Source: Roseateles sp. DAIF2 (GTDB lineage: Bacteria; Pseudomonadota; Gammaproteobacteria; Burkholderiales; Burkholderiaceae_C). Taken from it: a stretch of 64,000 bases of DNA. The notes under the pieces were generated by a model, which saw only the letters and a list, made by a program, of their open reading frames with translations, had not been told where the DNA came from and did no database searches. Below, one piece after another: positions 1 to 64,000 of the stretch. The first letter of the stretch is position 1; each line of letters begins with the position of its first letter. Location: positions 4,030,001 through 4,094,000 of the forward strand of contig NZ_CP049919.1 in NCBI RefSeq assembly GCF_015624425.1, in the 5' to 3' direction. A program made the translations under genes and the position numbers.

Positions 1-348
1 TTCGACCTGTTCGGCGGCCTGAGCCACACGCGCGACAAATACCTGAACCCGGCCCTGATCGACGGCGAGGTGCGCGACGCCTTCGCCTATGCGTCGGTGA
101 TGCTGGGCCAGGAGTCGACCCACCAGATCAGCCCGAGCACCAGCGCCAAGCAGCGCCTGATGCTGCAGCCCAATCTGAAGAGCCGCGGCGAGTACCGCGC
201 CAACTGGGATGCCGACATCGCGGTCGCGATCAACAGCACCCTGAGCCTGACGGTCGGCGTCGCCGTCACCCACAACAGCGAGCCCAGCCCGGGCCGCAAG
301 CCAACCGACACCCTCCTGACCACCGGCATCGCCGTCAAGTTCGATTGA
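1..348 (+). CDS. DUF481 family outer-membrane protein, C-terminal part
   Basis: The frame is open from the first base to the stop at 346-348, so the gene starts outside the window and about 115 residues are visible. The end of the protein has alternating hydrophobic/polar residues typical of beta strands (SLTVGVAVTHNSEP, TLLTTGIAVKFD) and closes with a terminal aromatic residue followed by Asp. The PGRKPTDTLL signature before the last strand is characteristic of the DUF481/YdiY family of putative outer-membrane beta-barrels, whose function is unknown. It precedes the moa operon by 68 bp in the same direction and need not be functionally related to it. Confidence 0.7.
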   Translation, partial: FDLFGGLSHTRDKYLNPALIDGEVRDAFAYASVMLGQESTHQISPSTSAKQRLMLQPNLKSRGEYRANWDADIAVAINSTLSLTVGVAVTHNSEPSPGRKPTDTLLTTGIAVKFD

Positions 349-404
349 TGATCCGACGCAAGCCCGGCCCGCCCCCGCGCGCCACCGGGGCACGCAGTTG
401 AGGG

Positions 405-416
405 CAAAATGCGCTC
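405..416 (+). promoter_or_regulatory. Candidate -10 element for moaA (possibly leaderless)
   Basis: CAAAAT at 405-410 lies six bases before the moaA ATG, and no Shine-Dalgarno sequence is visible. If used as a -10 element, transcription would begin at or next to the start codon. No convincing -35 element is visible. nadA has the same spacing (TAGAAT, six bases, ATG). Confidence 0.3.
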
Positions 417-1541
417 ATGACCGAGCGCGTGACCATCCCCTTGACGGACTGGCGCAGCATCGTGCCCGCGGTGCCCGCCCATCCCCAGCCCCTGCCCGGC
501 CTGCTGGCCGACGCCCTGGGCCGGCCGCTGCACGATCTGCGCATCTCGGTCACCGACCGCTGCAACTTCCGCTGCAGCTACTGCATGCCCAAGGAAGTCT
601 TCGACAAGTACCACGAGTTCCTGCCGCATGCGGAGCTGCTCAGCTTCGAGGAGATCACCCGCCTGGCCCGCCTGTTCGTCAGCCTGGGCGTGCGCAAGCT
701 ACGCCTGACCGGCGGCGAGCCGCTGCTGCGCCGCCATCTGGAGCGGCTGATCGAGATGCTGGCCGCGATCCGGACCCCGGACGGCACGCCGCTGGACCTG
801 ACCCTGACCACCAACGGCTCGCTGCTGGCCCGCAAGGCCCGCGCGCTGAAGGCCGCCGGCCTGCAGCGCGTCACCGTCAGCCTGGATGGGCTGGACGACG
901 CGGTGTTCCAGCGCATGAACGATGTCGGCTTCCCGGTGGCCGAGGTGCTGCAGGGCATCGAGGCGGCGCTGGAGGCCGGCCTGGGACCGATCAAGGTCAA
1001 TATGGTGGTCAAGCGCGGCGTCAACGAGGACCAGATCCTGCCGATGGCGCGCCATTTCCGCACACAGTACGGCGGCCGCGTGGTGCTGCGCTTCATCGAG
1101 TACATGGATGTCGGCGCAACCAACGGCTGGCGCATGGACGAGGTCGTGCCCTCGCGCGAGCTGCTGGCGCGGCTGGGCCGCGAGTTCGAGCTGAAGCCGC
1201 TGTCGGCCAGCGCGCCGGGCGAGACCGCCGAGCGCTGGGCCTATGCCGACGGGCGCGGCGAGATCGGCCTGATCTCCAGCGTCACCCAGGCCTTCTGCGG
1301 CGACTGCAACCGCGCCCGCCTCTCGACCGAGGGCAAGCTCTACACCTGCCTGTTCGCCCACAGCGGCCACGACCTGCGCGCGCTGCTGCGCGGCGGCCGC
1401 ACCGACCTGGAGATCGGTGCCGCGCTCGGCGGCCTGTGGGGCCGGCGCAGCGACCGCTATTCGCAGCTGCGCAGCAGCCAGCAGGACCCGGCCGCCGCCT
1501 CGACCGAACGCCGCGTCGAGATGCACTACATCGGTGGCTGA
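417..1541 (+). CDS. moaA: GTP 3',8-cyclase MoaA (radical SAM, molybdenum cofactor synthesis step 1)
   Basis: MoaA, with MoaC, converts GTP to cyclic pyranopterin monophosphate, the first step of molybdenum cofactor synthesis in the cytoplasm. The 374-residue product carries the radical-SAM cluster motif CNFRCSYC (Cys49, 53, 56), the GGEP motif of the SAM site, and the second iron-sulfur cluster motif near the C-terminus (Cys294, 297 and 311). It ends in the Gly-Gly that is essential in this family. The ORF is of normal MoaA length with a short N-terminal extension. It starts a four-gene run moaA-mobA-GNAT-moeA with gaps of one base or overlaps, so co-transcription is likely. The cofactor would supply the formate dehydrogenase at 49-54 kb. 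MoaC is not seen in the window. Confidence 0.97.
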
Positions 1542-1542
1542 G

Positions 1543-2166
1543 ATGCCCCCGTCGCGCGCGCAGATCACCGGCCTCTTGCTGGCCGGCGGCCGCGGCAGCC
1601 GCATGGGCGGGCGGGACAAGGGCCTCGTCCCCTACCGCGGCCGGCCGCTGGCGGCCTGGGCGCTGGAGCGGCTGGCGCCCCAGGTCGGGCCCCTGCTGAT
1701 CAGCGCGAACCGCAACCTGGCGCAATACCGAGTCCTAGGCCAGGCCCTGGGCGCGCCGGTGCTGGAGGATGCCGACGCGGAGCGCTTCGCCGGCCCGTTG
1801 GCCGGGCTGCTGTCGGGCCTGCACGCCTGCGGCAGCGACTGGCTGCTCAGCGTGCCCTGCGACAGCCCGCTGCTGCCCGCCGATCTGGCCGAGCGCCTGG
1901 CCGCCGGCCTGGGTGGTGCGGCGCTGGCCGTGGCGCTGGACGCCGAGGGCCGGCCGCATCCCACCTTCTGCCTGCTGCGCCGCGAGCTGGCTCCCGCGCT
2001 GGCCGACTACCTCGCCAGCGGTGGCCGTCGCGTGATGGCCTGGCAGCAGGCCCAGGGCGCGGCCCTGGTGCCCTTCGATCGCCCGCAGCATGCGCACGCC
2101 TTCGCCAATGCCAACGACCCCGACGAGCTCGCCCGGCTCGAAGCCCATACTCACCACCATGTCTGA
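1543..2166 (+). CDS. mobA: Molybdenum cofactor guanylyltransferase MobA
   Basis: MobA transfers GMP from GTP to molybdopterin to give the MGD form of the cofactor used by DMSO-reductase-family enzymes such as formate dehydrogenase. The 207-residue protein opens with the nucleotidyltransferase signature LLAGGRGSRMGGRDKG (about residues 10-25). It has VPCDSPLLP, the metal-binding Asp region, and the family tail FANANDPDEL. I chose the ATG one base after the moaA stop, because upstream in-frame starts lie inside moaA and the conserved fold begins right after this Met. It overlaps the next gene by 8 bp. The presence of an MGD-type enzyme in the same window makes the assignment coherent. Confidence 0.95.
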   Translation: MPPSRAQITGLLLAGGRGSRMGGRDKGLVPYRGRPLAAWALERLAPQVGPLLISANRNLAQYRVLGQALGAPVLEDADAERFAGPLAGLLSGLHACGSDWLLSVPCDSPLLPADLAERLAAGLGGAALAVALDAEGRPHPTFCLLRRELAPALADYLASGGRRVMAWQQAQGAALVPFDRPQHAHAFANANDPDELARLEAHTHHHV

Positions 2167-2743
2167 AACCCCCGTGCATCTTCCGCCTCGCCTGCCACCC
2201 CGCTTGTTGCCTGGCTGCGAGCTGCGCCTGCTGCGCGAGGAGCAGCTGCCCGACTACAAGGCCCTGCGCGACCGCATGCTGGCCGGCCATGACGAGGCCT
2301 TCACCTCCGACGCCGCCACCGAGCTGGCGCGCTCGGCCGAGAGCTACCGCAGCCGCATCAGCCAGGGCCCGGGCGGCGCCTGCCTGTTCACCCTGACCGC
2401 CTGGCTGGACGGCACGCTGATCGGCGCGGTCAGCTGCGAGCGCGAGCCGCGCCAGAAGGTGCGCCACACCGCCCATCTGATCGGCATGATGGTGGACGAC
2501 CCGGTCCAGGGTCGCGGCATCGGCCGCGCGCTGCTGCATGCGGCGCTGCGCCTGCTGGAGCAGGAGGATGGCATCGAGCTGGTCACGCTCAGCGTCACCA
2601 GCAGCAACCGCGGCGCGGTCGCGCTGTACGAATCGATGGGTTTTCGCCGCTACGGCTGCCTGCCGCGGGCGCTCAAGCTGGCCGACGGCCGCACGCTCGA
2701 CAAGGATCTGATGTGCCTGGATCTGCAGCACCCCGCCCGATGA
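2159..2743 (+). CDS. GNAT-family N-acetyltransferase embedded in the moa/moe operon
   Basis: A 194-residue Gcn5-related N-acetyltransferase. The acetyl-CoA binding motif A is clear (MMVDDPVQGRGIGRALLHAA), followed by NRGAVALYESMGFRRYG, the typical end of the GNAT fold. The chosen ATG overlaps the end of mobA by 8 bp, and the stop overlaps the moeA start as ATGA, so translation of the three genes is probably coupled. The substrate cannot be read from sequence. GNAT proteins modify small molecules, aminoglycosides or protein N-termini, and this one lacks RimI- or RimJ-specific features that I could recognise. Its position between mobA and moeA is unusual and raises the possibility of a link to cofactor metabolism, but that is speculation. 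Confidence 0.9.
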   Translation: MSETPVHLPPRLPPRLLPGCELRLLREEQLPDYKALRDRMLAGHDEAFTSDAATELARSAESYRSRISQGPGGACLFTLTAWLDGTLIGAVSCEREPRQKVRHTAHLIGMMVDDPVQGRGIGRALLHAALRLLEQEDGIELVTLSVTSSNRGAVALYESMGFRRYGCLPRALKLADGRTLDKDLMCLDLQHPAR

Positions 2744-4044
2744 AGGAAGAACACCGCCTCGACCAGATCGCCGCCGCCCTGCCCGGCTACGACGCGCAGG
2801 CGCTGCGGGTCGAGCTGGCCCAGGCCGCGATCGCGCGCCTGCTGGCGCCGCTGGCCGCGCGGCTCGGCAACGAGACCCTGCCGCTGCGCGAGGCCCTGGG
2901 CCGCTGCCTGGCGGCCGAGCTGGTCTCGCCACTGGACGTGCCGGCCTTCGACAACTCCGCGATGGACGGCTATGCGCTGGCCGCCGCCTCGCTGCAGACG
3001 GAGGGCACGCCGACCCGGCTCGCGATCGCCGGCCGCAGCCTCGCCGGCCAGGGCCCGGCCGCGGCGCTGCAGCCGGGCCATTGCCTGCGCATCATGACCG
3101 GCGCGCCGATGCCGCCCGGCGCCGACACCGTGGTGCCGCAGGAGCTGGTGACGCGCCCGGACGAGGCGAGCATCCTGATCCCGCCGGGTCTGCTGCGCCC
3201 GGGTGCGAACCGGCGCCGCGCCGGCGAGGACCTGGCGCGCGGCCAGGGCGCGCTACGCGCCGGCCAGCGCCTGCGCGCGGCCGAGATCGGCCTGCTCGCC
3301 TCACTGGGCCTGGCCGAGGTGACGGTGCGCCGGCGCCCGCGCGTGGCCCTGCTGTCCACCGGCGACGAGCTCTGCCCGCCGGGCCGGCCGCTGCCGCCGG
3401 GCGGCGTCTACGACAGCAACCGCCACACCCTGTGGAGCCTGCTGCAGGCCCTGCCGGTCGAGGTGCTGGACCTGGGGCCGGTGCGCGACGATCCGGCCGC
3501 GCTGCGCGCCGCCTTTGCCGAGGCGGCGGCGCGCGCCGATGTCGTGCTCAGCACCGGTGGCGTCGGCGTCGGCGAGGCCGACCACACCAAGCGCGTGATG
3601 GCCGAGCTCGGCGAGGTGCTGTTCTGGCAGCTGGCGATGCGGCCGGGCCGGCCGCTGGCGGTGGGACGCATCGGCAGCGAAGCGGCAGGTCGGGCCCTGC
3701 TGCTGGGCCTGCCGGGCAATCCGGTGGCAGTGATGGTGGGCTTCTACGCCTTCGTGCGCCCGGCCCTGCTGGCCCTGGCCGGCACCGACCCCGCCCCGCC
3801 CTTGGCGCTGCGCGCCCGCAGCGCCGAGCCGCTGCGCAAGCGCGCGGGCCGCACCGAGTACCAGCGCGGCATCGTCGAGCGCGGCGAAGACGGCGATTGG
3901 TGGGTGCGCAGCACCGGCAGCCAGGGCTCGGGCATCCTGTCCAGCATGAGCCGCGCCAACGGCCTGATCCTGCTGGCCCATGAACGCGGCGAGGTGGCGC
4001 GCGGCGACTGGGTCGAGGTGCTGCCCTTCGAGGGGCTCAATTAA
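2740..4044 (+). CDS. moeA: Molybdopterin molybdenumtransferase MoeA
   Basis: MoeA inserts molybdate into adenylylated molybdopterin, completing the cofactor. The 434-residue protein has the family hallmarks: DNSAMDGYA near residue 70, the STGGVGVGEADHTK loop that binds molybdopterin, LPGNPVAVMVGF, and the C-terminal KRAGRTEYQRG and QGSGILSSMSRANGL segments of domain IV. The start overlaps the GNAT stop (ATGA). With moaA and mobA upstream, this gives the early and late steps of the pathway in one transcript. Length and motifs are standard, and nothing suggests degeneration. Confidence 0.97.
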   Translation: MKEEHRLDQIAAALPGYDAQALRVELAQAAIARLLAPLAARLGNETLPLREALGRCLAAELVSPLDVPAFDNSAMDGYALAAASLQTEGTPTRLAIAGRSLAGQGPAAALQPGHCLRIMTGAPMPPGADTVVPQELVTRPDEASILIPPGLLRPGANRRRAGEDLARGQGALRAGQRLRAAEIGLLASLGLAEVTVRRRPRVALLSTGDELCPPGRPLPPGGVYDSNRHTLWSLLQALPVEVLDLGPVRDDPAALRAAFAEAAARADVVLSTGGVGVGEADHTKRVMAELGEVLFWQLAMRPGRPLAVGRIGSEAAGRALLLGLPGNPVAVMVGFYAFVRPALLALAGTDPAPPLALRARSAEPLRKRAGRTEYQRGIVERGEDGDWWVRSTGSQGSGILSSMSRANGLILLAHERGEVARGDWVEVLPFEGLN

Positions 4045-4095
4045 CTCGTGCTGAGGCCCCCATCGACGTAGAAACCGGCACGCGCCGCACCGAAT

Positions 4096-4485
4096 CTACT
4101 CCGCCGCGGCCGCGACCTGCAGCTGGAACACATTGCCCTCCGGATCATGGCCGTCGCAGACGCGCCGGCCCTGGAATACCCACTCATGCGCCGGCGGGTC
4201 GAGCACGCCGCCCAGCGCCGCGGCCTGCGCCCGCGCGGCCGCCAGGTCCGGCACCAGCAGGCACAGCTTCAGCGGCGTCTCCTCGCGCCGCTCGGGCGGC
4301 ACGCTGATCTCGATGCCCGCCGCGATCGCGGCCGGGATTTCCACCAGCACCAGCTGGAAGGCCCCGGATTGCAGCACCGTGTAGTCGCTGTCCCGCTCGA
4401 CGACGGGCAGACCCACCACCTCCGCGTAGAAGCGGCTCATGCGCGCCAGATCCTTGGCGTAGACGACCGCAGCGGCCTGCAGCAT
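4096..4485 (-). CDS. VOC (glyoxalase/bleomycin-resistance fold) family protein
   Basis: A 129-residue single-module vicinal oxygen chelate protein: YAKDLARMSRFYAEVVGLPV at the N-terminus, DYTVLQSGAFQLVLVEI in the first half, and CDGHDPEGNVFQLQ at the C-terminus, the usual end of a VOC metal-site repeat. I chose the ATG at 4485 (MLQAAAVVYAKDL), one base after the stop of the DJ-1-like gene upstream. Longer in-frame starts would run into that gene and add an atypical N-terminus. Enzyme activity cannot be assigned, since small VOC proteins include glyoxalases, dioxygenases and resistance proteins. It ends 51 bp from moeA in convergent orientation. Confidence 0.85.
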   Translation of the reverse strand: MLQAAAVVYAKDLARMSRFYAEVVGLPVVERDSDYTVLQSGAFQLVLVEIPAAIAAGIEISVPPERREETPLKLCLLVPDLAAARAQAAALGGVLDPPAHEWVFQGRRVCDGHDPEGNVFQLQVAAAAE

Positions 4486-4486
4486 C

Positions 4487-5158
4487 TCAGCCGCCCGCGG
4501 CATGGATGATCGCGCCGTTGGCCGCGCGCCAGTCGTAGTCCATCTGCCGCGCGGTGCGGCGCGCCAGCTCGACGCCGGCCAGCTCCGCGACCAGGTGCAG
4601 CGACAGGTCGATGCCGGCCGAGATGCCGGCCGAGCTGAACAGGCGGCAGCGCCCGCCATGGTGCACCCAGGGCCGCGCCTCGACCCAGCGCTGGTTCGCC
4701 AGCACCTTCAGCAGCGAGCCGGAGGCCAGCGAGGCGCTGCGCAGATCGTCCAGGTCTTCCCAATGGGTGATGGCCTCGCGCTCGTTCAGGAGCCCGGCCT
4801 GCTCCAGCAGGAAGGCGCCGGTGCAGATCGAGGCCAGCACCTTCAGTTGCAGGCTCTGCGCGATCAGCCAGTCGCCCAGGCCCGGGCGCTGCAGCTCGGC
4901 CGTCACCACGCCGCCCGGCACGATCAGCAGGTCCAGCGGCGGGGCCGCGCGAAAGCCATGCTGCGGCGTGACCGAGAGACCGCCGCGCGCCCGCACCGGG
5001 GTCACGTCCGGCCCCAGGGTCGCCACCTCGAAGGGTGGCTCGGCCGCGCCGTCGCGCAGCGCCAGCCGCGCGGCGGTGGAGAAGACCTCGAAGGGGCCGG
5101 CGAAATCCAGCACCTCCACCTCGTCGAACAGATAGATCCCGACCTTGATCGTCGCCAT
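4487..5158 (-). CDS. DJ-1/PfpI superfamily protein (isonitrile hydratase/GlxA N-domain type)
   Basis: A 223-residue protein with the class I glutamine amidotransferase-like fold: IKVGIYLFDEVEVLDFAGPFEVF at the start with the conserved acidic residue, LLIVPGG in the middle, and the nucleophile-elbow Cys in SICTGAFLLEQAGLL. THWEDLDDLR and SSAGISAGIDLSLHLV follow, as in isonitrile hydratases and the N-terminal domain of GlxA-type AraC regulators. There is no helix-turn-helix, so it is not a regulator. The start at 5158 has a GGGG stretch about eight bases upstream, and an alternative Met lies six bases earlier. It is translationally adjacent to the VOC gene; both families include enzymes acting on reactive aldehydes or similar small molecules. 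Confidence 0.85.
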   Translation of the reverse strand: MATIKVGIYLFDEVEVLDFAGPFEVFSTAARLALRDGAAEPPFEVATLGPDVTPVRARGGLSVTPQHGFRAAPPLDLLIVPGGVVTAELQRPGLGDWLIAQSLQLKVLASICTGAFLLEQAGLLNEREAITHWEDLDDLRSASLASGSLLKVLANQRWVEARPWVHHGGRCRLFSSAGISAGIDLSLHLVAELAGVELARRTARQMDYDWRAANGAIIHAAGG

Positions 5159-5280
5159 CGGCATGCCCCAGAACTGTTGGCGCCAGCATAGCCGCAAGCC
5201 GCACCGCGCGCGGATTCCGTCATGGCCCTGACATCGGCGACAAAAACAATGCGCCCTTTTCCTTGCTGTCATCCACCGCC

Positions 5281-6483
5281 ATGCCCGTTTCATCCCCCAT
5301 CCGCACCCGCCAGCCGCGCGCCACCGCCCTTGCCCTTCTCCTCCTCGCCTCCGGCCTGCTGCTGAGCGCCTGCGGCGGCGGTGATGATGACGACAAGCCG
5401 GCCGAGCCGGAGATCAGCGTCGCCAGCCTGCGCCTGATCGGCCAGCAGGTGCTGCCGCGCCGCCTGGTCTTTCAGGACACGGTGGTCGGCGGCCTTTCGG
5501 GCATCGACTACGACGCCAAGAGCGACAGCTATGTGCTGATCAGCGACGACCGCACCACCGGCGACTCGCCCAACGCGCCGCGCCTGTACACCGCCAAGCT
5601 GAGCTTCGACGCCAACCAGTTCAGCGGCGTGCAGTTCCTCTCGACCATCAAGCTCAAGCAGCCCGATGGCAGCGACTATCCCAAGGTGCCGGACATCAAG
5701 GTCGCGGACCCCGAAGCCGTGCGCATCGACCCGGTCAACGGCAACTATGTCTGGGTCAGCGAGGGCGAGCGCACCCTGGGCACGCCAAACCGCCTGATCC
5801 AGCCCTTCATCCGCGAGGTCAACGCCCAGGGCCAGCACCAGCGCGAATACACCCTGCCGGCGATGTTCCAGATGAACGCCGGCGACAGCGGCCCGCGCCA
5901 CAACGCGGTGTTCGAGGGCCTGAGCTTCACGCCGGACGGCCGCAGCGCGGTGGTGCTGATGGAGGGCCCGCTGTTGCAGGACGGCGCCGCGCCCAGCCTA
6001 ACGGCCGGCGCCCAGTCGCGCATCACCGTGTTCGACCGCGCCAGCGGCCAGGCCACGGCCCAGTACGCCTACCCGGTCGAGAAGGTGCAGGCCACGCCGG
6101 TGCCGGCCAACAACTTCAGCGTCAGCGGCGCCACCGAGATCCTGGCGCTCAGCGCCACGCGCTTCCTGGTGCTGGAGCGCAGCTTCTCGGTCGGCGTGGT
6201 CGGCAACCAGGTGCGGCTCTATGAAATCGACACCGCCAAGGCCAGCAATGTGCTGAGCGCCGCCAACCTGGCGGGCGCGACGCCGGTGACCAAGCGCCTG
6301 GTGCTGGACTTCGAAACCTTGAAGACCACGCTTGGCGGCATCGCGAATCTGGAAGGCCTGAGCTTCGGCCCGAAGCTGGCCAACGGCAAGCGCTCGCTGG
6401 TGGTGGTGGCCGACGACAACTTCCCCACCGCCGATTCGCCCACCGATCGCAACCAGATCCTGGTGTTCGAGATCCAGCCCTGA
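5281..6483 (+). CDS. Phytase-like (esterase-like) domain lipoprotein
   Basis: A 400-residue exported lipoprotein. The N-terminus has Arg residues, a hydrophobic stretch and a lipobox (LLSAC, Cys about residue 31), then a Gly/Asp-rich linker. The rest matches the phytase-like/esterase-like beta-propeller family: GGLSGIDYDAKSDSYVLISDDR near the start, DPEAVRIDP, FEGLSFTPDGRSAVVLMEGPL and IANLEGLSFGPKL. Family members are often annotated esterase-like activity of phytase, but the true substrate is unknown. The ATG at 5281 was chosen over a TTG six codons earlier because it gives a normal signal peptide. A hairpin terminator follows the gene. Confidence 0.85.
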   Translation: MPVSSPIRTRQPRATALALLLLASGLLLSACGGGDDDDKPAEPEISVASLRLIGQQVLPRRLVFQDTVVGGLSGIDYDAKSDSYVLISDDRTTGDSPNAPRLYTAKLSFDANQFSGVQFLSTIKLKQPDGSDYPKVPDIKVADPEAVRIDPVNGNYVWVSEGERTLGTPNRLIQPFIREVNAQGQHQREYTLPAMFQMNAGDSGPRHNAVFEGLSFTPDGRSAVVLMEGPLLQDGAAPSLTAGAQSRITVFDRASGQATAQYAYPVEKVQATPVPANNFSVSGATEILALSATRFLVLERSFSVGVVGNQVRLYEIDTAKASNVLSAANLAGATPVTKRLVLDFETLKTTLGGIANLEGLSFGPKLANGKRSLVVVADDNFPTADSPTDRNQILVFEIQP

Positions 6484-6519
6484 CTTCAGGCGCGCCGCCG
6501 GCGCTTGCCTACAATGCCG

Positions 6520-6548
6520 ACAGCCCCGCCTTGGGGCTGTTGTCGTTT
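6520..6548 (+). terminator. Candidate intrinsic terminator after the phytase-like lipoprotein gene
   Basis: Perfect 8-bp stem ACAGCCCC / GGGGCTGT with a five-base loop, followed by a T-containing stretch. It lies 37 bp after the stop codon. A TACAAT hexamer at 6510-6515 just before it could be the -10 element for mfd, in which case the hairpin would sit at the start of the mfd leader. Confidence 0.6.
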
Positions 6549-6556
6549 CTGAAGCC

Positions 6557-9500
6557 ATGCAGCTGCCCCTGATCGCCCCCGGAAAGAAATTCAATCAGCC
6601 GCGCCCGCCCGGCTCGGCCGATGCGCTGCTGCTGGCCCGCTATTGCCGCCAGCAGCTGGCCGCCGGCCGGCTGACCGCCATCGTCACCGCCGAGCCGGCC
6701 GACACGCAGCGGCTGGAGGACGAGCTGAAGTTCTTCGCGCCGGAGCTGCGCGTGGCCGTCTTCCCCGATTGGGAGACCCTGCCCTACGACACCTTCAGCC
6801 CGCACCAGGACCTGATCTCCGAGCGCCTGGCCACCCTGTGGCGCCTGCTGCAGGGCCAGGGCAAGCCGGTGGCCGAGCGCGAGGTCGACGTGGTGCTGCT
6901 GCCCGCCAGCACCGCCCTGGTGCGCCTGGCGCCCGCCAGCTTCCTGGCCGCCACCACCTTCAATTTCAAGCAGAAGCAGCGCCTGGACGAGGCCTCGCTG
7001 AAGAGCCAGCTGACCCTGGGCGGCTACACCCATGTCAGCCAGGTCGTGTCGCCCGGCGAATACGCGGTACGCGGCGGCCTGATCGACCTGTTCCCGATGG
7101 GCTCGCCGGTGCCCTACCGCGTGGACCTGTTCGGCGACGAGGTCGATTCGATCCGCACCTTCGACCCCGACAGCCAGCGCAGCCTCTACCCGGTGCCCGA
7201 GGTACGGCTGCTGCCGGGCCGCGAGTTCCCGATGGACGAGGCGGCGCGCCAGGCCTTCCGCGCACGCTGGCGCGAGAAGATGGACGGCGACCCGACAAGA
7301 TCGCGCATTTACAAGGACATGGCCCAGGGCATCGCGACCGCGGGCATCGAGTTCTATCTGCCGATCTTCTTCGAGCAGACCGCGTCGATCTTCGATTTCG
7401 TCGGCGCTGACGCCGCGCTGGCCCTGCATGGCGAGGTGGATGAGGCGCTGAGCCGCTTCTGGACCGATACGCGCGAGCGCCATCGCTTCCTGCAGCATGA
7501 CCCTGAGCGGCCGATCCTGCCGCCCGAGGAGATCTTCCTGAAGGTGGAGGAGTTCTTCGGCCTGACGCATCCGCACCCGGTCCTGGCCTTGCGCGGCAAC
7601 GAGCCGGTGGACTATGCGCGGCCGTTGCCCGATGTCTCGGTCGAGCGCGGCGCGCAGGAACCGCTGGCGCGCCTGGCCGCGCATCTGCAGTCAACCCCGC
7701 ACCGCGTGCTGCTGCTGGCCGAGAGCGAGGGCCGGCGCGAGAGCCTGCTGGAGCTGCTGCGCGACAACAGGATCGACCCGCCCTCGGTCAAGGACCTGGC
7801 CGAGTTCGAGGCCGACACCAGCGAGAAATTCGCGATCACCGCCGCGCCGCTTGCCGCCGGCTTCTTCTGGCATGAACCGGAGGATGGCCGGGCTATCCAG
7901 CTGTTCACCGAGACCGAACTCTTTGCGACCACGCCGACCACGCGCCGGCGGCGCAAGCAGGAGCAGGTCAGCGACGTCAATGCGCTGATCAAGGACCTGT
8001 CCGAGCTGAAGGTCGGCGATCCGGTGGTGCACAGCAACCATGGCATCGGCCGCTACCAGGGCCTGATCAATATCGACCTGGGCGACGGTGCTTCGGAGTT
8101 CCTCCACCTGGAATATGCCGACAAGGCCACGCTCTATGTGCCGGTGGCCCAGCTGCACCTGATCAGCCGCTACACCGGCGTCAGCGCCGAGGAAGCGCCG
8201 CTGCACAAGCTGGGTTCCGGCCAGTGGGAGAAGGCCAAGCGCAAGGCGGCCGAGCAGGTGCGCGACACCGCGGCCGAGTTGCTGAACCTCTACGCCCGCC
8301 GCGCCGCGCGCGAGGGCTTTGCCTTCCGCTACTCGCCGCACGACTACGAGGCCTTCGCCGCCAGTTTCGGCTTCGAGGAGACGCCCGACCAGCGCGCCGC
8401 GATCCATGCGGTGATCCAGGACATGATCAGCCCGAAGCCGATGGACCGCCTGGTCTGCGGCGATGTGGGCTTCGGCAAGACCGAGGTGGCGCTGCGTGCC
8501 GCCTTTGTCGCGGTGATGGGCGGCAAGCAGGTCGCCCTGCTGGCGCCGACCACCCTGCTGGCCGAGCAGCATTACCAGAACATCGCGGACCGCTTCGGCA
8601 AATGGCCGGTCAAGGTGGCCGAGATGAGCCGCTTCCGCTCGGCCAAGGAGATCAAGGTCGCGATGGAGGGCCTGGCCGACGGCTCGATCGACATCGTGAT
8701 CGGCACCCACAAGCTGATCTCGGGCGACGTCAGGTTCAAGCGCCTGGGCCTGATGATCATCGACGAGGAACACCGCTTCGGCGTGCGCCACAAGGAGGCG
8801 ATGAAGGCGATGCGCGCCGAGGTCGACGTGCTGACCCTGACCGCCACGCCGATCCCGCGCACCCTGGGCATGGCGCTGGAAGGCCTGCGCGACCTCAGCG
8901 TGATCGCCACCGCGCCGCAGCGCCGCCTGGCGATCAAGACCTTTGTGCGCACCGAAATGAGCGGCGTGATCCGCGAGGCGGTGCTGCGCGAGTTGAAACG
9001 CGGCGGCCAGGTCTACTTCCTGCACAACGAGGTCGAGACTATCGAGAACCGCAAGCAAAAGCTCGAGGAGCTGCTGCCGGAGGCGCGCATCGTCGTCGCC
9101 CATGGTCAGATGCCCGAGCGCGAGCTGGAGCGGGTGATGCGCGAGTTCGTCGGCGGCAAGCACAACGTCCTGCTGTGCTCGACCATCATCGAGACCGGCA
9201 TCGACGTGCCGAGCGCCAACACCATCATCATCAGCCGCGCCGACAAGTTCGGCCTGGCCCAGCTGCACCAGCTGCGCGGCCGCGTCGGCCGTTCGCACCA
9301 TCAGGCTTATGCCTATCTGATGGTGCCCGATGTGGAGGGGCTGACCAAGCAGGCCGCCCAGCGCCTGGAAGCGATCCAGGCCATGGAGGAGCTGGGCTCG
9401 GGCTTTTACCTCGCCATGCACGACCTGGAGATCCGCGGCGCCGGCGAGGTGCTGGGCGAGAACCAGAGCGGCAACATGATGGAGGTGGGCTTCCAGCTCT

Positions 9501-10024
9501 ACAACGACATGCTGTCGCAGGCCGTGCGCGACCTGAAGGCCGGCCGCGAGCCGGACCTGCTCAGCCCCCTGTCCGCCACCACCGAGATCAATCTGCATGC
9601 CCCGGCCCTGCTGCCCGACGCCTATTGCGGCGATGTGCACCAGCGCCTGTCGCTCTACAAGCGCCTGGCCACGGCCGAGAAGAGCGAGCAGATCGACGCA
9701 ATGCTGGAGGAGATCACCGACCGCTTCGGCAAGCTGCCGGCGCAGGGGCAGACCCTGTTCGACACGCACCGCCTGCGCGTGCTGGCCAAGCCCTATGGCG
9801 TCTTGAAGATCGACGCCGCGCCGACCGTGATGAACATCAACTTCCGCCCGAATCCGCCGATCGACGCGATGCGCGTGATCGAGCTGGTGCAGAAGAACCG
9901 CAACATCAAGCTGGTCGGCAACGACAAGCTGCGCATCGACAAGGCGCTGTCCGACCCCAAGGACCGCGCACAAGCCATCCGCGAGGTGCTGCGGCTCCTC
10001 GGCCAACCGATCAAGCAGGACTGA
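6557..10024 (+). CDS. mfd: Transcription-repair coupling factor Mfd
   Basis: Mfd displaces RNA polymerase stalled at DNA lesions and recruits UvrAB. The 1155-residue protein has the full family layout: a UvrB-like N-terminal region, a CarD-like RNA-polymerase interaction domain around residues 475-550 (VGDPVVHSNHGIGRYQG), and a RecG-like SF2 translocase with Walker A GDVGFGKT (about 635) and DEEH box (about 735). Motif VI follows (QLRGRVGRS), then the TRCF C-terminal domain. The length matches other Mfd proteins. serB follows after 14 bp in the same direction. Confidence 0.98.
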   Translation: MQLPLIAPGKKFNQPRPPGSADALLLARYCRQQLAAGRLTAIVTAEPADTQRLEDELKFFAPELRVAVFPDWETLPYDTFSPHQDLISERLATLWRLLQGQGKPVAEREVDVVLLPASTALVRLAPASFLAATTFNFKQKQRLDEASLKSQLTLGGYTHVSQVVSPGEYAVRGGLIDLFPMGSPVPYRVDLFGDEVDSIRTFDPDSQRSLYPVPEVRLLPGREFPMDEAARQAFRARWREKMDGDPTRSRIYKDMAQGIATAGIEFYLPIFFEQTASIFDFVGADAALALHGEVDEALSRFWTDTRERHRFLQHDPERPILPPEEIFLKVEEFFGLTHPHPVLALRGNEPVDYARPLPDVSVERGAQEPLARLAAHLQSTPHRVLLLAESEGRRESLLELLRDNRIDPPSVKDLAEFEADTSEKFAITAAPLAAGFFWHEPEDGRAIQLFTETELFATTPTTRRRRKQEQVSDVNALIKDLSELKVGDPVVHSNHGIGRYQGLINIDLGDGASEFLHLEYADKATLYVPVAQLHLISRYTGVSAEEAPLHKLGSGQWEKAKRKAAEQVRDTAAELLNLYARRAAREGFAFRYSPHDYEAFAASFGFEETPDQRAAIHAVIQDMISPKPMDRLVCGDVGFGKTEVALRAAFVAVMGGKQVALLAPTTLLAEQHYQNIADRFGKWPVKVAEMSRFRSAKEIKVAMEGLADGSIDIVIGTHKLISGDVRFKRLGLMIIDEEHRFGVRHKEAMKAMRAEVDVLTLTATPIPRTLGMALEGLRDLSVIATAPQRRLAIKTFVRTEMSGVIREAVLRELKRGGQVYFLHNEVETIENRKQKLEELLPEARIVVAHGQMPERELERVMREFVGGKHNVLLCSTIIETGIDVPSANTIIISRADKFGLAQLHQLRGRVGRSHHQAYAYLMVPDVEGLTKQAAQRLEAIQAMEELGSGFYLAMHDLEIRGAGEVLGENQSGNMMEVGFQLYNDMLSQAVRDLKAGREPDLLSPLSATTEINLHAPALLPDAYCGDVHQRLSLYKRLATAEKSEQIDAMLEEITDRFGKLPAQGQTLFDTHRLRVLAKPYGVLKIDAAPTVMNINFRPNPPIDAMRVIELVQKNRNIKLVGNDKLRIDKALSDPKDRAQAIREVLRLLGQPIKQD

Positions 10025-10038
10025 CGAAGACACACGCC

Positions 10039-10743
10039 ATGCAAGACCCGACCCTCGTGATCCAGGGCTTCACGCCCCCGCTGCGACTGGCCGATTTCCG
10101 CATCGCGGCCTTCGACATGGACTCGACCCTGATCAATATCGAATGCATCGACGAGATCGCCGCCGCCGCGGGCCGCAAGACCGAGGTCGCCGCGATCACC
10201 GAGGCGGCGATGCGCGGCGAGATCACCGACTTCAAGGACAGCCTGCGTCGCCGCCTGGCGCTGCTCAAGGGCGTGCCGAAATCGGCGCTGGAGCAGGTCC
10301 TGTTGACGAGGCTGCAGTTCAACCCCGGTGCGCGCGAGCTCTGCGCCGCGCTGAAGGCCGCCGGATGCAAGCTGGTGCTGGTCTCGGGCGGCTTCACCTT
10401 CTTCACCCGCTTCGTCGCGGCCGAGCTGGGCATGGACTACGTGCGCAGCAACGAGCTGGAGTTCGACGCGCAGGGCGCGCTGACCGGCGGCCTGGTGATG
10501 CAGCCCTGGGGCGAGATCTGCGACGGCGAGGAGAAGCGCCGCATGCTGCTGGCCTGCTGCGCCGAGATCGGCGCGGACGCGAAGACCCAGGCGATCGCGG
10601 TCGGCGACGGCGCCAACGACCTCTTGATGATGGGTGCCGCCGCGCTGTCGGTGGCCTACCACGCCAAGCCCAAGGTGCGGGAGCAGGCGATGGTCGCGAT
10701 CAACGAGGGCGGTCTGGATCGGCTGCTGACGCTGCTGCGCTGA
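10039..10743 (+). CDS. serB: Phosphoserine phosphatase SerB
   Basis: SerB dephosphorylates L-phosphoserine to serine, the last step of serine synthesis. The 234-residue HAD-family protein has motif I FDMDSTLI (nucleophile Asp26, general acid Asp28), motif II VLVSGGFTFF, and motif III/IV K...AIAVGDGANDLLMM. The sequence AAGRKTEVAAITEAAMRGEITDF is typical of the SerB cap. It lacks the N-terminal ACT domain found in some longer SerB proteins, which is common in betaproteobacteria. It lies 14 bp downstream of mfd. Confidence 0.95.
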   Translation: MQDPTLVIQGFTPPLRLADFRIAAFDMDSTLINIECIDEIAAAAGRKTEVAAITEAAMRGEITDFKDSLRRRLALLKGVPKSALEQVLLTRLQFNPGARELCAALKAAGCKLVLVSGGFTFFTRFVAAELGMDYVRSNELEFDAQGALTGGLVMQPWGEICDGEEKRRMLLACCAEIGADAKTQAIAVGDGANDLLMMGAAALSVAYHAKPKVREQAMVAINEGGLDRLLTLLR

Positions 10744-10786
10744 TCGCATGCCCGTTTGACAGGGGTTTGACGAGGGTCAGGTTTTG

Positions 10787-10820
10787 CCTGCCGGACTCCC
10801 CCGAGCTCGGGGGAGGCAGG
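10787..10820. repeat. Strong palindrome/hairpin between serB and the PEP-CTERM gene
   Basis: A 20-bp perfect palindrome built on CTCCCCCGAG and its complement (10796-10815) is flanked by CCTGC and GCAGG, so a stem of about 15 bp can form with a 4-base bulge on one side. It follows two TTTGAC-type direct repeats (10755-10772). No T-tract follows on the plus strand, so it is not a classic intrinsic terminator for serB, though it could still act as a transcript 3' end. Confidence 0.5.
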
Positions 10821-10894
10821 TAGCCGCGCCGGGGGGCGGCGCCGTAGACTCGCGCGACTTCGACACGCCCCGTCATCACGAATCGCCCTCGCCC

Positions 10895-11752
10895 ATGTTC
10901 ACCAGCACCTCGTTTTTCCGCGCCCTCGCCTGCAGCGGCGCCATGCTCCTCGGCGCCACCCCGGCCCTGGCCACGGGGCCGGTCCTGCAAGGCACGCTGA
11001 ACCTGGGCCCGGTGCAGACCGGGCAGCAGACACTCGACCTCGGTGCCAGCCTGCCGCGCCTGCCCGGCTTTCAGCTGAGCACGGTCAGCCTGAGCTTCAG
11101 CATCGCGGCGCACGATGGCTTCGAGTCCACCGGCGCGCCGCTCTACGGCGACTACGCGACCCTCGACGTGCAGCTCGGCTCGCGCTGTCAGGGCGTGGCG
11201 GGCTTCATCTGCAGCGATCTGCGCCTGACGCAGCAGCGCGAGGCCGTCGATGTCTTCAACCAGGCCTGGCAGCGCATCAGCGCCCGCGTCGGCATGGTCA
11301 GCGCCAGTGCCGACAACCTGGGCGACCGGCGCGAACTCTCCCGCGCCGAGCTGGGCCGGACCTACGACGGCACCGAGGAGTCCTACTCGCGCACCGTGTT
11401 CGGCTACGAGTACCCGCCCGACGGCCCGCCCGTCGAGCTGTGGGAGACGCAGTTTCGCAGCTACGAGCGCTACACCCAGCACGCGATGAGCTTCGTCGGC
11501 CAGTCGGATCCCACCCGCATCACGCTGAGCCTGGACGCCGGCAGCCTGGCCGCGCTGTCCGCAAGCGGCCTGCTGAGCTATGAGCTCGCCACCGAGCATG
11601 CCTTCTACCGGCCCACGCTGAGCCTGAGCTACACGGGCCTGGTCAGCAGCGTGCCCGAGCCCTCCGGCTACGCGCTGATGGCCGCCGGCCTGGGCCTGCT
11701 GGCGCTGCGCCGCCGGCGGCCGGGCCGGCCCGGATTCAGTCGCCCACGCTGA
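10895..11752 (+). CDS. PEP-CTERM sorting domain protein
   Basis: A 285-residue secreted protein with an N-terminal signal peptide (MFTSTSFFRALACSGAMLLGA...ALA) and a C-terminal PEP-CTERM anchor: SSVPEPSGYALM, a hydrophobic helix, then LRRRR. PEP-CTERM tails are recognised by an exosortase (XrtA/EpsH system), which is not in this window. The mature domain between residues 30 and 255 is unlike any family I can name; it contains two Cys that could form a disulfide (SRCQGVAGFICS). It lies convergent to the pair of secreted proteins at 11.7-13.3 kb, with 16 bp overlap at the 3' ends. No Shine-Dalgarno is obvious, but the signal peptide supports the start. Confidence 0.8.
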   Translation: MFTSTSFFRALACSGAMLLGATPALATGPVLQGTLNLGPVQTGQQTLDLGASLPRLPGFQLSTVSLSFSIAAHDGFESTGAPLYGDYATLDVQLGSRCQGVAGFICSDLRLTQQREAVDVFNQAWQRISARVGMVSASADNLGDRRELSRAELGRTYDGTEESYSRTVFGYEYPPDGPPVELWETQFRSYERYTQHAMSFVGQSDPTRITLSLDAGSLAALSASGLLSYELATEHAFYRPTLSLSYTGLVSSVPEPSGYALMAAGLGLLALRRRRPGRPGFSRPR

Positions 11753-12482
11753 CGCGCACCCGGTCGATCGCCAGGCCATGGTCGTAGCCATGGTTGTTCA
11801 GCTGGCCCCAGCGCAGCCACAGGGTCTGGCCGGGCTGCCAGCCCGGCGTCGCGAGCGGGCCGCCGAGCTCGCGGCTGGCAGCGGGGCTGCGGCCGTCCAG
11901 CGGGGTGCCAGTGTCGGAACCCAGTTCCGGCGAGGGCGAGTCGAAATCGAAGCCGCTGCCGGGTCGCGTCCAGCGCTCGACCAGGTCGATGCGCTCGCCG
12001 ATGCCGTACTCGAACACCAGGGTGTTGACATCGTCGCTGGCCGCCTGGCGCCATTGCTGGCCCTGGAAGGCCAGCTTCAGGCGCGCGATCTCGGCGCTGC
12101 CGGCATGGCGCAGGGCCAGTGCGATATAGCCGGCCTGGCCGCCCGCCACCGGGGTGCCGAAGTAGAAGCCGCCGGAGCCCAGGGCGCCGAGCGCGCGGTC
12201 GCGCTCGCCGGGGCGGCCGTAGCTGTAGAAGCTGCCGCTGGACAGCCGGCCGTCATCGACGCGCAGGGTCGGCGTGACCAGCGGCTGCTCGACGAAGTTG
12301 AACAAGAACCAGCCCGGCAGGGTCTGGTTGTCGACCCAGCGCGCGCTGGCGCCGCTGGCCGGCAGCGCGTCGAAGCCCTGCTCGTAGCGAAAGCGCCCCT
12401 GCGCATCCGGCGCCACCGGCACCTGGGCCCGGGCGGTCACGACCAACAGCAGGCTCGACAGCAGCAAACCGGCCCGCCTCAT
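11736..12482 (-). CDS. Secreted protein, anchorless paralogue of the adjacent PEP-CTERM protein
   Basis: A 248-residue exported protein with a signal peptide (MRRAGLLLSSLLLVVTARAQ). It aligns along its whole mature length with the upstream product: FYSYGRPGERDRALGALGSG against FYSYGHNGDGDRALGSVGSG, then WQPGQTLWLRW and YDHGLAIDRVRV. It stops just where the upstream protein continues into its PEP-CTERM anchor, so it should be secreted rather than retained. The ATG overlaps the upstream stop (ATGA), implying translational coupling. Function is unknown; the ending DHGLAIDxVxV resembles lectin-like jelly-roll domains. Its end overlaps the convergent gene by 17 bp. Confidence 0.8.
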   Translation of the reverse strand: MRRAGLLLSSLLLVVTARAQVPVAPDAQGRFRYEQGFDALPASGASARWVDNQTLPGWFLFNFVEQPLVTPTLRVDDGRLSSGSFYSYGRPGERDRALGALGSGGFYFGTPVAGGQAGYIALALRHAGSAEIARLKLAFQGQQWRQAASDDVNTLVFEYGIGERIDLVERWTRPGSGFDFDSPSPELGSDTGTPLDGRSPAASRELGGPLATPGWQPGQTLWLRWGQLNNHGYDHGLAIDRVRVSVGD

Positions 12483-13345
12483 GCGCGCCCTCCGCGGCGG
12501 CGCTGCAGCGCCAGCAGGCCCAGCAGGCCGAGCGACAGCAGCGCATAGCCGGCCGGCTCGGGCACGGCGCTCACCGCACCGGTCACCAGCACGTTGTCGA
12601 TCGCCAGGCCATGGTCGAAGCCGGCGCTGTTGTAGTCGACCCAGGTCAGCCACAGGGTCTGGCCCGGCTGCCAGTCCAGCGCGATGTCGCCGCCCAGGGC
12701 CACGACGCCGTCGGCATTGCCGTCGTTGGCGCGGCCCGCACCGGTCGTGCTGTTCTTCAGCTGCGAGTTGAACTTGAAGGCGCTGCCCGGGTTCTGCCAG
12801 TTCTGCACCGCGGCGAAGGTCTCGCCGAAGCCGAAGCGGAAGTCCAGCGTGTCGCTGGTGGCGTTCTTCTCGCCGACGCGCCATTGCTCGGCCTCCCACA
12901 TCACGCTGACGCCGTTCAGCGCGACGCCGCTGTCGTTGCGCAGCGCCAGCGCCACATAGCCGGAGATCGCGTTCTCGGCCGGGCTGCCGAAGTAGGCGCC
13001 GCCCGAGCCCACCGAGCCCAGCGCGCGGTCGCCATCGCCGTTGTGGCCATAGCTGTAGAAATAGCCGCCGGCCTCGCCGCCGGCGCTGGCACGGTAATAG
13101 CTGATCGTCGCGGCCTTCTGCGCATTGAACAGCGACCAGCCGGCCAGGGTGCTGTCATTGGCCCAGGCGCGGTTGGCGGAGGTCGAGTTGGCCGAGGACA
13201 GGCTATTGAAGTCCTGCAGGTATTCGAAGCTCTTGAACTGGCCGGAGGCATCCGGCTTCAGCTCGATGCCGACGGCGGCCTGTGCGGTGGCGGCGAGGCC
13301 GGCGAGCAGCGCGGCGCCCAGCAGCGCGTGAGTGATGGTCTTCAT
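12479..13345 (-). CDS. PEP-CTERM sorting domain protein (downstream of phoD)
   Basis: A 288-residue exported protein: signal peptide MKTITHALLGAALLAGLAATAQA, a mature domain of about 235 residues rich in Gly, Asn and aromatic residues, and a C-terminal VPEPAGYALLSLGLLGLLALQRRR anchor typical of PEP-CTERM proteins. The mature domain is paralogous to the following gene, and both end in a DHGLAID motif before the anchor position. It starts 42 bp after the phoD stop on the same strand, with a purine-rich GAGAGAGAA segment upstream of the ATG. Likely an operon phoD - PEP-CTERM - anchorless paralogue; a role in extracellular phosphate capture is inference. Confidence 0.85.
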   Translation of the reverse strand: MKTITHALLGAALLAGLAATAQAAVGIELKPDASGQFKSFEYLQDFNSLSSANSTSANRAWANDSTLAGWSLFNAQKAATISYYRASAGGEAGGYFYSYGHNGDGDRALGSVGSGGAYFGSPAENAISGYVALALRNDSGVALNGVSVMWEAEQWRVGEKNATSDTLDFRFGFGETFAAVQNWQNPGSAFKFNSQLKNSTTGAGRANDGNADGVVALGGDIALDWQPGQTLWLTWVDYNSAGFDHGLAIDNVLVTGAVSAVPEPAGYALLSLGLLGLLALQRRRGGRA

Positions 13346-13387
13346 CAGGTTCTCTCTCTCTTTTCTCTATCTCTGAGGGGATGGGAT

Positions 13388-15115
13388 TCAGACCGGCAGC
13401 AGGCGATGCTGTCCCGGCAGCACCTGCCGGCTGGCGCCCAGCCAGCGGCGGTAGTCGCGCGACTCGACGCTGTCGACGAAATGCCAGTCGGCGCGGCAGG
13501 CGCCGGGCGTCGCGCTCAGCACCATGAAGCCGCGGTGCGCGGTCTCGGCGTAGCGCAGGTTCGGGCAGTTGGCCAGGAACCATTGCTCCATCTGCGCCGG
13601 CGTGTCGGTCAGGCGCGAGCTCTCCAGACCCGGCGAGCTGACACCCGGCGTCGCGAACTCGACGCCGGCATGGCGGCCCTGCGCATCGAGCAGCTCGTCG
13701 GCCCAGGCGTTGTGGGTGTCGCCGGCCAGCGAGACGAGGTTGCGTCCCAGCTGCTGCGCGGCGGCCAGCAGCTCGGCGCGCTCCGCGCCATAGCCGTCCC
13801 AGGCGTCCAGGTTCTCCGGCACCCAGGGCTGGGCCAGGATGTAGCGCTCCGAGCGGCTCAGCTGCGCGCCGGCCGCGGCGCGGGCCTGCAGCGCGCCATG
13901 GCCGTTGAAGGAGATCTGGCCCAGCGCGATCGAGGCCGGCAGCCGCGTCTCGGCCATGCGCACCTGCTGGCCCAGCACCTGCCAGGTGGCGCGCGAGGCG
14001 GTGAGCTGGCCCTTCAGCCAGTCCATCTGCGTGCGGCCCAGCAGCTGGCGACCCGGCGCGTTGACCGCGGCGTCCAGCGCCGCGCCGTCGATGCCCTCGG
14101 GCGTCAGGTAGCTGGTATGGGCCAGCTGCTTGCTGCGCGCCAGCAGCCGGGTCTCCAGCATATGCAGCGACAGCAGGCGGCCCCAGTCGAAGGAGCGGTA
14201 GATGCGCGCCGGCTCGGCGGGGTCCGGCAGCCGCGTCGGCAGCCATTCGTGATAAGCCTTCAGCGCGGCGCTCTGGCGTGCGGCGAAGCTGCCCTCGCTG
14301 CCCTCGGTATGGTTGGCCGCGCCGCCCAGATAGGTATTGTTGGCAAGCTCATGGTCGTCCCAGACCGCGATCAGCGGCAGCGCCGCGCTCAGCACCTGCA
14401 GGTCCGGGTCGCTGCGGTACTGGGCATAGCGCTGGCGGTAGTCGGCCAGGCTCACGCATTCGCGGTCCGGCAGCACCTGGCGGCCCAGCGCCGCGGCATT
14501 GGCCGAGGCATAGCCGCTGCGGTCGTATTCGTAGATGAAGTCGCCCAGGTGCAGGGCCGCATCGAGCTCCTCGCTCATGCGCGCGGCCTCGGCATAGGCA
14601 TGGAACAGGCCGGCCGGATAGTTGGAGCAGGAGAACACCGCCAGCCGGACCCGCTCGACGGCGGCATCGCCCGCCGGCAGGGTGCGCGCGCGGCCGACCA
14701 CCGAGCGCTGACCGCCACAGCTGAAGCGGTAGTGGTAGCGGGTGCCGGGCTGCAGGCCGGTGACGTCCACCTTGACCGTGAAGTCGCGCGCGGCGCTGGT
14801 CGGCGCCAGACCGCTGCGCAGGATACGGGCGAAGCCGGGGTCGGTCGAGATCTCCCAGAATACGCGCGGGTTCGCGTCGCCACTGGCCGTCACGCGGGTC
14901 CAGATGATCAGCCGGTCGGCCAGCGGATCGCCGCTGGCCACGCCATGGGCGAAGGCATAGCTGGCGGCGCGCGCCGGCAGGCCCAGCAGGCCGGCCGAGC
15001 CGGCCACGGCCGCGCCGCCCAGGCCGCCGAGGAAGTCACGGCGGCGCGGCGCGCCGAGGTGGACGGAAGAGAAAGAAGAAGGGGCGGGGGGTACGGGGGT
15101 TTCGGGAGCGCTCAT
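13388..15115 (-). CDS. phoD: PhoD-family alkaline phosphatase/phosphodiesterase, Tat-exported
   Basis: A 575-residue protein with a twin-arginine signal (PRRRDFLGGLGG near residues 25-36, then a hydrophobic stretch) and the PhoD architecture. An N-terminal fibronectin-like domain (FAHGVASGDPLADRLIIWTRV) is followed by the metallophosphoesterase domain: VFSCSNYPAGLFHAY, LHLGDFIYEYD, VWDDHELANNTY and LAGDTHNAW, which carry the Ca/Fe ligands known from Bacillus PhoD. The enzyme should hydrolyse phosphomonoesters and/or diesters outside the cytoplasm. I chose the ATG at 15115; a TTG two codons earlier is possible. I looked for a Pho box upstream and saw none. Two secreted proteins follow in the same direction. 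Confidence 0.93.
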   Translation of the reverse strand: MSAPETPVPPAPSSFSSVHLGAPRRRDFLGGLGGAAVAGSAGLLGLPARAASYAFAHGVASGDPLADRLIIWTRVTASGDANPRVFWEISTDPGFARILRSGLAPTSAARDFTVKVDVTGLQPGTRYHYRFSCGGQRSVVGRARTLPAGDAAVERVRLAVFSCSNYPAGLFHAYAEAARMSEELDAALHLGDFIYEYDRSGYASANAAALGRQVLPDRECVSLADYRQRYAQYRSDPDLQVLSAALPLIAVWDDHELANNTYLGGAANHTEGSEGSFAARQSAALKAYHEWLPTRLPDPAEPARIYRSFDWGRLLSLHMLETRLLARSKQLAHTSYLTPEGIDGAALDAAVNAPGRQLLGRTQMDWLKGQLTASRATWQVLGQQVRMAETRLPASIALGQISFNGHGALQARAAAGAQLSRSERYILAQPWVPENLDAWDGYGAERAELLAAAQQLGRNLVSLAGDTHNAWADELLDAQGRHAGVEFATPGVSSPGLESSRLTDTPAQMEQWFLANCPNLRYAETAHRGFMVLSATPGACRADWHFVDSVESRDYRRWLGASRQVLPGQHRLLPV

Positions 15116-15248
15116 CGACAATCCGGCACAGTGGCAACAACACTGCGCGGGACTGTAGGGAGCGAGTTTTACCGGGCGCGGATGGTCCGTTGGGGCCGGG
15201 ATGATCCGTTCGGACCCAGTTGCGCGAAGCGCGCATCCGCTGTGCGCA

Positions 15249-15755
15249 TCACGGCTTGTGCAGGGGCGCGCCGCCGATCACGGTGCCGTCCTCGTCGGCA
15301 TAAAGCCAGTCGCCCGGCCGCACCCAGACACCGCCGCCGATCTGCAGCGCGATGCCGGCGACGCCCTGGCCGCGCCGCTCGGTCGGCAGCGGCACATGGC
15401 CCAGCGCCAGGATGCCGAGTTCGGCCTCGCGCAGCTCGGCCAGGTCGCGCACGCAGCCATGGATCAGCAGGCCGGCCCAGCCGTTCTTCGCCGCGGCGGC
15501 GGCCAGATTGCCGCCCAGCAGCGCGCGCTTCATCGAGGCGCCGCCGTCCACCACCAGCACCCGGCCCTGCCCCGCCTCGGTCTCGACCAGGCTCTTCAGC
15601 AGCGAGTTGTCCTCCAGGCAGCGCAGGGTCGCCACCGGCCCGGCGAAATCGAGATGGCCGCCGTAATGGCGGTACAGCCCGCCGGGTAGCACGCGGACCT
15701 GCCCGCTGTCGTCGCCCTTGTGTTCGTCGCAGAGATCGCAGGTGGAGAACTTCAT
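15249..15755 (-). CDS. RraA-family protein (RNase E regulator RraA or HMG/OMA-type aldolase)
   Basis: A 168-residue RraA-fold protein: STCDLCDEH at the N-terminus, GHLDFAGPVATLRCLEDN, VVDGGASMKRALLGGNLA, and AKNGWAGLLIHGCVRDLAEL. In some bacteria this family inhibits RNase E; in others the same fold is a 4-hydroxy-4-methyl-2-oxoglutarate/oxaloacetate aldolase. The GGN and CVRD region fits the metal-dependent aldolase site as well, so sequence alone does not decide. The start at 15755 is the only ATG that keeps the conserved N-terminus. No operon partner is evident; an intergenic repeat lies upstream. Confidence 0.85.
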   Translation of the reverse strand: MKFSTCDLCDEHKGDDSGQVRVLPGGLYRHYGGHLDFAGPVATLRCLEDNSLLKSLVETEAGQGRVLVVDGGASMKRALLGGNLAAAAAKNGWAGLLIHGCVRDLAELREAELGILALGHVPLPTERRGQGVAGIALQIGGGVWVRPGDWLYADEDGTVIGGAPLHKP

Positions 15756-15840
15756 GATGGCGTGATCTTTCGTCTCAGTGCTCTGCGCCGTTCAGCGGCT
15801 ATCGCGACGCAAGAAACCAACCGAGCCAAGCAGCGTCCGA

Positions 15841-15907
15841 GGCTCCGGCTTTGCCGGGCCTGCGGGCGCGCCCCCTAGAGGGGGCCGGCGAAGCCGGTAG
15901 GGGGTGG
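15841..15907 (-). repeat. Three-hairpin intergenic repeat, copy 1
   Basis: 67 bp with three consecutive short inverted repeats. Read on the minus strand they are CCGGCTTCGCCGG, CCCCCTCTAGGGGG and CCGGCAAAGCCGG. The element starts 6 bp after the stop of the S4-domain gene. Two further copies of 68 and 67 bp are at 51381-51448 and 61211-61277, in the same orientation and also right after stop codons. Confidence 0.85.
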
Positions 15908-15913
15908 TCCATA

Positions 15914-16153
15914 TCAATCCTGGTGAGGGTCGGGGAGGACGCGGATCCTCACGTCCTGGCATTGCACCACCTGGCCGGCGCGGATCTTGGCGGTCTTGCG
16001 GCTCTCGGGCCGGCCGTCGACGCGCACCAGGCCCTCGGTGATCATCATGCGCGCCTGGCCGCCGCTGTCCGCCAGGCCGGTGGCCTTCAGCAGCTTGTCC
16101 AGCTCGATGTACTCGCCGCGCAGTTCGAAGTCGATGTTGCTTGCACTACTCAT
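15914..16153 (-). CDS. Small S4-domain RNA-binding protein (YbcJ-like)
   Basis: A 79-residue protein made almost entirely of an S4 RNA-binding domain: YIELDKLLKATGLADSGGQARMMITEGLVRVDGRPESRKTAKIRAGQ. Stand-alone S4 proteins of this size (YbcJ/RqcP type) bind structured RNA or the ribosome. The ATG at 16153 was chosen because it gives a normal short N-terminus; it overlaps the end of the TPP-enzyme gene by 8 bp, so the two are probably co-translated. The pairing with an acetolactate-synthase-like enzyme has no obvious functional logic. A hairpin repeat follows the stop by 6 bp. Confidence 0.88.
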   Translation of the reverse strand: MSSASNIDFELRGEYIELDKLLKATGLADSGGQARMMITEGLVRVDGRPESRKTAKIRAGQVVQCQDVRIRVLPDPHQD

Positions 16154-17891
16154 CGGCGGATTGTCCCAGACGCTGTCTGGCGGCCGCACGGATCGCGCTC
16201 AGCGTGCTCCGGCTGGTCGAGACATCGGCATCGAGCTTCAGATGGATCAGGCTCGGCCCGTCGGCCGCCAGCGCGGCGCGCAGCGCCGGCTCGAAACCCG
16301 CGGTAGCGTCGACCCGCTGCGCCTGCCAGCCATAGGCCCGCGCCAGCGCCGCGAAGTCGGGGTTGAATAGATCGCTGCCCGAGACCCGGCCCGGGTACTC
16401 GCGCTCCTGGTGCATGCGGATCGTGCCGTAGGTGCCGTTGTCGACGACGATCGAGATCAGCTTCCTTGCGCCGTAGCCGGTGGCGGTGGCCAGCTCCTGG
16501 CCGCTCATCAGGAAGTCGCCGTCGCCGGCGATATTGACCGCCCAGCGGCCCGGTTCGAGCAGCGCAGCGGCCACGGCCGCCGGCACGCCATAGCCCATCG
16601 CGCCCGAGGTCGGCGCCAACTGGTTGCGCCCGACCTGGTGCAGGGCCGGGTAGCGGTGATAGCGGTGCAGCCAGCCGCTGTAGTTGCCGGCGCCGTTGGT
16701 GTAGATCGTGTCCTCGGGCATCAGCCGGTCCAGGGTCTTGATCACCCGGGCCAGGTCCAGCGGCTCGACCGGCGGGGCCTCGTGGTTGGCCTGGTAGTCG
16801 GCCTGGGCCTGACGGGTCCAGTCGGCCCAGGCGGGCTCTCGCTCGGGCGGCGCAAGGCCGGCCAGCGCCGGGGCCGCGCAGGCCATGCTGGCGTTGATCA
16901 GCAGATCGGCCGCATAGACCCGCCCCAGCTCCTCCGCTCCCGCATGGATATGCACCAGCTGCTGCGCGGGCCGCGGCGCCTGCAGCAGGGTGTAACCGCC
17001 GGTGGTCATCTCACCCAGGCGCGGCCCGAGCGCGAGGATCAGGTCGGCCTCCTTGATGCGCGCGGCCAGCTTCGGATTGATGCCGATGCCGACATCGCCG
17101 GCATAGAGCTCATGGCGGTTGTCGAACAGGTCCTGGAAGCGGAAGGCACAGCCCACCGGCAGGCGCCAGCTCTCGGCGAAGCGCTGCAGCGCGGCGCAGG
17201 CCTCTGGCGTCCAGCCACCGCCGCCGGCGATCACGAAGGGGCGCCGCGCCGCCAGCAGGCGTTCGCGCAGCGCGGCCAGCGCGGCCGGCGCGGGCCAGGC
17301 CAGCGCCGGCTCGGCACGCGGCAGCACCGGCGCCGTGGTCGCGCGGGTCAGCATGTCCTCCGGCAGCACCAGCACCACCGGCCCGGGCCGGCCCTGCAGC
17401 GCGGTATGGAAGGCGCGCGCGACATACTCGGGCAGGCGGTCCGCGTCCTGCACCTCGCCGACCCATTTGGCGAAGCCCAGGGTGCCGGGGCCGAACATCT
17501 GGCGATAGTCCAGTTCCTGGAAGGCTTCGCGGTCGCGCTGGTCGCTGGCCACCTGGCCGATGAAGAGGATCATCGGCGTCGAATCCTGGAAGGCCGTGTG
17601 CAGCCCGATGCTGGCATTGGTCGCCCCCGGCCCGCGCGTCACGAAGCAGATGCCGGGCCGCCCGGTCAGCTTGCCCTGCGCCTCGGCCATGAAGGCCGCC
17701 CCGCCCTCCTGGCGGCAGGCGATGAAGCGGATGCCCCGGTCGCGATGCTCGTGGAAGCCGTCGAGCACGGCGAGATAGCTCTCGCCGGGGACGCCGAAGA
17801 CATCGGTCACGCCTTGGGCGATCAGGGCTTCGACGAGGGCATGGCCGGCAAGCCGGGCATCGGATCCACGGGGTTGGCTGCTGCTCTTCAT
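16146..17891 (-). CDS. Thiamine-diphosphate-dependent enzyme, acetolactate synthase large-subunit family
   Basis: A 581-residue protein with the three-domain layout of the ThDP (POX/ALS) family. The Pyr domain has the catalytic Glu in CRQEGGAAFMAEA and VTRGPGATNASIG; a central domain follows; the PP domain carries the ThDP/Mg motif GDGDFLMSGQELATATGYG...NGTYG. This is known for acetolactate synthase, glyoxylate carboligase, benzoylformate decarboxylase and related enzymes. The lack of an adjacent ilvN/ilvC argues against the biosynthetic acetolactate synthase; the substrate is unknown. It is followed, with 8 bp overlap, by the S4-domain gene. Confidence 0.88.
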   Translation of the reverse strand: MKSSSQPRGSDARLAGHALVEALIAQGVTDVFGVPGESYLAVLDGFHEHRDRGIRFIACRQEGGAAFMAEAQGKLTGRPGICFVTRGPGATNASIGLHTAFQDSTPMILFIGQVASDQRDREAFQELDYRQMFGPGTLGFAKWVGEVQDADRLPEYVARAFHTALQGRPGPVVLVLPEDMLTRATTAPVLPRAEPALAWPAPAALAALRERLLAARRPFVIAGGGGWTPEACAALQRFAESWRLPVGCAFRFQDLFDNRHELYAGDVGIGINPKLAARIKEADLILALGPRLGEMTTGGYTLLQAPRPAQQLVHIHAGAEELGRVYAADLLINASMACAAPALAGLAPPEREPAWADWTRQAQADYQANHEAPPVEPLDLARVIKTLDRLMPEDTIYTNGAGNYSGWLHRYHRYPALHQVGRNQLAPTSGAMGYGVPAAVAAALLEPGRWAVNIAGDGDFLMSGQELATATGYGARKLISIVVDNGTYGTIRMHQEREYPGRVSGSDLFNPDFAALARAYGWQAQRVDATAGFEPALRAALAADGPSLIHLKLDADVSTSRSTLSAIRAAARQRLGQSADE

Positions 17892-18000
17892 GCCCGCCGA
17901 CTGTAGCGCTCACCTGCCCCGAAAAGGTATCGCACCTGCGGGATCAGGGAAGACCACAGGGCGCATCTTGAGCTGCCGCAAGATTGGCGAGGAAGCTTCG

Positions 18001-18552
18001 CTACTTGACCTGCCCCGCCTTGCAGGTCGGCGATTCGATCTCGTAGCCCAGCCAGAGATACAGATGGGTTTTCTGCCTTTTCCGGCCGGACGCCGGCTCC
18101 AGCAGATGGACACCCTCCGAGCTGGTGCACAAACTCGCCCGGCTCTTGCCCCCATGACGGTCGCTCGCCTCCAGTTGCCCGTCTCGCCCATTGCGCACCC
18201 GGCTCGGTTGACCCCATGCGGCGATGCCGATGAAGGGCATGTCGGTCCATTCGCGCGGGACTGGCACCCGGTACAGCAGTGGCTCGACGCCCGAAAGCTT
18301 GTTGATCGCAACGGCCTCGCCCTTGCCGACCGGCACCAGATCCGCGGCCCGCAAATGCTTGCAGCAGACCGGACGCGACTCCGCATCCGGGTACTGAACC
18401 AGCAGCGTCGCACTCGGATCTGGCCGCTTGGCCGTGATCAGCAGGGCCTTGCCCTCCCCGTCCATCTTGAGGATGCCGTACTCCGCCGCCGACGCGCCAG
18501 CACAGGCAGCAGCCCAGAGCAAGACCGTTGCCAGGAGCCGTTCAATGCTCAT
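18001..18552 (-). CDS. Secreted protein of unknown function
   Basis: A 183-residue protein with a clear signal peptide (MSIERLLATVLLWAAACAGASA) and no recognisable domain. The mature part contains four Cys (a CC pair near residue 63, one near 142 and one near 177), which suggests periplasmic disulfides. Its GC content and codon use are slightly lower than in the neighbours, with more Lys, so it could be a recent acquisition. It lies between the MFS transporter and the TPP enzyme, all on the minus strand, but gaps of 48 and 109 bp argue for its own transcript. I do not recognise the family. Confidence 0.6.
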   Translation of the reverse strand: MSIERLLATVLLWAAACAGASAAEYGILKMDGEGKALLITAKRPDPSATLLVQYPDAESRPVCCKHLRAADLVPVGKGEAVAINKLSGVEPLLYRVPVPREWTDMPFIGIAAWGQPSRVRNGRDGQLEASDRHGGKSRASLCTSSEGVHLLEPASGRKRQKTHLYLWLGYEIESPTCKAGQVK

Positions 18553-18600
18553 CAGGACCAGTGAGGTACATCGCTGATCGAGGCATGCGGCGGCTCAAGC

Positions 18601-19860
18601 TCAGGCCGCCGCCGCGCGCCGCATATTGACGACACGCAAACCGACCAACCCCGCCGAAGCGATCCCCAAGCCCAGCGCCAGGGCCGAGCCGGCGAAAACG
18701 CCGGAGGCATAGCCGCGGTCCAGCAGCGCGCCGAAGATCGGGGCGGCCAGCGCGAAGCCGACGTCCAGGCCCGAGTAGACGGTGCCGTAGACCCGGCCGG
18801 TGGCGCCGGGAGGCGCGGCGCGCTTGATCAGCATGTCGCGCGAGGGGCCGGCCAAGCCGGTGCCGAAGCCGGCCAGCGCGGTCGCGGCGGCGGCCACCAG
18901 CGGCGGCAGGATGCCACTGGCGGTCAGCAACAGCAGCACGGCGGCGGCGGCCATCGCGGCGGCGATGGTGCGCTCCAGACGCTCGACCTTGGCCACCAGG
19001 AAGCCGCCCAGCACCATGCCGGCCGCGCCGCACAGCATGTAGCCGGTCACGACATAGGCGGTGATCGACAGCGGCAGGCCGTACATCTTGCCCAGGGCCG
19101 GGCTGGCGAAGCTCTGGATCGCGCTCAGGGCCGCGGTGGTGAAGAAGAAGAAGCTGAAGCACAGCCAGACCGAGGGCAGGCGCAGGAAGGCCATCGGGTG
19201 CTCCTGCTTGGCGCCGGGCGCCGGCTTGGCATGGCCCCAGGAACCCTGGCGGTCGTCGATCGCCTCGCGCTGCCAGAACAGCAGCAGCAGCACCGCCAGC
19301 GCCACCAGGCCGGTGCCCAGATAGGCATAGCGCCAATGGCCGGTGGCCTGCGCAATGCCGATCGAGAACACCGGCGCCAGCGCCCAGCCGAGGTTGCCGG
19401 TGATGCCGTGCACCGAGAAGGCATGGCCCAGGCGTGGCTGCGAGACGCGCTTGTTCAGGATCGTGAAATCGACCGGGTGGAAGGGTGCGTTGCCCAGGCC
19501 GGCCAGCGCGGCGGCCAGCATCAGCCCGCTGAAGCCGGTGGCGGTGCCGGCCGCGATCGAGGCCAGCACGAAGCTGGCCAGCGCCGCGAACAGCACCGGC
19601 CGCGCGCCGGTGCGGTCAACCAGGAAGCCGGCCAGCGCCTGGCCGACGCCGGAGATCACGAAGAAGGTCGTGACCAGCAGGCCCAGCTCCGAATAGCTGA
19701 AGCCGAACTCCTGGCGGAAGGCCGGGAACAGCGGCACCAGCAACATGTGGAAGAAATGCGAGGTGCCATGGGCCAGGCCGATCAGGCTGATCGTGCCGTA
19801 GTCGCGCCGGGCCTGGTCGCGCGGCTCGCTAGGGAGCGGGAGTGAGGACGTTGTATTCAT
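18601..19860 (-). CDS. MFS transporter (Fsr/fosmidomycin-resistance-like)
   Basis: A 419-residue, 12-helix major facilitator protein. The first helix region ISLIGLAHGTSHFFHMLLVPLFP and LGNAPFHPVDFTILNKRV...HAFSVHGITGNLGWALAP are characteristic of the Fsr-like branch of drug exporters. GFLVDRTGARPVLF is the MFS loop 2-3 motif. The gene is divergent from an AraC-family regulator with a 70-bp shared control region holding an inverted repeat, the usual arrangement of an efflux pump with its own activator or repressor. The substrate is not readable. Confidence 0.88.
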   Translation of the reverse strand: MNTTSSLPLPSEPRDQARRDYGTISLIGLAHGTSHFFHMLLVPLFPAFRQEFGFSYSELGLLVTTFFVISGVGQALAGFLVDRTGARPVLFAALASFVLASIAAGTATGFSGLMLAAALAGLGNAPFHPVDFTILNKRVSQPRLGHAFSVHGITGNLGWALAPVFSIGIAQATGHWRYAYLGTGLVALAVLLLLFWQREAIDDRQGSWGHAKPAPGAKQEHPMAFLRLPSVWLCFSFFFFTTAALSAIQSFASPALGKMYGLPLSITAYVVTGYMLCGAAGMVLGGFLVAKVERLERTIAAAMAAAAVLLLLTASGILPPLVAAAATALAGFGTGLAGPSRDMLIKRAAPPGATGRVYGTVYSGLDVGFALAAPIFGALLDRGYASGVFAGSALALGLGIASAGLVGLRVVNMRRAAAA

Positions 19861-19896
19861 GGGGCCAATGTAGGCGGGCCCGCCCCGGCAGAGTTA

Positions 19897-19919
19897 CGAT
19901 AGATGGACAAGCTCTATCG
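19897..19919. promoter_or_regulatory. Candidate operator between the MFS and AraC-type genes
   Basis: CGATAG-N11-CTATCG, a perfect 6-bp inverted repeat of 23 bp total, sits in the 70-bp divergent region, 12 bp before the AraC-type start codon. Position and symmetry fit a binding site for the adjacent regulator, as in other divergent AraC/MFS pairs. No test of this is possible from sequence alone. Confidence 0.5.
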
Positions 19920-19930
19920 AATTTCCGCCA

Positions 19931-20767
19931 ATGAGCAAAACCGCTGCCGCCGCGGCCAGCCCGCATCGCACCAGCCTGCCGCCCGCCGACCCGCGCCGCT
20001 ATGCGCCAACGCCGGAGCGGCCCCTGCGCGGCAAGGCGCGGCTGATGGAGAACCAGATGGACATCCAGCCGCACCATCACGAATGGGGCCAGCTGGTGTT
20101 CTCGATCAGCGGCGCGGTGCGGGTCAGCACCAGCGCGCACACCTACATCGTGCCGCCCTCGCGCGCGGTCTGGATCCCGCGCCGCGTCGTGCATGCGGTC
20201 TCGGCGATCGAGCGCGCCCATCTGCGCACCCTCTACCTGCACAGCCGCCTGACCGATGGCGACGCGACCTGGTCGCACAGCCGGGTGCTGGAGGTCTCGC
20301 CGCTGCTGCGCGAGCTGGTGTTGCAGCTGCCGCTCGACCCGGAAGCCCCGCCCGCCACCCCGGCCGAGCGCGAACGCGAGCGCTGCATCACCCATCTGGT
20401 GGTCGACGAACTGGGCCGCGCGCGCAGCCTGCGACTGGGCGTGGCGCTGCCGCAGGACAAGAGGCTGCGGCGCTTGTGCGAGGCGATGATCGCAGCGCCA
20501 GCGCGGCACCAGGCGTTGGCCGACTGGGCCGCCGAGGTCGGCGCCAGCGAACGCACGGTCTCGCGCCTGTTCCGCGAGCAGCTGGGCACCGGCTATGCGC
20601 AATGGCGCACCCAGGTGCTGCTGGCCCATGCGCTGTCGATGGCGGCCAAGCAGAAGCCGATGAGCCATATCGCCGCCGAGCTGGGCTATGCCAGCGCCAG
20701 CGCCTTCAGCGCGATGGTGACGCGCACCGTCGGCATGCCGCCGAGCCGCTTCTTCGCCGAGGCCTGA
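19931..20767 (+). CDS. AraC-family transcriptional regulator with N-terminal cupin domain
   Basis: A 278-residue regulator. The N-terminal half is a cupin-type sensor (MDIQPHHHEWGQLVFSISGAVRV then VPPSRAVWIPRRVVHAV, residues about 40-100). The C-terminal half has two helix-turn-helix motifs: ALADWAAEVGASERTVSRLFREQLG and PMSHIAAELGYASASAFSAMVTRTVGMPPSRFF. The organisation matches NimR-type regulators, which control a divergently encoded MFS exporter. Here the divergent neighbour is also an MFS gene and the spacer holds an inverted repeat, so control of that exporter is a reasonable inference. Confidence 0.92.
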   Translation: MSKTAAAAASPHRTSLPPADPRRYAPTPERPLRGKARLMENQMDIQPHHHEWGQLVFSISGAVRVSTSAHTYIVPPSRAVWIPRRVVHAVSAIERAHLRTLYLHSRLTDGDATWSHSRVLEVSPLLRELVLQLPLDPEAPPATPAERERERCITHLVVDELGRARSLRLGVALPQDKRLRRLCEAMIAAPARHQALADWAAEVGASERTVSRLFREQLGTGYAQWRTQVLLAHALSMAAKQKPMSHIAAELGYASASAFSAMVTRTVGMPPSRFFAEA

Positions 20768-20788
20768 GGGCGCCCCGTCGCCCGGGAT

Positions 20789-22330
20789 TCAGGTCGACGC
20801 GAGCCGGAACGCCCCCACCACCGCATTCAGCGCCTGGGTCTGCGCGATCAGGCTCTCGGTGACCGCCGTCGACTGCTCGACCAGGGCCGCGTTCTGCTGC
20901 GTCATCTGGTCGACCTGGGCCACCGAGGTGTTGATGTCGACGATGCCCTTGCTCTGCTGCTCGGCGCCGGCGCTGATCGAGGCGATCTGCTCGGTCACCG
21001 ACTGCACGCTGCGCACCAGCTCGTTCATGGTCTGGCCGGTGTCCTGCACCAGCGCCACGCCGGACTCCACCGTCTGCACGCTGGCATTGACCAGCGCCGC
21101 GATCTCCTTGGCCGCCGAGGCCGCGCGCTGCGCCAGCGCGCGCACCTCGCCGGCGACGACGGCGAAGCCCTTGCCCTGTTCGCCGGCACGCGCCGCCTCG
21201 ACCGCTGCATTGAGCGCCAGCAGATTGGTCTGGAAGGCGATCGCATCGATCATGCCGATGATGTCGCCGATCTTGTGCGAGCTCACCCGGATGCCGCCCA
21301 TGGTCTCGACCACGCGCTTGACCATGTCGCCGCCGCGCTGCGCCACATCGGCCGCCGAGCGGGCGAGCTGGGTCGCCTCGGCGGCCGCGTCGGCGCTCTG
21401 CCGCACATGGGCCGTCAGCTGCTCCATCGAGGAGCTGCTGGCCTGCAGATGCCCGGCGGTCTGCTCGGTGCGCGAGCTCAGGTCGCGGGTGCCGCCGGCA
21501 ATCTCGGAGGCCGAGGTCAGGATCGAATCGGAGGAGCTGCGCACCCGCTCCATCGATTGCGCCAGCCGCGCCACCATGCTCTCCAGGCGGCGGCGCAGCT
21601 CGCCCATCTCGTCGCGATCCTCGCAGGCTGGCCAGGCCCGCAGGTCGCCCTGGGCCACCGCGTCGGCGCGGCTCTCGACGGCGCGGATCTCGCGCAGGAT
21701 CCGGCGCAACATCCAGATCGAGCACAGCACTGCGCCCACCCCCACCACAGCGGCCAGCAGCAGCAGGCCCCAGAAGGCGCGCCGGCCCTGGTCCAGCATC
21801 GCCTGGCGATCGAGGTCGCCCTGCTCGTCCATGCGCTGCACGATGCCCGCCACCGCCTCGCTCAGCTTGGCAAAGCTGGCCTCCGCGCCCTGCAGGGCCG
21901 CCACGCCCAGATTGGGGTCGACGCCCGCCATGTCGATCGCCTCGTCCGACTGCTTCACATAGCGGCCCAGCAGCGCGTCCGTCTCGCTCATCAGCTGGCG
22001 GATGCGCTCGTCCTGCCCGACCGCCAGATCGGCACCGCGCAAGACCTGGCGCACCGCCGCCACCTGCTCGGACAGGGCCGCGCGCTCCTTCTTGATCTCG
22101 GCGTCGTTCAGCGAGCTGGTCAGCGCCACCGTCCTGAACACCCGCCCGTGGATCACGCCGATGCGGGTCTGCGCGGCGCTGAGGGACTTGAACAGGTCCA
22201 TCTGCTTGTCCACCAGCGCCGCCTGCTGCACCTCCTGCTGCTGGCGCTGCCAGGCGCCCAGCTGCGAGGCCAGGAACATCGCGGCGACGGTCAGCGCCGG
22301 GGCAAGGATGAGCTTGGTCTTGATCTTCAT
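20789..22330 (-). CDS. Methyl-accepting chemotaxis protein (Tsr/Tar class)
   Basis: A 513-residue chemoreceptor: N-terminal membrane helix, a periplasmic four-helix-bundle type domain of about 155 residues, a second membrane helix ([23 protein letters not shown], about 187-209), a HAMP linker, and the cytoplasmic signalling domain with the conserved hairpin tip [38 protein letters not shown] strong Shine-Dalgarno (AGGGAGGTG) precedes the start. It lies 59 bp downstream of a small periplasmic Cache protein in the same direction, a probable ligand-sensing partner. There is no C-terminal pentapeptide for CheR tethering. Confidence 0.95.
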
Positions 22331-22389
22331 TCTTGTTCACCTCCCTGATCAAGCGACCCGACATGCTGCCCAGGGCAGCAGGGGGCGGG

Positions 22390-22866
22390 CTAAGCCGGCT
22401 TGTAGACACCGCCGCAGACGGCGGTGTCATTCAGCCGCTCGCAATACATGCGCTTGGGCTCGACCTTCTTGGTGGTCGGGTTGGTGAACTTGTAGTCCTG
22501 CCAGAAGGTTCCCTTGCTCTTGGCCAGGTCAACCCGCTCCTTGACGAAGGGCTTGCCGTCCACGTCCTTCAGCTCGATCAGGTTCTTGCCCACCATGCGA
22601 TCGTTGGCGCCATGCGCCTTGACGACGCCCTCGAGGTCGTAGACCACGACGTACAGGTCGCGGTCGATGTACTGCGGCGACTTGGCGGTGATCTCCGCAT
22701 AGACCGGGTCCTTGCCCTGCGACTTGATCGCCTGCACGGTCTTCTTGACCATCGCCACCGCCTGCTCGGGGGTGGCTTTCGCCTCGTCGGCCTGGGCCGT
22801 GCCCGGCACCACCAGCGCCACGCAGGCGGCGACGAATACGGAGGAAAGTCTGCAAAGGTCTCTCAT
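22390..22866 (-). CDS. Periplasmic single-Cache-domain protein
   Basis: A 158-residue exported protein: signal peptide (MRDLCRLSSVFVAACVALVVPGTAQA) followed by one Cache-type sensing domain (AVAMVKKTVQAIKSQGKDPVYAEI, DLYVVVYDLEGVVKAHGAN, MVGKNLIELKDVDGKPFV, FWQDYKFTNPTTKKVEPKRMYCERL). This domain is normally built into chemoreceptors or kinases, but here it is free in the periplasm. The ATG at 22866 has a good Shine-Dalgarno (GGGAG, spacing 5). The chemoreceptor gene directly downstream suggests the two work together, but the link is inference. Confidence 0.88.
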   Translation of the reverse strand: MRDLCRLSSVFVAACVALVVPGTAQADEAKATPEQAVAMVKKTVQAIKSQGKDPVYAEITAKSPQYIDRDLYVVVYDLEGVVKAHGANDRMVGKNLIELKDVDGKPFVKERVDLAKSKGTFWQDYKFTNPTTKKVEPKRMYCERLNDTAVCGGVYKPA

Positions 22867-23064
22867 GACAGCTCCCTGATTCAGAAGAAGTAGTGATCGC
22901 GACCGATGCACGCCCTGGCTGGCAGGCGCTCTGCCCTGTTACCGCACAGTGCATGCCGGTCGATTAGAGCCGATGCGATGGCGGCTCAGCAAGTGCCCGG
23001 ATCGACCCGGCGCGCGCGGGCCCAGGGCATATCCCCCGCGGCCGACGGGGCGACGCCGGCCACC

Positions 23065-23076
23065 TAGAATCCCGGC
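23065..23076 (+). promoter_or_regulatory. Candidate -10 element of nadA (possibly leaderless)
   Basis: TAGAAT at 23065-23070 ends six bases before the nadA ATG; there is no ribosome-binding site in between. If functional, transcription would start at the ATG itself. No clear -35 box. Confidence 0.35.
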
Positions 23077-24180
23077 ATGGAAGCACAGCTGTTTGACTAC
23101 ATCCGCCAGGACGCCGAGGGCGCCAGCTGCACCGCCCATGCCTGGGCCAAGGTGCCGGCCCCCTTGAACCCCAGCCAGCGCGTGGACCTGAAGGCGCGCG
23201 CCGCGGCGCTGCTGAAGGCCCGCAACGCGGTGCTGGTCGCGCATTACTACGTGGACGGAGATCTGCAGGACCTGGCGCTGGAGACCGGCGGCATCGTCTC
23301 CGATTCGCTGGAGATGGCCCGCTTCGGCCGCGACCATGAAGCCCAGACCCTGGTCGTCGCCGGCGTGCGCTTCATGGGCGAGAGCGCCAAGATCCTCAGC
23401 CCCGAGAAGCGCGTGCTGATGCCGGATCTGGACGCCACCTGCTCGCTGGACCTGGGCTGCCCGGCCGAGGAGTTCGCGGCCTTCTGCGACGCCCATCCGG
23501 ACCGCAAGGTGGTGGTCTACGCCAATACCAGCGCCGCGGTGAAGGCGCGCGCCGACTGGATGGTGACCAGCTCCTGCGCGCTGGAGATCGTCTCGCACCT
23601 GAAAGCCCAGGGCGAGAAGATCCTGTGGGCGCCGGACCGGCATCTGGGCCGCTACATCCAGGAGCAGACCGGTGCGGACATGCTGATGTGGAACGGCGCC
23701 TGCATCGTGCACGACGAGTTCAAGGGCCTGGAACTGGACCTGCTGCGCGAGCAGCATCCGGACGCGATGATCCTGGTCCATCCCGAGTCGCCCAAGAACG
23801 TGGTCGACAAGGCCCATGTGGTCGGTTCGACCTCGGCCCTGATCAAGGCGGTGGTGGAAGGCCGCGCGCAGGAATACATCGTCGCCACCGACAACGGCAT
23901 CCTGCATCGCATGCGCCAGCTGGCGCCGGGCAAGACCCTGATCGAGGCGCCCACCGCCGGCAACAGCGCCACCTGCAAGAGCTGCGCGCATTGCCCCTGG
24001 ATGGCGATGAACGGGCTGCAGGGCATCGTCGACTGCCTGGAGCGGGGCAGTGGCGAGATCACGGTCGACGAGCCCGTCCGCGCCAAGGCCCTGGGCTGCA
24101 TCGACCGCATGCTGGACTTCACCGCGGCCCTGAAGGCCGGCCGGCTGCCGGGCTTCGTACCGAACATCGGCGCGGCCTGA
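23077..24180 (+). CDS. nadA: Quinolinate synthase NadA
   Basis: NadA condenses iminoaspartate (from NadB) with dihydroxyacetone phosphate to quinolinate, the precursor of NAD. The 367-residue protein has the three-fold repeat signatures: [50 protein letters not shown], the Cys-containing [21 protein letters not shown], and [13 protein letters not shown]. These provide the [4Fe-4S] ligands. nadB lies 2.8 kb further on the opposite strand, so the pathway is near but not in one operon. No NadR-type site was recognised. Confidence 0.97.
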
Positions 24181-24226
24181 GCGGGGCCGCGCGCCGGACG
24201 GCGGCGGCCCGCGAACACCCGCGAAT

Positions 24227-24249
24227 AGCCCGAATCGGGGCTGGTTTTT
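24227..24249 (+). terminator. Candidate intrinsic terminator of nadA
   Basis: Short stem AGCCC / GGGCT with a six-base loop, followed by GG and five T residues. It starts 47 bp after the nadA stop. Confidence 0.6.
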
Positions 24250-24312
24250 CCGCAGCCATGGGCGCTATAAAGCGTCTATCGTTGCGCGACAACCATCATC
24301 CGAGGCCGCCTT

Positions 24313-24600
24313 ATGACCGACTTCACTTCGCTGTACAACCATCACGAACGCGAGGTGTTCGCCGCCGTCGTGGAGCATGCGCCGCGCTTCCCCGAGCTCA
24401 ACAAGAGCGCGGACCTGCTGGTCGACGTGGCCTGCGTCGCGCTGAACCGCCTGCCGCCGCGCTACATCCGCCATGAGGTGGACTTCTCCTTCTACCTGAC
24501 CGAGCCGGAGCGGCTGGAGATCGACGCGGCGATCAAGGAGGCGGTCAGCTACGCCTTCAACTTCGTGCAGGCCCGCATGCAGCTGCGCGCCAGCCGCTGA
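24313..24600 (+). CDS. ComFB-family protein
   Basis: A 95-residue protein matching the late-competence ComFB family: YNHHEREVFAAVV near the N-terminus, DVACVALNRLPPRYIRHEVDFSFYL in the core, and IDAAIKEAVSYAFNFVQAR. ComFB was first noted in the Bacillus comF operon; homologues in cyanobacteria bind cyclic dinucleotides. A TATAAA hexamer at 24266-24271 and a GAGG ribosome-binding site support an independent transcript. A cyclic-dinucleotide receptor role would fit the GGDEF protein at 33 kb, but nothing in the sequence links the two directly. Confidence 0.85.
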   Translation: MTDFTSLYNHHEREVFAAVVEHAPRFPELNKSADLLVDVACVALNRLPPRYIRHEVDFSFYLTEPERLEIDAAIKEAVSYAFNFVQARMQLRASR

Positions 24601-24660
24601 CGCGATTCGCCCCCGCGGCGGCCGCGCAGCGGGGCCTATGGACCCGGGAGGCTATACTCA

Positions 24661-24679
24661 GATGATAATAATTCTCATC
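24661..24679 (+). promoter_or_regulatory. Fur box upstream of the TonB-dependent receptor
   Basis: GATGATAATAATTCTCATC matches the 19-bp consensus Fur box at 14 positions. It follows TATACT (24653-24658), a possible -10 element, and lies 13 bp before the receptor start. Iron-bound Fur would block transcription here. Confidence 0.8.
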
Positions 24680-24692
24680 TGCAGTAGTTTCA

Positions 24693-26933
24693 GTGGTCTC
24701 CCTCTCCCTGCTCCGCACCTCCTCTTCCTTTTCCCTCATCCCCCTGCTGGCCGCCCTGTGCGGCAGCCCCGCCCTCGCGACGGCGCCGGTCGATGGCGGC
24801 GCTGCCGATGAGGCCGTCGACGCCCGGCTGCCGCGGGTGCAGGTCAACGGCCTGCGCAGCATCGCCCCGGGCAAGACCCGCATCACCCCCGACGAGATCG
24901 AGCGCCAGCAGGCGCTGACCGTGCAGCAGCTGCTGGACAACCTGCCCGGCGTGGACCTGAACGGCAGCTGGCGCCCCGGCGGCCAGAGCCTGAACATCTG
25001 GGGCTTCGGCGATGTCGAGGACGTTCGCGTGACCCTGGACGGCGCCAACAAGGGCTTCGAGAAATACCGCCAGGGCTCGATCTTCATCGAGCCGGAGCTG
25101 ATCAAGCGCATCGCGGTCGACAAGGGCGCACATTCGGTGCGCTACGGCAATGGCGGCTTCGGCGGCACGGTGCGCATCGACAGCAAGGATGCCGAGGATC
25201 TGCTGCGCCCAGACGAGCGCCTGGGCGGCCTGGTCAAGCTCGGCTGGGCCGGCAACGACCGGCAGCGCATCGCCTCCGGCAGCGTGTTCGCGCGCGCCGA
25301 GGCCGGCTCCGCCCTGCCCTGGCAGTTCCTCGCCGCGCTGACCGCGCGCGATTCGGACAACCAGCGTCGCGCCGACGGCAGCGAGTACGAGTTCTCCGCC
25401 ACCCACAGCCGCTCGGCCCTCCTCAAGCTGACCTTGCCGCTGGGCGAGAGCCGGCTGACTCTGTCCAACCTGGAGGGGCGCAGCAAGGCATGGTCGCCCT
25501 TTGCCGCCAAGCGCGACGAGGTGCCCGCGCCGACCCCGGCCGAGATCGCCCGCTACGGCGAGCGCGAGGCCTGGCTGCGCAAGGTGCTGTGGCGCGAGCA
25601 GGCGGACCGCACCCAGGTGCTGCTGTGGCAGTACGCGCCGGCCGCGCAGCCGCTGCTGGACCTGCAACTGCGGCTGTCGCAGTCCAGCAGCCGGCAGGAC
25701 GACAGCCGGCCCGACAGCATCACCAGCGACTTCGCCGCCAGCCTGGGCAAGCAGAGCCATGCCAGCTACCGCGACCGCCAGTTCGAGCTGAGCAACACCG
25801 CGCGCTTCGCGCTGGGCGGCGGGCGCCACACGCTGGCCGCCGGCCTGCAGGCCCAGCAGCATGAGCGCGACACCCTGATGCTGCTGCACACCCGACTGCA
25901 GGACCCCAGCTACAACAAGGGCTGGCTGCAGCCCTACTACATGCCCTCGGGCGAGCAGCGCAGCGTCTCCGCCTGGCTGGAGGACGAGATCCGCTGGGGC
26001 GACCTGAGCCTGACGCCGGGCCTGCGCTACGACCATGTGCGCACCGAGGGCGTGCCCAATCTCGCGCCGCGCTTCAACGACCCGAAGGCCGGCCACGACT
26101 ACCGCGCGGTGTTCCACCATGGCTGGTCGCAGCATCTGGCGCTGGCCTGGCGGGTCGGCCCGCGGCTGCAGCTGTTCGCCGACGCCGGCCGCAGCTGGCG
26201 CGCGCCGGTGATCGACGAGGTCTACGAGGTGCAGTCCGCCGCCACCAGCGCGCCGGCCACCAGCCGCGGCCTGCTCAAGGAGCGCGTCACCGCGCTGCGC
26301 ACGGGCCTGACCTGGGAGCAGCGCGACTGGATCGCCGCCGGCGACAGCCTGGCCGCCACGCTGACCGGCTTCCGCAACCTGGTGCACGACAACATCCACA
26401 AGCGCTTCGGCGTGATGGTCGAGCCGGGCACGACGCGCCCGGCGCAGCTGCCCTTCTACCGCAACCTGCCGGGCTACCGCAGCGAGGGCATCGAGCTGGA
26501 GGCGCAGTATGAGGCGCGCCGCCTGTTCGCCAGCGGCTCGCTGGCCTGGATGCAGGGCGAGCATCGCGGCTCGATCCGCGACCCCTGGGCGGGCCGCAAC
26601 CAGCCGCTGATCGACAGCGCCGCACCCAAACTGGTGCTGGTGGTCGGCGGCAAATGGCCGGCGCTGGGCCTGGCCGCCGGCTGGCAGGGCAAGTTCGTCG
26701 GCGCGCAGCGCAAGGTGCCGGACGACGAGATCGTGCCCTACGCCCTGCCCGCCTCCAAGGGCTATGGCCTGCACGGCCTGTTCGCGCAGTGGCAGGGCCG
26801 CGGCCAGCTGGCCGACACGCGGCTCAGCCTGAGCATCGACAACCTGTTCAATCGCTCGGTCCAGCCCTATCTGGCCGAGGCGGTCTACGCGCCGGGTCGC
26901 AACATCAAGCTGACCCTGAGCCAGCGCCTCTGA
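24693..26933 (+). CDS. TonB-dependent receptor, probably heme or hemoprotein
   Basis: A 746-residue outer-membrane receptor with a signal peptide (residues about 1-29), a plug domain (TPDEIERQQALTVQQLLDNLPGVDLNG, IWGFGDVEDVRVTLDGA, VDKGAHSVRYGNGGFGGTVRIDSKD) and a 22-strand barrel ending in LTLSQRL. The plug motifs and the segment WLQPYYMPSGEQ fit the hemin/hemoglobin-transferrin receptor branch. It starts with GTG. A Fur box just upstream indicates iron repression. No hemolysin, hemophore or heme-oxygenase gene is adjacent, so the ligand is inferred only. Confidence 0.9.
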   Translation: MVSLSLLRTSSSFSLIPLLAALCGSPALATAPVDGGAADEAVDARLPRVQVNGLRSIAPGKTRITPDEIERQQALTVQQLLDNLPGVDLNGSWRPGGQSLNIWGFGDVEDVRVTLDGANKGFEKYRQGSIFIEPELIKRIAVDKGAHSVRYGNGGFGGTVRIDSKDAEDLLRPDERLGGLVKLGWAGNDRQRIASGSVFARAEAGSALPWQFLAALTARDSDNQRRADGSEYEFSATHSRSALLKLTLPLGESRLTLSNLEGRSKAWSPFAAKRDEVPAPTPAEIARYGEREAWLRKVLWREQADRTQVLLWQYAPAAQPLLDLQLRLSQSSSRQDDSRPDSITSDFAASLGKQSHASYRDRQFELSNTARFALGGGRHTLAAGLQAQQHERDTLMLLHTRLQDPSYNKGWLQPYYMPSGEQRSVSAWLEDEIRWGDLSLTPGLRYDHVRTEGVPNLAPRFNDPKAGHDYRAVFHHGWSQHLALAWRVGPRLQLFADAGRSWRAPVIDEVYEVQSAATSAPATSRGLLKERVTALRTGLTWEQRDWIAAGDSLAATLTGFRNLVHDNIHKRFGVMVEPGTTRPAQLPFYRNLPGYRSEGIELEAQYEARRLFASGSLAWMQGEHRGSIRDPWAGRNQPLIDSAAPKLVLVVGGKWPALGLAAGWQGKFVGAQRKVPDDEIVPYALPASKGYGLHGLFAQWQGRGQLADTRLSLSIDNLFNRSVQPYLAEAVYAPGRNIKLTLSQRL

Positions 26934-26954
26934 GCGGCGCGGCGCTCGGGATCG

Positions 26955-28565
26955 TCAGCGCCGACCGCCGCGCTCGCTGATCAGCACGGTCGGGAAGCTG
27001 ACCGGCAGGGTGCGCGGGTAGTCGCGGCTGAAATGCAGGCCGCGGCTCTCGTGCCGCAGCAGCGCCGAGCGCACGATCAGCTCGGCGCAGTCGACCAGGT
27101 TGCGCAGCTCCAGCAGGTCGCGGTTGACGCGGAAGTTGGCGTAGTAGTCCTCGATCTCGCCGCGCAGCAGGTCGATGCGGTGCAGCGCCCGCTCCAGCCG
27201 CTTGGTGGTGCGCACGATGCCGACATAGTTCCACATCAAGAGGCGCAGCTCGTCCCAGTTGTGGGCGATCACCACCTGCTCGTCGGCATCCTCGACCTGG
27301 CTCTCGTCCCAGGCCGGCAGCGGCGCCGGCGCCAGCACCGGCTGGGCCAGGATGTCGTCGGCGCAGGTCTGGCCCAGCACCACGCATTCCAGCAGCGAGT
27401 TGCTGGCAAGCCGGTTCGCGCCATGCAGGCCGGTGTAGCCGGTTTCGCCCACCGCATACAGGCCCGGCAGGTCGGCGCGCCCCAGCAGGTCGGTGACGAC
27501 GCCGCCGCAGGTGAAGTGCACCGCCGGCACGACGGGGATCGGCTGCTTCGCGATGTCGATGCCCAGGCCCAGGCAGCGCGCGTGGATGGTCGGGAAATGT
27601 TCCTTCAGGAAGGCCTCGCCCAGATGCGTGGCGTCCAGCCACACATGGTCCAGGCCATGCTTCTTCATCTCGAAGTCGATCGCGCGGGCGACGATGTCGC
27701 GCGGCGCCAGCTCCATGCGCTCATCGTGCGCCGCCATGAAGCGCGTTCCGTCCGGCAGCTTCAGATGGCCCCCCTCGCCGCGCAGCGCCTCGGTGATCAG
27801 GAAGCTGCGCTCCTGCGGGTGATACAGGCAGGTCGGGTGGAACTGGATGAACTCCATGTTCGCGACCCGGCAGCCGGCACGCCAGGCCATCGCGATGCCG
27901 TCGCCGGTCGAGGTGTCGGGGTTGGTGGTGTAGCGGTAGACCTTGCCGGCGCCGCCGGTGGCCATCACGACCGCGCGCGCCGCCAGGGTCTCGACCCGCT
28001 GCGCGTCGATGTCCAGCGCGTAGATGCCGTAGCAGCGCGGCGGCTCATCCCGCTGCACATGGCGCGAGGTGATCAGGTCCAGCGCCATCCAGCGCTCGCG
28101 CAGCGTGATGTTCGGATGGGCTTTGGCCGCGGCCAGCAGCTGGTCGTGGATGGCCTTGCCGGTGGCATCGGCCGCATGGGCGATGCGGCGCACCGCATGG
28201 CCGCCCTCGCGGGTCAGGTGCAGGCCCAGCGGGCCATCGTCATCCGGCGTGAAGGGCACGCCCTGCTCGACCAGCCACTCGACCGCCGCCGCGCTGCGCT
28301 CGGCGATGAAGCGCGCCGTCGCCTCGTCGACCAGGCCCGCGCCGGCATCCTGGGTGTCGCGCACATGGCTGTCGATGCTGTCGTCGCTGCCCAGCACGCC
28401 GACGATGCCGCCCTGCGCCCAGGCGGTGGCCGCCTCGGTCAGGTCGCGCTTGGCCAGCACGACAACCGGCACCTGGTCGGCCAGATGCAGGGCCACGGTC
28501 AGACCGGCCAGGCCGGCGCCGACGATCACGACGGGAGAGGTATTCGCGGGGGCAGCGGCGGTCAT
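26955..28565 (-). CDS. nadB: L-aspartate oxidase NadB
   Basis: NadB oxidises L-aspartate to iminoaspartate with FAD, feeding NadA. The 536-residue protein opens with the dinucleotide fold VVIVGAGLAGLTVALHLAD, has the active-site segment TEAATAWAQGGI, EFIQFHPTCLY and LRGEGGHL typical of the succinate dehydrogenase flavoprotein family, GETGYTGLHGANRLASNSLLEC, and the C-terminal helical bundle with YANFRVNRDLLELRNL. Length is normal. It converges with the TonB receptor with a 21-bp gap. Confidence 0.96.
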   Translation of the reverse strand: MTAAAPANTSPVVIVGAGLAGLTVALHLADQVPVVVLAKRDLTEAATAWAQGGIVGVLGSDDSIDSHVRDTQDAGAGLVDEATARFIAERSAAAVEWLVEQGVPFTPDDDGPLGLHLTREGGHAVRRIAHAADATGKAIHDQLLAAAKAHPNITLRERWMALDLITSRHVQRDEPPRCYGIYALDIDAQRVETLAARAVVMATGGAGKVYRYTTNPDTSTGDGIAMAWRAGCRVANMEFIQFHPTCLYHPQERSFLITEALRGEGGHLKLPDGTRFMAAHDERMELAPRDIVARAIDFEMKKHGLDHVWLDATHLGEAFLKEHFPTIHARCLGLGIDIAKQPIPVVPAVHFTCGGVVTDLLGRADLPGLYAVGETGYTGLHGANRLASNSLLECVVLGQTCADDILAQPVLAPAPLPAWDESQVEDADEQVVIAHNWDELRLLMWNYVGIVRTTKRLERALHRIDLLRGEIEDYYANFRVNRDLLELRNLVDCAELIVRSALLRHESRGLHFSRDYPRTLPVSFPTVLISERGGRR

Positions 28566-28655
28566 CGAGCGGGCAGCGCGAGCTGAGCGCGCTTGTCATC
28601 CTGTTGAAACAAGCGGCGATTCTAGGAGGCACGCGCCGCTATCCCTGCCAAGGCC

Positions 28656-29366
28656 TCAGTAAGACCCCAGGACCTCTTCCTGTACTGAGGCGATGAAGCG
28701 CTCGCGCTCCAGCTCACGCAGCACCTCGGTCAGCCGCGCCAGCAGGCCGCGGTGCCGGCGATGCAGGTAATGGAACACCGGAAAGCTGGCCAGCGGTGGC
28801 GTCAGCACGCTGACGCCCGCAAAGCGATGGGCATTGACCGTCGCCAGACCCGACACCCGGTTCGCCAGCACCAGGTCGGTCCGCCCCAGCTCCAGCTTGG
28901 TGAAGGCCTGCAGCATGGTCGCGACGGTCTCGACCCGCATGCCGACGGTGTGCTCCTCGATGATCTTGATGCCCTTGACGAAGCCCAGCCGGTAGGGCCG
29001 CAGCGACTCCCAGCCGCTCACCGCGAAGGCCGGCACCGACTTGGTGAATACCACGATCTCGTAGGTCTGCAGCGCTACCGGCACCATCAACAGGTTCGGA
29101 TAGGCACGCTCGATGCCGGCCCTGCGGTAGAGCTCGGCATCGCTCTCGCCGGTGTTCGCGCTCAGCAGCGAGCGCTCGCCGGGCAGGCTCTGCACCTCAA
29201 GGCCCAGCCCCAGGCGCCGGTAGGCCTCGCGCATCACCCGCTCCGCCACCGTGGTGGCCGGGTCGGGCTCCAGCAGGGTCGAGGCCCGCATCACCACCGC
29301 CTGGGCGTAGATCGGCGGGGCAATCAACGCCATCAGGGCGGCGAGGCTGCGGCGGCGGTCGGGCAT
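28656..29366 (-). CDS. Periplasmic solute-binding-protein-like protein (SBP_bac_3 type)
   Basis: A 236-residue exported protein with a signal peptide (MPDRRRSLAALMALIAPPIYAQA) and a type-2 periplasmic binding fold: ERVMREAYRRLGLGLEVQSLPGERSLLSANTGESDAELYR, then IVVFTKSVP and RTDLVLAN. This is the layout seen in stand-alone amino-acid-type binding proteins of betaproteobacteria that are not linked to ABC transporter genes. No permease is adjacent, so a sensory role or recruitment by a distant transporter is possible. The ATG at 29366 gives the best signal peptide. Confidence 0.8.
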   Translation of the reverse strand: MPDRRRSLAALMALIAPPIYAQAVVMRASTLLEPDPATTVAERVMREAYRRLGLGLEVQSLPGERSLLSANTGESDAELYRRAGIERAYPNLLMVPVALQTYEIVVFTKSVPAFAVSGWESLRPYRLGFVKGIKIIEEHTVGMRVETVATMLQAFTKLELGRTDLVLANRVSGLATVNAHRFAGVSVLTPPLASFPVFHYLHRRHRGLLARLTEVLRELERERFIASVQEEVLGSY

Positions 29367-29429
29367 GGCGGCATCGCCCTCCTTGCGGATGAGCTTAGGG
29401 CCTGCCACCCCTCAGGGCAACCCTGCGTA

Positions 29430-29450
29430 GCCCCGGCATTGCGCCGGGGC
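29430..29450 (-). terminator. Hairpin after clpB
   Basis: Perfect 8-bp stem GCCCCGGC / GCCGGGGC with a five-base loop, 7 bp after the clpB stop. There is no following T-tract, so it is either a weak terminator or an mRNA 3'-end stabiliser. Confidence 0.45.
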
Positions 29451-29457
29451 GACCACC

Positions 29458-32046
<2,589 letters not shown>

Positions 32047-32109
32047 GGGTATCAGACCTCCGATGGCGAGCAAATGGGCCCCAGCGGCCCGATTTCAAGA
32101 GCCGGTGGC

Positions 32110-32487
32110 TCAGGCTTTGAGCCAGATCAACTGCAGCAGCTTCATCCCCAGGGCCGCCGCTGCCAGCGAGCCCAGCACATGGGCCGCGCTGTGCGCCAGC
32201 GCCAGGCCGAACTCGCCGCGCTGCAGCAGGGACAGCGACTCGCCCGAGAAGGCCGAGAAGGTGGTCAGCCCGCCCAGGAAGCCGGTCACCAGCAGCAGCT
32301 TCAGCAACTCGTTGGGCGCGCGCCCGAAATACTCCAGCGCCATGCCGATCAAGAGGCCGCCGACCAGGTTCACCAGCAGGGTGCCGAGCGGAAAGCCGCC
32401 CCAGCCGGTATTCAGCCAGACCCCGGCACGCCAGCGCGCCAGCGCCCCCAGCGCCGCGCCCAGGGCCACCGCCAGCGCGCCGCTCAT
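32110..32487 (-). CDS. crcB: Fluoride channel CrcB/Fluc
   Basis: A 125-residue four-helix membrane protein of the Fluc family that exports fluoride: GGALGALARWRAG-like N-terminus, PLGTLLVNLVGGLLIG with the polar Asn, and the signature GFLGGLTTFSAFSGE with the Phe/Thr track. The ATG overlaps the moaE stop as ATGA. No fluoride riboswitch is present, since the gene is coupled to moaE and has no leader. A small inverted repeat GAGCC-GGT-GGCTC at 32099-32111 overlaps the stop and could end the transcript before clpB. Confidence 0.93.
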   Translation of the reverse strand: MSGALAVALGAALGALARWRAGVWLNTGWGGFPLGTLLVNLVGGLLIGMALEYFGRAPNELLKLLLVTGFLGGLTTFSAFSGESLSLLQRGEFGLALAHSAAHVLGSLAAAALGMKLLQLIWLKA

Positions 32488-32975
32488 GGCACGACGGCCG
32501 CATTCGCGGCGGCGATGCCCCAGCGCGCCAGCGCCGCATCGTCGGCCTCGCGGGCGTCGACCCAATGGGCACCGCCCTCGGTATGTTCCTTCTTCCAGAA
32601 CGGCGCCTGGGTCTTCAGGTAGTCCATCAGGAATTCGCAGGCCTCGAAGGCCTGGCCGCGATGCCGGCTGGCCACCAGCACCAGCACGATCTGCGCGCGC
32701 ACTTCCAGCGGCCCGACCCGGTGGATCACCCGCGCGGCGCGGATGTCGAAGCGGGCGAAAGCCTGGTCGATCATCGCTTCGATCGCCGCCTCGGTCATGC
32801 CGGGGTAATGCTCCAGTTCCATCATGCGCAGGGCCTGGTCATCGCTGTGCTCGCGCACCGTGCCGACAAAGGCCACCACCGCGCCGATGCCGCCGTCGGC
32901 GGCGCGCAGGCGCCCGGTTTCGATGCCGAGGTCGAAATCCTCGGTCTGGATGCTGACGCGGGCGGGTCGGGACAT
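32484..32975 (-). CDS. moaE: Molybdopterin synthase catalytic subunit MoaE
   Basis: MoaE with MoaD converts cyclic pyranopterin monophosphate to molybdopterin by adding two sulfurs. The 163-residue protein has GAVVAFVGTVREHSDD, LELEHYPGMTE-like segment (MELEHYPGMTEAAIEAM), HRVGPLEVRAQIVLVLVASRHRGQAFEACEFLMDYLKTQAPFWKKE with the catalytic Lys pair. moaD and moaC, normally adjacent, are not next to it within the window (upstream is a divergent GGDEF gene), so they may lie elsewhere. It is coupled to crcB by an ATGA overlap. Confidence 0.95.
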   Translation of the reverse strand: MSRPARVSIQTEDFDLGIETGRLRAADGGIGAVVAFVGTVREHSDDQALRMMELEHYPGMTEAAIEAMIDQAFARFDIRAARVIHRVGPLEVRAQIVLVLVASRHRGQAFEACEFLMDYLKTQAPFWKKEHTEGGAHWVDAREADDAALARWGIAAANAAVVP

Positions 32976-33129
32976 GGCGGCATTGTGGCACCGGCGACGT
33001 CCCCCTCGCCGGCCGCCGAATCCGTGCGTTTTCCGCATTCCGGGGCGCGGGCTCAGGGCCGGCCCCGGGGTCCGCGCCTTCCGCGACTTGTTACATTTTG
33101 AGGCCAGCGCAGGGACGAGACCACGAACA

Positions 33130-34653
33130 ATGACGGCCGAACAAGAACAGCAGCGGACCGACGCGGATCCGCCGGCGGTGCGCGACGAGGACATCGAGCA
33201 GGTGCTGGAGCGCGGCCGCAAGGATCTCAGCGCCGCGCGCTACCGCCCCGCCTACGACCTCTTCATGCAGGCCAGCCAGCGCGCCCACGATAGCGGGGCG
33301 CTGGCCAGCGAGGCGCGCGCCCTGGCCCTTTTGGCCTATGCCGCCGCCACCCTGGGCCACAGCGAGGAGGCGATCGAGACCGCGATGCTGGCCACCCAGC
33401 TGGCGCGCGCCTGCCCGAACGACGACACCCTGCAGATCAAGGTCGGTAACTACCTGGGCATCGCGCTGCTGTGGAACGGCAGCCATGAGGGCGCCGACGC
33501 GGTGCTGGCCCAGACCTACGAGCAGGCCAAGCGCGAGCCGCGCTCCGACCTGTTCTGGCATCCGCAGATCAACCGCGGCCTCAACGAGGCCTACAAGCTG
33601 TTTGCGCTGCGCCATATGGCGCGCCAGGTGCCGCAGCCGCGCCGCCTGCAGACCATGCTGGACGCACTGGAAGCCCATGCCGCGGTGCGCCCGGCCGCCG
33701 GCGCCCAGCCGGCGCCGCTGATGGCCAGCGGCCTGGGCGCTTGGCTGCGCTCGCTGGCGGCGGCCTGGGCCGGCCAGCCGGAGCAGGCGCGCCGCCATGA
33801 GCAGGAGCTGCAGGAGGTCTGCAAGCGCCATGCCCAGGTGCCGATGCTGACCGCGATGGCGCATTGGCTGCGCGCCGAGCTGGCGCTGGCCAGCGGCCGC
33901 CAGGAGGAGGCGCTGCTGGCCGCGCGCAAGCTGGCCGCGCTGACCCTGGAGATCAACCACCAGCCGCTGCAGCGCGTCGCGCTGCTGCTGCAGGCCGATC
34001 TGCACGAGATGAACGGCCGCGCCGACGCGGCGCTGGACTGCCTGCGCCAGCAGCAGCTGCGCGAGCACCAGCTGCGCCAGGTCAGCATGCACCACCGCCG
34101 CAATGTCGCGGCGCTGCGCTTCGAGCTGCGCCAGCACAAGCAGGAGGTGCGCAGCCTCAAGCACAGCACCGAGCAGCTGCAGCGCCTGTCGATGGAGGAC
34201 GCGCTGACCGCGCCGCTGGCAAACCGTCGCGGCCTGGAGCGCCGCCTGGGCCAGGCGCTGGCGCAGCCGGCACGCGAGCCGCTGTTCGTCGCGGTGGTCG
34301 ATGTCGACCAGTTCAAGTCGGTCAACGACCGCCATTCGCATCAGGTCGGCGACCAGGTGCTGAAGACCCTGGCCGGCCTGTTCCAGCAGCTGCTGCGCAG
34401 CGAGGACATCGCCGGGCGCTGGGGTGGCGACGAGTTCGTGCTGGCCTTCCGCGCCGTCGATGCGGTGCAGGCCGAGGGCGTGGTCGAGCGGCTGCGCCGC
34501 GCGGTGCGCCTGCACCCCTGGGAGACGCTGGCGCCGGGCTTATGCGTCAGCATCAGCCTGGGCCTGACCCAGGCCCAGGACGGCGACGACCTCGACGCCC
34601 TGCTGTTGCGCAGCGACCTCGGCATGTATGCGCACAAGCGCCAGCGGCGCTGA
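33130..34653 (+). CDS. TPR-domain diguanylate cyclase (GGDEF)
   Basis: A 507-residue cytoplasmic protein without signal peptide or membrane helices. Residues 1-340 form TPR-like helical repeats, a coiled coil spans about 320-355, and the last 155 residues form a GGDEF domain. The active-site motif is intact (RWGGDEFV), and an inhibitory I-site RxxD (RSED) sits five residues before it, as in feedback-controlled diguanylate cyclases. The usual DxLTGLxNRR segment reads DALTAPLANRR, one residue longer. It should make cyclic-di-GMP from GTP, perhaps controlled by protein partners bound to the TPRs. Confidence 0.92.
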   Translation: MTAEQEQQRTDADPPAVRDEDIEQVLERGRKDLSAARYRPAYDLFMQASQRAHDSGALASEARALALLAYAAATLGHSEEAIETAMLATQLARACPNDDTLQIKVGNYLGIALLWNGSHEGADAVLAQTYEQAKREPRSDLFWHPQINRGLNEAYKLFALRHMARQVPQPRRLQTMLDALEAHAAVRPAAGAQPAPLMASGLGAWLRSLAAAWAGQPEQARRHEQELQEVCKRHAQVPMLTAMAHWLRAELALASGRQEEALLAARKLAALTLEINHQPLQRVALLLQADLHEMNGRADAALDCLRQQQLREHQLRQVSMHHRRNVAALRFELRQHKQEVRSLKHSTEQLQRLSMEDALTAPLANRRGLERRLGQALAQPAREPLFVAVVDVDQFKSVNDRHSHQVGDQVLKTLAGLFQQLLRSEDIAGRWGGDEFVLAFRAVDAVQAEGVVERLRRAVRLHPWETLAPGLCVSISLGLTQAQDGDDLDALLLRSDLGMYAHKRQRR

Positions 34654-34661
34654 AGCGCGGC

Positions 34662-34667
34662 TATAGT
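34662..34667 (+). promoter_or_regulatory. Candidate -10 element upstream of a 21-codon ORF and dapA
   Basis: TATAGT, eight bases before the ATG of a short ORF (34676) and about 190 bp before dapA. No clear -35 element. Confidence 0.3.
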
Positions 34668-34675
34668 TGGACGCC

Positions 34676-34741
34676 ATGCCCCGCGCCGACTTCTATCCGT
34701 CCTCGTCGCTGAAAAAATCCAAAAAGCAGCCGCTCATCTGA
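34676..34741 (+). CDS. Possible 21-residue small ORF in the dapA leader
   Basis: ATG to TGA encoding MPRADFYPSSSLKKSKKQPL plus Ile. It is Lys/Ser rich, preceded by a TATAGT hexamer and lacking a ribosome-binding site. Its A-rich codons differ from the surrounding GC-rich sequence. Just after it, GCCGCTCATC and GGATGAGCCGGC could pair across about 20 bases (34729-34765). It may be a leader peptide, an independent small protein, or chance. Confidence 0.25.
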   Translation: MPRADFYPSSSLKKSKKQPLI

Positions 34742-34858
34742 CCGGCGCTGCTGCCGTGCTCGGATGAGCCGGCAGCCCCCTCTCCCCCGCGTTCCCTTTC
34801 CCTCGCTGCCCGCTCGCCCGTCCACGGTTTCCAGGTCGACAACCCCGGAGAACCCGAC

Positions 34859-35782
34859 GTGCCCGCTATCGCTCAATCCCAGCATCGCTCCCCGCATCAC
34901 GAGGCCTACCAGGGCCTGTGGATCCCGCTGGTCACGCCCTTCAACAAGCAGGAGGCGGTCGACCATGGCGCGCTGCAGCGCCTGGTCGCGCGCCTGCGCG
35001 GCGCCGGCGTGCGCGGCTTTGTCGCCTGCGGCAGCACCGGCGAGGCCGCGCTGCTGGAGCCGCAGGAGCAGGACGCGGTGCTGGACACCGTCTACGCGGC
35101 CGCCGGCGCGCTGCCGGTGATGGTCGGCGTCTCCGGCCCGCGGCCCGGGCCGGTCGCGGCGCGCATGCAGGAGCTCGCCAAGCGCTTCCCGGTGCATGCC
35201 TTCCTGCTGCCGCCGCCCAGCTACATCCGCCCCTCGCAGCAGGGCCTGCTGAATTTCTTCCTGCAGATCGCCGACCAGGCGCCGGCGCCGCTGGCGCTCT
35301 ACGACGTGCCCAGCCGCACCGGCGTCAAGATCGAGCTGCAGACCCTGCTGCAGCTGGCCGAGCATCCGCGCATCCAGGCGCTGAAGGACTGCGGCGGCCA
35401 GCTGCAGGCCACCCAGACCCTGATCAACGACGGCCGCCTGGCGGTGCTGGCCGGCGACGACCATGCGATCTTCCCGACCCTGGCCCTGGGCGGCGCCGGC
35501 GCGATCGCGGCCAGCGCCCATCTGCTAACGCCGGCCTTCGTGCAGTTGGTCGCGGCCCTGGCCGAGGAGCGCACCGAGACCGCTCGCCGGCTCTGGCTGG
35601 TGCTGACGCGGCTGATCGGCCTGTGCTTTGCCGAGACCAACCCGGCGCCGGTGAAGGCCCTGCTGGCGCGCCTGGACGGCCTGCACAACGAGCTGCGCGC
35701 GCCGCTGCATCCGGCCTCGCCGGAGCTCGAGCAGCGGCTGTGGGAGGCCTACCGCCAGGCCGAGGCTCAGCTGGCGGTCTGA
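34859..35782 (+). CDS. dapA: DapA-family lyase (4-hydroxy-tetrahydrodipicolinate synthase-like)
   Basis: A 307-residue class I aldolase-fold protein. It has ACGSTGEAALL (the TTGE-type loop), the Tyr in SYIRPSQQGL, ALYDVPSRTG (Tyr148 and the substrate Arg), and the Schiff-base Lys176 in LKDCGG. In lysine synthesis DapA condenses pyruvate with aspartate semialdehyde; related members act on other 2-oxo acids, so the exact substrate is probable rather than certain. GTG start. The 3' end overlaps the convergent YceI-type gene by 16 bp. The 205-bp upstream region holds a possible small ORF. Confidence 0.82.
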   Translation: MPAIAQSQHRSPHHEAYQGLWIPLVTPFNKQEAVDHGALQRLVARLRGAGVRGFVACGSTGEAALLEPQEQDAVLDTVYAAAGALPVMVGVSGPRPGPVAARMQELAKRFPVHAFLLPPPSYIRPSQQGLLNFFLQIADQAPAPLALYDVPSRTGVKIELQTLLQLAEHPRIQALKDCGGQLQATQTLINDGRLAVLAGDDHAIFPTLALGGAGAIAASAHLLTPAFVQLVAALAEERTETARRLWLVLTRLIGLCFAETNPAPVKALLARLDGLHNELRAPLHPASPELEQRLWEAYRQAEAQLAV

Positions 35783-36483
35783 GCCGGTTCGGCCTGCAGC
35801 TCGAACTCCAGCACCAGTTCGTCGCGCACCGCCAGCAGGCCGCCCAGCACCGTGAAGGGCGTCAGGCCCAGCTCGCGCTGGCGCAGCACGAAGGCGCCGG
35901 CGATGCGCGGGCGCTCCGGCGGGCCGGACAGGCGCAGCGGCACATCCAGCGCATGGCGCCGCTCGCCCAGCGCCAGCTCGACGCGGGCCGCCAGCCGCGG
36001 CGGCTCGCCCACCAGCTCGAGCAGGCGCAGGCGCAGCTCCGGTCGACGCGCCGCATCGACGCCCTGCGGGCCGAGCAGATTGGCCCGGGTCGCGGCGATC
36101 GCCTCCGGCGTCAGCGGCGCGGCGAAGGCGCCGCCGGCGGCCGCGCGCTGCGCCGGATCGTCCAGCAGCAGCTCGTCCCAGCGCAGGCGCAGCTCGCCGC
36201 GCGAGCGCGCCAGGTCCTCGTCCGGCCACCACAGCCAGCCCTCGAAGCGCGGCGCCGACAGCAGATGGTTGTGGCCCAGGCGCGCGGCGCGGCCGCCGCG
36301 AAACACATAGATGCGCACGGCCGAGGTCGCCGGATCGAGCCGGAACAAGCGCCCGCCCGCCTCCAGCGGCGCGCGGGCAAAGGCGGGCGGCCAGTCCTGT
36401 GACAGCGCCGCCGGCGGGGGCGGCGTGGCCGCACAGGCCGTCAGCAACGCGGTGGCCAGCATCAGCAGGGCCGCGCGCCTCAT
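35767..36483 (-). CDS. YceI-like domain lipoprotein
   Basis: A 238-residue lipoprotein: signal peptide with lipobox (LLTAC, Cys17), then a YceI-like beta-barrel domain (RLDPATSAVRIYVFRGGRAARLGHNHLLSAPRFEGWLWW, later LRLSGPPERPRIAGAFVLRQRELGLTPF). YceI proteins bind isoprenoid-type lipids in the periplasm; the ligand here is unknown. The start overlaps the stop of the Crp/Fnr regulator gene (ATGA), suggesting coupled expression. The end overlaps dapA. Confidence 0.85.
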   Translation of the reverse strand: MRRAALLMLATALLTACAATPPPPAALSQDWPPAFARAPLEAGGRLFRLDPATSAVRIYVFRGGRAARLGHNHLLSAPRFEGWLWWPDEDLARSRGELRLRWDELLLDDPAQRAAAGGAFAAPLTPEAIAATRANLLGPQGVDAARRPELRLRLLELVGEPPRLAARVELALGERRHALDVPLRLSGPPERPRIAGAFVLRQRELGLTPFTVLGGLLAVRDELVLEFELQAEPAQTAS

Positions 36484-37181
36484 GCACCCTCCCCCAAGGC
36501 GCGCAGCGCGGCCGGATCCAGCAGCTCGATCTCGCCGTAATGCAGGGCCAGCAGGCCGCGGCCGGCCAGGGCCTGCAGCGCCTTGCTGACGCTCTGGCGG
36601 CTGACGCCCAGCATCAGCGCCAGCTGTTCCTGCGGCAGCCGGATGCGCCGGCGAGCCACCGCCTCATGACCATAGCCTTCGGCCACCAGCGCCAGGCGCT
36701 TGGCCAGGCGCTGCTGCAGCGGCAGCCGGGCGATGTCCTCCAGCACCTCGAAGGCCAGGCGCAGCTTGGCGCTGGCCAGCCGGGCCAGGTCGCGCCAGCA
36801 GGCCGGATGCGCCTCCAGCCAGGCCAGCAGCTCGGCATGCGGCAGCAGCCAGACCTGGGTCGCGCCCTCGGCCACCGCGTCATGGGTGCGCGGCAGGCCG
36901 TCCAGCAGCGAGATCTCGCCGAACCATTGCCCCGGCTCCAGCCAGGCCAGGAGGCTGGCCGAGCCGTCGGCCTGGGCCGCGCCGACCCGCAGCGCGCCCT
37001 CCAGCACGCAGCACAGCCCCTCGGGCCGCCCACCGCGCTCGAACAGGATCTGGCCATGGCTCAGCGCGACCCGTCGGCCGCGCCCCAGCAGCAGGGCCTG
37101 CAGCGCCGGGTCGCAGCCGGCGAACCAGGGATGGGCGCGCAGCAGCGCGGTATCGGCGGCACTCAGGGGCGGGGTGGACAT
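36480..37181 (-). CDS. Crp/Fnr-family transcriptional regulator
   Basis: A 233-residue protein with an N-terminal cyclic-nucleotide-binding fold (LLGRGRRVALSHGQILFERGGRPEGLCCVLEGALRV, then GQWFGEISLLDGLPRTHDAVAEG) and a C-terminal winged helix (LPQEQLALMLGVSRQSVSKALQALAGRGLL). It lacks the N-terminal Cys cluster of FNR, so oxygen sensing by iron-sulfur is unlikely. The phosphate cassette differs from CRP (PRTHD where CRP has RSAT), so cAMP binding is uncertain. Coupled to the YceI-type lipoprotein gene downstream. Confidence 0.9.
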   Translation of the reverse strand: MSTPPLSAADTALLRAHPWFAGCDPALQALLLGRGRRVALSHGQILFERGGRPEGLCCVLEGALRVGAAQADGSASLLAWLEPGQWFGEISLLDGLPRTHDAVAEGATQVWLLPHAELLAWLEAHPACWRDLARLASAKLRLAFEVLEDIARLPLQQRLAKRLALVAEGYGHEAVARRRIRLPQEQLALMLGVSRQSVSKALQALAGRGLLALHYGEIELLDPAALRALGEGA

Positions 37182-37234
37182 GGGGAAAATAGGGGGGCCC
37201 AATGGCCTTGCACGCGGCGGAGTTTGTCGGCATT

Positions 37235-37270
37235 TTGACAGTCGCGCGCCGGGATGCTGAACTAGCATCC
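37235..37270 (+). promoter_or_regulatory. Promoter with overlapping inverted repeat upstream of the DUF962 gene
   Basis: TTGACA (37235-37240), a 17-bp spacer and TGAACT (37258-37263) preceded by TG (an extended -10). The -10 lies inside the perfect inverted repeat GGATGCT-N5-AGCATCC (37252-37270), which could be an operator. The divergent Crp/Fnr gene starts at 37181. Confidence 0.55.
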
Positions 37271-37296
37271 GCCGATTCGAAAACGAGGAGACGCCC

Positions 37297-37848
37297 ATGG
37301 CCGCCAGTCCCTTCCGTCCCGCCTTGGACCTGATGGTGCAGTACGCCCGCTACCACCGCGACCGGCGCAATATCGCAACCCATTTCGTCGGCATTCCGCT
37401 GATCGTGTTCGCGATCGGCATCCTGCTGGCGCGCGCGCAGGTCGAGCTGGGCGGCTATGCACTGAACGCCGCCTGGCTGCTCTGGGCCCTGTCCACCATC
37501 TGGTACCTGACGCGCGGCAGCCTGGTGCTGGGCCTGGCGACCGCGCTGGTCAACGCGCTGCTGATGGCGCTGGCCGAGCCCTTCGCGGCCGCGGCGGTCT
37601 CGACCGGCAGCTGGCTAGCCTGGGGCATCGGCGCCTTCATCGTCGGCTGGATCATCCAGTTCGTCGGCCACTATTACGAGGGCAAGAAGCCGGCCTTCGT
37701 CGACGATCTGGTGGGCCTGCTGGTCGGCCCGATGTTCGTGGTCGGCGAGGCGCTGTTTGCGCTGGGCTGGGGCCGCGGCATGCTGGCCGAGATCGAGCGC
37801 CAGGCCGGCCCGACGCATCTGCGCGACCTGGCCCATCCGCTCGCGTGA
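37297..37848 (+). CDS. DUF962/Mpo1-like membrane protein
   Basis: A 183-residue membrane protein with about five hydrophobic helices. The N-terminal YARYHRDRRNIATHFVGIPLIVFAIGIL and IQFVGHYYEGKKPAFVDDLVGLLVGPMFVVGE match the DUF962 family, whose yeast member Mpo1 is an iron-dependent dioxygenase that alpha-oxidises 2-hydroxy fatty acids. The conserved His residues (YHRD, THF, GHYYEGKKP) are present. Good ribosome-binding site (GAGGAG). The stop overlaps the next start (GTGA), so the two genes are co-translated. Confidence 0.88.
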   Translation: MAASPFRPALDLMVQYARYHRDRRNIATHFVGIPLIVFAIGILLARAQVELGGYALNAAWLLWALSTIWYLTRGSLVLGLATALVNALLMALAEPFAAAAVSTGSWLAWGIGAFIVGWIIQFVGHYYEGKKPAFVDDLVGLLVGPMFVVGEALFALGWGRGMLAEIERQAGPTHLRDLAHPLA

Positions 37849-38879
37849 GCGCCGACGGCATCGCGCCCAACAAAGCGGCGCCCATACTGGTGATGGGGGC
37901 CGGCTCGATCGGCTGCTTCCTCGGCGGCGTGCTGGCCGCCGCCGGCCATCCGGTGCATTTGGTCGCGCGAGCGCGCGTGCTGCAGGCGCTGCGCGAGCGT
38001 GGCCTGACGATCGGCGACCTGGAGGGCCGCCGGCAAGACCTGCCCCCCGCGCGCCTGCGGCTGCACGAGGCGCCGCCCGCCGGGCTCAGGCCGGCGCTGA
38101 CCCTGCTGTGCGTGAAGAGCGGCGCCACCGCCGGCGCGGCCCTGCAGCTGGCCGCGGCGCTGCCGGCCGGCAGCGTGGTGGTGTCGATGCAGAACGGCGT
38201 CGGCAATGTCGAGCGCGCCCGCGAGGCCGCGCCGGGCCTGCAATGGCGCGCCGGCATGGTGCCCTTCAATGTGGCCGAGCTGGCGCCGGGCCATTACCAC
38301 CGCGGCACCGCCGGCGGCCTGGCCGCCGAGACCGACCCGGCGCTGGAGGCGCTGCGCCCGGCCTTCGCGGCCTTCGGCCTGAGCCTGCGGCTGAAGCCCG
38401 ATCTGCGCGCGATCCAATGGGGCAAGCTGCTGATCAACCTGAACAACCCGGTCAATGCGCTGTCCGGCCGGCCGCTGCGCGCCCAGCTGCTGGAGCGCGG
38501 CTACCGGCGCTGCTTCGCCGCGCTGCAGACCGAGGCGCTGGAGGTGCTGCGCCAGGCCGGCATCGAGGTGGCGCCGGTCACGCCGGTGCCGCCCGAGCGC
38601 TTCGCCGCGCTGCTGCGCCTGCCGACGCCGCTGTTTAGGCTGCTGGCCGCGCGCATGCTGAAGATCGATGCCAAGGCCCGCTCCAGCATGGCCGACGACC
38701 TGGCCCTGGGCCGCAAGACCGAGATCGACGCGCTGTGCGGCGAGGTCGTGCGCCTGGCCCGCCGCGAAGGCCGCCAGGCGCCGCTGAACGCGCGCATGCT
38801 GGCCCTGGTGGAGGGCTGGACCCAGCGCCCCCTGCCCTACGGGCCGCGCGAGCTGGAGGAGGCGCTGGGGCTGCGCTGA
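37845..38879 (+). CDS. 2-dehydropantoate 2-reductase family protein (PanE/ApbA)
   Basis: A 344-residue NADPH-dependent reductase: GAGSIGCFLGGVLAAAGHPVHLVAR (Rossmann motif), VKSGATAGAALQLA, VSMQNGVGNVE, and WGKLLINLNNPVNALSGRPL with the catalytic Lys, then SSMADDLALGRKTEIDAL with the helix bearing the substrate Glu. It is somewhat longer than E. coli PanE (303) and could act on ketopantoate or another 2-oxo acid. GTG start overlapping the DUF962 stop. Confidence 0.88.
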   Translation: MSADGIAPNKAAPILVMGAGSIGCFLGGVLAAAGHPVHLVARARVLQALRERGLTIGDLEGRRQDLPPARLRLHEAPPAGLRPALTLLCVKSGATAGAALQLAAALPAGSVVVSMQNGVGNVERAREAAPGLQWRAGMVPFNVAELAPGHYHRGTAGGLAAETDPALEALRPAFAAFGLSLRLKPDLRAIQWGKLLINLNNPVNALSGRPLRAQLLERGYRRCFAALQTEALEVLRQAGIEVAPVTPVPPERFAALLRLPTPLFRLLAARMLKIDAKARSSMADDLALGRKTEIDALCGEVVRLARREGRQAPLNARMLALVEGWTQRPLPYGPRELEEALGLR

Positions 38880-38883
38880 GGCT

Positions 38884-39798
38884 TCAGCTGACGAAGACCC
38901 AGTAGAACAGCCCCACGATGATCGCCCACTTGCCGATGTAGTAGGTCGGCCGGCTCTTGGCCTTCAGGGCCTTGCCCCACAGGCGCACCTTGTAGGCATA
39001 GAAGAAGAACTTGTTGAGCGCGCCGACCGGCTCGCCCTCGACGTTCTGGGTCGCCGAGGCCGTCATCACGACGCGGGCGAACAGGCGGTTGAACCAGCGT
39101 ACCGGCGCGAAGTACAGCGGCCGCTCGACGTCGCAGAACAGGATCACGCGCTGCTGCTCGGTCGTGTTCTCGGCGTAGTGGATGAAGGTCTCGTCGAACA
39201 TCACCGCCTCGCCGTCCTTCCAGTGGTAGCGCTGGCCGTCCACCTCAATGAAGCAGCCGGGCGAGTTCGGCGTGGTCAGGCCCAGGTGGTAGCGCACCGA
39301 GCCGGCATAGGGGTCGCGATGCCGCACCAGGCGGCTGCCCGGCGGCAGCGAGGCGAACATCGCGGCCTTGACCGTCGGGATCTGGCGCAGCAGCTCGACG
39401 GTCTTCGGGCACAGGGCCTTGGCCGAGGCCAGGTCCTCGCCGTACCACTTCAGGTAGAAGCGCTTCCAGCCGGTGCGGAAGAAGGAGTTGAAGCCGATGT
39501 CGTTGTAGGTCGACGCGGCCTTGATCTGGCCCTCGTCATTGAGCTTGAGCGCCTCCTCGCGGATCACCTGCCAGTTCTGCTGCAGCAGCTCCAGCTCCTT
39601 GAACTGCTGGGGGTCCAGATAGGGCGTGGCCGGCGCGCGCGAGAACAGATACATCAGCGCATTGACCGGCGCGATCAGCACGGTGAAATCGGTCAGCGCC
39701 CGCGCCAGGCGAAAGCGCACCTTGCCGCGGAAATGGGCATACAGCGCCGACGCGACGAAGATCATCAGCACCCAGTAACGCAGCGGAATCGAGGACAT
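38884..39798 (-). CDS. LpxO-like aspartyl/asparaginyl beta-hydroxylase family dioxygenase
   Basis: A 304-residue protein with a membrane helix at each end and an Fe(II)/2-oxoglutarate domain: RLVRHRDPYAGSVRYHLGLTTPN and EAVMFDETFIHYAENTTEQQRVILFCDVERP give the HxD...H metal triad and the 2-oxoglutarate Arg. The same arrangement is known for LpxO, which 2-hydroxylates a lipid A acyl chain at the inner membrane; lipid A is therefore the likely target. The gene converges with the PanE-type gene 4 bp away. Confidence 0.88.
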   Translation of the reverse strand: MSSIPLRYWVLMIFVASALYAHFRGKVRFRLARALTDFTVLIAPVNALMYLFSRAPATPYLDPQQFKELELLQQNWQVIREEALKLNDEGQIKAASTYNDIGFNSFFRTGWKRFYLKWYGEDLASAKALCPKTVELLRQIPTVKAAMFASLPPGSRLVRHRDPYAGSVRYHLGLTTPNSPGCFIEVDGQRYHWKDGEAVMFDETFIHYAENTTEQQRVILFCDVERPLYFAPVRWFNRLFARVVMTASATQNVEGEPVGALNKFFFYAYKVRLWGKALKAKSRPTYYIGKWAIIVGLFYWVFVS

Positions 39799-39870
39799 CG
39801 GGTCCAGCCTTCTAGTGGTTCAAACGGTTCGGGAAAGTCCGGCATTATCGGGCCCGCGCATGAACTGCGT

Positions 39871-40719
39871 CTAAACCAGGCTCCCCAGAATCACGCTGGA
39901 GGCCTTGAACAGGGCCGTCGCCGCCTGGCCGGGGCGCAGATCCAGGGCCTGCAGGCTGGCCTGGGTGATGGTGGCGGCCAGGCTCTGGCCGCCGCCGATG
40001 TCCAGCAGCACCTCGGCATTGACCGCGCCCGGCGTCACCGCCAGCACCTGGCCATGCAGCTGGTTGCGTGCCGACAGCCGCACGCCCGGTGTCTCATCGA
40101 GCCCGGTCGCGATCAGCACCGAGCTGGCCTTGACCAGCGCGAAGGCCTCGGCGCCGAGCTTCAGGCCCAGCTGCTCGGTGCTCTCGCGGGTGACGATCGC
40201 GACGATGCGGGCGCCGCCCGGCAGGCTCAGGCTCACCTCGTCGTTGACCGCACCGGCCTGGTAGGCGCAGACCTGGCCGACGAACTGGTTGCGGGCGCTG
40301 GTCTTCATATTGATCATCCTCAGCAGCTGGAAGTCGCGCGACAGATCGGCGCCCTCGTCGCTCAGCTGGCGCACGAAGCGCCGGTGCAGCGCCTCGATCT
40401 GGGCGAAGCGCTCGACCAGTTGGCGGCCGCGCTCGGTCAGCAGGGTCGAGCCGCCGCCGCGGCCGCCGGTGCTGCGTTCCACCAGCGGCGCGCCGGCCAG
40501 GTTGTTCATCTGGTCCACCGCGTCCCAGGCCGCCTTGTAGCTCAGCCCGACCGCCTTGGCGGCCTGGGTGATCGAGCCCTGCTCGCCGATCGCGCGCAGC
40601 AGCGCGATGCGGTTCTCGCCACCCAGCGGCATGCCGCCGGCGCTCAGGGTCAGGCTGCCATGCAGCGCCAGTTCATGGCCTGTCGGCGAGGACTTGCGGG
40701 ATCGGTCGCGCGTCGCCAT
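39871..40719 (-). CDS. modE: Molybdate-responsive transcriptional regulator ModE
   Basis: A 282-residue regulator with an N-terminal winged helix (IALLRAIGEQGSITQAAKAVGLSYKAAWDAVDQMNNLAGAPLVER) and two C-terminal Mop/TOBE domains (SARNQFVGQVCAYQAGAVNDEVSLSL... and SARNQLHGQVLAVTPGAVNAEVLLDI...) that bind molybdate. This is the classical ModE layout. It represses modABC when molybdate is plentiful; a ModE box lies upstream of modA at 42940. The 5' end lies inside the 3' end of modC (47 bp overlap), which is unusual. Confidence 0.95.
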   Translation of the reverse strand: MATRDRSRKSSPTGHELALHGSLTLSAGGMPLGGENRIALLRAIGEQGSITQAAKAVGLSYKAAWDAVDQMNNLAGAPLVERSTGGRGGGSTLLTERGRQLVERFAQIEALHRRFVRQLSDEGADLSRDFQLLRMINMKTSARNQFVGQVCAYQAGAVNDEVSLSLPGGARIVAIVTRESTEQLGLKLGAEAFALVKASSVLIATGLDETPGVRLSARNQLHGQVLAVTPGAVNAEVLLDIGGGQSLAATITQASLQALDLRPGQAATALFKASSVILGSLV

Positions 40720-41455
40720 GGTCGTCTCGGGATTGCGGGGCGCCCGAGCATACGTGAAGACAGGGTGGCGGTGCCGCCGCGAGGATGCGCCCCTCCTCCA
40801 TCGTCAGCACCTGGTCGGCCAGGCGCTCGGCGTCGGCCTCGTCATGGGTGATCAGCAGCATCGGCAGCTGCAGCTGCGCCTGCAGATCGGCCAGCTCGTC
40901 GCGCAGCCGTGCGCGCAGCGCGCTGTCCAGCGCGGCGAAGGGCTCGTCCAGCAGCAGGGCCTGCGGCCGTGCCACCAGCGCGCGGGCCAGCGCGGTGCGC
41001 TGACGCTGGCCGCCGGAGAGCTGCTCCGGGTAGTGATGGGCCAGCGGCTGCAGGCCGAAGGCCTCGATCCAGCGCGCCACCTCCGGATGCTCGGTGCGGC
41101 GGCTCGGGTTGCGCCAGCCGCGCACACCTTCCCGATTGAGGCCGAAGGCGATGTTCTGCAGCACCGTCAGATGCGGGAACAGCGCATAGTCCTGGAACAC
41201 ATAGGCCAGCCCGCGCGCACGCGCCGGCACCTCGACACCGGCACCGCGATCCAGCAAGACCCGACCCTGCACCTTCACATGGCCGGCATCGGCGCGGGTC
41301 AGCCCGGCGATGATCTTCAGGGTCTGGCTCTTGCCGGCGCCCGAGGGGCCGATCAGCACCAGGCGGCGCGCATCGCTGGCGAAGCTCGAGCTCAGCTCGA
41401 AGCGTCGACCGGCATGCTCGAAGACGCGACGCACATCGACGTCCCAGACCCTCAT
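40673..41455 (-). CDS. modC: Molybdate ABC transporter ATP-binding protein ModC (short form)
   Basis: ModC powers molybdate uptake. The 260-residue protein has Walker A GPSGAGKSQ, LSGGQRQR signature, Walker B LLLDEPFAALD, and the switch His in LLITHDEADAERLADQ. It is about 90 residues shorter than E. coli ModC because the C-terminal Mop domain is missing; the last 25 residues are Pro/Cys-rich and read through the start of modE. The start overlaps the modB stop (ATGA). Loss of the regulatory Mop domain would remove direct molybdate feedback on the transporter. Confidence 0.93.
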   Translation of the reverse strand: MRVWDVDVRRVFEHAGRRFELSSSFASDARRLVLIGPSGAGKSQTLKIIAGLTRADAGHVKVQGRVLLDRGAGVEVPARARGLAYVFQDYALFPHLTVLQNIAFGLNREGVRGWRNPSRRTEHPEVARWIEAFGLQPLAHHYPEQLSGGQRQRTALARALVARPQALLLDEPFAALDSALRARLRDELADLQAQLQLPMLLITHDEADAERLADQVLTMEEGRILAAAPPPCLHVCSGAPQSRDDHGDARPIPQVLADRP

Positions 41456-42129
41456 CGCAGCGCCCCCGCGACCCGGCCCGGGGCCAGGCGGCCCGCGCTC
41501 AGCAGCACGACGATGCAGGTGATCGAGGTCACCAGCACCAGGAAGCTGGCCATGCCGTCCTGGCCGGCCTGCACCGCCTCGTAGACCGCGACCGACAGGG
41601 TCTGGGTCTTGCCCGGGATGCTGCCCGCCACCATCAGGGTGGCGCCGAACTCGCCGGTGGCACGCGCGAAGGCCAGCAGCACACCGGCCAGGATGCCGCG
41701 CCAGGCCAGCGGCAGGGTGACGCGGAAGAACAGCGCGGTCTCGGACAGGCCCAGCACCCGCGCCGCCTGCTCCAGCTGCGGATCGACCGCCTCGAAGGCC
41801 GCGCGCGCCGACTTGAACACCAGCGGAAAGGCGACGATGGTCGCCGCGATCACCGCGCCCTGCCAGGTGAAGATCAGATTGATACCAAACTCGGCCTGCA
41901 GCCAGGCGCCGATGGGGCCGTTGCGGCCGATCAGCACCAGCAGGTAGTAGCCCAGCACGGTCGGCGGCATCACCATCGGCAGGGTCAGCAGCGCGTCCAG
42001 CAGCTCGCGCCCCGGGAAGCGCAGCCGCGCCAGCGCGAAGCCCACGGCGACGCCCAGCACCAGGTTCAGCGCGGTGGCCCAACCGGCCACCTTCAGGGTC
42101 AGCAGCAGCGGGATCCAGGCCTCGCTCAT
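41452..42129 (-). CDS. modB: Molybdate ABC transporter permease ModB
   Basis: A 225-residue inner-membrane protein with five or six helices. The EAA loop that docks ModC is in AARVLGLSETALFFRVTLPLAWRGILAG, and GATLMVAGSIPGKTQTLSVAVYE is typical of molybdate/sulfate permeases. The start is 10 bp after the modA stop and the stop overlaps modC, so modABC form one operon. Confidence 0.95.
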   Translation of the reverse strand: MSEAWIPLLLTLKVAGWATALNLVLGVAVGFALARLRFPGRELLDALLTLPMVMPPTVLGYYLLVLIGRNGPIGAWLQAEFGINLIFTWQGAVIAATIVAFPLVFKSARAAFEAVDPQLEQAARVLGLSETALFFRVTLPLAWRGILAGVLLAFARATGEFGATLMVAGSIPGKTQTLSVAVYEAVQAGQDGMASFLVLVTSITCIVVLLSAGRLAPGRVAGALR

Positions 42130-42139
42130 GGTCGGGTCA

Positions 42140-42901
42140 TCAAGGCTTGCCGAAGCCGTACTTGGCCAGCACGGCCTGGGCCTGCGGGCTCAGCACGAAG
42201 GCGACGAACTTCTGCGCCTCGGCCGCGTTGGCGCTGGCCGCCACCGGCGCGACCGGATAGAGCACCGGCGTCTCGGTCGGCACGGTCAGCGCGACCTTCA
42301 CCTTGTCGGCCATCAGGGCCGCATCGGTACCGTAGACAAAGCCGGCATCGACCTCGCCGCGCGCCACATAGTCCAGCGCCTGGCGCACATTGTTGGCGCC
42401 GATCATCTTGGGCTCGACCGCACCCCACAGGCCGGCCTTCTCCAGCACCGCCTTGGTATAGCGCCCGACCGGCACGCTGGCCGGCAGGCCGATCGCGATG
42501 CGGCCATAGGCGGGCTGCGCCAGCTCGGCCACCGCCTTGGGCGTGGCCTTGGCCGCGCCCGGCACGATCACCACCAGGCTGTTGGAGACGAAGTTGCGGC
42601 GCTGCTCGGCCTTCACCAGGCCCTGCTGTTGCGCCTGGTCCATGGTCTCCTGGTCGGCGCTGGCGAACACATCGGCCGGCGCGCCCTTGGCGATCTGCTG
42701 CAGTAGCGCGCCCGAGGCGCCGAAGTTGAACTGCAGCTTGCTGCCGGGATGCTGCGCCTCGTACAGCGGCCCCAGCTCGCGGAAGGCATTGGTCAGGCTG
42801 GCCGCGGCCGAGACGGTCAGCTCGGCCGCCAGCGCACCCCCGCTCAGCAGCAGGCCCGACAGGGCCAGGACGAGGCGGATCGGGCGGGGCTTGTGGCTCA
42901 T
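42140..42901 (-). CDS. modA: Molybdate-binding periplasmic protein ModA
   Basis: A 253-residue exported binding protein: signal peptide (residues 1-25), SAAASLTNAFRELGPLYEAQHPGSKLQFNFGASGALLQQIAKGAPADVFASADQETM with the Ser residues that hold the oxyanion, and NSLVVIVP, DYVARGEVDAGFVYGTDA. It captures molybdate (or tungstate) and delivers it to ModBC. First gene of the operon, with a ModE box about 40-60 bp upstream. Confidence 0.96.
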   Translation of the reverse strand: MSHKPRPIRLVLALSGLLLSGGALAAELTVSAAASLTNAFRELGPLYEAQHPGSKLQFNFGASGALLQQIAKGAPADVFASADQETMDQAQQQGLVKAEQRRNFVSNSLVVIVPGAAKATPKAVAELAQPAYGRIAIGLPASVPVGRYTKAVLEKAGLWGAVEPKMIGANNVRQALDYVARGEVDAGFVYGTDAALMADKVKVALTVPTETPVLYPVAPVAASANAAEAQKFVAFVLSPQAQAVLAKYGFGKP

Positions 42902-42939
42902 GAGGAGTCGCTCCAGGCTGAGGATCGGTGGGCAGGAAT

Positions 42940-42963
42940 CGTTATATACAAGTGTACATACTG
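42940..42963 (-). promoter_or_regulatory. ModE box upstream of modA
   Basis: CGTTATATA-N6-TACATACTG fits the ModE operator (CGNTATATA-N6-TATATANCG): the left half is perfect, the right half differs at two defined bases. It lies 39 bp upstream of the modA start. A second half-site, CGTTATAT, is at 43009-43016. Molybdate-loaded ModE would bind here to repress modABC. Confidence 0.8.
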
Positions 42964-43042
42964 AAACCGATTCGACACCTCATACCCAGGCAATCGCCGT
43001 GCGAGTTCCGTTATATCCAGGCCACCAGAACGACGGCCTGTG

Positions 43043-43633
43043 TCAGCCGGGCAAGTCCTGACCCCAGGGCTGCAGCGCCAGCTCCGGCCCGGGCTTGCGC
43101 GAGGGGCCGGCGGGCTGCCGGGCCGGCGTGCCCAGCGCCACCCAGCCGACCAGGGTCTCGCCCGGCGCGCAGAAGGCCTCGGCGATCTGCGGGTTGCGCA
43201 CCTTGGCGCCGCTGAGCATCTTGCCGCCATAGCCCAGCAGATGGGCCGCGCTCATGAACTGCGCCAGCGCGCCGCCCAGCGCCACCCATTGCTCATGCGC
43301 CGGCACCTGCGGATGGCCGAGGTCGATGCGCGCGACGATGGCCACCGTGACCGGCGGCCCCAGCGCGCGCTCCGCATCGAGCCGGGCGCCCGCCTCGTCC
43401 TTGCCCGCGGCCAGCGCCGCCCGCTCGAACAGCTCGGCCATGCGCTGGCGCGCCGCGCCGCGCACGACCTTGAAGCGCCAGGGCACCAGCTCGCCATGGT
43501 CCGGCGCGCGCAGCGCGGCCTGCGCCATCAGGGTCAGCTCGGCCTCGCTGGGCCCGGGCTCCAGCAGATGCTTGGGCCCCACCGAATAGCGCCCCAGCAG
43601 GGCCCGCAGGGCCAGGTCTTGTGCTTCGTTCAT
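43043..43633 (-). CDS. Nitroreductase family protein (YdjA-like)
   Basis: A 196-residue flavin-dependent nitroreductase-fold protein: LGRYSVGPKHLLEPGPSEAELTLMAQAALRAPDHGELVPWRF at the N-terminus, where the Arg and Ser that bind FMN lie, and MSAAHLLGYGGKMLSGAKVRNPQIAEAFCAPGETLVGWVALGTPA in the second half. The shortened loop and APDHG fit the YdjA subfamily. The natural substrate is unknown. It is the last gene before tRNA-Sec on the minus strand, with a 27-bp gap. Confidence 0.9.
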   Translation of the reverse strand: MNEAQDLALRALLGRYSVGPKHLLEPGPSEAELTLMAQAALRAPDHGELVPWRFKVVRGAARQRMAELFERAALAAGKDEAGARLDAERALGPPVTVAIVARIDLGHPQVPAHEQWVALGGALAQFMSAAHLLGYGGKMLSGAKVRNPQIAEAFCAPGETLVGWVALGTPARQPAGPSRKPGPELALQPWGQDLPG

Positions 43634-43660
43634 CAAGCGACTTTAGGGCAAGGCCTGGGG

Positions 43661-43753
43661 CGGAGGGGAATGGGAGTCGAACCCACCCGGCGACGCATGG
43701 CGCCACCCACCGGGTTTGAAGCCCGGCCGACACACCGGTGTCGTTTCCCCTCC
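43661..43753 (-). tRNA. selC: tRNA-Sec (UCA anticodon)
   Basis: A 93-nt tRNA gene with features unique to selenocysteine tRNA: an 8-bp acceptor stem (GGAGGGGA / TCCCCTCC), a long D stem with a minimal loop, an anticodon loop CTTCAAA with anticodon TCA (43717-43719), a long variable arm, and a T arm GGGTGGGTTCGACTCCC. Discriminator G; the CCA end is not encoded (GCC follows). Charged with Ser, then converted to selenocysteinyl-tRNA by SelA, it reads the UGA at codon 196 of fdhG with SelB. It lies 21 bp downstream of selB. Confidence 0.97.
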
Positions 43754-43773
43754 ATGAATCCCTTGGGGTTCAT

Positions 43774-45708
43774 TCATGATGCCGACGCCTCGTCGGCAAA
43801 CAGCGTCGACTCGGCGCGCAGCTTGTGCAGATCGCCCACGCGGCGCAGCAGGCCGACGCGGTCGAAATACTCCAGGATCTGGATCGCGCGCTTGCGGCCC
43901 AGGCCGGTCGCGTCGCGAAAGGCCGCCGCCAGCACCTGCCCCTCCTGCTCCCGCGCCAGGCGCCGCGCGATGCCTGCCAATGTGCGCATCGGCTGGGTCG
44001 CGTAGTAGAGGTCTTTCACCACTTGATGCACCTCGCCCTGCTGGGCCAGGCGGGCCAGGGTCGTGCGCATCAGCGGCTCGGGCTCGGCGGCGTCGCGTGC
44101 CAGGTCGCGCGCCCAGGCCCCCTCGAAGCCGGCCTCGGCCAGGCGCGGCGCCACCTTCTGCGCGATGCGCTGCTCGGCGGCCGACAGGCGCACGCCATGC
44201 TCTGGCAGGTGCACGAAGGCGCCGCGCTGCGCCAGCGCGCCCTGCTCGCGCAGGCGCGCCAGCAGGGCCAGCCACAGCGGCTCCGGCAGGCGCGGCGCGG
44301 CCAGGCGGCGCAGACGCGCCGCGTCCGGCCCCAGTTCGTCGGGCTGGCGCGCATGGAAGTCGCGCAGCGCGGTCAGCGCCCGCTCGCCCAGCGCCGCCGC
44401 GGCCAGCTCGGCCAAGGCCCAGCGCGCCTCGCCGGCCGCCGCCTGCAGCGCCGCTGCTCCCTCCAGCTGAGGTGGCTGCGCGAGCCCCTCGGCCCGCGCG
44501 AAGCGCGCCAGATCCAGCCCCAGCGGCGCCACCGCCAGCAGGGCCTGCAGGCGCTCGGCCGATGTCTCGCGCTGCAGCGCGACCAGCTCGGCCAGGCGCT
44601 CCGGCGTGCGGCGGTAGCGCGCCGGCGCGAACGGGTCCAGCACCACGCCGCCGGCCAGGGTGCGGCTGGCCGCCGCATCGCGCAGCACCACACGGTCGCC
44701 GCGCCAGGCGCCGATGGGTTCGCGCAGCAGCAGCTGCACGAGGGCCTCGCCGCCCGGCGCCAGGGTCTCCACGTCCAGCAGCGCGACCGCGCCGAGCTGC
44801 GCTCGCGCGCCCAGATGCACGAACACCGGCGTGCCGGAACGCAGCGCCTTGGCCTCGCCGGGCCAGAGGGTCAGGCGCGCATCCAGCCGCTCGGTGGCCA
44901 GCGCCACCGCGGGTTCGCACAGCCATTGGCCGCGCTCGATCTCGTCGCGCGCCAGCCCGACCAGGTTCAGCGCGCAGCGCTGGCCGGCGCTCGCCCGCGG
45001 GACCGCGCGGTTCTGCGCATGCAGGCTGCGCACCCGCGCGCGGCGGCCGCGGGATGCATCGGGCGCCAGCGCCAGCTCGGCGCCCAGCGCCACCGCGCCG
45101 GCATGCACGGTGCCGGTCGCGACGGTGCCGACGCCGTCCAGGCTGAAGGCCCGGTCCACCGCGAGGCGGAAGGCCCGCTCCTCCCCTGCCGCTGACGGAA
45201 CCACCTGCGAGGCCTCGCGCAGCAGCAGCTCGCGCAGCGCGGCCATGCCCTGCCCGCTCGGCGCGCTCACCTCCAGCAGCGGCGCCGCGGCCAGGAAGGT
45301 CCCGTCCAGCAGGGCCGCAATCTCGGCCCGCAGCACGGCCAGGCGGGCCGCATCGGCGACGCGATCGCATTTGGTGATCAGCACCGCACCGCGCATCAGC
45401 CCCAGCAGCGACAGCACCGCCAGATGCTCGCGCGTCTGCGGCATCACGCCGTCATCGGCGGCCACCAGCAGCAGCGCGTAGTCGATGCCGGTGGCGCCGG
45501 CCAGCATCGTGTGCACCAGGCGCTCATGGCCGGGCACGTCGATGAAGCCGATGCGCTGCCCATCCGGCGCATCAAGAAAGGCATAGCCCAGCTCGATGCT
45601 GATGCCGCGCTGCTTCTCCTCCGGCAGCCGGTCGGTGTCGACGCCGGTCAGCACCCGCACCAGCGTGGTCTTGCCATGGTCGATATGACCGGCGGTGCCG
45701 ACGATCAT
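43774..45708 (-). CDS. selB: Selenocysteine-specific elongation factor SelB
   Basis: SelB brings selenocysteinyl-tRNA to the ribosome at UGA codons followed by a SECIS hairpin. The 644-residue protein begins with an EF-Tu-like GTPase (G1 GTAGHIDHGKTT, G3 DVPGHE, G4 TKCD in place of NKxD), followed by beta-barrel domains and C-terminal winged helices (last about 250 residues) that bind SECIS RNA. The C-terminal part ends with GLGRKRAIQILEYFDRVGLLRRVGDLHKLR, typical of the last winged helix. Length matches E. coli SelB. tRNA-Sec follows after 20 bp; a transglutaminase-like gene precedes it. Confidence 0.97.
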   Translation of the reverse strand: MIVGTAGHIDHGKTTLVRVLTGVDTDRLPEEKQRGISIELGYAFLDAPDGQRIGFIDVPGHERLVHTMLAGATGIDYALLLVAADDGVMPQTREHLAVLSLLGLMRGAVLITKCDRVADAARLAVLRAEIAALLDGTFLAAAPLLEVSAPSGQGMAALRELLLREASQVVPSAAGEERAFRLAVDRAFSLDGVGTVATGTVHAGAVALGAELALAPDASRGRRARVRSLHAQNRAVPRASAGQRCALNLVGLARDEIERGQWLCEPAVALATERLDARLTLWPGEAKALRSGTPVFVHLGARAQLGAVALLDVETLAPGGEALVQLLLREPIGAWRGDRVVLRDAAASRTLAGGVVLDPFAPARYRRTPERLAELVALQRETSAERLQALLAVAPLGLDLARFARAEGLAQPPQLEGAAALQAAAGEARWALAELAAAALGERALTALRDFHARQPDELGPDAARLRRLAAPRLPEPLWLALLARLREQGALAQRGAFVHLPEHGVRLSAAEQRIAQKVAPRLAEAGFEGAWARDLARDAAEPEPLMRTTLARLAQQGEVHQVVKDLYYATQPMRTLAGIARRLAREQEGQVLAAAFRDATGLGRKRAIQILEYFDRVGLLRRVGDLHKLRAESTLFADEASAS

Positions 45709-45724
45709 GGTCGCCCCGGTGCGC

Positions 45725-46840
45725 TCAGATTTCCTTCGCGCTGATGCTGTACTTGAAGCTGTCCGGCGCCAGCTCGTCGAAGCGGCCGCTGCGGTTCTCG
45801 CCCTGCGGGTACATCAGGAAGGGCAGGCTGGCCTTGCCGGCGCTGCCGGGCAGCATCAGGTCATGCGCGGTGTTGTAGCCGACCCAGTTGCCCTCCCAGC
45901 CGCCGAACAGGCCCTCGTTGACCGGCGCCACCAGCGGATGCGCCGGGTCCTTGATCCATTCCGGCGTCTCCTGGCGCATCACCTTCAGCACATCGGCCGG
46001 GTCCATCGCGACCCAGCCATGGGCCTGCAGGAAGACCTCGGCGCGGCAATGCTGCGCGCCCTTCAGCCCGGCCGGATTGGCGCCCAGCTCGCGGTAGCCA
46101 AAGGCCGAGGGCACCAGACGCAGACCGTAGACATCGCGCGCCGGCACGCCCACCGAGCGGCACAGGCCGACGAAGATCGCATTCAGGTCCGCGCATTTGC
46201 CGCCCAGGTTGCCGGTCTCCAGCATCGTGCGCACATCGCCGGTGCCACAGCCGCGCACCTTGGGCTCGCGGTGCGCGTTGGCCACCACCCAGCGGTAGAT
46301 CGCGCGGGTCTTCTCAAGATCGGTCCGGGCGCCACGCGTCGCCTCCAGCGCGGTCTTGCGCACGATGCCGTCGGTCGGGATCAGCTCGGTCGGTGCCAGG
46401 TTGGCGCGCAGCACCTCGGGGTCCTCGCCGACGCGGCCGGCCTTCCTGCTCCAGTCGACCGCGCGGCTCTGCGTCTGCAGCCGGCTGACCAGCTGCAGGC
46501 TCGGCGCCTTCACGCTCTCGGGGAACTCGGCGTAGAGCATGCGCACGCCGCGCGGCGCGTCGGCCACCACCTGCATCACGCTCGCATTGCCGCTGAAGCT
46601 GTGGCCCAGGCTGCGCTGGTAGCCGGTTTCCAGATCGGGCAGCGGCAGCCAGAGCTTGGTCGTGCCCTGGTGGTCGGCGACCGACACGTCCAGCGTCAGC
46701 TCGAAGCTGCGCCAGGTGCCGGGCCGCGGCTCGAAGCGGCGCGCCGCCGCGGCGGCGCCCTGGGCCTGGCCCAGCGACGGCAGGCCGGCGATGGCCGCGG
46801 CGGCGGAACCTTGGATCAGTTGGCGGCGGGTCAGGGTCAT
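45725..46840 (-). CDS. Exported transglutaminase-like protein within the sel operon
   Basis: A 371-residue protein with a Tat-like signal (TRRQLIQGSAAAAIAGLPSLGQAQ) and a transglutaminase/protease-like core: TRAIYRWVVANAHREPK, GGKCADLNAIFVGLCRSVGVPARDVYGLRL with Cys216, QHCRAEVFL with His264 and VAMDPADV with Asp280, forming the Cys-His-Asp triad. The N-terminal 150 residues form a separate beta-rich domain. Such proteins may be cysteine proteases, amidases or cross-linkers in the periplasm. It sits between the TlpA-like gene and selB, all on one strand with gaps of 22 and 16 bp, so it is probably co-transcribed with the selenocysteine genes; the reason is unknown. Confidence 0.88.
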   Translation of the reverse strand: MTLTRRQLIQGSAAAAIAGLPSLGQAQGAAAAARRFEPRPGTWRSFELTLDVSVADHQGTTKLWLPLPDLETGYQRSLGHSFSGNASVMQVVADAPRGVRMLYAEFPESVKAPSLQLVSRLQTQSRAVDWSRKAGRVGEDPEVLRANLAPTELIPTDGIVRKTALEATRGARTDLEKTRAIYRWVVANAHREPKVRGCGTGDVRTMLETGNLGGKCADLNAIFVGLCRSVGVPARDVYGLRLVPSAFGYRELGANPAGLKGAQHCRAEVFLQAHGWVAMDPADVLKVMRQETPEWIKDPAHPLVAPVNEGLFGGWEGNWVGYNTAHDLMLPGSAGKASLPFLMYPQGENRSGRFDELAPDSFKYSISAKEI

Positions 46841-46862
46841 GATGGGGTTCTCCTCGGAAGAT

Positions 46863-47366
46863 TCAGGGGGCCAGCAGCGGCTCGATCCACTGGCGGGCCT
46901 GCGGGCCGGTCCAGTCGAGCTCGCCGATCACCGAAAAGGCGGCGCGGCCGTCGCGGCCGATCAGCACGCTGGTCGGGAAGATGCGCACGCCGAAGGCGCG
47001 CGTCGTGGCGCCGTCGGCATCGCGCAGGATGGGCAGGCTGATCGGCATCTGCTGCATGAAGCGCCGGATCGCCGCGTCGGTCTCGCGGTGGTTGATCGCC
47101 AGCACCTGCAGGCCGCGCGCCTCGTACTTCTGCGCCAGCAGCTCCAGCGAGGGCATCTCGCTGCGGCAGGGCTCGCACCAGCTGGCCCAGAAGTTCAGCA
47201 GCAGCAGCTTGCCGCGCGCCTGCGCCGGCTCGAAGCCCGGGCCCTCGAAGCCCGGCAGGGCCAGCGGCGGGGTCGGCGCCTTGGCCGGCCAGGGGCGGCG
47301 CAGCACATCGGAAAACGCCGGCATGGCGGCAGCGGCCAGGGAAAACAGCAGGTGGCGGCGCTTCAT
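46863..47366 (-). CDS. TlpA-like thioredoxin-fold protein coupled to selA
   Basis: A 167-residue exported thioredoxin-fold protein with an N-terminal signal sequence ([18 protein letters not shown]) and the redox motif WASWCEPCR (Cys64, Cys67), typical of TlpA/ResA/CcmG-type disulfide reductases. [16 protein letters not shown] carries the cis-Pro region. Its ATG overlaps the selA stop (ATGA), so translation is coupled. Presence of a periplasmic thiol-redox protein in the selenocysteine operon is unusual; it could protect or assemble the exported selenoenzyme, but that is inference. Confidence 0.92.
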
Positions 47367-48808
47367 CGCAGGATTTCGGACAAAGCCGGCAATTGTCGCA
47401 GCAGCTCCGCCTCGCGCCCGTCCAGGCAGCGGCAGTCGAGCCAGAGCCGGTCCTCGGCGATGCGGCCGATCACCGGCAGCGGCAGGCCGCGCAGCGCGGT
47501 GGCCAGGCGCTCCAGCGCGCTGCCGACGCCGCGAGCGCCGACGGGCGAGATCGTCAGCCCCGCCGACGGCAGGCGTTCGACGGGCAGCGAGCCCGAACCG
47601 ATCTGGCCCAGCATCGGCGCCACCGCCACCGCGTAGCGCGGCGCCAGCGCACGGGCCAGCGCGGGCGCCAGGCGCTGCGCCTGCGCCTCGATCTCGGCCA
47701 GCGGCCGGGTCAGCAGGCGCAGGGTCGGTAAGTCCTGCGCCAGCCGCTCCGGCCGCAGGTACAGGCGCAGCGTGGCCTCCAGCGCGGCCAGCGGCAGCTT
47801 GCTCATGCGCAGCGCGCGCTTCATCGGGAACTTGCGGATGCGCTGGATCTGCTCGCGCCGGCCGACGATCAGCCCGGCCTGCGGGCCGCCCAGCAGCTTG
47901 TCGCCGCTGAAGGTGACGACATCGCAACCGGCCACCAGCATCTGCTGCGGCATCGGCTCCGGCGGCAGGCCCCATTGCGCCAGGTCCACCAGCGCGCCGC
48001 TTCCCAGGTCGGTGACCAGCGGCAGGCCCCGCGCATGGGCGATCGGCGCCAGGGTCGTCTCGTCGACCGCGGCGGTGAAGCCCTGCACCTGGTAGTTGCT
48101 GGTGTGCACCTTCATCAGCATCGCCGTGCGCTCGTTGATCGCGCCCTCGTAGTCGCGCGCATGGGTGCGGTTGGTCGTGCCCACCTCGACCAGGCTGGCG
48201 CCGGCGCTGGCCATCACATCGGGCATGCGGAAGGCGCCGCCGATCTCGACCAGCTCGCCGCGCGAGACGATCACCTCGCGGCCCCGGGCCAGCGCCGCGA
48301 TCGACAGCAGCACCGCGGCCGCGTTGTTGTTGACCACGGTGGCGGCCTCGGCCCCGGTCAGCTCGCACAGCAGGCCCTCGACCAGGTCGTCACGGTCGCC
48401 GCGCCCGCCGGACTCGAGGTCGTACTCGAGGTTGTTGGGCCCGCTCATCAGCGCCAGCAGCCGCTCCAGCGCCGCATCGGCCAGCAGCGCGCGGCCCAGG
48501 TTGGTGTGGATCACGGTGCCGGTCAGGTTCAGCACCGCGCGCATGCGGCTTTGCAGACGCTCCGCCACGCGCCGCTCCAGCGCCGCCTCCAACGCGGCGG
48601 GCTGCAGCGCGTCCAGGCCCAGCTCCTGCGCCAGCACGAGCGCGCGCAGGCCGTCCAGCAGCGCGCGCGCCTCGCCGGCCACCAGGCTGTGGCCATGTTC
48701 CTGCAGCAGCGCGGCCGCCGCGGGCAGGCGCAGCAGCTTGTCGATCGAGGGCAGATCCTTTGGTACCGCCTTCGTGCCGTGAACCACGGACGCCTCGGGC
48801 GCGGCCAT
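47363..48808 (-). CDS. selA: L-seryl-tRNA(Sec) selenium transferase SelA
   Basis: SelA, a PLP enzyme, converts seryl-tRNA-Sec to selenocysteinyl-tRNA-Sec using selenophosphate. The 481-residue protein has the family N-domain ([12 protein letters not shown]), [62 protein letters not shown] and the PLP Lys304 in [13 protein letters not shown]. Start and stop both overlap neighbours by ATGA (fdhE upstream, TlpA-like gene downstream). Selenophosphate must come from SelD, which is not in this window. Confidence 0.97.
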
Positions 48809-49812
48809 CAGCGGCCTCCGCCGGGATCGGGCGGCGCCGCGGCGTCCGGGTCGCCGAACAGCAGCAGCAGGTTGACGCCATGGCGCTGCAGGCCGGTCTC
48901 GGCCACCAGCAGGTCCAGGGTCAGCGAGGCCAGGTCGTCGGCCAGCGGCTCGACCTGATGGTCCTTTTCCATGTGCACGATCTTCAGGTAATGACCGCAA
49001 GTCTCGCAGCATTCGACCTGCACCGCCGCCTCATCCGCCTGGCCCTGGCCGTCCAGCGCCTGCAGGGCCTGGAAGCTGATGCCCTTGGTGCCCTGGCAAT
49101 GCGCGCATTTGATGCGCACGTAATGCCATTGCGTCGCGCACAGGCTGCAGGCCAGGTAGCGAAAGCCCGAGCCCTCGGCGCCGATGCGGGTGATGCTGGC
49201 GCTGGGCCGGCTGCCGCAGCAGGGGCAGACCAGCGGATCGTCGATGCGGCCGAAGGGGGCCAGCGGGTCCGTGCCATGGCGCGCCTGCACGCCGGCGATC
49301 AGCCGCGCCCAGTGCAGCTGCAGGGCCGCGCCGATCAGCGGCGCCGTGCCCAGGTCCAAGCCCAGCATCACGCCCGACAGCAGGCGTTCGGCCTGCAGCT
49401 CCAGATGCTCGTCGAACACGGCGGCCAGGCGCAGCGCGGTGTCGCGCGCCGGGCCGGGCGGCACGCGCGCGGCCAGGCCCTGCAGCAGCGCGCGCAGGTC
49501 CCCGCGCCAGGCCGGGTCGCGCGGCCAGCGCTGCGCGTCCAGCAGCGGCCGGCCGGCATTGGCCGCGGCCTCGATCTGGGCCGGCGTGGGCAGCGCTGGT
49601 GTGGCCGGGACCTGCAGCAGCTCATGCTGGCCACGCGCCAGCTCGGCGCAGAACAGCAGGTAGTCGCGCATCGCATGGCCGGCGGCGAGCTGGCGCAGGC
49701 GCAGCTCGCGCTCGGCGAACAGGCCCGGCTCGGGCAGGCGCAGCAGGGTCACCTGCTCACCGGCCCGTACCGCGATCTCCTCGGGGGACAGCAGCCGGGT
49801 GCCGACGCTCAT
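48808..49812 (-). CDS. fdhE: Formate dehydrogenase accessory protein FdhE
   Basis: FdhE is a cytoplasmic accessory protein needed for maturation or quality control of respiratory formate dehydrogenases before Tat export. The 334-residue protein contains the four CxxC motifs of the rubredoxin-like iron site: [25 protein letters not shown] and CETCGHYL (about residues 195-280). Start overlaps the gamma-subunit stop, end overlaps selA, both by ATGA. Normal length for the family. Confidence 0.95.
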
Positions 49813-50444
49813 CGGCCCTCCGTCGGGCGCTTGGCCACGCCCATCTCGTCGGCCCACAAGGGGTGGTGCTGACGCGCCCAGGCCTCGCTGACCTCGCCGC
49901 GGGTCATCGCGGGGATCGAGCCCTTGACCCAGATGGCCGCATAGATGTGGACGATGGCGCCCAGGATCAGGCAGACGGCCGCGATCGCATGCACCAGCAC
50001 CGCGATGCGCCGCGCCAGGATCGGGAAGGCGTCGGCGAACCAGGGTTGCCAGAACATCACGCCGGTCACCAGCAGCAGCAGCAGGCAGATCGTCATCAGC
50101 CAGAACACGCCCTTCTGGCCGGCGTTGTATTTGCCGACCGGCGGCATCGCATGCTCGTCGCCTCTCAGGAGGCTCGGGCTGCGGCGCGCCCATTCGGTGT
50201 CGGAGCGGCTCCACAGATTGCTGCGCCAGAAGCGCAGGAACATGCCGAGGAAGCCCAGGCACATCGCCACACCCAGGAAGGGATGGAGGATGCGGGTCCA
50301 GGGGCCGCCGCCGAACAGCGCGGTCAGGAAGTAGAAGGCCGGATGGAAGAAGGCCAGGCCGGACAGGCCGGCCAGGATGAAGCACAGCGCGACGATCCAG
50401 TGGTTGATGCGATCGCCGTCCTTGTAGCGTTGCAGCATTCTCAT
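49809..50444 (-). CDS. fdhI: Formate dehydrogenase gamma subunit, cytochrome b556 (FdnI/FdoI)
   Basis: The 211-residue membrane subunit takes electrons from the beta subunit and passes them to quinone. It has four transmembrane helices and the expected heme-ligand His residues (INHWIVALCF, RILHPFLGV, VLVHAIAAV, AIVHIYAAIW). The length equals E. coli FdoI. I chose the ATG at 50444 because its distance to the GAGGAG ribosome-binding site is six bases; the ATG one codon before (50447) would be only three bases away. The gap to the beta-subunit stop is 10 bp. Confidence 0.95.
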   Translation of the reverse strand: MRMLQRYKDGDRINHWIVALCFILAGLSGLAFFHPAFYFLTALFGGGPWTRILHPFLGVAMCLGFLGMFLRFWRSNLWSRSDTEWARRSPSLLRGDEHAMPPVGKYNAGQKGVFWLMTICLLLLLVTGVMFWQPWFADAFPILARRIAVLVHAIAAVCLILGAIVHIYAAIWVKGSIPAMTRGEVSEAWARQHHPLWADEMGVAKRPTEGR

Positions 50445-50454
50445 CATGGGCTCC

Positions 50455-51333
50455 TCAGCTCTCGTCCTTGCTGCCACCCTCGGTGCGGATCGGGCCGACC
50501 TTGATGTAGTGGAAGAAGCCCGCCACCACCGCGCCGATCATCGCCGCCACCGCCAGCGGCTTGGCCACGCCCTTCCACAGCGCCACCAGCGGGCTGATGC
50601 GCGGATCGGCCGGCAGGCCATGGTAGAGCTCGGGCTTGTCGGCATGCTGCAGCACATAGACCACATGGGTGCCGCCGACGCCCGGCGGGTCGTAGACCCC
50701 GGCGTTCTGGTAGCCGCGCTCCTTCAGGTCGACCACGCGCTCGGCGCCGAAGTCCAGCATGTCCTCCTTGGAGCCGAAGCGGATCGCGCCGGTCGGACAG
50801 ACCTTGACGCAGGCCGGCTCCAGGCCGACGCCAACGCGATCAGAACAGAGCGAACATTTGTAGGCCTTGTTGTCGAGCTGGGACAGGCGCGGCACGTCGA
50901 AGGGACAGCCGGTCACGCAGTTGCCGCAGCCGACGCAATGCTCGCTGATGAAGTCGACGATGCCGTTGCTGTACTTGACGATCGCACCCGGCGCCGGACA
51001 GGCCTTCAGGCAGCCGGGGTCCTCGCAGTGCATGCAGCCGTCCTTGCGGATCAGCCATTCCAGCCGGTTCGGCTCCGGCTCGATCTCCGAGTAGCGCATC
51101 ACGGTCCAGGACTGGGGACTGAGATCGCGCGGGTTGTCGTAGGTGCCGACGTTGCTGCCGACCTCGTCGCGCAGATCGTTCCACTGCATGCACGCCACCT
51201 GGCAGGCCTTGCAGCCGATGCAGGAGCTGACATCGATCAGTTTCGCGACCTCGACGCTGGAGCGGCGCGCCTGGGGACTCGGCGTGGTGGTGGCCGAGCG
51301 CTTGGCAATGTCCAGGGATTGAAGGGAACTCAT
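50455..51333 (-). CDS. fdhB: Formate dehydrogenase beta subunit, iron-sulfur (FdnH/FdoH)
   Basis: A 292-residue electron-transfer subunit with four [4Fe-4S] clusters: [46 protein letters not shown] and CSLCSDRV...[10 protein letters not shown]. The C-terminus has one membrane helix (about 250-275, [19 protein letters not shown]) that anchors it beside the gamma subunit, with the Fe-S domain in the periplasm. A perfect AGGAGG lies seven bases before the chosen ATG at 51333. The 124 bp to fdhG contain a three-hairpin repeat. Confidence 0.97.
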
Positions 51334-51380
51334 TCGGTGCCTCCTCGACGGATGTGCCCGCATTTCCAAGCGGCGGCCGT

Positions 51381-51448
51381 GGCTCCGGCTGTGCCGGGCC
51401 ACTGGCTGCGCCCCCTGGTAGGGGGCCGGCGAAGCCGGTAGGGGGTGG
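51381..51448 (-). repeat. Three-hairpin intergenic repeat, copy 2 (between fdhG and fdhB)
   Basis: 68 bp; minus-strand hairpins CCGGCTTCGCCGG, CCCCCTACCAGGGGG and CCGGCACAGCCGG. It starts 9 bp after the fdhG stop and ends 47 bp before the fdhB start, inside the operon. Loop bases differ from copy 1 while the stems are kept. Confidence 0.85.
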
Positions 51449-51457
51449 CCTGATTCA

Positions 51458-54400
51458 TCAGGCCCTCTCGATATTCACGGTGAAGCTCTTGAACTCGGGC
51501 GTCTGGGTGTTCGCATCGCCCACGAAGGGGGTCAGCGTGTTGACCAGATAGCCGGGTTTGGCCACACCGACAAAGCCCCAGTGATTGGGCAGCCCCACCG
51601 TGTGCACTTTCTTGCCGTCCACCTCCAGCACCGGGATGCGCTTGCTCACCACCGCCACGGCCTTGATGAAGCCGCGCTTGGAGCTGACCTTGACCCAGCC
51701 GCCGTTGGCGATGCCCTTCTCCTTGGCCAGCTCCTCGCCGATCTCGACGAACTGCTGCGGCTGGATGATGGCCGAGGTCTCGACGTTCTTGGTCCAGTAG
51801 TGGAAATGCTCGGTCAGCCGGTAGCTGGTCGCCACATAGGGGAAGTCCTTGGGCGTGCCGAAGGTCTCCAGATCGCTCTTGAACACACGGGCCACCGGAT
51901 TGGAGCGGGCCTTGGCGTTGTTCGGATGCATCGGGTTGGCGGCCAGCGGCGACTCCAGCGGCTCGTAATGCTCGGGCAGCGGCCCGTCCACCAGGCCGCT
52001 GGGCGCGAACAGGCGCGCCACGCCCTCGGCGGTCATGATGAAGGGACGCACCGCCTCCTCGTCGCCGGGGTTGGCGTCGGGGCGGATGTCCGGCACGTCG
52101 GAGCCGGCCCAGCGCTCGCCGTTCCAGGCCACCAGGCGGCGCTTGGCGTTCCAGGGCTTGCCGCCGGGGTCGGAGGAAGCGGCGTTGTAGAGGATGCGCC
52201 GGTTCGCCGGCCAGGCCCAGGCCCAGTTCAGCGTCTGGCCGATGCCGAAGGGATCGCTGTTGTCGCGCCGCGCCATCTGGTTGCCGCCCTGGGTCCAGCT
52301 GCCGGCGTAGATCCAGCAGCCGCAGGCGGTGGAGCCGTCGTCGCGCAGCAGGCCGAAGCCGGCGAGCTGCTCGCCGGCCTTGGCCAGCACCTTGGTGGCG
52401 TCCTTCGGGTCGGTCACGTCGGCCAGGGCCTTGCCGTTCGACTCCATCGCCAGCTCCTCGGGCGAGGGGCTCAGCGGGATCCTGTAGGGCCAGCTTAGGT
52501 TGACGATCGGATCAGGGAAGGCGCCGCCCTCCTTCTGGTACAGCGCCCTCATGCGCAGGAAGATCTCCGCGATGATCTCCGCGTCGCCCTTGGCCTCGCC
52601 GGGCGGCTCGGCGCCCTTCCAGTGCCATTGCAACCAGCGGCCGGAGTTGGTCAGCGAGCCGTCCTCCTCGGCGAAGCAGGTGCTGGGCAGGCGGAACACC
52701 GTGGTCTGGATCGCCTCGCTGTTGACGTCGTTGTGCTCGCCGAAGTTGCGCCAGAACTCGGCCGTCTCGGTGTTGAGCGGGTCGATGATGGCGAGGAATT
52801 TCAGCTTGGACAGGCCGTCGATCACCTTCTTCTTGTTCGGGAAGGAGCCGACCGGGTTGAAGCCCTGGCAGATGTAGCCGTTCATCTTGCCCTGGTTCAT
52901 CAGCTCGAAGGCCTGCAGCACGTCGTAGCCCTTGTCCCATTTCGGCAGGTAGTGGTAGGCCCAGTCGTTCTCCTTGGTCGCGGCCTTGCCCCACCAGGAC
53001 TTCTGGAAGCTGACGAAGAACTTGGGGTAGTTCTGCCAGAAGCTCATCTGCCCCGGCCGCAGCGGCTTCAGGGCACGGGTCTTGTAGTAGGTCTCCAGGT
53101 CCTGCTCGGCATCGCGCGGCAGGCTCATATAGCCGGTCAGCGAGGTCGAGAGCAGGCCCAGATCGGTCAGGCCCTGGATGTTGCTGTGGCCGCGCAGCGC
53201 GTTCATGCCGCCACCGGGCTGGCCGATATTGCCCAGCAGCAGCTGCACGATCGCGCCGGTGCGTATCATCTGCGAGCCCTGGCTGTGCTGCGTCCAACCC
53301 AGCGCATACATGATGGTCATCACCTTGCCGGGCACCGCGGTGCCTGCGATCATCTCGCAGCACTTGAGGAACTGGTCCTTGGGCGTGCCGGTGATCTTGC
53401 TGACCATCTCCGGCGTGTAGCGCGCGTAATGCCGCTTCATCACCTGCAGCACGCAGCGCTCATGCTGCAGGGTGTCGTCGACCTTGGCGAAGCCCTTGTC
53501 GTCGAGCTCATAGGCCCAGCTGGCGTTGTTGTAGGCGCGCTTGCTCTCGTCGTAGCCGGAGAACAGGCCGTCCTCGAACCTGTAGCCCTCGTTGATCAGG
53601 AAGCCGGCGTTGGTGTAGTGCTTGACGTACTCCTGCTGGATCTTGTTGTTCGACAAGAGATAGTGGATCACCCCGGCCAGGAAGGCGATGTCCGAGCCGG
53701 CGCGGATCGGCGCGTAGTAGTCGCTCATCGCGGCCGAGCGCGTGAAGCGCGGGTCCACGACCAGCAGTCGGGCCTTGTTCTTGTGCTTGGCCTCGATCAC
53801 CCACTTGAAGCCGCAGGGATGCGCCTCGGCGGCATTGCCGCCCATGATCAGCACGAGGTCGGCGTTCTTGATGTCCACCCAGTGGTTGGTCATCGCGCCG
53901 CGTCCGAACGTCGGGGCCAGACTGGCCACCGTCGGTCCGTGTCAAACGCGTGCCTGGTTGTCGAAGACCAGCATCCCCATCGAGCGCATCGCCTTGTGGG
54001 TGATGTAGCCCGATTCATTCGAGGATGCCGACGCACAGAGCATGCCGGTCGAGAGCCAGCGGTTGACCGTCTTACCGTCGGCGTTGCTGGCGATGAAGTT
54101 GGCGTCGCGGTCCGCCTTCATCAGCTTGACCAGGCGGTCCATCGCCTCGTCCCAGCTGACGCGCTTCCATTCCTTGGCGCCGGGCTCGCGGATCTCCGGC
54201 CACTTCAGGCGGTTCGGGCTCTTGACGAAATCGAGCAGGCCGGCGCCCTTCGGACACAAGGTGCCGCGATTGACCGGGTGGTCCGGGTCGCCCTCGATAT
54301 GGATGATTTCGCTGGTGACGTTCTTGGCCTTGTCGCCCAGCGAGTACATGATGATGCCGCAGCCCACCGAGCAATAAGGGCAGGTGTTGCGGGTCTCGGT

Positions 54401-54529
54401 CGCCCGGGAGAGCTTGAAGTTGCGCGCCTCGGCCAGGGCCGCCATCGGCGAGAACCCCAGCACCGCCAGACTCGATCCGACGAGTCCCGCGCCGCTCACC
54501 CGGAAGAACTGCCTCCGGTCCATGTCCAT
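51458..54529 (-). CDS. fdhG: Formate dehydrogenase alpha subunit, selenocysteine-containing (FdnG/FdoG type)
   Basis: The catalytic subunit of a periplasmic formate dehydrogenase (formate to CO2, electrons to quinone). The reading frame is 1023 codons with one in-frame TGA at 53942-53944 (codon 196); sequence around it is [23 protein letters not shown], the same context and residue number as in E. coli FdnG. It is therefore a selenoprotein, not a pseudogene. Tat signal [12 protein letters not shown], [4Fe-4S] site CPYCSVGC (Cys50, 53, 57) with a fourth Cys in LCPKG, and [10 protein letters not shown] bis-MGD site. The ATG at 54529 has AGGAGG eight bases upstream. A SECIS-like hairpin follows the TGA; a sigma-54-type promoter lies upstream. 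Confidence 0.98.
53913..53930 (-). promoter_or_regulatory. SECIS-like hairpin for selenocysteine insertion in fdhG
   Basis: On the mRNA, 11 bases after the UGA, GGTGGCC-AGTCT-GGCCCC can form a hairpin with a perfect GGCC/GGCC upper stem and loop AGTCT plus a possible bulged U lower down. Distance and GU-containing loop match bacterial SECIS elements bound by SelB. Confidence 0.75.
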
Positions 54530-54560
54530 ACGATGTGCCTCCTGCGGGCCCAACCCCGCT

Positions 54561-54576
54561 TGCAGTGCTGATGCCA
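54561..54576 (-). promoter_or_regulatory. Sigma-54 (-24/-12) promoter of the fdh-sel operon
   Basis: TGGCATCAGCACTGCA on the minus strand matches TGGCAC-N5-TTGCA at all but two defined bases, with GG and GC at exact spacing. Predicted transcription start near 54550, giving a 21-base leader with AGGAGG before the fdhG ATG. Confidence 0.7.
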
Positions 54577-54665
54577 TCGGCCGTCACGCGACACTCGGGT
54601 CAATTCCCGCACAAATGCCGGGGTTTGTCCATCCAGGGCCAGCCCTCAGAAAAAAGGCCCGATCC

Positions 54666-54680
54666 GCGACAACTTGTCGC
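54666..54680. promoter_or_regulatory. Palindrome 1, candidate enhancer-binding site
   Basis: GCGACAA-C-TTGTCGC, a perfect palindrome of 7-bp arms. Its centre is about 123 bp upstream of the predicted fdhG start of transcription, the usual range for sigma-54 activator sites. Confidence 0.55.
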
Positions 54681-54692
54681 AGGGGTCATGTC

Positions 54693-54713
54693 TTGCGGGA
54701 TGCTGCATCGCAA
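54693..54713. promoter_or_regulatory. Palindrome 2, candidate enhancer-binding site
   Basis: TTGCG...CGCAA ends with GATGC-T-GCATC inside (two extra G in the left arm). Its centre is 30 bp from that of palindrome 1, close to three helical turns, so both sites would face the same side of the DNA. Both contain a GCGA/TCGC half-site core. Confidence 0.5.
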
Positions 54714-54753
54714 CATCCAAAACCGGGGAGGCAGGCAGGCTACAGTGGCCACG

Positions 54754-56763
54754 ATGAAGACCCGCCTCTCGCGCCCGCTGAGCCTGCGCAGCAAGCTGCT
54801 GCTGCTGGCCCTGCTGCCGCTGTGGGCGGTGCTGCCGCTGCTGGGCCTGATCCTGGTGTACTGGGGCGATGCGGCCTTCGACCGCCTCTTGATCACCAAG
54901 GTGCGCAGCGATCTGGCGGTCGCCAACGGCTATTTCGAGCGGGTGCAAGCCGAGATCGGCGGCGGCACCCGCGCCGCGGCCGGCGCGCACCGGCTGGTGC
55001 ATCTGCTGCAGCAGCAACCCGCGCGCCCGGAGCAGGCGGGCGAGCTGAGCCGCTTCCTGTCCAGGGCGCGGCTCGAGCATGGGCTGGAGTTCATCAACCT
55101 GCTGACGCCGGACGGCCGGCTGCGCGCCAACGAGCTGGGCCCGGTGCCGGACGAGGGCGCCGCACTGCCGCTGCTGGTGGCCGACATCAGCGGCGCGCTG
55201 GCCTCGATCGCGGTGCTGGAGCCGGCGGCGCTGCTGCGCATCGCGCCGGCGCTGCGCGACCGGCTCTCGATCCCGCTGCTGCCGACGCAGAACGCCGCGC
55301 CGACCGCGCGCGAACGCGAGGAGCGCGCGATGGTGATGATCGCCCGCGCGCCGATCCACGATGCCGAGGGCCGGCTGCTCGGCCATCTGCAGGGCGGCGT
55401 GCTGCTGAACCGCAACCTGCCCTTCATCGACCACCTCAACGAGATCGTCTACCCCGACGGCGCCCTGCCCGCCGGCAGCCAGGGCACGGCCACGCTGTTC
55501 CTCGACGATGTGCGCATCTCCACCAATGTGCGCCTCTTTGAGAGCTCGCGCGGCGACCGCGCGATCGGCACCCGCGTCTCGCGTCAGGTGCGCGACGAGG
55601 TGCTGGGCCGCGGCGGCACCTGGCTGGCCAGCGCCTTCGTCGTCAACGACTGGTATGTCTCGGCCTACCAGCCGCTCAGCAACAAGAGCGGCGAGCGGGT
55701 CGGCATGCTCTATGTCGGCTTCCTGGAGCGCCCATTCCAATGGGCCAAGTACAGCGTGCTGGCCGGCGTCGGCTTCGTGTTCCTGGCGGTGATGCTGCTG
55801 GCGGCCTGGGTCTCGCTGCGCTGGGCCGGCAGCATCTTCCGCCCGGTCGAGCGCATGGCGCGCACGATGGCCCGGGTCGAGGCCGGCGACAGCGCGGCCC
55901 GCGTCGGCGCGCTGCCGGCGCCCGACGAGCTGGGCGTGCTGGCCGGCCATCTGGACCATCTGCTGGACACGGTGGACGACAAGACCCGCGCGCTGCAGCG
56001 CTGGGGCGAGGAGCTGGACCGCAAGGTGGCCGAGCGTACCGCCGACCTGGAGGCCGCCCAGGCTCAGCTGGTGCAGAGCGAGAAGATGGCCACGGTGGGC
56101 CAGCTGACCGCCAGCATCGCGCATGAGATCAACAATCCGATCGCGGTGATCCAGGGCAATCTGGACCTGAGCCGCGAGCTGCTGGGCCCGGCCATCGAGC
56201 CGGCGCGCGCCGAGCTCAGGCTGATCGACCAGCAGATCGAGCGCATGCGCCTGATCGTCACCCAGCTGCTGCAGTACGCGCGGCCGACCGAATACGCCGG
56301 CTATGTCGAGTCGGTCGAGCCGGCCGATGCCCTGGCCAGCAGCCTGCTGCTGGTCGAGCACCAGCTGGCGCGCGCGCGCGTGCTGGTGCAGCGCGACTTC
56401 CGTGCGACGCGTCGGGTCGGCATCAACCGCCAGGAGCTCCAGCAGGTGCTGATCAACCTGCTGGTCAATGCCGCCCAGGCGATGCCGGATGGCGGCCGCC
56501 TGAGCCTGAGCTGCGAGGATTGGGACGGCCCCGCCGGCGAGGGCGTGCGCATCGCGGTAGCCGACACCGGCCCGGGCCTGAGCCCCGAGCTGCTGGCGCG
56601 GCTGTTCCAGCCCTTCGTCACCAACAAGAGCGAGGGCACCGGCCTGGGCCTGTGGATCAGCCGCAGCATCGTCGAGCGCTATGGCGGCGAGCTGCGCGCC
56701 GACAGCTCGCCCAGCGGGGCCTGCTTCAGCCTGCTGCTGCTGAGCGAGCCCGCACTCGTCTAG
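54754..56763 (+). CDS. Membrane sensor histidine kinase with periplasmic Cache-type domain
   Basis: A 669-residue kinase: membrane helix 1 (about 15-40), periplasmic Cache-like sensing domain (about 45-325), helix 2 (about 333-355), HAMP (about 355-410), coiled coil with KVAERTADLEAAQAQLVQSEKMATVGQL, phospho-acceptor His457 in SIAHEINNPIAV, and ATPase boxes NLLVNAAQAMP, ADTGPGLS and GTGLGLWIS. This C-terminal class is that of NtrB/DctB-type kinases that pair with sigma-54 activators. It is divergent from fdhG, whose upstream region contains a sigma-54-type promoter. No response regulator is found in the window. TACAGT at 54741-54746 may be its -10 element. Confidence 0.93.
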   Translation: MKTRLSRPLSLRSKLLLLALLPLWAVLPLLGLILVYWGDAAFDRLLITKVRSDLAVANGYFERVQAEIGGGTRAAAGAHRLVHLLQQQPARPEQAGELSRFLSRARLEHGLEFINLLTPDGRLRANELGPVPDEGAALPLLVADISGALASIAVLEPAALLRIAPALRDRLSIPLLPTQNAAPTAREREERAMVMIARAPIHDAEGRLLGHLQGGVLLNRNLPFIDHLNEIVYPDGALPAGSQGTATLFLDDVRISTNVRLFESSRGDRAIGTRVSRQVRDEVLGRGGTWLASAFVVNDWYVSAYQPLSNKSGERVGMLYVGFLERPFQWAKYSVLAGVGFVFLAVMLLAAWVSLRWAGSIFRPVERMARTMARVEAGDSAARVGALPAPDELGVLAGHLDHLLDTVDDKTRALQRWGEELDRKVAERTADLEAAQAQLVQSEKMATVGQLTASIAHEINNPIAVIQGNLDLSRELLGPAIEPARAELRLIDQQIERMRLIVTQLLQYARPTEYAGYVESVEPADALASSLLLVEHQLARARVLVQRDFRATRRVGINRQELQQVLINLLVNAAQAMPDGGRLSLSCEDWDGPAGEGVRIAVADTGPGLSPELLARLFQPFVTNKSEGTGLGLWISRSIVERYGGELRADSSPSGACFSLLLLSEPALV

Positions 56764-56764
56764 C

Positions 56765-57862
56765 TCAGGTGTTCTTCGAGATCGAGATGGTGGGGAACTT
56801 GGCCGAGTAGTCCTTGGCCTGCTTGGCGATCTTCACCGCCACCCGGCGCGCCAGCGCCTTGTACAGGCCGGCGATCTCGCTGTCCGGCGCGGCCACCACG
56901 GTCGGCGCGCCGGCATCGGCCTGCTCGCGGATGGCGAGCGCCAGCGGCAGGCCGCCGAGGTAGTCGATGCCGTACTGCTCGGCCATCTTCTTGCCGCCGT
57001 CCGCGCCGAAGATATGCTCGGCATGGCCGCAGTTCGAGCAGACATGCACGGCCATGTTCTCGACCACGCCGAGGATGGGCACGCCCACCTTCTCGAACAT
57101 CTTCAGGCCCTTCTTGGCGTCGATCAGCGCGATGTCCTGCGGCGTCGTCACGATCACCGCGCCGGTCACCGGCACGCGCTGGGAGAGGGTCAGCTGGATG
57201 TCGCCGGTACCGGGCGGCATGTCGATCACCAGATAGTCCAGTTCCTGCCAGCGGGTCTGGCGCAGCAGCTGCTCCAGCGCATTGGTGGCCATCGGGCCGC
57301 GCCAGATCATCGCCTGGTCGTCGGCGACCAGGAAGCCGATCGAGTTGACCTGCACGCCATGGGCCAGCTTGGGCTCCATCAGCTTGCCGTCCAGGCTCTC
57401 GGGCGAACCGGAGACGCCCATCATCGTCGGCACGCTGGGGCCGTAGATGTCGGCATCCAGCAGGCCCACGGTCGCGCCCTCGGCGGCCAGCGCCAGGGCC
57501 AGATTGGCCGCGGTCGTGCTCTTGCCAACGCCGCCCTTGCCCGAGGCCACCGCGACGATGTTCTTGACGCCCGGCAGCAGCTGCACGCCGCGCTGCACCG
57601 CATGCGCGATGATCTTGGTCGACAGGCCGACGCTGACATTGGCCACGCCGGCGACGCCGCGCGCCGCGGCCACCAGCTGCGCGCGCAGCGCGTCATGCTG
57701 GCTGGCGGCCGGATAGGCCAGCTCCACGTCGAAGGCAAGCTCGCCGCCGCTGCCGATGCGCAGGTTCTTCAACTGCTTCGTCGTGACGAAGTCCTGGCCG
57801 GTATGGGGATCGACGACGGCCTGCAGGGCCTGCAGCAGCGCGGTTTCCGAGACTTGCGACAT
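56765..57862 (-). CDS. apbC: Iron-sulfur cluster carrier ATPase ApbC/Mrp
   Basis: A 365-residue P-loop ATPase that carries [4Fe-4S] clusters to apoproteins. The N-terminal MIP18-like (DUF59) domain is TALLQALQAVVDPHTGQDFV...LKNLRI. The Walker A deviant motif is ASGKGGVGKSTTAANLA, then DADIYGPSVPTMMG, IDMPPGTGD and the cluster-binding CxxC in HVCSNCGH. It would help mature iron-sulfur enzymes such as MoaA, NadA and formate dehydrogenase. The gene converges with the sensor kinase (1 bp apart). Confidence 0.95.
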   Translation of the reverse strand: MSQVSETALLQALQAVVDPHTGQDFVTTKQLKNLRIGSGGELAFDVELAYPAASQHDALRAQLVAAARGVAGVANVSVGLSTKIIAHAVQRGVQLLPGVKNIVAVASGKGGVGKSTTAANLALALAAEGATVGLLDADIYGPSVPTMMGVSGSPESLDGKLMEPKLAHGVQVNSIGFLVADDQAMIWRGPMATNALEQLLRQTRWQELDYLVIDMPPGTGDIQLTLSQRVPVTGAVIVTTPQDIALIDAKKGLKMFEKVGVPILGVVENMAVHVCSNCGHAEHIFGADGGKKMAEQYGIDYLGGLPLALAIREQADAGAPTVVAAPDSEIAGLYKALARRVAVKIAKQAKDYSAKFPTISISKNT

Positions 57863-57930
57863 GGATATGAATCTTTCGGGGGAAGGCGGCGCAGTCTAGC
57901 CCAGGAGCCGCGGCCCGCGCCTGACTGGGG

Positions 57931-58449
57931 TCAGCCGGCGGCCTCGAACCGGGCCAGCGCGGCGGCGGCCTGCTCCAGCTGATGTTCGCTGAAAACCAGC
58001 AGACCGGCCGCGCGCAGCAGCGCGGCGCTGACGCCCTCGCCCGCCACGCGCGCGCCGGCGAAACGGCCGTCGTAGATGCGTTCGCTGCCGCAGGAGGGGC
58101 TGTCCTCCTTCAGCACCGCGACGCGGATGCCGCGCTCGCGCGCCAGCGCCAGGGCCAGCTCGGCGCCGCCGACGAAGGCCGCGCTGACATCGGCGCCGCT
58201 GGCATCGATCACCCGGGCCGCGCGGCGCAGCACCGCGGCCCCGCCCTGCCCCGGCTCGATCTCGGCCGGCGGGCGCGGCGTCGGCAGGCCGCCGGCCACC
58301 TCGGGGCAGATCGGTACCAGCCGGCCCTCGCCGCGCCATTGCGCCAGCAGCGCATGCCCGCAGGCCGCGCCGCGGCCGTGGTAGCGCACCGGGCTGCCCA
58401 GCAGGCAGGCGCTGATCAGCAGCGGTTCCTGGCGCGGCGTGGCGCTCAT
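57931..58449 (-). CDS. DUF523/TudS-family protein (iron-sulfur thiouracil desulfidase-like)
   Basis: A 172-residue protein of the DUF523 family. Three conserved Cys can hold a [4Fe-4S] cluster: Cys15 in ISACLLGSPVRYHG, Cys48 in VPICPEVAGGLPTPR and Cys120 in KEDSPSCGSERIYDG. Characterised members (TudS) remove sulfur from thiouracil. Its end lies 68 bp from apbC, another iron-sulfur gene; its start overlaps the MscS stop (ATGA). Confidence 0.88.
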   Translation of the reverse strand: MSATPRQEPLLISACLLGSPVRYHGRGAACGHALLAQWRGEGRLVPICPEVAGGLPTPRPPAEIEPGQGGAAVLRRAARVIDASGADVSAAFVGGAELALALARERGIRVAVLKEDSPSCGSERIYDGRFAGARVAGEGVSAALLRAAGLLVFSEHQLEQAAAALARFEAAG

Positions 58450-59516
58450 GGCGCGGGGGCCTCCGGCATGCCGGCCAGCGGCCCGCCCAGCTCGGCGCGC
58501 AGGCGCGGCAGCGAGGCCGGATGCTCGCGCTGGATGAAGTCGATCAGGCGCTCGCGCAGCAGGCAGCGCAGCTCGAAGGCCTTGCCCGAGTCGGCCGCGC
58601 TGATCAGGATGCGCAGCTGCTTGGCGCGGTCGCTGGCATCGGTGACCTGCACCACGCAGACGCGGCCGTCCCAGTCCGGAGACCCCTCGCACAGGCGCTT
58701 CGCCTCGGCGCGAATCGGCTCCACCGGCAGGCCGTAGTCGACCCAGAGCAGCACGGTGCCGAGGATCTCCGAGCTGCGCCGCGTCCAGTTCTGGAAGGGA
58801 TGCTCGATGAACCATTGCAGCGGGATGATCAGGCGGCGCTCGTCCCAGATCTTCAGCACCACATAGGTCGCGGTGATCTCCTCGACCCGGCCCCATTCGC
58901 CCTCGATGATCAGCACATCGTCGATGCGCAGCGGCTGGGCCAGCGCGATCTGCAGGCCGGCCAGCAGATTGCTGAACACCGAGCGCGCCGCGATGCCGGC
59001 CACCAGGCCGACCACGCCGGCCGAGGCCAGCAGGCTCGCGCCCAGCTGGCGCGCGCGCGGGAAGGTCATCAGGATGAAGGCCAGGCCGGCGATCAGCACC
59101 ACGGTGGAGGCGGTGCGCGCCAGCACGCGGGTCTGGGTGTGGATGCGGCGCGCCTGCAGGTTGTCGGCCACATCGGCCGGGTGCAGGGACAGCATGCCCT
59201 TGGCCGCGCCCTTGACCGCGCGCATCGCGGTCCAGGTCAGGGCCACGATCAGCAGCACGCCGGTCAGGTGCTGCACCGATTCGATGCCGGGCATCTCCTC
59301 GGGCACGCCCTGCCAGGCGAGGGTCAGGGCCAGCAGCGGCAGCGCATAGCGGGTCGGGCGCTCGCAATGCTGGACGATCGCGCTCAGCACCGGCGAGAAG
59401 CTGCTCAGCCGGCGCAGCACCGGGCGCAGCACGCGGTGCGCGATCAGCGCGCCGACGATCACCACGGCGGCCATGCCGGCCAGCCGCAGCCACAGATGCA
59501 GGGTCAGGTTTTCCAT
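58446..59516 (-). CDS. Small-conductance mechanosensitive channel family protein (MscS)
   Basis: A 356-residue inner-membrane protein with about five transmembrane helices and the MscS core: TVVLIAGLAFILMTFPRARQLGASLLASAGVVGLVAGIAARSVFSNLLAGLQIALAQPLRIDDVLIIEGEWGRVEEITATYVVLKIWDERRLIIP. The pore helix is Gly/Ala rich. It likely acts as a pressure-release or ion-gated channel. The stop overlaps the DUF523 gene and a thioredoxin gene precedes it by 10 bp; all three are probably one transcript. Confidence 0.92.
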   Translation of the reverse strand: MENLTLHLWLRLAGMAAVVIVGALIAHRVLRPVLRRLSSFSPVLSAIVQHCERPTRYALPLLALTLAWQGVPEEMPGIESVQHLTGVLLIVALTWTAMRAVKGAAKGMLSLHPADVADNLQARRIHTQTRVLARTASTVVLIAGLAFILMTFPRARQLGASLLASAGVVGLVAGIAARSVFSNLLAGLQIALAQPLRIDDVLIIEGEWGRVEEITATYVVLKIWDERRLIIPLQWFIEHPFQNWTRRSSEILGTVLLWVDYGLPVEPIRAEAKRLCEGSPDWDGRVCVVQVTDASDRAKQLRILISAADSGKAFELRCLLRERLIDFIQREHPASLPRLRAELGGPLAGMPEAPAP

Positions 59517-59526
59517 CGATGCAAGC

Positions 59527-59871
59527 TCAGGCGGCCGGCAGCTCGCGCAGCGCCGCTTCCACCGCCTGCACATCGCCGGGCCGCACCAGGCGCGCCAGCT
59601 CGCGGCCCTGATGCAGGAACACCAGGGTGGGCCAGAGCTTGACGCCGAAGGATCGGCCCAGCGGCCGGCCGCGGCCGTCCTCGATCTTCAGGTGTCTCAC
59701 GCCCGGCCGCGCCGCCAGCGCCTTCGCGATCAGCGGCTGGGCGGCCTGGCAGAAGCCGCACCAGTCGGTGCCGAACTCCAGCAGCAGCGGCTGCAGCAGC
59801 GCATCGATGGCCTCGCGGCTCGGCGCCTCGACGGCATAGGGGATCACGGGAAGATGAACGGCGGCGGACAT
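59527..59871 (-). CDS. Thioredoxin-like protein
   Basis: A 114-residue cytoplasmic thioredoxin-fold protein: LLEFGTDWCGFCQAAQPLIAKAL holds the redox pair WCGFC (versus WCGPC in classic thioredoxin), and FGVKLWPTLVFLHQGRELARLVRP has the cis-Pro and the last strand. No signal peptide with the chosen ATG at 59871. Phe in place of the active-site Pro suggests a redox potential different from standard thioredoxin. Leads into the MscS-DUF523 genes. Confidence 0.88.
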   Translation of the reverse strand: MSAAVHLPVIPYAVEAPSREAIDALLQPLLLEFGTDWCGFCQAAQPLIAKALAARPGVRHLKIEDGRGRPLGRSFGVKLWPTLVFLHQGRELARLVRPGDVQAVEAALRELPAA

Positions 59872-59955
59872 CGGGGCACTCCTTTCAGGACCGCAACCAT
59901 AGAGCAATTCGGCGGCGGCTCGGTTTCATCGCGAAACCAAAAGCGAAAAGACCAA

Positions 59956-59995
59956 AGCAAAAAGGCCAGCGACCTTGCGATCACTGACCTTTTGC
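59956..59995 (-). terminator. Intrinsic terminator of the tRNA-Lys cluster
   Basis: On the minus strand AAAAGGTCAGTG and CGCTGGCCTTTTT pair into a 12-bp stem (two G-T pairs) with a 10-base loop and a T-run, 36 bp after the last tRNA. Confidence 0.85.
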
Positions 59996-60031
59996 TGTCT
60001 GCCGTGCGGAAACAAGTCCATCCGGCAATTC

Positions 60032-60107
60032 TGGTGGGCCCTGAGTGACTCGAACACTCGACCTACGGATTAAGAGTCCGCTGCTCTACCAACTGAGCTA
60101 AGAGCCC
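60032..60107 (-). tRNA. tRNA-Lys (CUU anticodon), copy 1
   Basis: 76 nt including an encoded CCA. Cloverleaf arms: GGGCTCT/AGGGCCC acceptor, AGCTCAGTTGGTAGAGC D arm, anticodon loop CTCTTAA, and T arm with GTTCGAGTC. Differs from copy 2 at the acceptor and T stem. Third of three tRNA genes on this transcript. Confidence 0.97.
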
Positions 60108-60151
60108 GAAATTTTCGTACTGCTGTCGTCGTCTACCGCGTCATGTTCGTT

Positions 60152-60227
60152 TGGTGGGCCCTGAAGGATTCGAACCTTCGACCAACGGATTAAGAGTCCG
60201 CTGCTCTACCAACTGAGCTAAGGACCC
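60152..60227 (-). tRNA. tRNA-Lys (CUU anticodon), copy 2
   Basis: 76 nt with encoded CCA. Acceptor GGGTCCT/AGGGCCC, the same anticodon loop CTCTTAA, T arm with GTTCGAATC. Nearly identical to copy 1 in the D and anticodon arms. Confidence 0.97.
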
Positions 60228-60242
60228 ACGAAACCACATGAC

Positions 60243-60318
60243 TGGTGGGTTGTGCAGGATTCGAACCTGCGACCAACGGATTAAAAGTCCGCTGCTCTAC
60301 CGACTGAGCTAACAACCC
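60243..60318 (-). tRNA. tRNA-Lys (UUU anticodon)
   Basis: 76 nt with encoded CCA. Acceptor GGGTTGT/ACAACCC, D arm AGCTCAGTCGGTAGAGC, anticodon loop CTTTTAA. First tRNA of the cluster behind a TATAAT promoter. Confidence 0.97.
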
Positions 60319-60357
60319 AGATCTTGTTCAGATCATTGCCCTTCAGCAGAGCCTCAC

Positions 60358-60387
60358 ATTATAGGCAATAGAAAACGATCAGCGCAA
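60358..60387 (-). promoter_or_regulatory. Promoter of the tRNA-Lys cluster
   Basis: Perfect -10 TATAAT (60358-60363) and TTGCGC (60382-60387) as -35, spaced 18 bp, 40 bp before the first tRNA. It overlaps the 3' end of tcdA. Confidence 0.75.
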
Positions 60388-61176
60388 GGGTTTGTGAAGA
60401 AAATCTTTCACCAATTGCGCGGCCGCGGCCATGCCGAAGCTGGCGGTGACCGCAACACTGGAACCATAGCCATGGCAGTTGAGGCTGCCGTCGCTCTGCG
60501 CATCGAGCGCGCAGCCGGCATCCTCGGGCCGCAGCACCGGCTCGCGCGAGTAGACGCAGGCCACGCCCATGCCCTTCTTCTCGCCCGGCTTGGGCGCGCC
60601 ATGGAACTTGCGCAGGCGCTGGCGCAGCGAGGCCAGCAGCGGGTCATGCGTCACCGCGCCCAGATCCTCGACCTGCAGCAGATGCGGTGCGCGCTTGCCG
60701 CCGGCCGCGCCGACGGTCACGAAGGGCAGGCCCTGCTCTCGCGCCCAGGCGGCCAGCGCGGCCTTGGCGCGCACCTGGTCGCAGGCATCGATCAGGCCGT
60801 CCAGCGGCGCGCCGCCCAGCAGGCCCGGCCAGTTCTGTTCGTCGACGAACTCCTCGATGCCACGCACCGCGCAGCCCGGGTGGATGTCGGCGATGCGCCG
60901 GCGCAGCGCCTCGGCCTTGGCCATGCCGACGGTGGCGCCCAGCGCCTGCACCTGGCGGTTGATGTTCGATTCGGCCACATGGTCCAGGTCGATCAGGACC
61001 AGCTCGGCCACGCCCATGCGCGCCAGCGCCTCGACGGCCCAGGAGCCCACCCCGCCCAGCCCCACCACCGCGAAGCGCGCGCCGCGCAGGCGCTGGTAGT
61101 CGGTGTCACCGTAGAGGCGGCGCAGGCCGCCGAAGCGGCGCTCCAGATCGGCCTCGTCCATATCAGCCTTCGACAT
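60379..61176 (-). CDS. tcdA: tRNA threonylcarbamoyladenosine dehydratase TcdA (CsdL/YgdL)
   Basis: A 265-residue ThiF/MoeB-fold enzyme that cyclises t6A at position 37 of ANN-decoding tRNAs, including tRNA-Lys. It has RFGGLRRLYGDTDYQRLRGARFAVVGLGGVGSWAVEALARMG, the nucleotide loop SNINRQ, and ITDACDQVR-like LIDACDQVRAKAAL. The C-terminus (LNCHGYGSSVAVTASFGMAAA) matches TcdA rather than MoeB, which has paired CxxC zinc sites. The ATG at 61176 gives the longest conserved product; ATG 61161 has a better GAAGG ribosome-binding site. It lies directly upstream of the tRNA-Lys genes. Confidence 0.93.
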   Translation of the reverse strand: MSKADMDEADLERRFGGLRRLYGDTDYQRLRGARFAVVGLGGVGSWAVEALARMGVAELVLIDLDHVAESNINRQVQALGATVGMAKAEALRRRIADIHPGCAVRGIEEFVDEQNWPGLLGGAPLDGLIDACDQVRAKAALAAWAREQGLPFVTVGAAGGKRAPHLLQVEDLGAVTHDPLLASLRQRLRKFHGAPKPGEKKGMGVACVYSREPVLRPEDAGCALDAQSDGSLNCHGYGSSVAVTASFGMAAAAQLVKDFLHKPLR

Positions 61177-61210
61177 GCAGAACACTCGTGAATTGCCAAG
61201 CGAGTGCCGC

Positions 61211-61277
61211 CGATCCGGCTTTGCCGGGCGGCTGGCACTGCCCCCTTGAGGGGGCGCGCGCAGCGCGTAGGGGGTGG
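61211..61277 (-). repeat. Three-hairpin intergenic repeat, copy 3
   Basis: 67 bp, starting 1 bp after the stop of the YeeE/YedE gene. Minus-strand hairpins CGCGCTGCGCGCG, CCCCCTCAAGGGGG and CCGGCAAAGCCGG. The first stem has changed on both arms relative to copies 1 and 2, which keeps the pairing. Confidence 0.85.
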
Positions 61278-61278
61278 G

Positions 61279-62394
61279 TCACATCCGCTCCAGGCGCCAC
61301 ATCTGGTAGCGCAGCGCCAGCACCGCGCCGACGATGATCGCGGCCAGCGCGATGAAGCTGCCCAGGCTCAGGGTCGACACGCCGGACAGGCCCTGGCCGA
61401 TCGTGCAGCCCAGCGCCACCACGCCGCCGACGCCCATCAGCAGCGCACCGACCACATGATTGGCGGCGTCCTCGACACCGCGGAAGGCCTCCCAGCGAAA
61501 GCTCCGGGTCGCCAGCGCGTACAGCGCCGAGCCGATAGCCACGCCCACCGTGGTGACGATGGCCAGGGTCAGCACCTTGCTCTTGTCGCTGAAGAACAGC
61601 AGCCAGTCCAGCGTGTTGGCGATCGGCGCGACGAAGCTCAGCGACTCCATGCGCTGGCCGCCGGTGCTGGCCAGGAACACCTCCTCCAGCGTTTCGGGAT
61701 GCTCGGCCACATGGCCCAGCACGCCCGAGACCCACCAGACGCCGACGATCACCGCGCCGCTGCCGATGCCGCCCAGCAGCACGTCGGCGCTGCGCCCCTC
61801 GGCGCGCGCCACCGCCCAGACCAGCAGGCCGCCGCCGATCAGCAGGCCGAGGATCAGCGCCAGCTGCGCCTTCGCCAGACCCAGCGGCGCGGCCAGCAGC
61901 GCGGGCAGGTCCTGCCCGCCGGCCAGGTTCAGCGCCACCGCGTCGACCGTCGCGACGCGCAGCACCGCGGTGATGCCCTTCAGGGTGGCGAAGGCCGCCA
62001 GGCCCATCACCAGGAACACCACCAGCGACTTCAGATTGCCGGCGCCGATGCGCACCAGGGTCTTGCTGCCGCAGCCCGAGGCCAGCACCATGCCGAAGCC
62101 GAACATCAGGCCGCCGACCAGGTTCGACAGCCACAGCAGGCGCGGCGCCGCGTAGATGGTCTTGCCGGCGTCGATCCAGCCGAGGAAGACCATGGCGTTG
62201 AAGCCCAGCATCGCCACCGCGATCGCCAGCACCCACATGCGCATGCGCGCCCAGTCGCCCATGTTGACGATGTCGGCGATCGCGCCCATGGTGCAGAAAT
62301 GGGTGCGCTGGGCCAGCGCGCCGAACAGGCAGGCCAGCGCGAAGCCGGCCCAAAGCACCTGCTGGTTCAGGGCATGGATGTCGAGGTCTTGCAT
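61279..62394 (-). CDS. YeeE/YedE family membrane transporter (thiosulfate/sulfur-type)
   Basis: A 371-residue protein with about nine or ten membrane helices and the conserved Cys motifs of the family: QRTHFCTMGAIADI, GMVLASGCGSKTLVRIG and ALGCTIGQGLSGVSTL. Characterised members (TsuA) import thiosulfate through these Cys; a related YedE/FdhT subgroup is linked to selenium metabolism. The family assignment is firm, the substrate is not. No TusA-like gene is adjacent. Confidence 0.92.
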   Translation of the reverse strand: MQDLDIHALNQQVLWAGFALACLFGALAQRTHFCTMGAIADIVNMGDWARMRMWVLAIAVAMLGFNAMVFLGWIDAGKTIYAAPRLLWLSNLVGGLMFGFGMVLASGCGSKTLVRIGAGNLKSLVVFLVMGLAAFATLKGITAVLRVATVDAVALNLAGGQDLPALLAAPLGLAKAQLALILGLLIGGGLLVWAVARAEGRSADVLLGGIGSGAVIVGVWWVSGVLGHVAEHPETLEEVFLASTGGQRMESLSFVAPIANTLDWLLFFSDKSKVLTLAIVTTVGVAIGSALYALATRSFRWEAFRGVEDAANHVVGALLMGVGGVVALGCTIGQGLSGVSTLSLGSFIALAAIIVGAVLALRYQMWRLERM

Positions 62395-62420
62395 GGACGA
62401 ATTTTAGGTGGTCAGCAATG

Positions 62421-62456
62421 AAAAGCCCCGGCGCCCCCATCAGGGGCCGCCGGGGC
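62421..62456 (-). terminator. Intrinsic terminator after cpoB
   Basis: Stem GCCCCGGC / GCCGGGGC extended by GCCCC / GGGGC, loop of five bases, followed on the minus strand by TTTT. It lies 30 bp after the cpoB stop. Confidence 0.85.
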
Positions 62457-62486
62457 CAGGTCTTGCGCGAGCTTGGGGCTCTTGCC

Positions 62487-63263
62487 TTACTTCAGCGTGG
62501 CCAGGCGCTCCTTGGCGGCCTGCGCCGCCTCGGTGCCGGGATAGGCCTTCAGCAGGTCTTCCAGGGTGCGGCGCGCGCCCTTCACTTCCTTCAGCTCGAT
62601 CTGGCAGTTGGCCTGGGCCAGCTGGGCCTCGGCCGCGCGCGGGTGCGCGGGGCTGCCGGCCACGAAGGCCTTGAAGGTGGCGATCGCCTCCTTGTAGTCG
62701 CGCTTGCCGTAGAGGGCGTTGCCGAGCCAGAAGCGCGCCGAGTCGGCATAGCCGCTCGCCGGGTAGCGCTTCTGGAAGGCGGACAGCGCGGTGGCGGCCT
62801 CGGCGAACTCGCCGCGCCGCACCGCGGCCATCGCCGCCTCGTACTGCACCTTCTCGTCGGGGGCGGCCTGGAACTCCTTGCCATCCACGACGACCTTCTG
62901 CGGCTCCAGCGGGCGCAGGCGCGTTTCCAGCGACTGCGACTGGTCGCTCAGGCGGCGCTGGGTCTCGGACAGGTCGCGGGCCAGCTGCTCGTTCTGGCCG
63001 CGCAACCGCGCAACCTCGCCGCGCAGGGCCTCGATCTGGGCGTTGAGATCCAGCAGGCTGCGGCGCAGCGGGGCGAGCTGTTCCTGCGCCTGCTCGGCGT
63101 CCTTGCGCCGCGCGTCCTCGGTTTGCGTCAGACGCGCGCGCAGGTCCAGGATCGCCTTGCGCGCCTCGTCATCCTCGAACAGCGCATGGGCCGGCAGGCT
63201 GCTGCCCAGGGCAGCGGCCGCCAGCGCCAGCGTCGTCAGGCCGGATCGCAAGCCCATGCTCAT
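62487..63263 (-). CDS. cpoB: Cell division coordinator CpoB (YbgF)
   Basis: A 258-residue periplasmic protein with signal peptide (LRSGLTTLALAAAALGSSLPAHA), a coiled-coil region (residues 35-125, heptads of Leu and charged residues) and three TPR-like repeats (VQYEAAMAAVRRGEFAEAATALSAFQKRYP, ADSARFWLGNALYGKRDYKEAIATFKAFV, AQLAQANCQIELKEVKGARRTLEDLLKAYP). CpoB coordinates Tol-Pal and PBP1b during outer-membrane constriction. It starts one base after the pal stop. Confidence 0.95.
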   Translation of the reverse strand: MSMGLRSGLTTLALAAAALGSSLPAHALFEDDEARKAILDLRARLTQTEDARRKDAEQAQEQLAPLRRSLLDLNAQIEALRGEVARLRGQNEQLARDLSETQRRLSDQSQSLETRLRPLEPQKVVVDGKEFQAAPDEKVQYEAAMAAVRRGEFAEAATALSAFQKRYPASGYADSARFWLGNALYGKRDYKEAIATFKAFVAGSPAHPRAAEAQLAQANCQIELKEVKGARRTLEDLLKAYPGTEAAQAAKERLATLK

Positions 63264-63264
63264 C

Positions 63265-63795
63265 TCACTTGTCCTTCAGCTCGACGCGACGGTTCTTGGC
63301 CCAGGCGGCCTCGTCGCTGCCCTGCACCGCCGGACGCTCCTTGCCGAACGAGACCGGCTCGACGCGCGCGGCCGGCACGCCCAGCAGGCTCAGCGACTTG
63401 GCCACGGCCTCGGAGCGCTTCTGGCCCAGGGCCAGGTTGTACTCGCTGCCACCGCGCTCGTCGGTGTGGCCTTCCAGGCGCAGGGCCACCTTGGTGTCCA
63501 CGCTCATGCGCTTGGCATGCGCGTCGATCACGTTCTGGAAGTCGGACTTGACGACATAGCTGTCGAAGTCGAAGAACACGATCCGCTTGTCCGACACGGC
63601 GCGCGCGGCTTCGGCGGCCAGGTCGACGGTCTGAACCTTGGACTCGGCCACCGGCGCGCCGCCGGTCTGGGCCGGTGCGGGGGCCGGGGCGACCGGGCGG
63701 TTCTCGACCGGTGCCGGCTCGTCCAGCTTGGTGGAGCTGCAGCCCACCAGGGCGGCAGCGGCCAGGGCGGAAAGCGCCAGCTTGTGCATCTTCAT
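63265..63795 (-). CDS. pal: Peptidoglycan-associated lipoprotein Pal
   Basis: A 176-residue outer-membrane lipoprotein: lipobox LVGC (Cys20), a Pro/Ala-rich linker (residues about 30-60), and an OmpA-like peptidoglycan-binding domain (IVFFDFDSYVVKSDFQNVIDAHAKRM, LEGHTDERGGSEYNLALGQKRSEAV, KNRRVELKDK). The ATG at 63795 has GGAG eight bases upstream. It sits between tolB and cpoB in the standard tol-pal order. Confidence 0.97.
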   Translation of the reverse strand: MKMHKLALSALAAAALVGCSSTKLDEPAPVENRPVAPAPAPAQTGGAPVAESKVQTVDLAAEAARAVSDKRIVFFDFDSYVVKSDFQNVIDAHAKRMSVDTKVALRLEGHTDERGGSEYNLALGQKRSEAVAKSLSLLGVPAARVEPVSFGKERPAVQGSDEAAWAKNRRVELKDK

Positions 63796-63861
63796 TTCTC
63801 TCACTCCTCAGGAAAACGCCTTGCTCCGGCAAGGCAGCGTTGAAACTTGTCGTCGTCTCGC

Positions 63862-64000
63862 TCAGCGGCCGAACGGACCCCAGATCGGCTCGCGCACATC
63901 GGCCGAGGTCGAGACCAGCTTGGCCTTGATGCGTCCGTCCAGGGTGCTGGTCATCAGCACATCCTTGCCGCCGGCGCGCGTCGCGTAGACCAGCAGGCGG
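63862..64000 (-). CDS. tolB: Tol-Pal system protein TolB, C-terminal end (partial)
   Basis: 46 codons up to the window edge encode RLLVYATRAGGKDVLMTSTL followed by DGRIKAKLVSTSADVREPIW and GPFGR. This matches the last beta-propeller blade and tail of TolB, the periplasmic protein that binds Pal. The rest of the gene is beyond the right edge. The gap to pal is 66 bp. Confidence 0.93.
   Translation of the reverse strand, partial: RLLVYATRAGGKDVLMTSTLDGRIKAKLVSTSADVREPIWGPFGR

Follow-up and report, generated by a model that had tools for sequence, protein, structure and literature searches.

A sensor histidine kinase gene without an adjacent response regulator (RR) gene diverges from the selenocysteine formate dehydrogenase gene fdhG in Roseateles sp. 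DAIF2, and the 224 bp gap between them (54530–54753) raises the question of which regulator, and which kind of promoter, operates there. The locus lies in a 64,000-nucleotide stretch (the window, to whose numbering the coordinates refer) of a 6,010,585-base genome that forms one contig and is listed as 100% complete. All of the features initially annotated in the gap (a candidate sigma-54 promoter and two palindromes) are present, but their reading is only half right: the kind of circuit agrees with the comparative data, and the promoter proposed for the present fdhG is probably wrong.

Organization of the locus

The fdhG gene (51458..54529, minus strand) encodes the alpha subunit of formate dehydrogenase-N, with the Sec TGA codon at 53942–53944, and its start at 54529 is preceded by an AGGAGG ribosome site. 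The remaining fdh-sel cluster (fdhH, fdhI, fdhE, selA, selB and tRNA-Sec) spans 43659..51402 on the same strand. Between selA and selB (45725–48368, minus) lie two further genes, one transglutaminase-like by Pfam and the other thioredoxin-like (TlpA/ResA-like, with matches below the NCBIfam cut-offs). The kinase gene (54754..56763, plus strand) encodes sCache_3_3, HAMP, HisKA and HATPase_c domains, all over cut-off. Three tandem tRNA-Lys genes (two CTT and one TTT) are located at 60032–60318 on the minus strand.

A missing response regulator gene and a surviving paralogue

Among the best 80 of at least 589 relatives of the kinase, 72 loci have an RR homologue directly upstream of the kinase, a homologue being defined by having L010, the RR of the window genome, as its best match among that genome's own bEBPs. 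Five of the other eight loci are at contig ends and three (L060, L086 and L093) are not. The gene order in two congeners (G224 and G327) is fdhG, RR, kinase, Mrp, and the window reads fdhG, kinase, Mrp; when the flanks of the RR gene are joined in either congener they align well with the window as an empty site. The local RR gene is cleanly absent from the window locus. The simplest history is that the local copy was lost and an older paralogue was left, loss being the presumed direction of change. A converse layout is seen at L194 (G202), with an RR beside fdhG and no kinase between RR and Mrp. At L154/L255 (G205) the RR and kinase share a single open frame in which the HTH part looks shifted, through error, decay or fusion; a fused protein was dropped as an interpretation because the shift may reflect an error or a decayed gene.

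The window genome has 15 Sigma54_activat matches (10 strong and 5 weak), including one RR of this family at G000:C1:1127411-1128799 (predicted TTG start), with receiver, AAA+ and Fis-type HTH domains (PF00072, PF00158 and PF02954) over cut-off. The initial annotation had placed the activator outside the window and proposed a search for an NtrC-type regulator; none adjoins the kinase, and with this member found elsewhere in the genome the absence of any family activator is rejected. The surviving RR gene is divergent from an MFS transporter gene of the lactate/oxalate-formate group (a call from matches below the NCBIfam cut-offs except for one tail domain), a YdeP-like formate dehydrogenase gene and fdhD. 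Its closest relative found is the second RR copy of G224 (84%), and the tree separates these two, as another sub-branch, from the RRs that adjoin fdhG in the genus, so that the surviving RR need not accept the phosphoryl group of the kinase. At E 1e-40 there is one kinase match per genome in the window genome, G224 and G327.

Palindrome 1 as a predicted response regulator operator

Palindrome 1 (GCGACAACTTGTCGC, GCGACAA-N-TTGTCGC; 54666..54680) is centred at 54673, just as first annotated, and has 7 bp perfect arms. Perfect 7 bp palindromes with a 0–3 bp gap are found in 7.5% of 2,000 dinucleotide shuffles of the 224 bp gap, and none of the three annotated features is significant in the window alone, so that the case for palindrome 1 becomes very strong only with the genome-wide and comparative data. 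Perfect copies of GCGACAANTTGTCGC occur at two places in the 6.01 Mb genome, in the fdhG–kinase gap and, 2.96 Mb away, 45 bp before the predicted start of the surviving RR; a reversed-pattern control has no genome places at zero mismatches. At two mismatches there is no genome-wide enrichment (30 places for the pattern and 136 for the reversed control), and the genome-wide weight therefore rests on the perfect sites. In G224 there are two perfect sites, each ahead of one of its two RRs; G327 has a single RR and a single perfect site, and the window genome has two sites and one RR.

With up to two mismatches, the operator is present in the 400 bp searched at 53 of 80 RR entries (which include the window genome's own RR, and L089 twice), compared to 0.1 expected from random sequences with matched dinucleotide transitions. 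A tandem second copy is situated 21–24 bp away in 39 of these 53 loci and at control offsets of 26–29 bp in none, a spacing that marks a truly phased operator pair. In the window this second copy has degenerated, with mismatches at 10 of 14 positions, and none is kept ahead of the genome's own RR gene either (9 mismatches); both observations count against the model preferred below.

With up to two mismatches, the operator is present at one of 52 selenocysteine fdhG loci that have neither RR nor kinase beside fdhG. In this genome (G276), fdhG at 0.81 Mb is preceded by one perfect and one single-mismatch copy, with no RR or kinase in 5.5 kb and a co-directional MFS gene as the nearest identified upstream gene, and an RR–kinase pair is located ~2 Mb away at C1:2783101. 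This arrangement is the best evidence that an RR of this family may act on fdhG in trans. Another perfect copy of palindrome 1 lies far upstream of the unlinked G276 RR, past an HSP20 gene (L251:295-309).

Upstream stretches were examined for 60 of the 70 other selenocysteine fdhG genomes, and 25 of the 70 (two of them under the quality bar) were searched for the RR. At E 1e-100 no RR of the family is detected in 19 of the 25, and in none of these 19 does an operator lie within 400 bp of fdhG. Of the six positives, five had previously been seen to carry an RR next to fdhG, the operators of G307 and G185 have two mismatches, and G276 was chosen because its site had been seen beforehand; the informative parts are that G276 has an unlinked RR and that the 19 site-less genomes are RR-less. 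Palindrome 1 looks like a true operator, with binding by the formate dehydrogenase-associated NtrC-family RR predicted.

The sigma-54 candidate upstream of fdhG

The -24/-12 promoter proposed initially is TGGCATCAGCACTGCA (54561..54576, minus strand), positioned 31 nt from the fdhG ATG. Its letters, strand and GG-N10-GC spacing are as described, and it agrees with the sigma-54 consensus TGGCACG-N4-TTGCW at 9 of 12 positions, but a match of this quality is equalled by 12.2% of 5,000 dinucleotide shuffles of the gap on the same strand, and by 20.7% on either strand. Lack of conservation at orthologous loci had been named beforehand as evidence against this promoter, and such a site is missing in both G224 and G327, although RR and operator are kept there, and from within 100 bp of the ATG in eight of nine RR-linked selenocysteine fdhG loci (both congeners included), a count that leaves out the distant Rhodocyclales loci L094, L097 and L098 with intact loops. 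The single exception, G288, reaches 9/12 and has an RR with a GAYTGA loop. In the Rhodocyclales loci, sites are situated 40 nt from the ATG in L097 and L098 (10/12 each) and 65 nt from it in L094 (9/12), and TGGCATCAGCACTGCA at 31 nt could therefore be a remnant. Of 52 loci where fdhG has no neighbouring RR, none reaches 9/12 within 100 bp. The candidate is probably a chance match or a remnant. A generic sigma-70 scan gives no match, and the genome contains two rpoN genes.

The GAFTGA loop and -24/-12 sites across the RR family

Many relatives of the RR carry GAFTGA or GAYTGA as loop 1. In the surviving RR of the window genome, the putative cognate activator of palindrome 1, the AAA+ core GESGTGK is kept and loop 1 is altered to ELFGQAGWGADGHKSRDGLF (stretch GWGADG, one residue shorter); the fdhG-linked RR of G224 has lost nine residues at the loop, and the other nine bEBPs of the window genome keep GAFTGA-like loops. 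GAFTGA is absent from 15 of 17 members of the window-RR clade, with two Caldimonas RRs keeping the motif, in a tree with 13 unresolved forks and a single long branch (L027), drawn without G205 and G276. The loop has been altered on several separate branches of this one family.

Sigma-54 sites were counted at 79 RR entries with 500–800 bp of upstream sequence, scoring the strand facing the formate dehydrogenase gene over 720 bp; L149 and L181 were classified manually from their sequences. A formate dehydrogenase gene is divergent in 54 of the 79. Where it is divergent and the GAFTGA/GAYTGA loop is intact, 17 of 22 loci score at least 10/12, and where the loop is intact with no divergent formate dehydrogenase gene, 0 of 16 reach that score. 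None of the nine loop-less, divergent loci of the window clade (a clade read from the tree) reaches 10/12, and the difference from 17/22 has a Fisher p of about 0.0001 when loci are treated as independent despite their relatedness. Among loci with a substituted motif, 6 of 14 reach it. The initial proposal of a kinase/NtrC-type route tied to the fdh operon is supported, and in many relatives the route comes with -24/-12 sites; the only RR of the family left in the window genome is without the loop.

Loop loss is not always paired with promoter loss, as 7 of 8 loop-less divergent loci on the Rhodoferax/Tepidimonas side still score 10/12, which counts against the preferred model; at one of the seven (L050) the site lies 495 bp away from the start of the RR, probably within a gene. 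Searches of the eight loop-less genomes on this side revealed no second close RR in any of them, the next matches being at 39–44% or lacking. GAFTGA-less RRs with a 10/12 -24/-12 site upstream are found at L047, L050, L065, L067, L069, L075, L077 and L080, and no second close RR is present in the seven of these eight genomes that were searched (all but L075). The RRs of G205 and G276 have intact loops yet no -24/-12 site at fdhG, and these also count against the preferred model.

Other conserved elements in the gap

A promoter-like element, TGGACA-N17-NNRAAT with TGN before the second box, is located at 54603..54631 (minus strand). It is present in 12 of 62 selenocysteine fdhG loci, the window included, with a spacing of 17 in all 12, compared to 0.04 from mononucleotide shuffles; the element emerged only by comparison, and its pattern was picked after the alignment had been seen. 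A dyad form of the element (ACAAA-N8-TTTGT) is present in 14 of 60 loci, nine of which are RR-less. The element may act as the core promoter of fdhG or as a further operator. As a -10, its second box (GGGAAT) is poor, which counts against the model preferred below. A conserved block, GGCCGTCACGCGACAC (54579..54594), appears in a 25-locus alignment and is kept in some loci only, both with and without an RR. At the other end of the gap, alignments reveal a -10-like element, CTACAGTG (54740..54747, plus strand), right before the start codon of the kinase; its counterpart in the congeners stands before the RR gene.

Palindrome 2 as a predicted PhaR/PhbF-type site

Palindrome 2 (GGATGCTGCATCGCAACATCC; 54698..54718, with core TGCTGCATCGCAACA at 54701–54715) has 9 bp arms, and arms of this length with one mismatch and a 0–5 bp gap are present in 16.8% of 1,000 dinucleotide shuffles of the gap. 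The pattern of HupR-like sites is TTG-N5-CAA, and this assignment of palindrome 2 was set aside because a PhaR/PhbF motif fits better and occurs before a phasin gene. The footprint-supported PhbF motif reported for Herbaspirillum is TG[N]TGC[N]3GCAA (PMC3206438), which is matched by TGCTGCATCGCAA at 54701–54713. The pattern TGCTGCRNYGCARCA occurs at 11 distinct genomic places, and the control at none; two of these places precede a Phasin_2 gene, and some of the others fall within or next to genes that have no obvious connection to PHB. A PhaR-family gene is present in the window genome. Palindrome 2 is perfect in G224, G275 and L061 and not perfect in G327, and with up to one mismatch it is found in 19 of 80 RR entries (0.5 expected) as well as in 5 of the 52 loci that lack a linked RR. 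Given these genome-wide and comparative data, though not from the window alone, it is likely a PhaR/PhbF-type operator to which PhaR would bind, an assignment less secure than that of palindrome 1.

The two palindromes had been described as helically phased, with centres 30 bp apart at 54673 and 54703. The actual centre of palindrome 2 is at 54708, and the spacing of 35 bp corresponds to ~3.3 turns, out of phase; the motifs also differ, and in G224 the same two are 73 bp apart (-152 and -79). One duplicated phased site is thus rejected, given the different motifs, the 35 bp distance and a spacing that is not kept.

A proposed circuit and its alternatives

We propose that the fdhG–kinase gap is the control region of a formate dehydrogenase two-component system, in which palindrome 1 would be the operator of an NtrC-family RR normally encoded between the two genes, immediately ahead of the kinase. 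The local RR gene would have been deleted in this species while operator and promoter stayed, placing the -10-like element of the RR ahead of the kinase. The kinase may now phosphorylate the unlinked RR at G000:C1:1127411-1128799, which may act in trans on palindrome 1 and most likely modulates a non-sigma-54 promoter of fdhG, for which 54603–54631 is a candidate; a promoter of this kind is most likely because the RR has lost its GAFTGA loop and a conserved -24/-12 site is lacking. Palindrome 2 would add a PhaR-type input, reflecting PHB storage, near the kinase promoter. The combination of kinase, unlinked GAFTGA-less RR, palindrome 1 and non-sigma-54 fdhG promoter is predicted with reasonable, though far from complete, confidence.

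A point against this model is that the operator might serve chiefly the kinase/RR promoter instead of fdhG. In its strict form, palindrome 1 would be for RR/kinase autoregulation only, with fdhG no target and the arrangement an inherited divergence, and the sole other perfect site is indeed right before the RR gene. This we regard as rather unlikely, since in G276 the operator is before fdhG with the RR–kinase pair elsewhere, and the unlinked RR gene in the window genome is itself divergent from formate dehydrogenase genes. A working sigma-54 promoter at 54561–54576, with an NtrC-type activator on the palindromes as initially annotated, is favored by its GG-N10-GC spacing and 9/12 score, by a distance from the ATG near the 40–48 nt of L097, L098 and G288 (all with intact loops), by the lack of comparable sites in the 52 loci without an adjacent RR, and by the two rpoN genes and nine other bEBPs with GAFTGA-like loops; sigma-54-controlled formate dehydrogenases are also predicted in other proteobacteria (PMC12316311). 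It is nonetheless distinctly improbable given the absence of the site from both congeners despite their RR and operator, its frequency in shuffled sequence and an operator-tied RR without the GAFTGA loop. That the RR gene was dropped through misassembly, and not lost biologically, is highly improbable: the genome is one contig listed as complete, and the junction coincides with the start codon, the flanks on either side staying in register.

The preferred circuit, with its unlinked RR and non-sigma-54 promoter, offers a specific operator and regulator by name, together with a test set in which one RR family occurs with and without the sigma-54 loop, and this test set bears on the conversion of an enhancer-dependent control circuit into an ordinary one. 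It provides a clean case of a kinase without a linked regulator in which the site of the regulator is kept, and points to a regulator relevant for switching on selenocysteine formate dehydrogenase in these bacteria; the PhaR-type site, if true, would couple formate oxidation to PHB storage. A broader and more tentative reading, which we consider possible rather than probable, is that formate dehydrogenase two-component systems left sigma-54 more than once, with loops intact, substituted, replaced or shortened according to branch and intermediates without the loop that keep -24/-12. The window would then represent an end state in which the box is gone, the RR deleted and an unlinked paralogue acts on the retained operator, with a PHB-repressor site alongside.

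Comparison with known systems

In E. coli, the selenocysteine formate dehydrogenase gene fdhF is under sigma-54 control through FhlA, and fdnG is under Nar/Fnr control. Control of formate dehydrogenase is shared with the window, but the sensor (a Cache kinase) and the operator differ, and the RR matches the FhlA model far below cut-off, as it does many other bEBP models. The sigma-54 systems of NtrC and DctD share the kinase/RR architecture, and relatives of the window locus have tandem operators about two helical turns apart together with -24/-12 sites, whereas the window lineage is without the loop, a conserved -24/-12 site or a linked RR gene. Several proteobacterial classes are predicted to contain formate dehydrogenases under sigma-54 control (PMC12316311). 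Palindrome 2 fits the PhaR/PhbF operator motif (PMC3206438), but is a predicted site at a formate dehydrogenase/kinase control region and not at a pha gene. A limited literature search of titles and the opening parts of abstracts found no paper describing this system or a formate dehydrogenase regulator that lacks GAFTGA.

The closest parallels are the NtrC proteins of Caulobacter and Rhodobacter capsulatus, which have no GAFTGA and are reported to act on sigma-70 promoters (PMC10274813). By analogy with that report, the RR of the window genome may also act on sigma-70 promoters. These proteins share with it the receiver/AAA+/HTH build and an altered loop 1 (PMC10274813), but the window-type RR belongs to another family and is tied to formate dehydrogenase operons.
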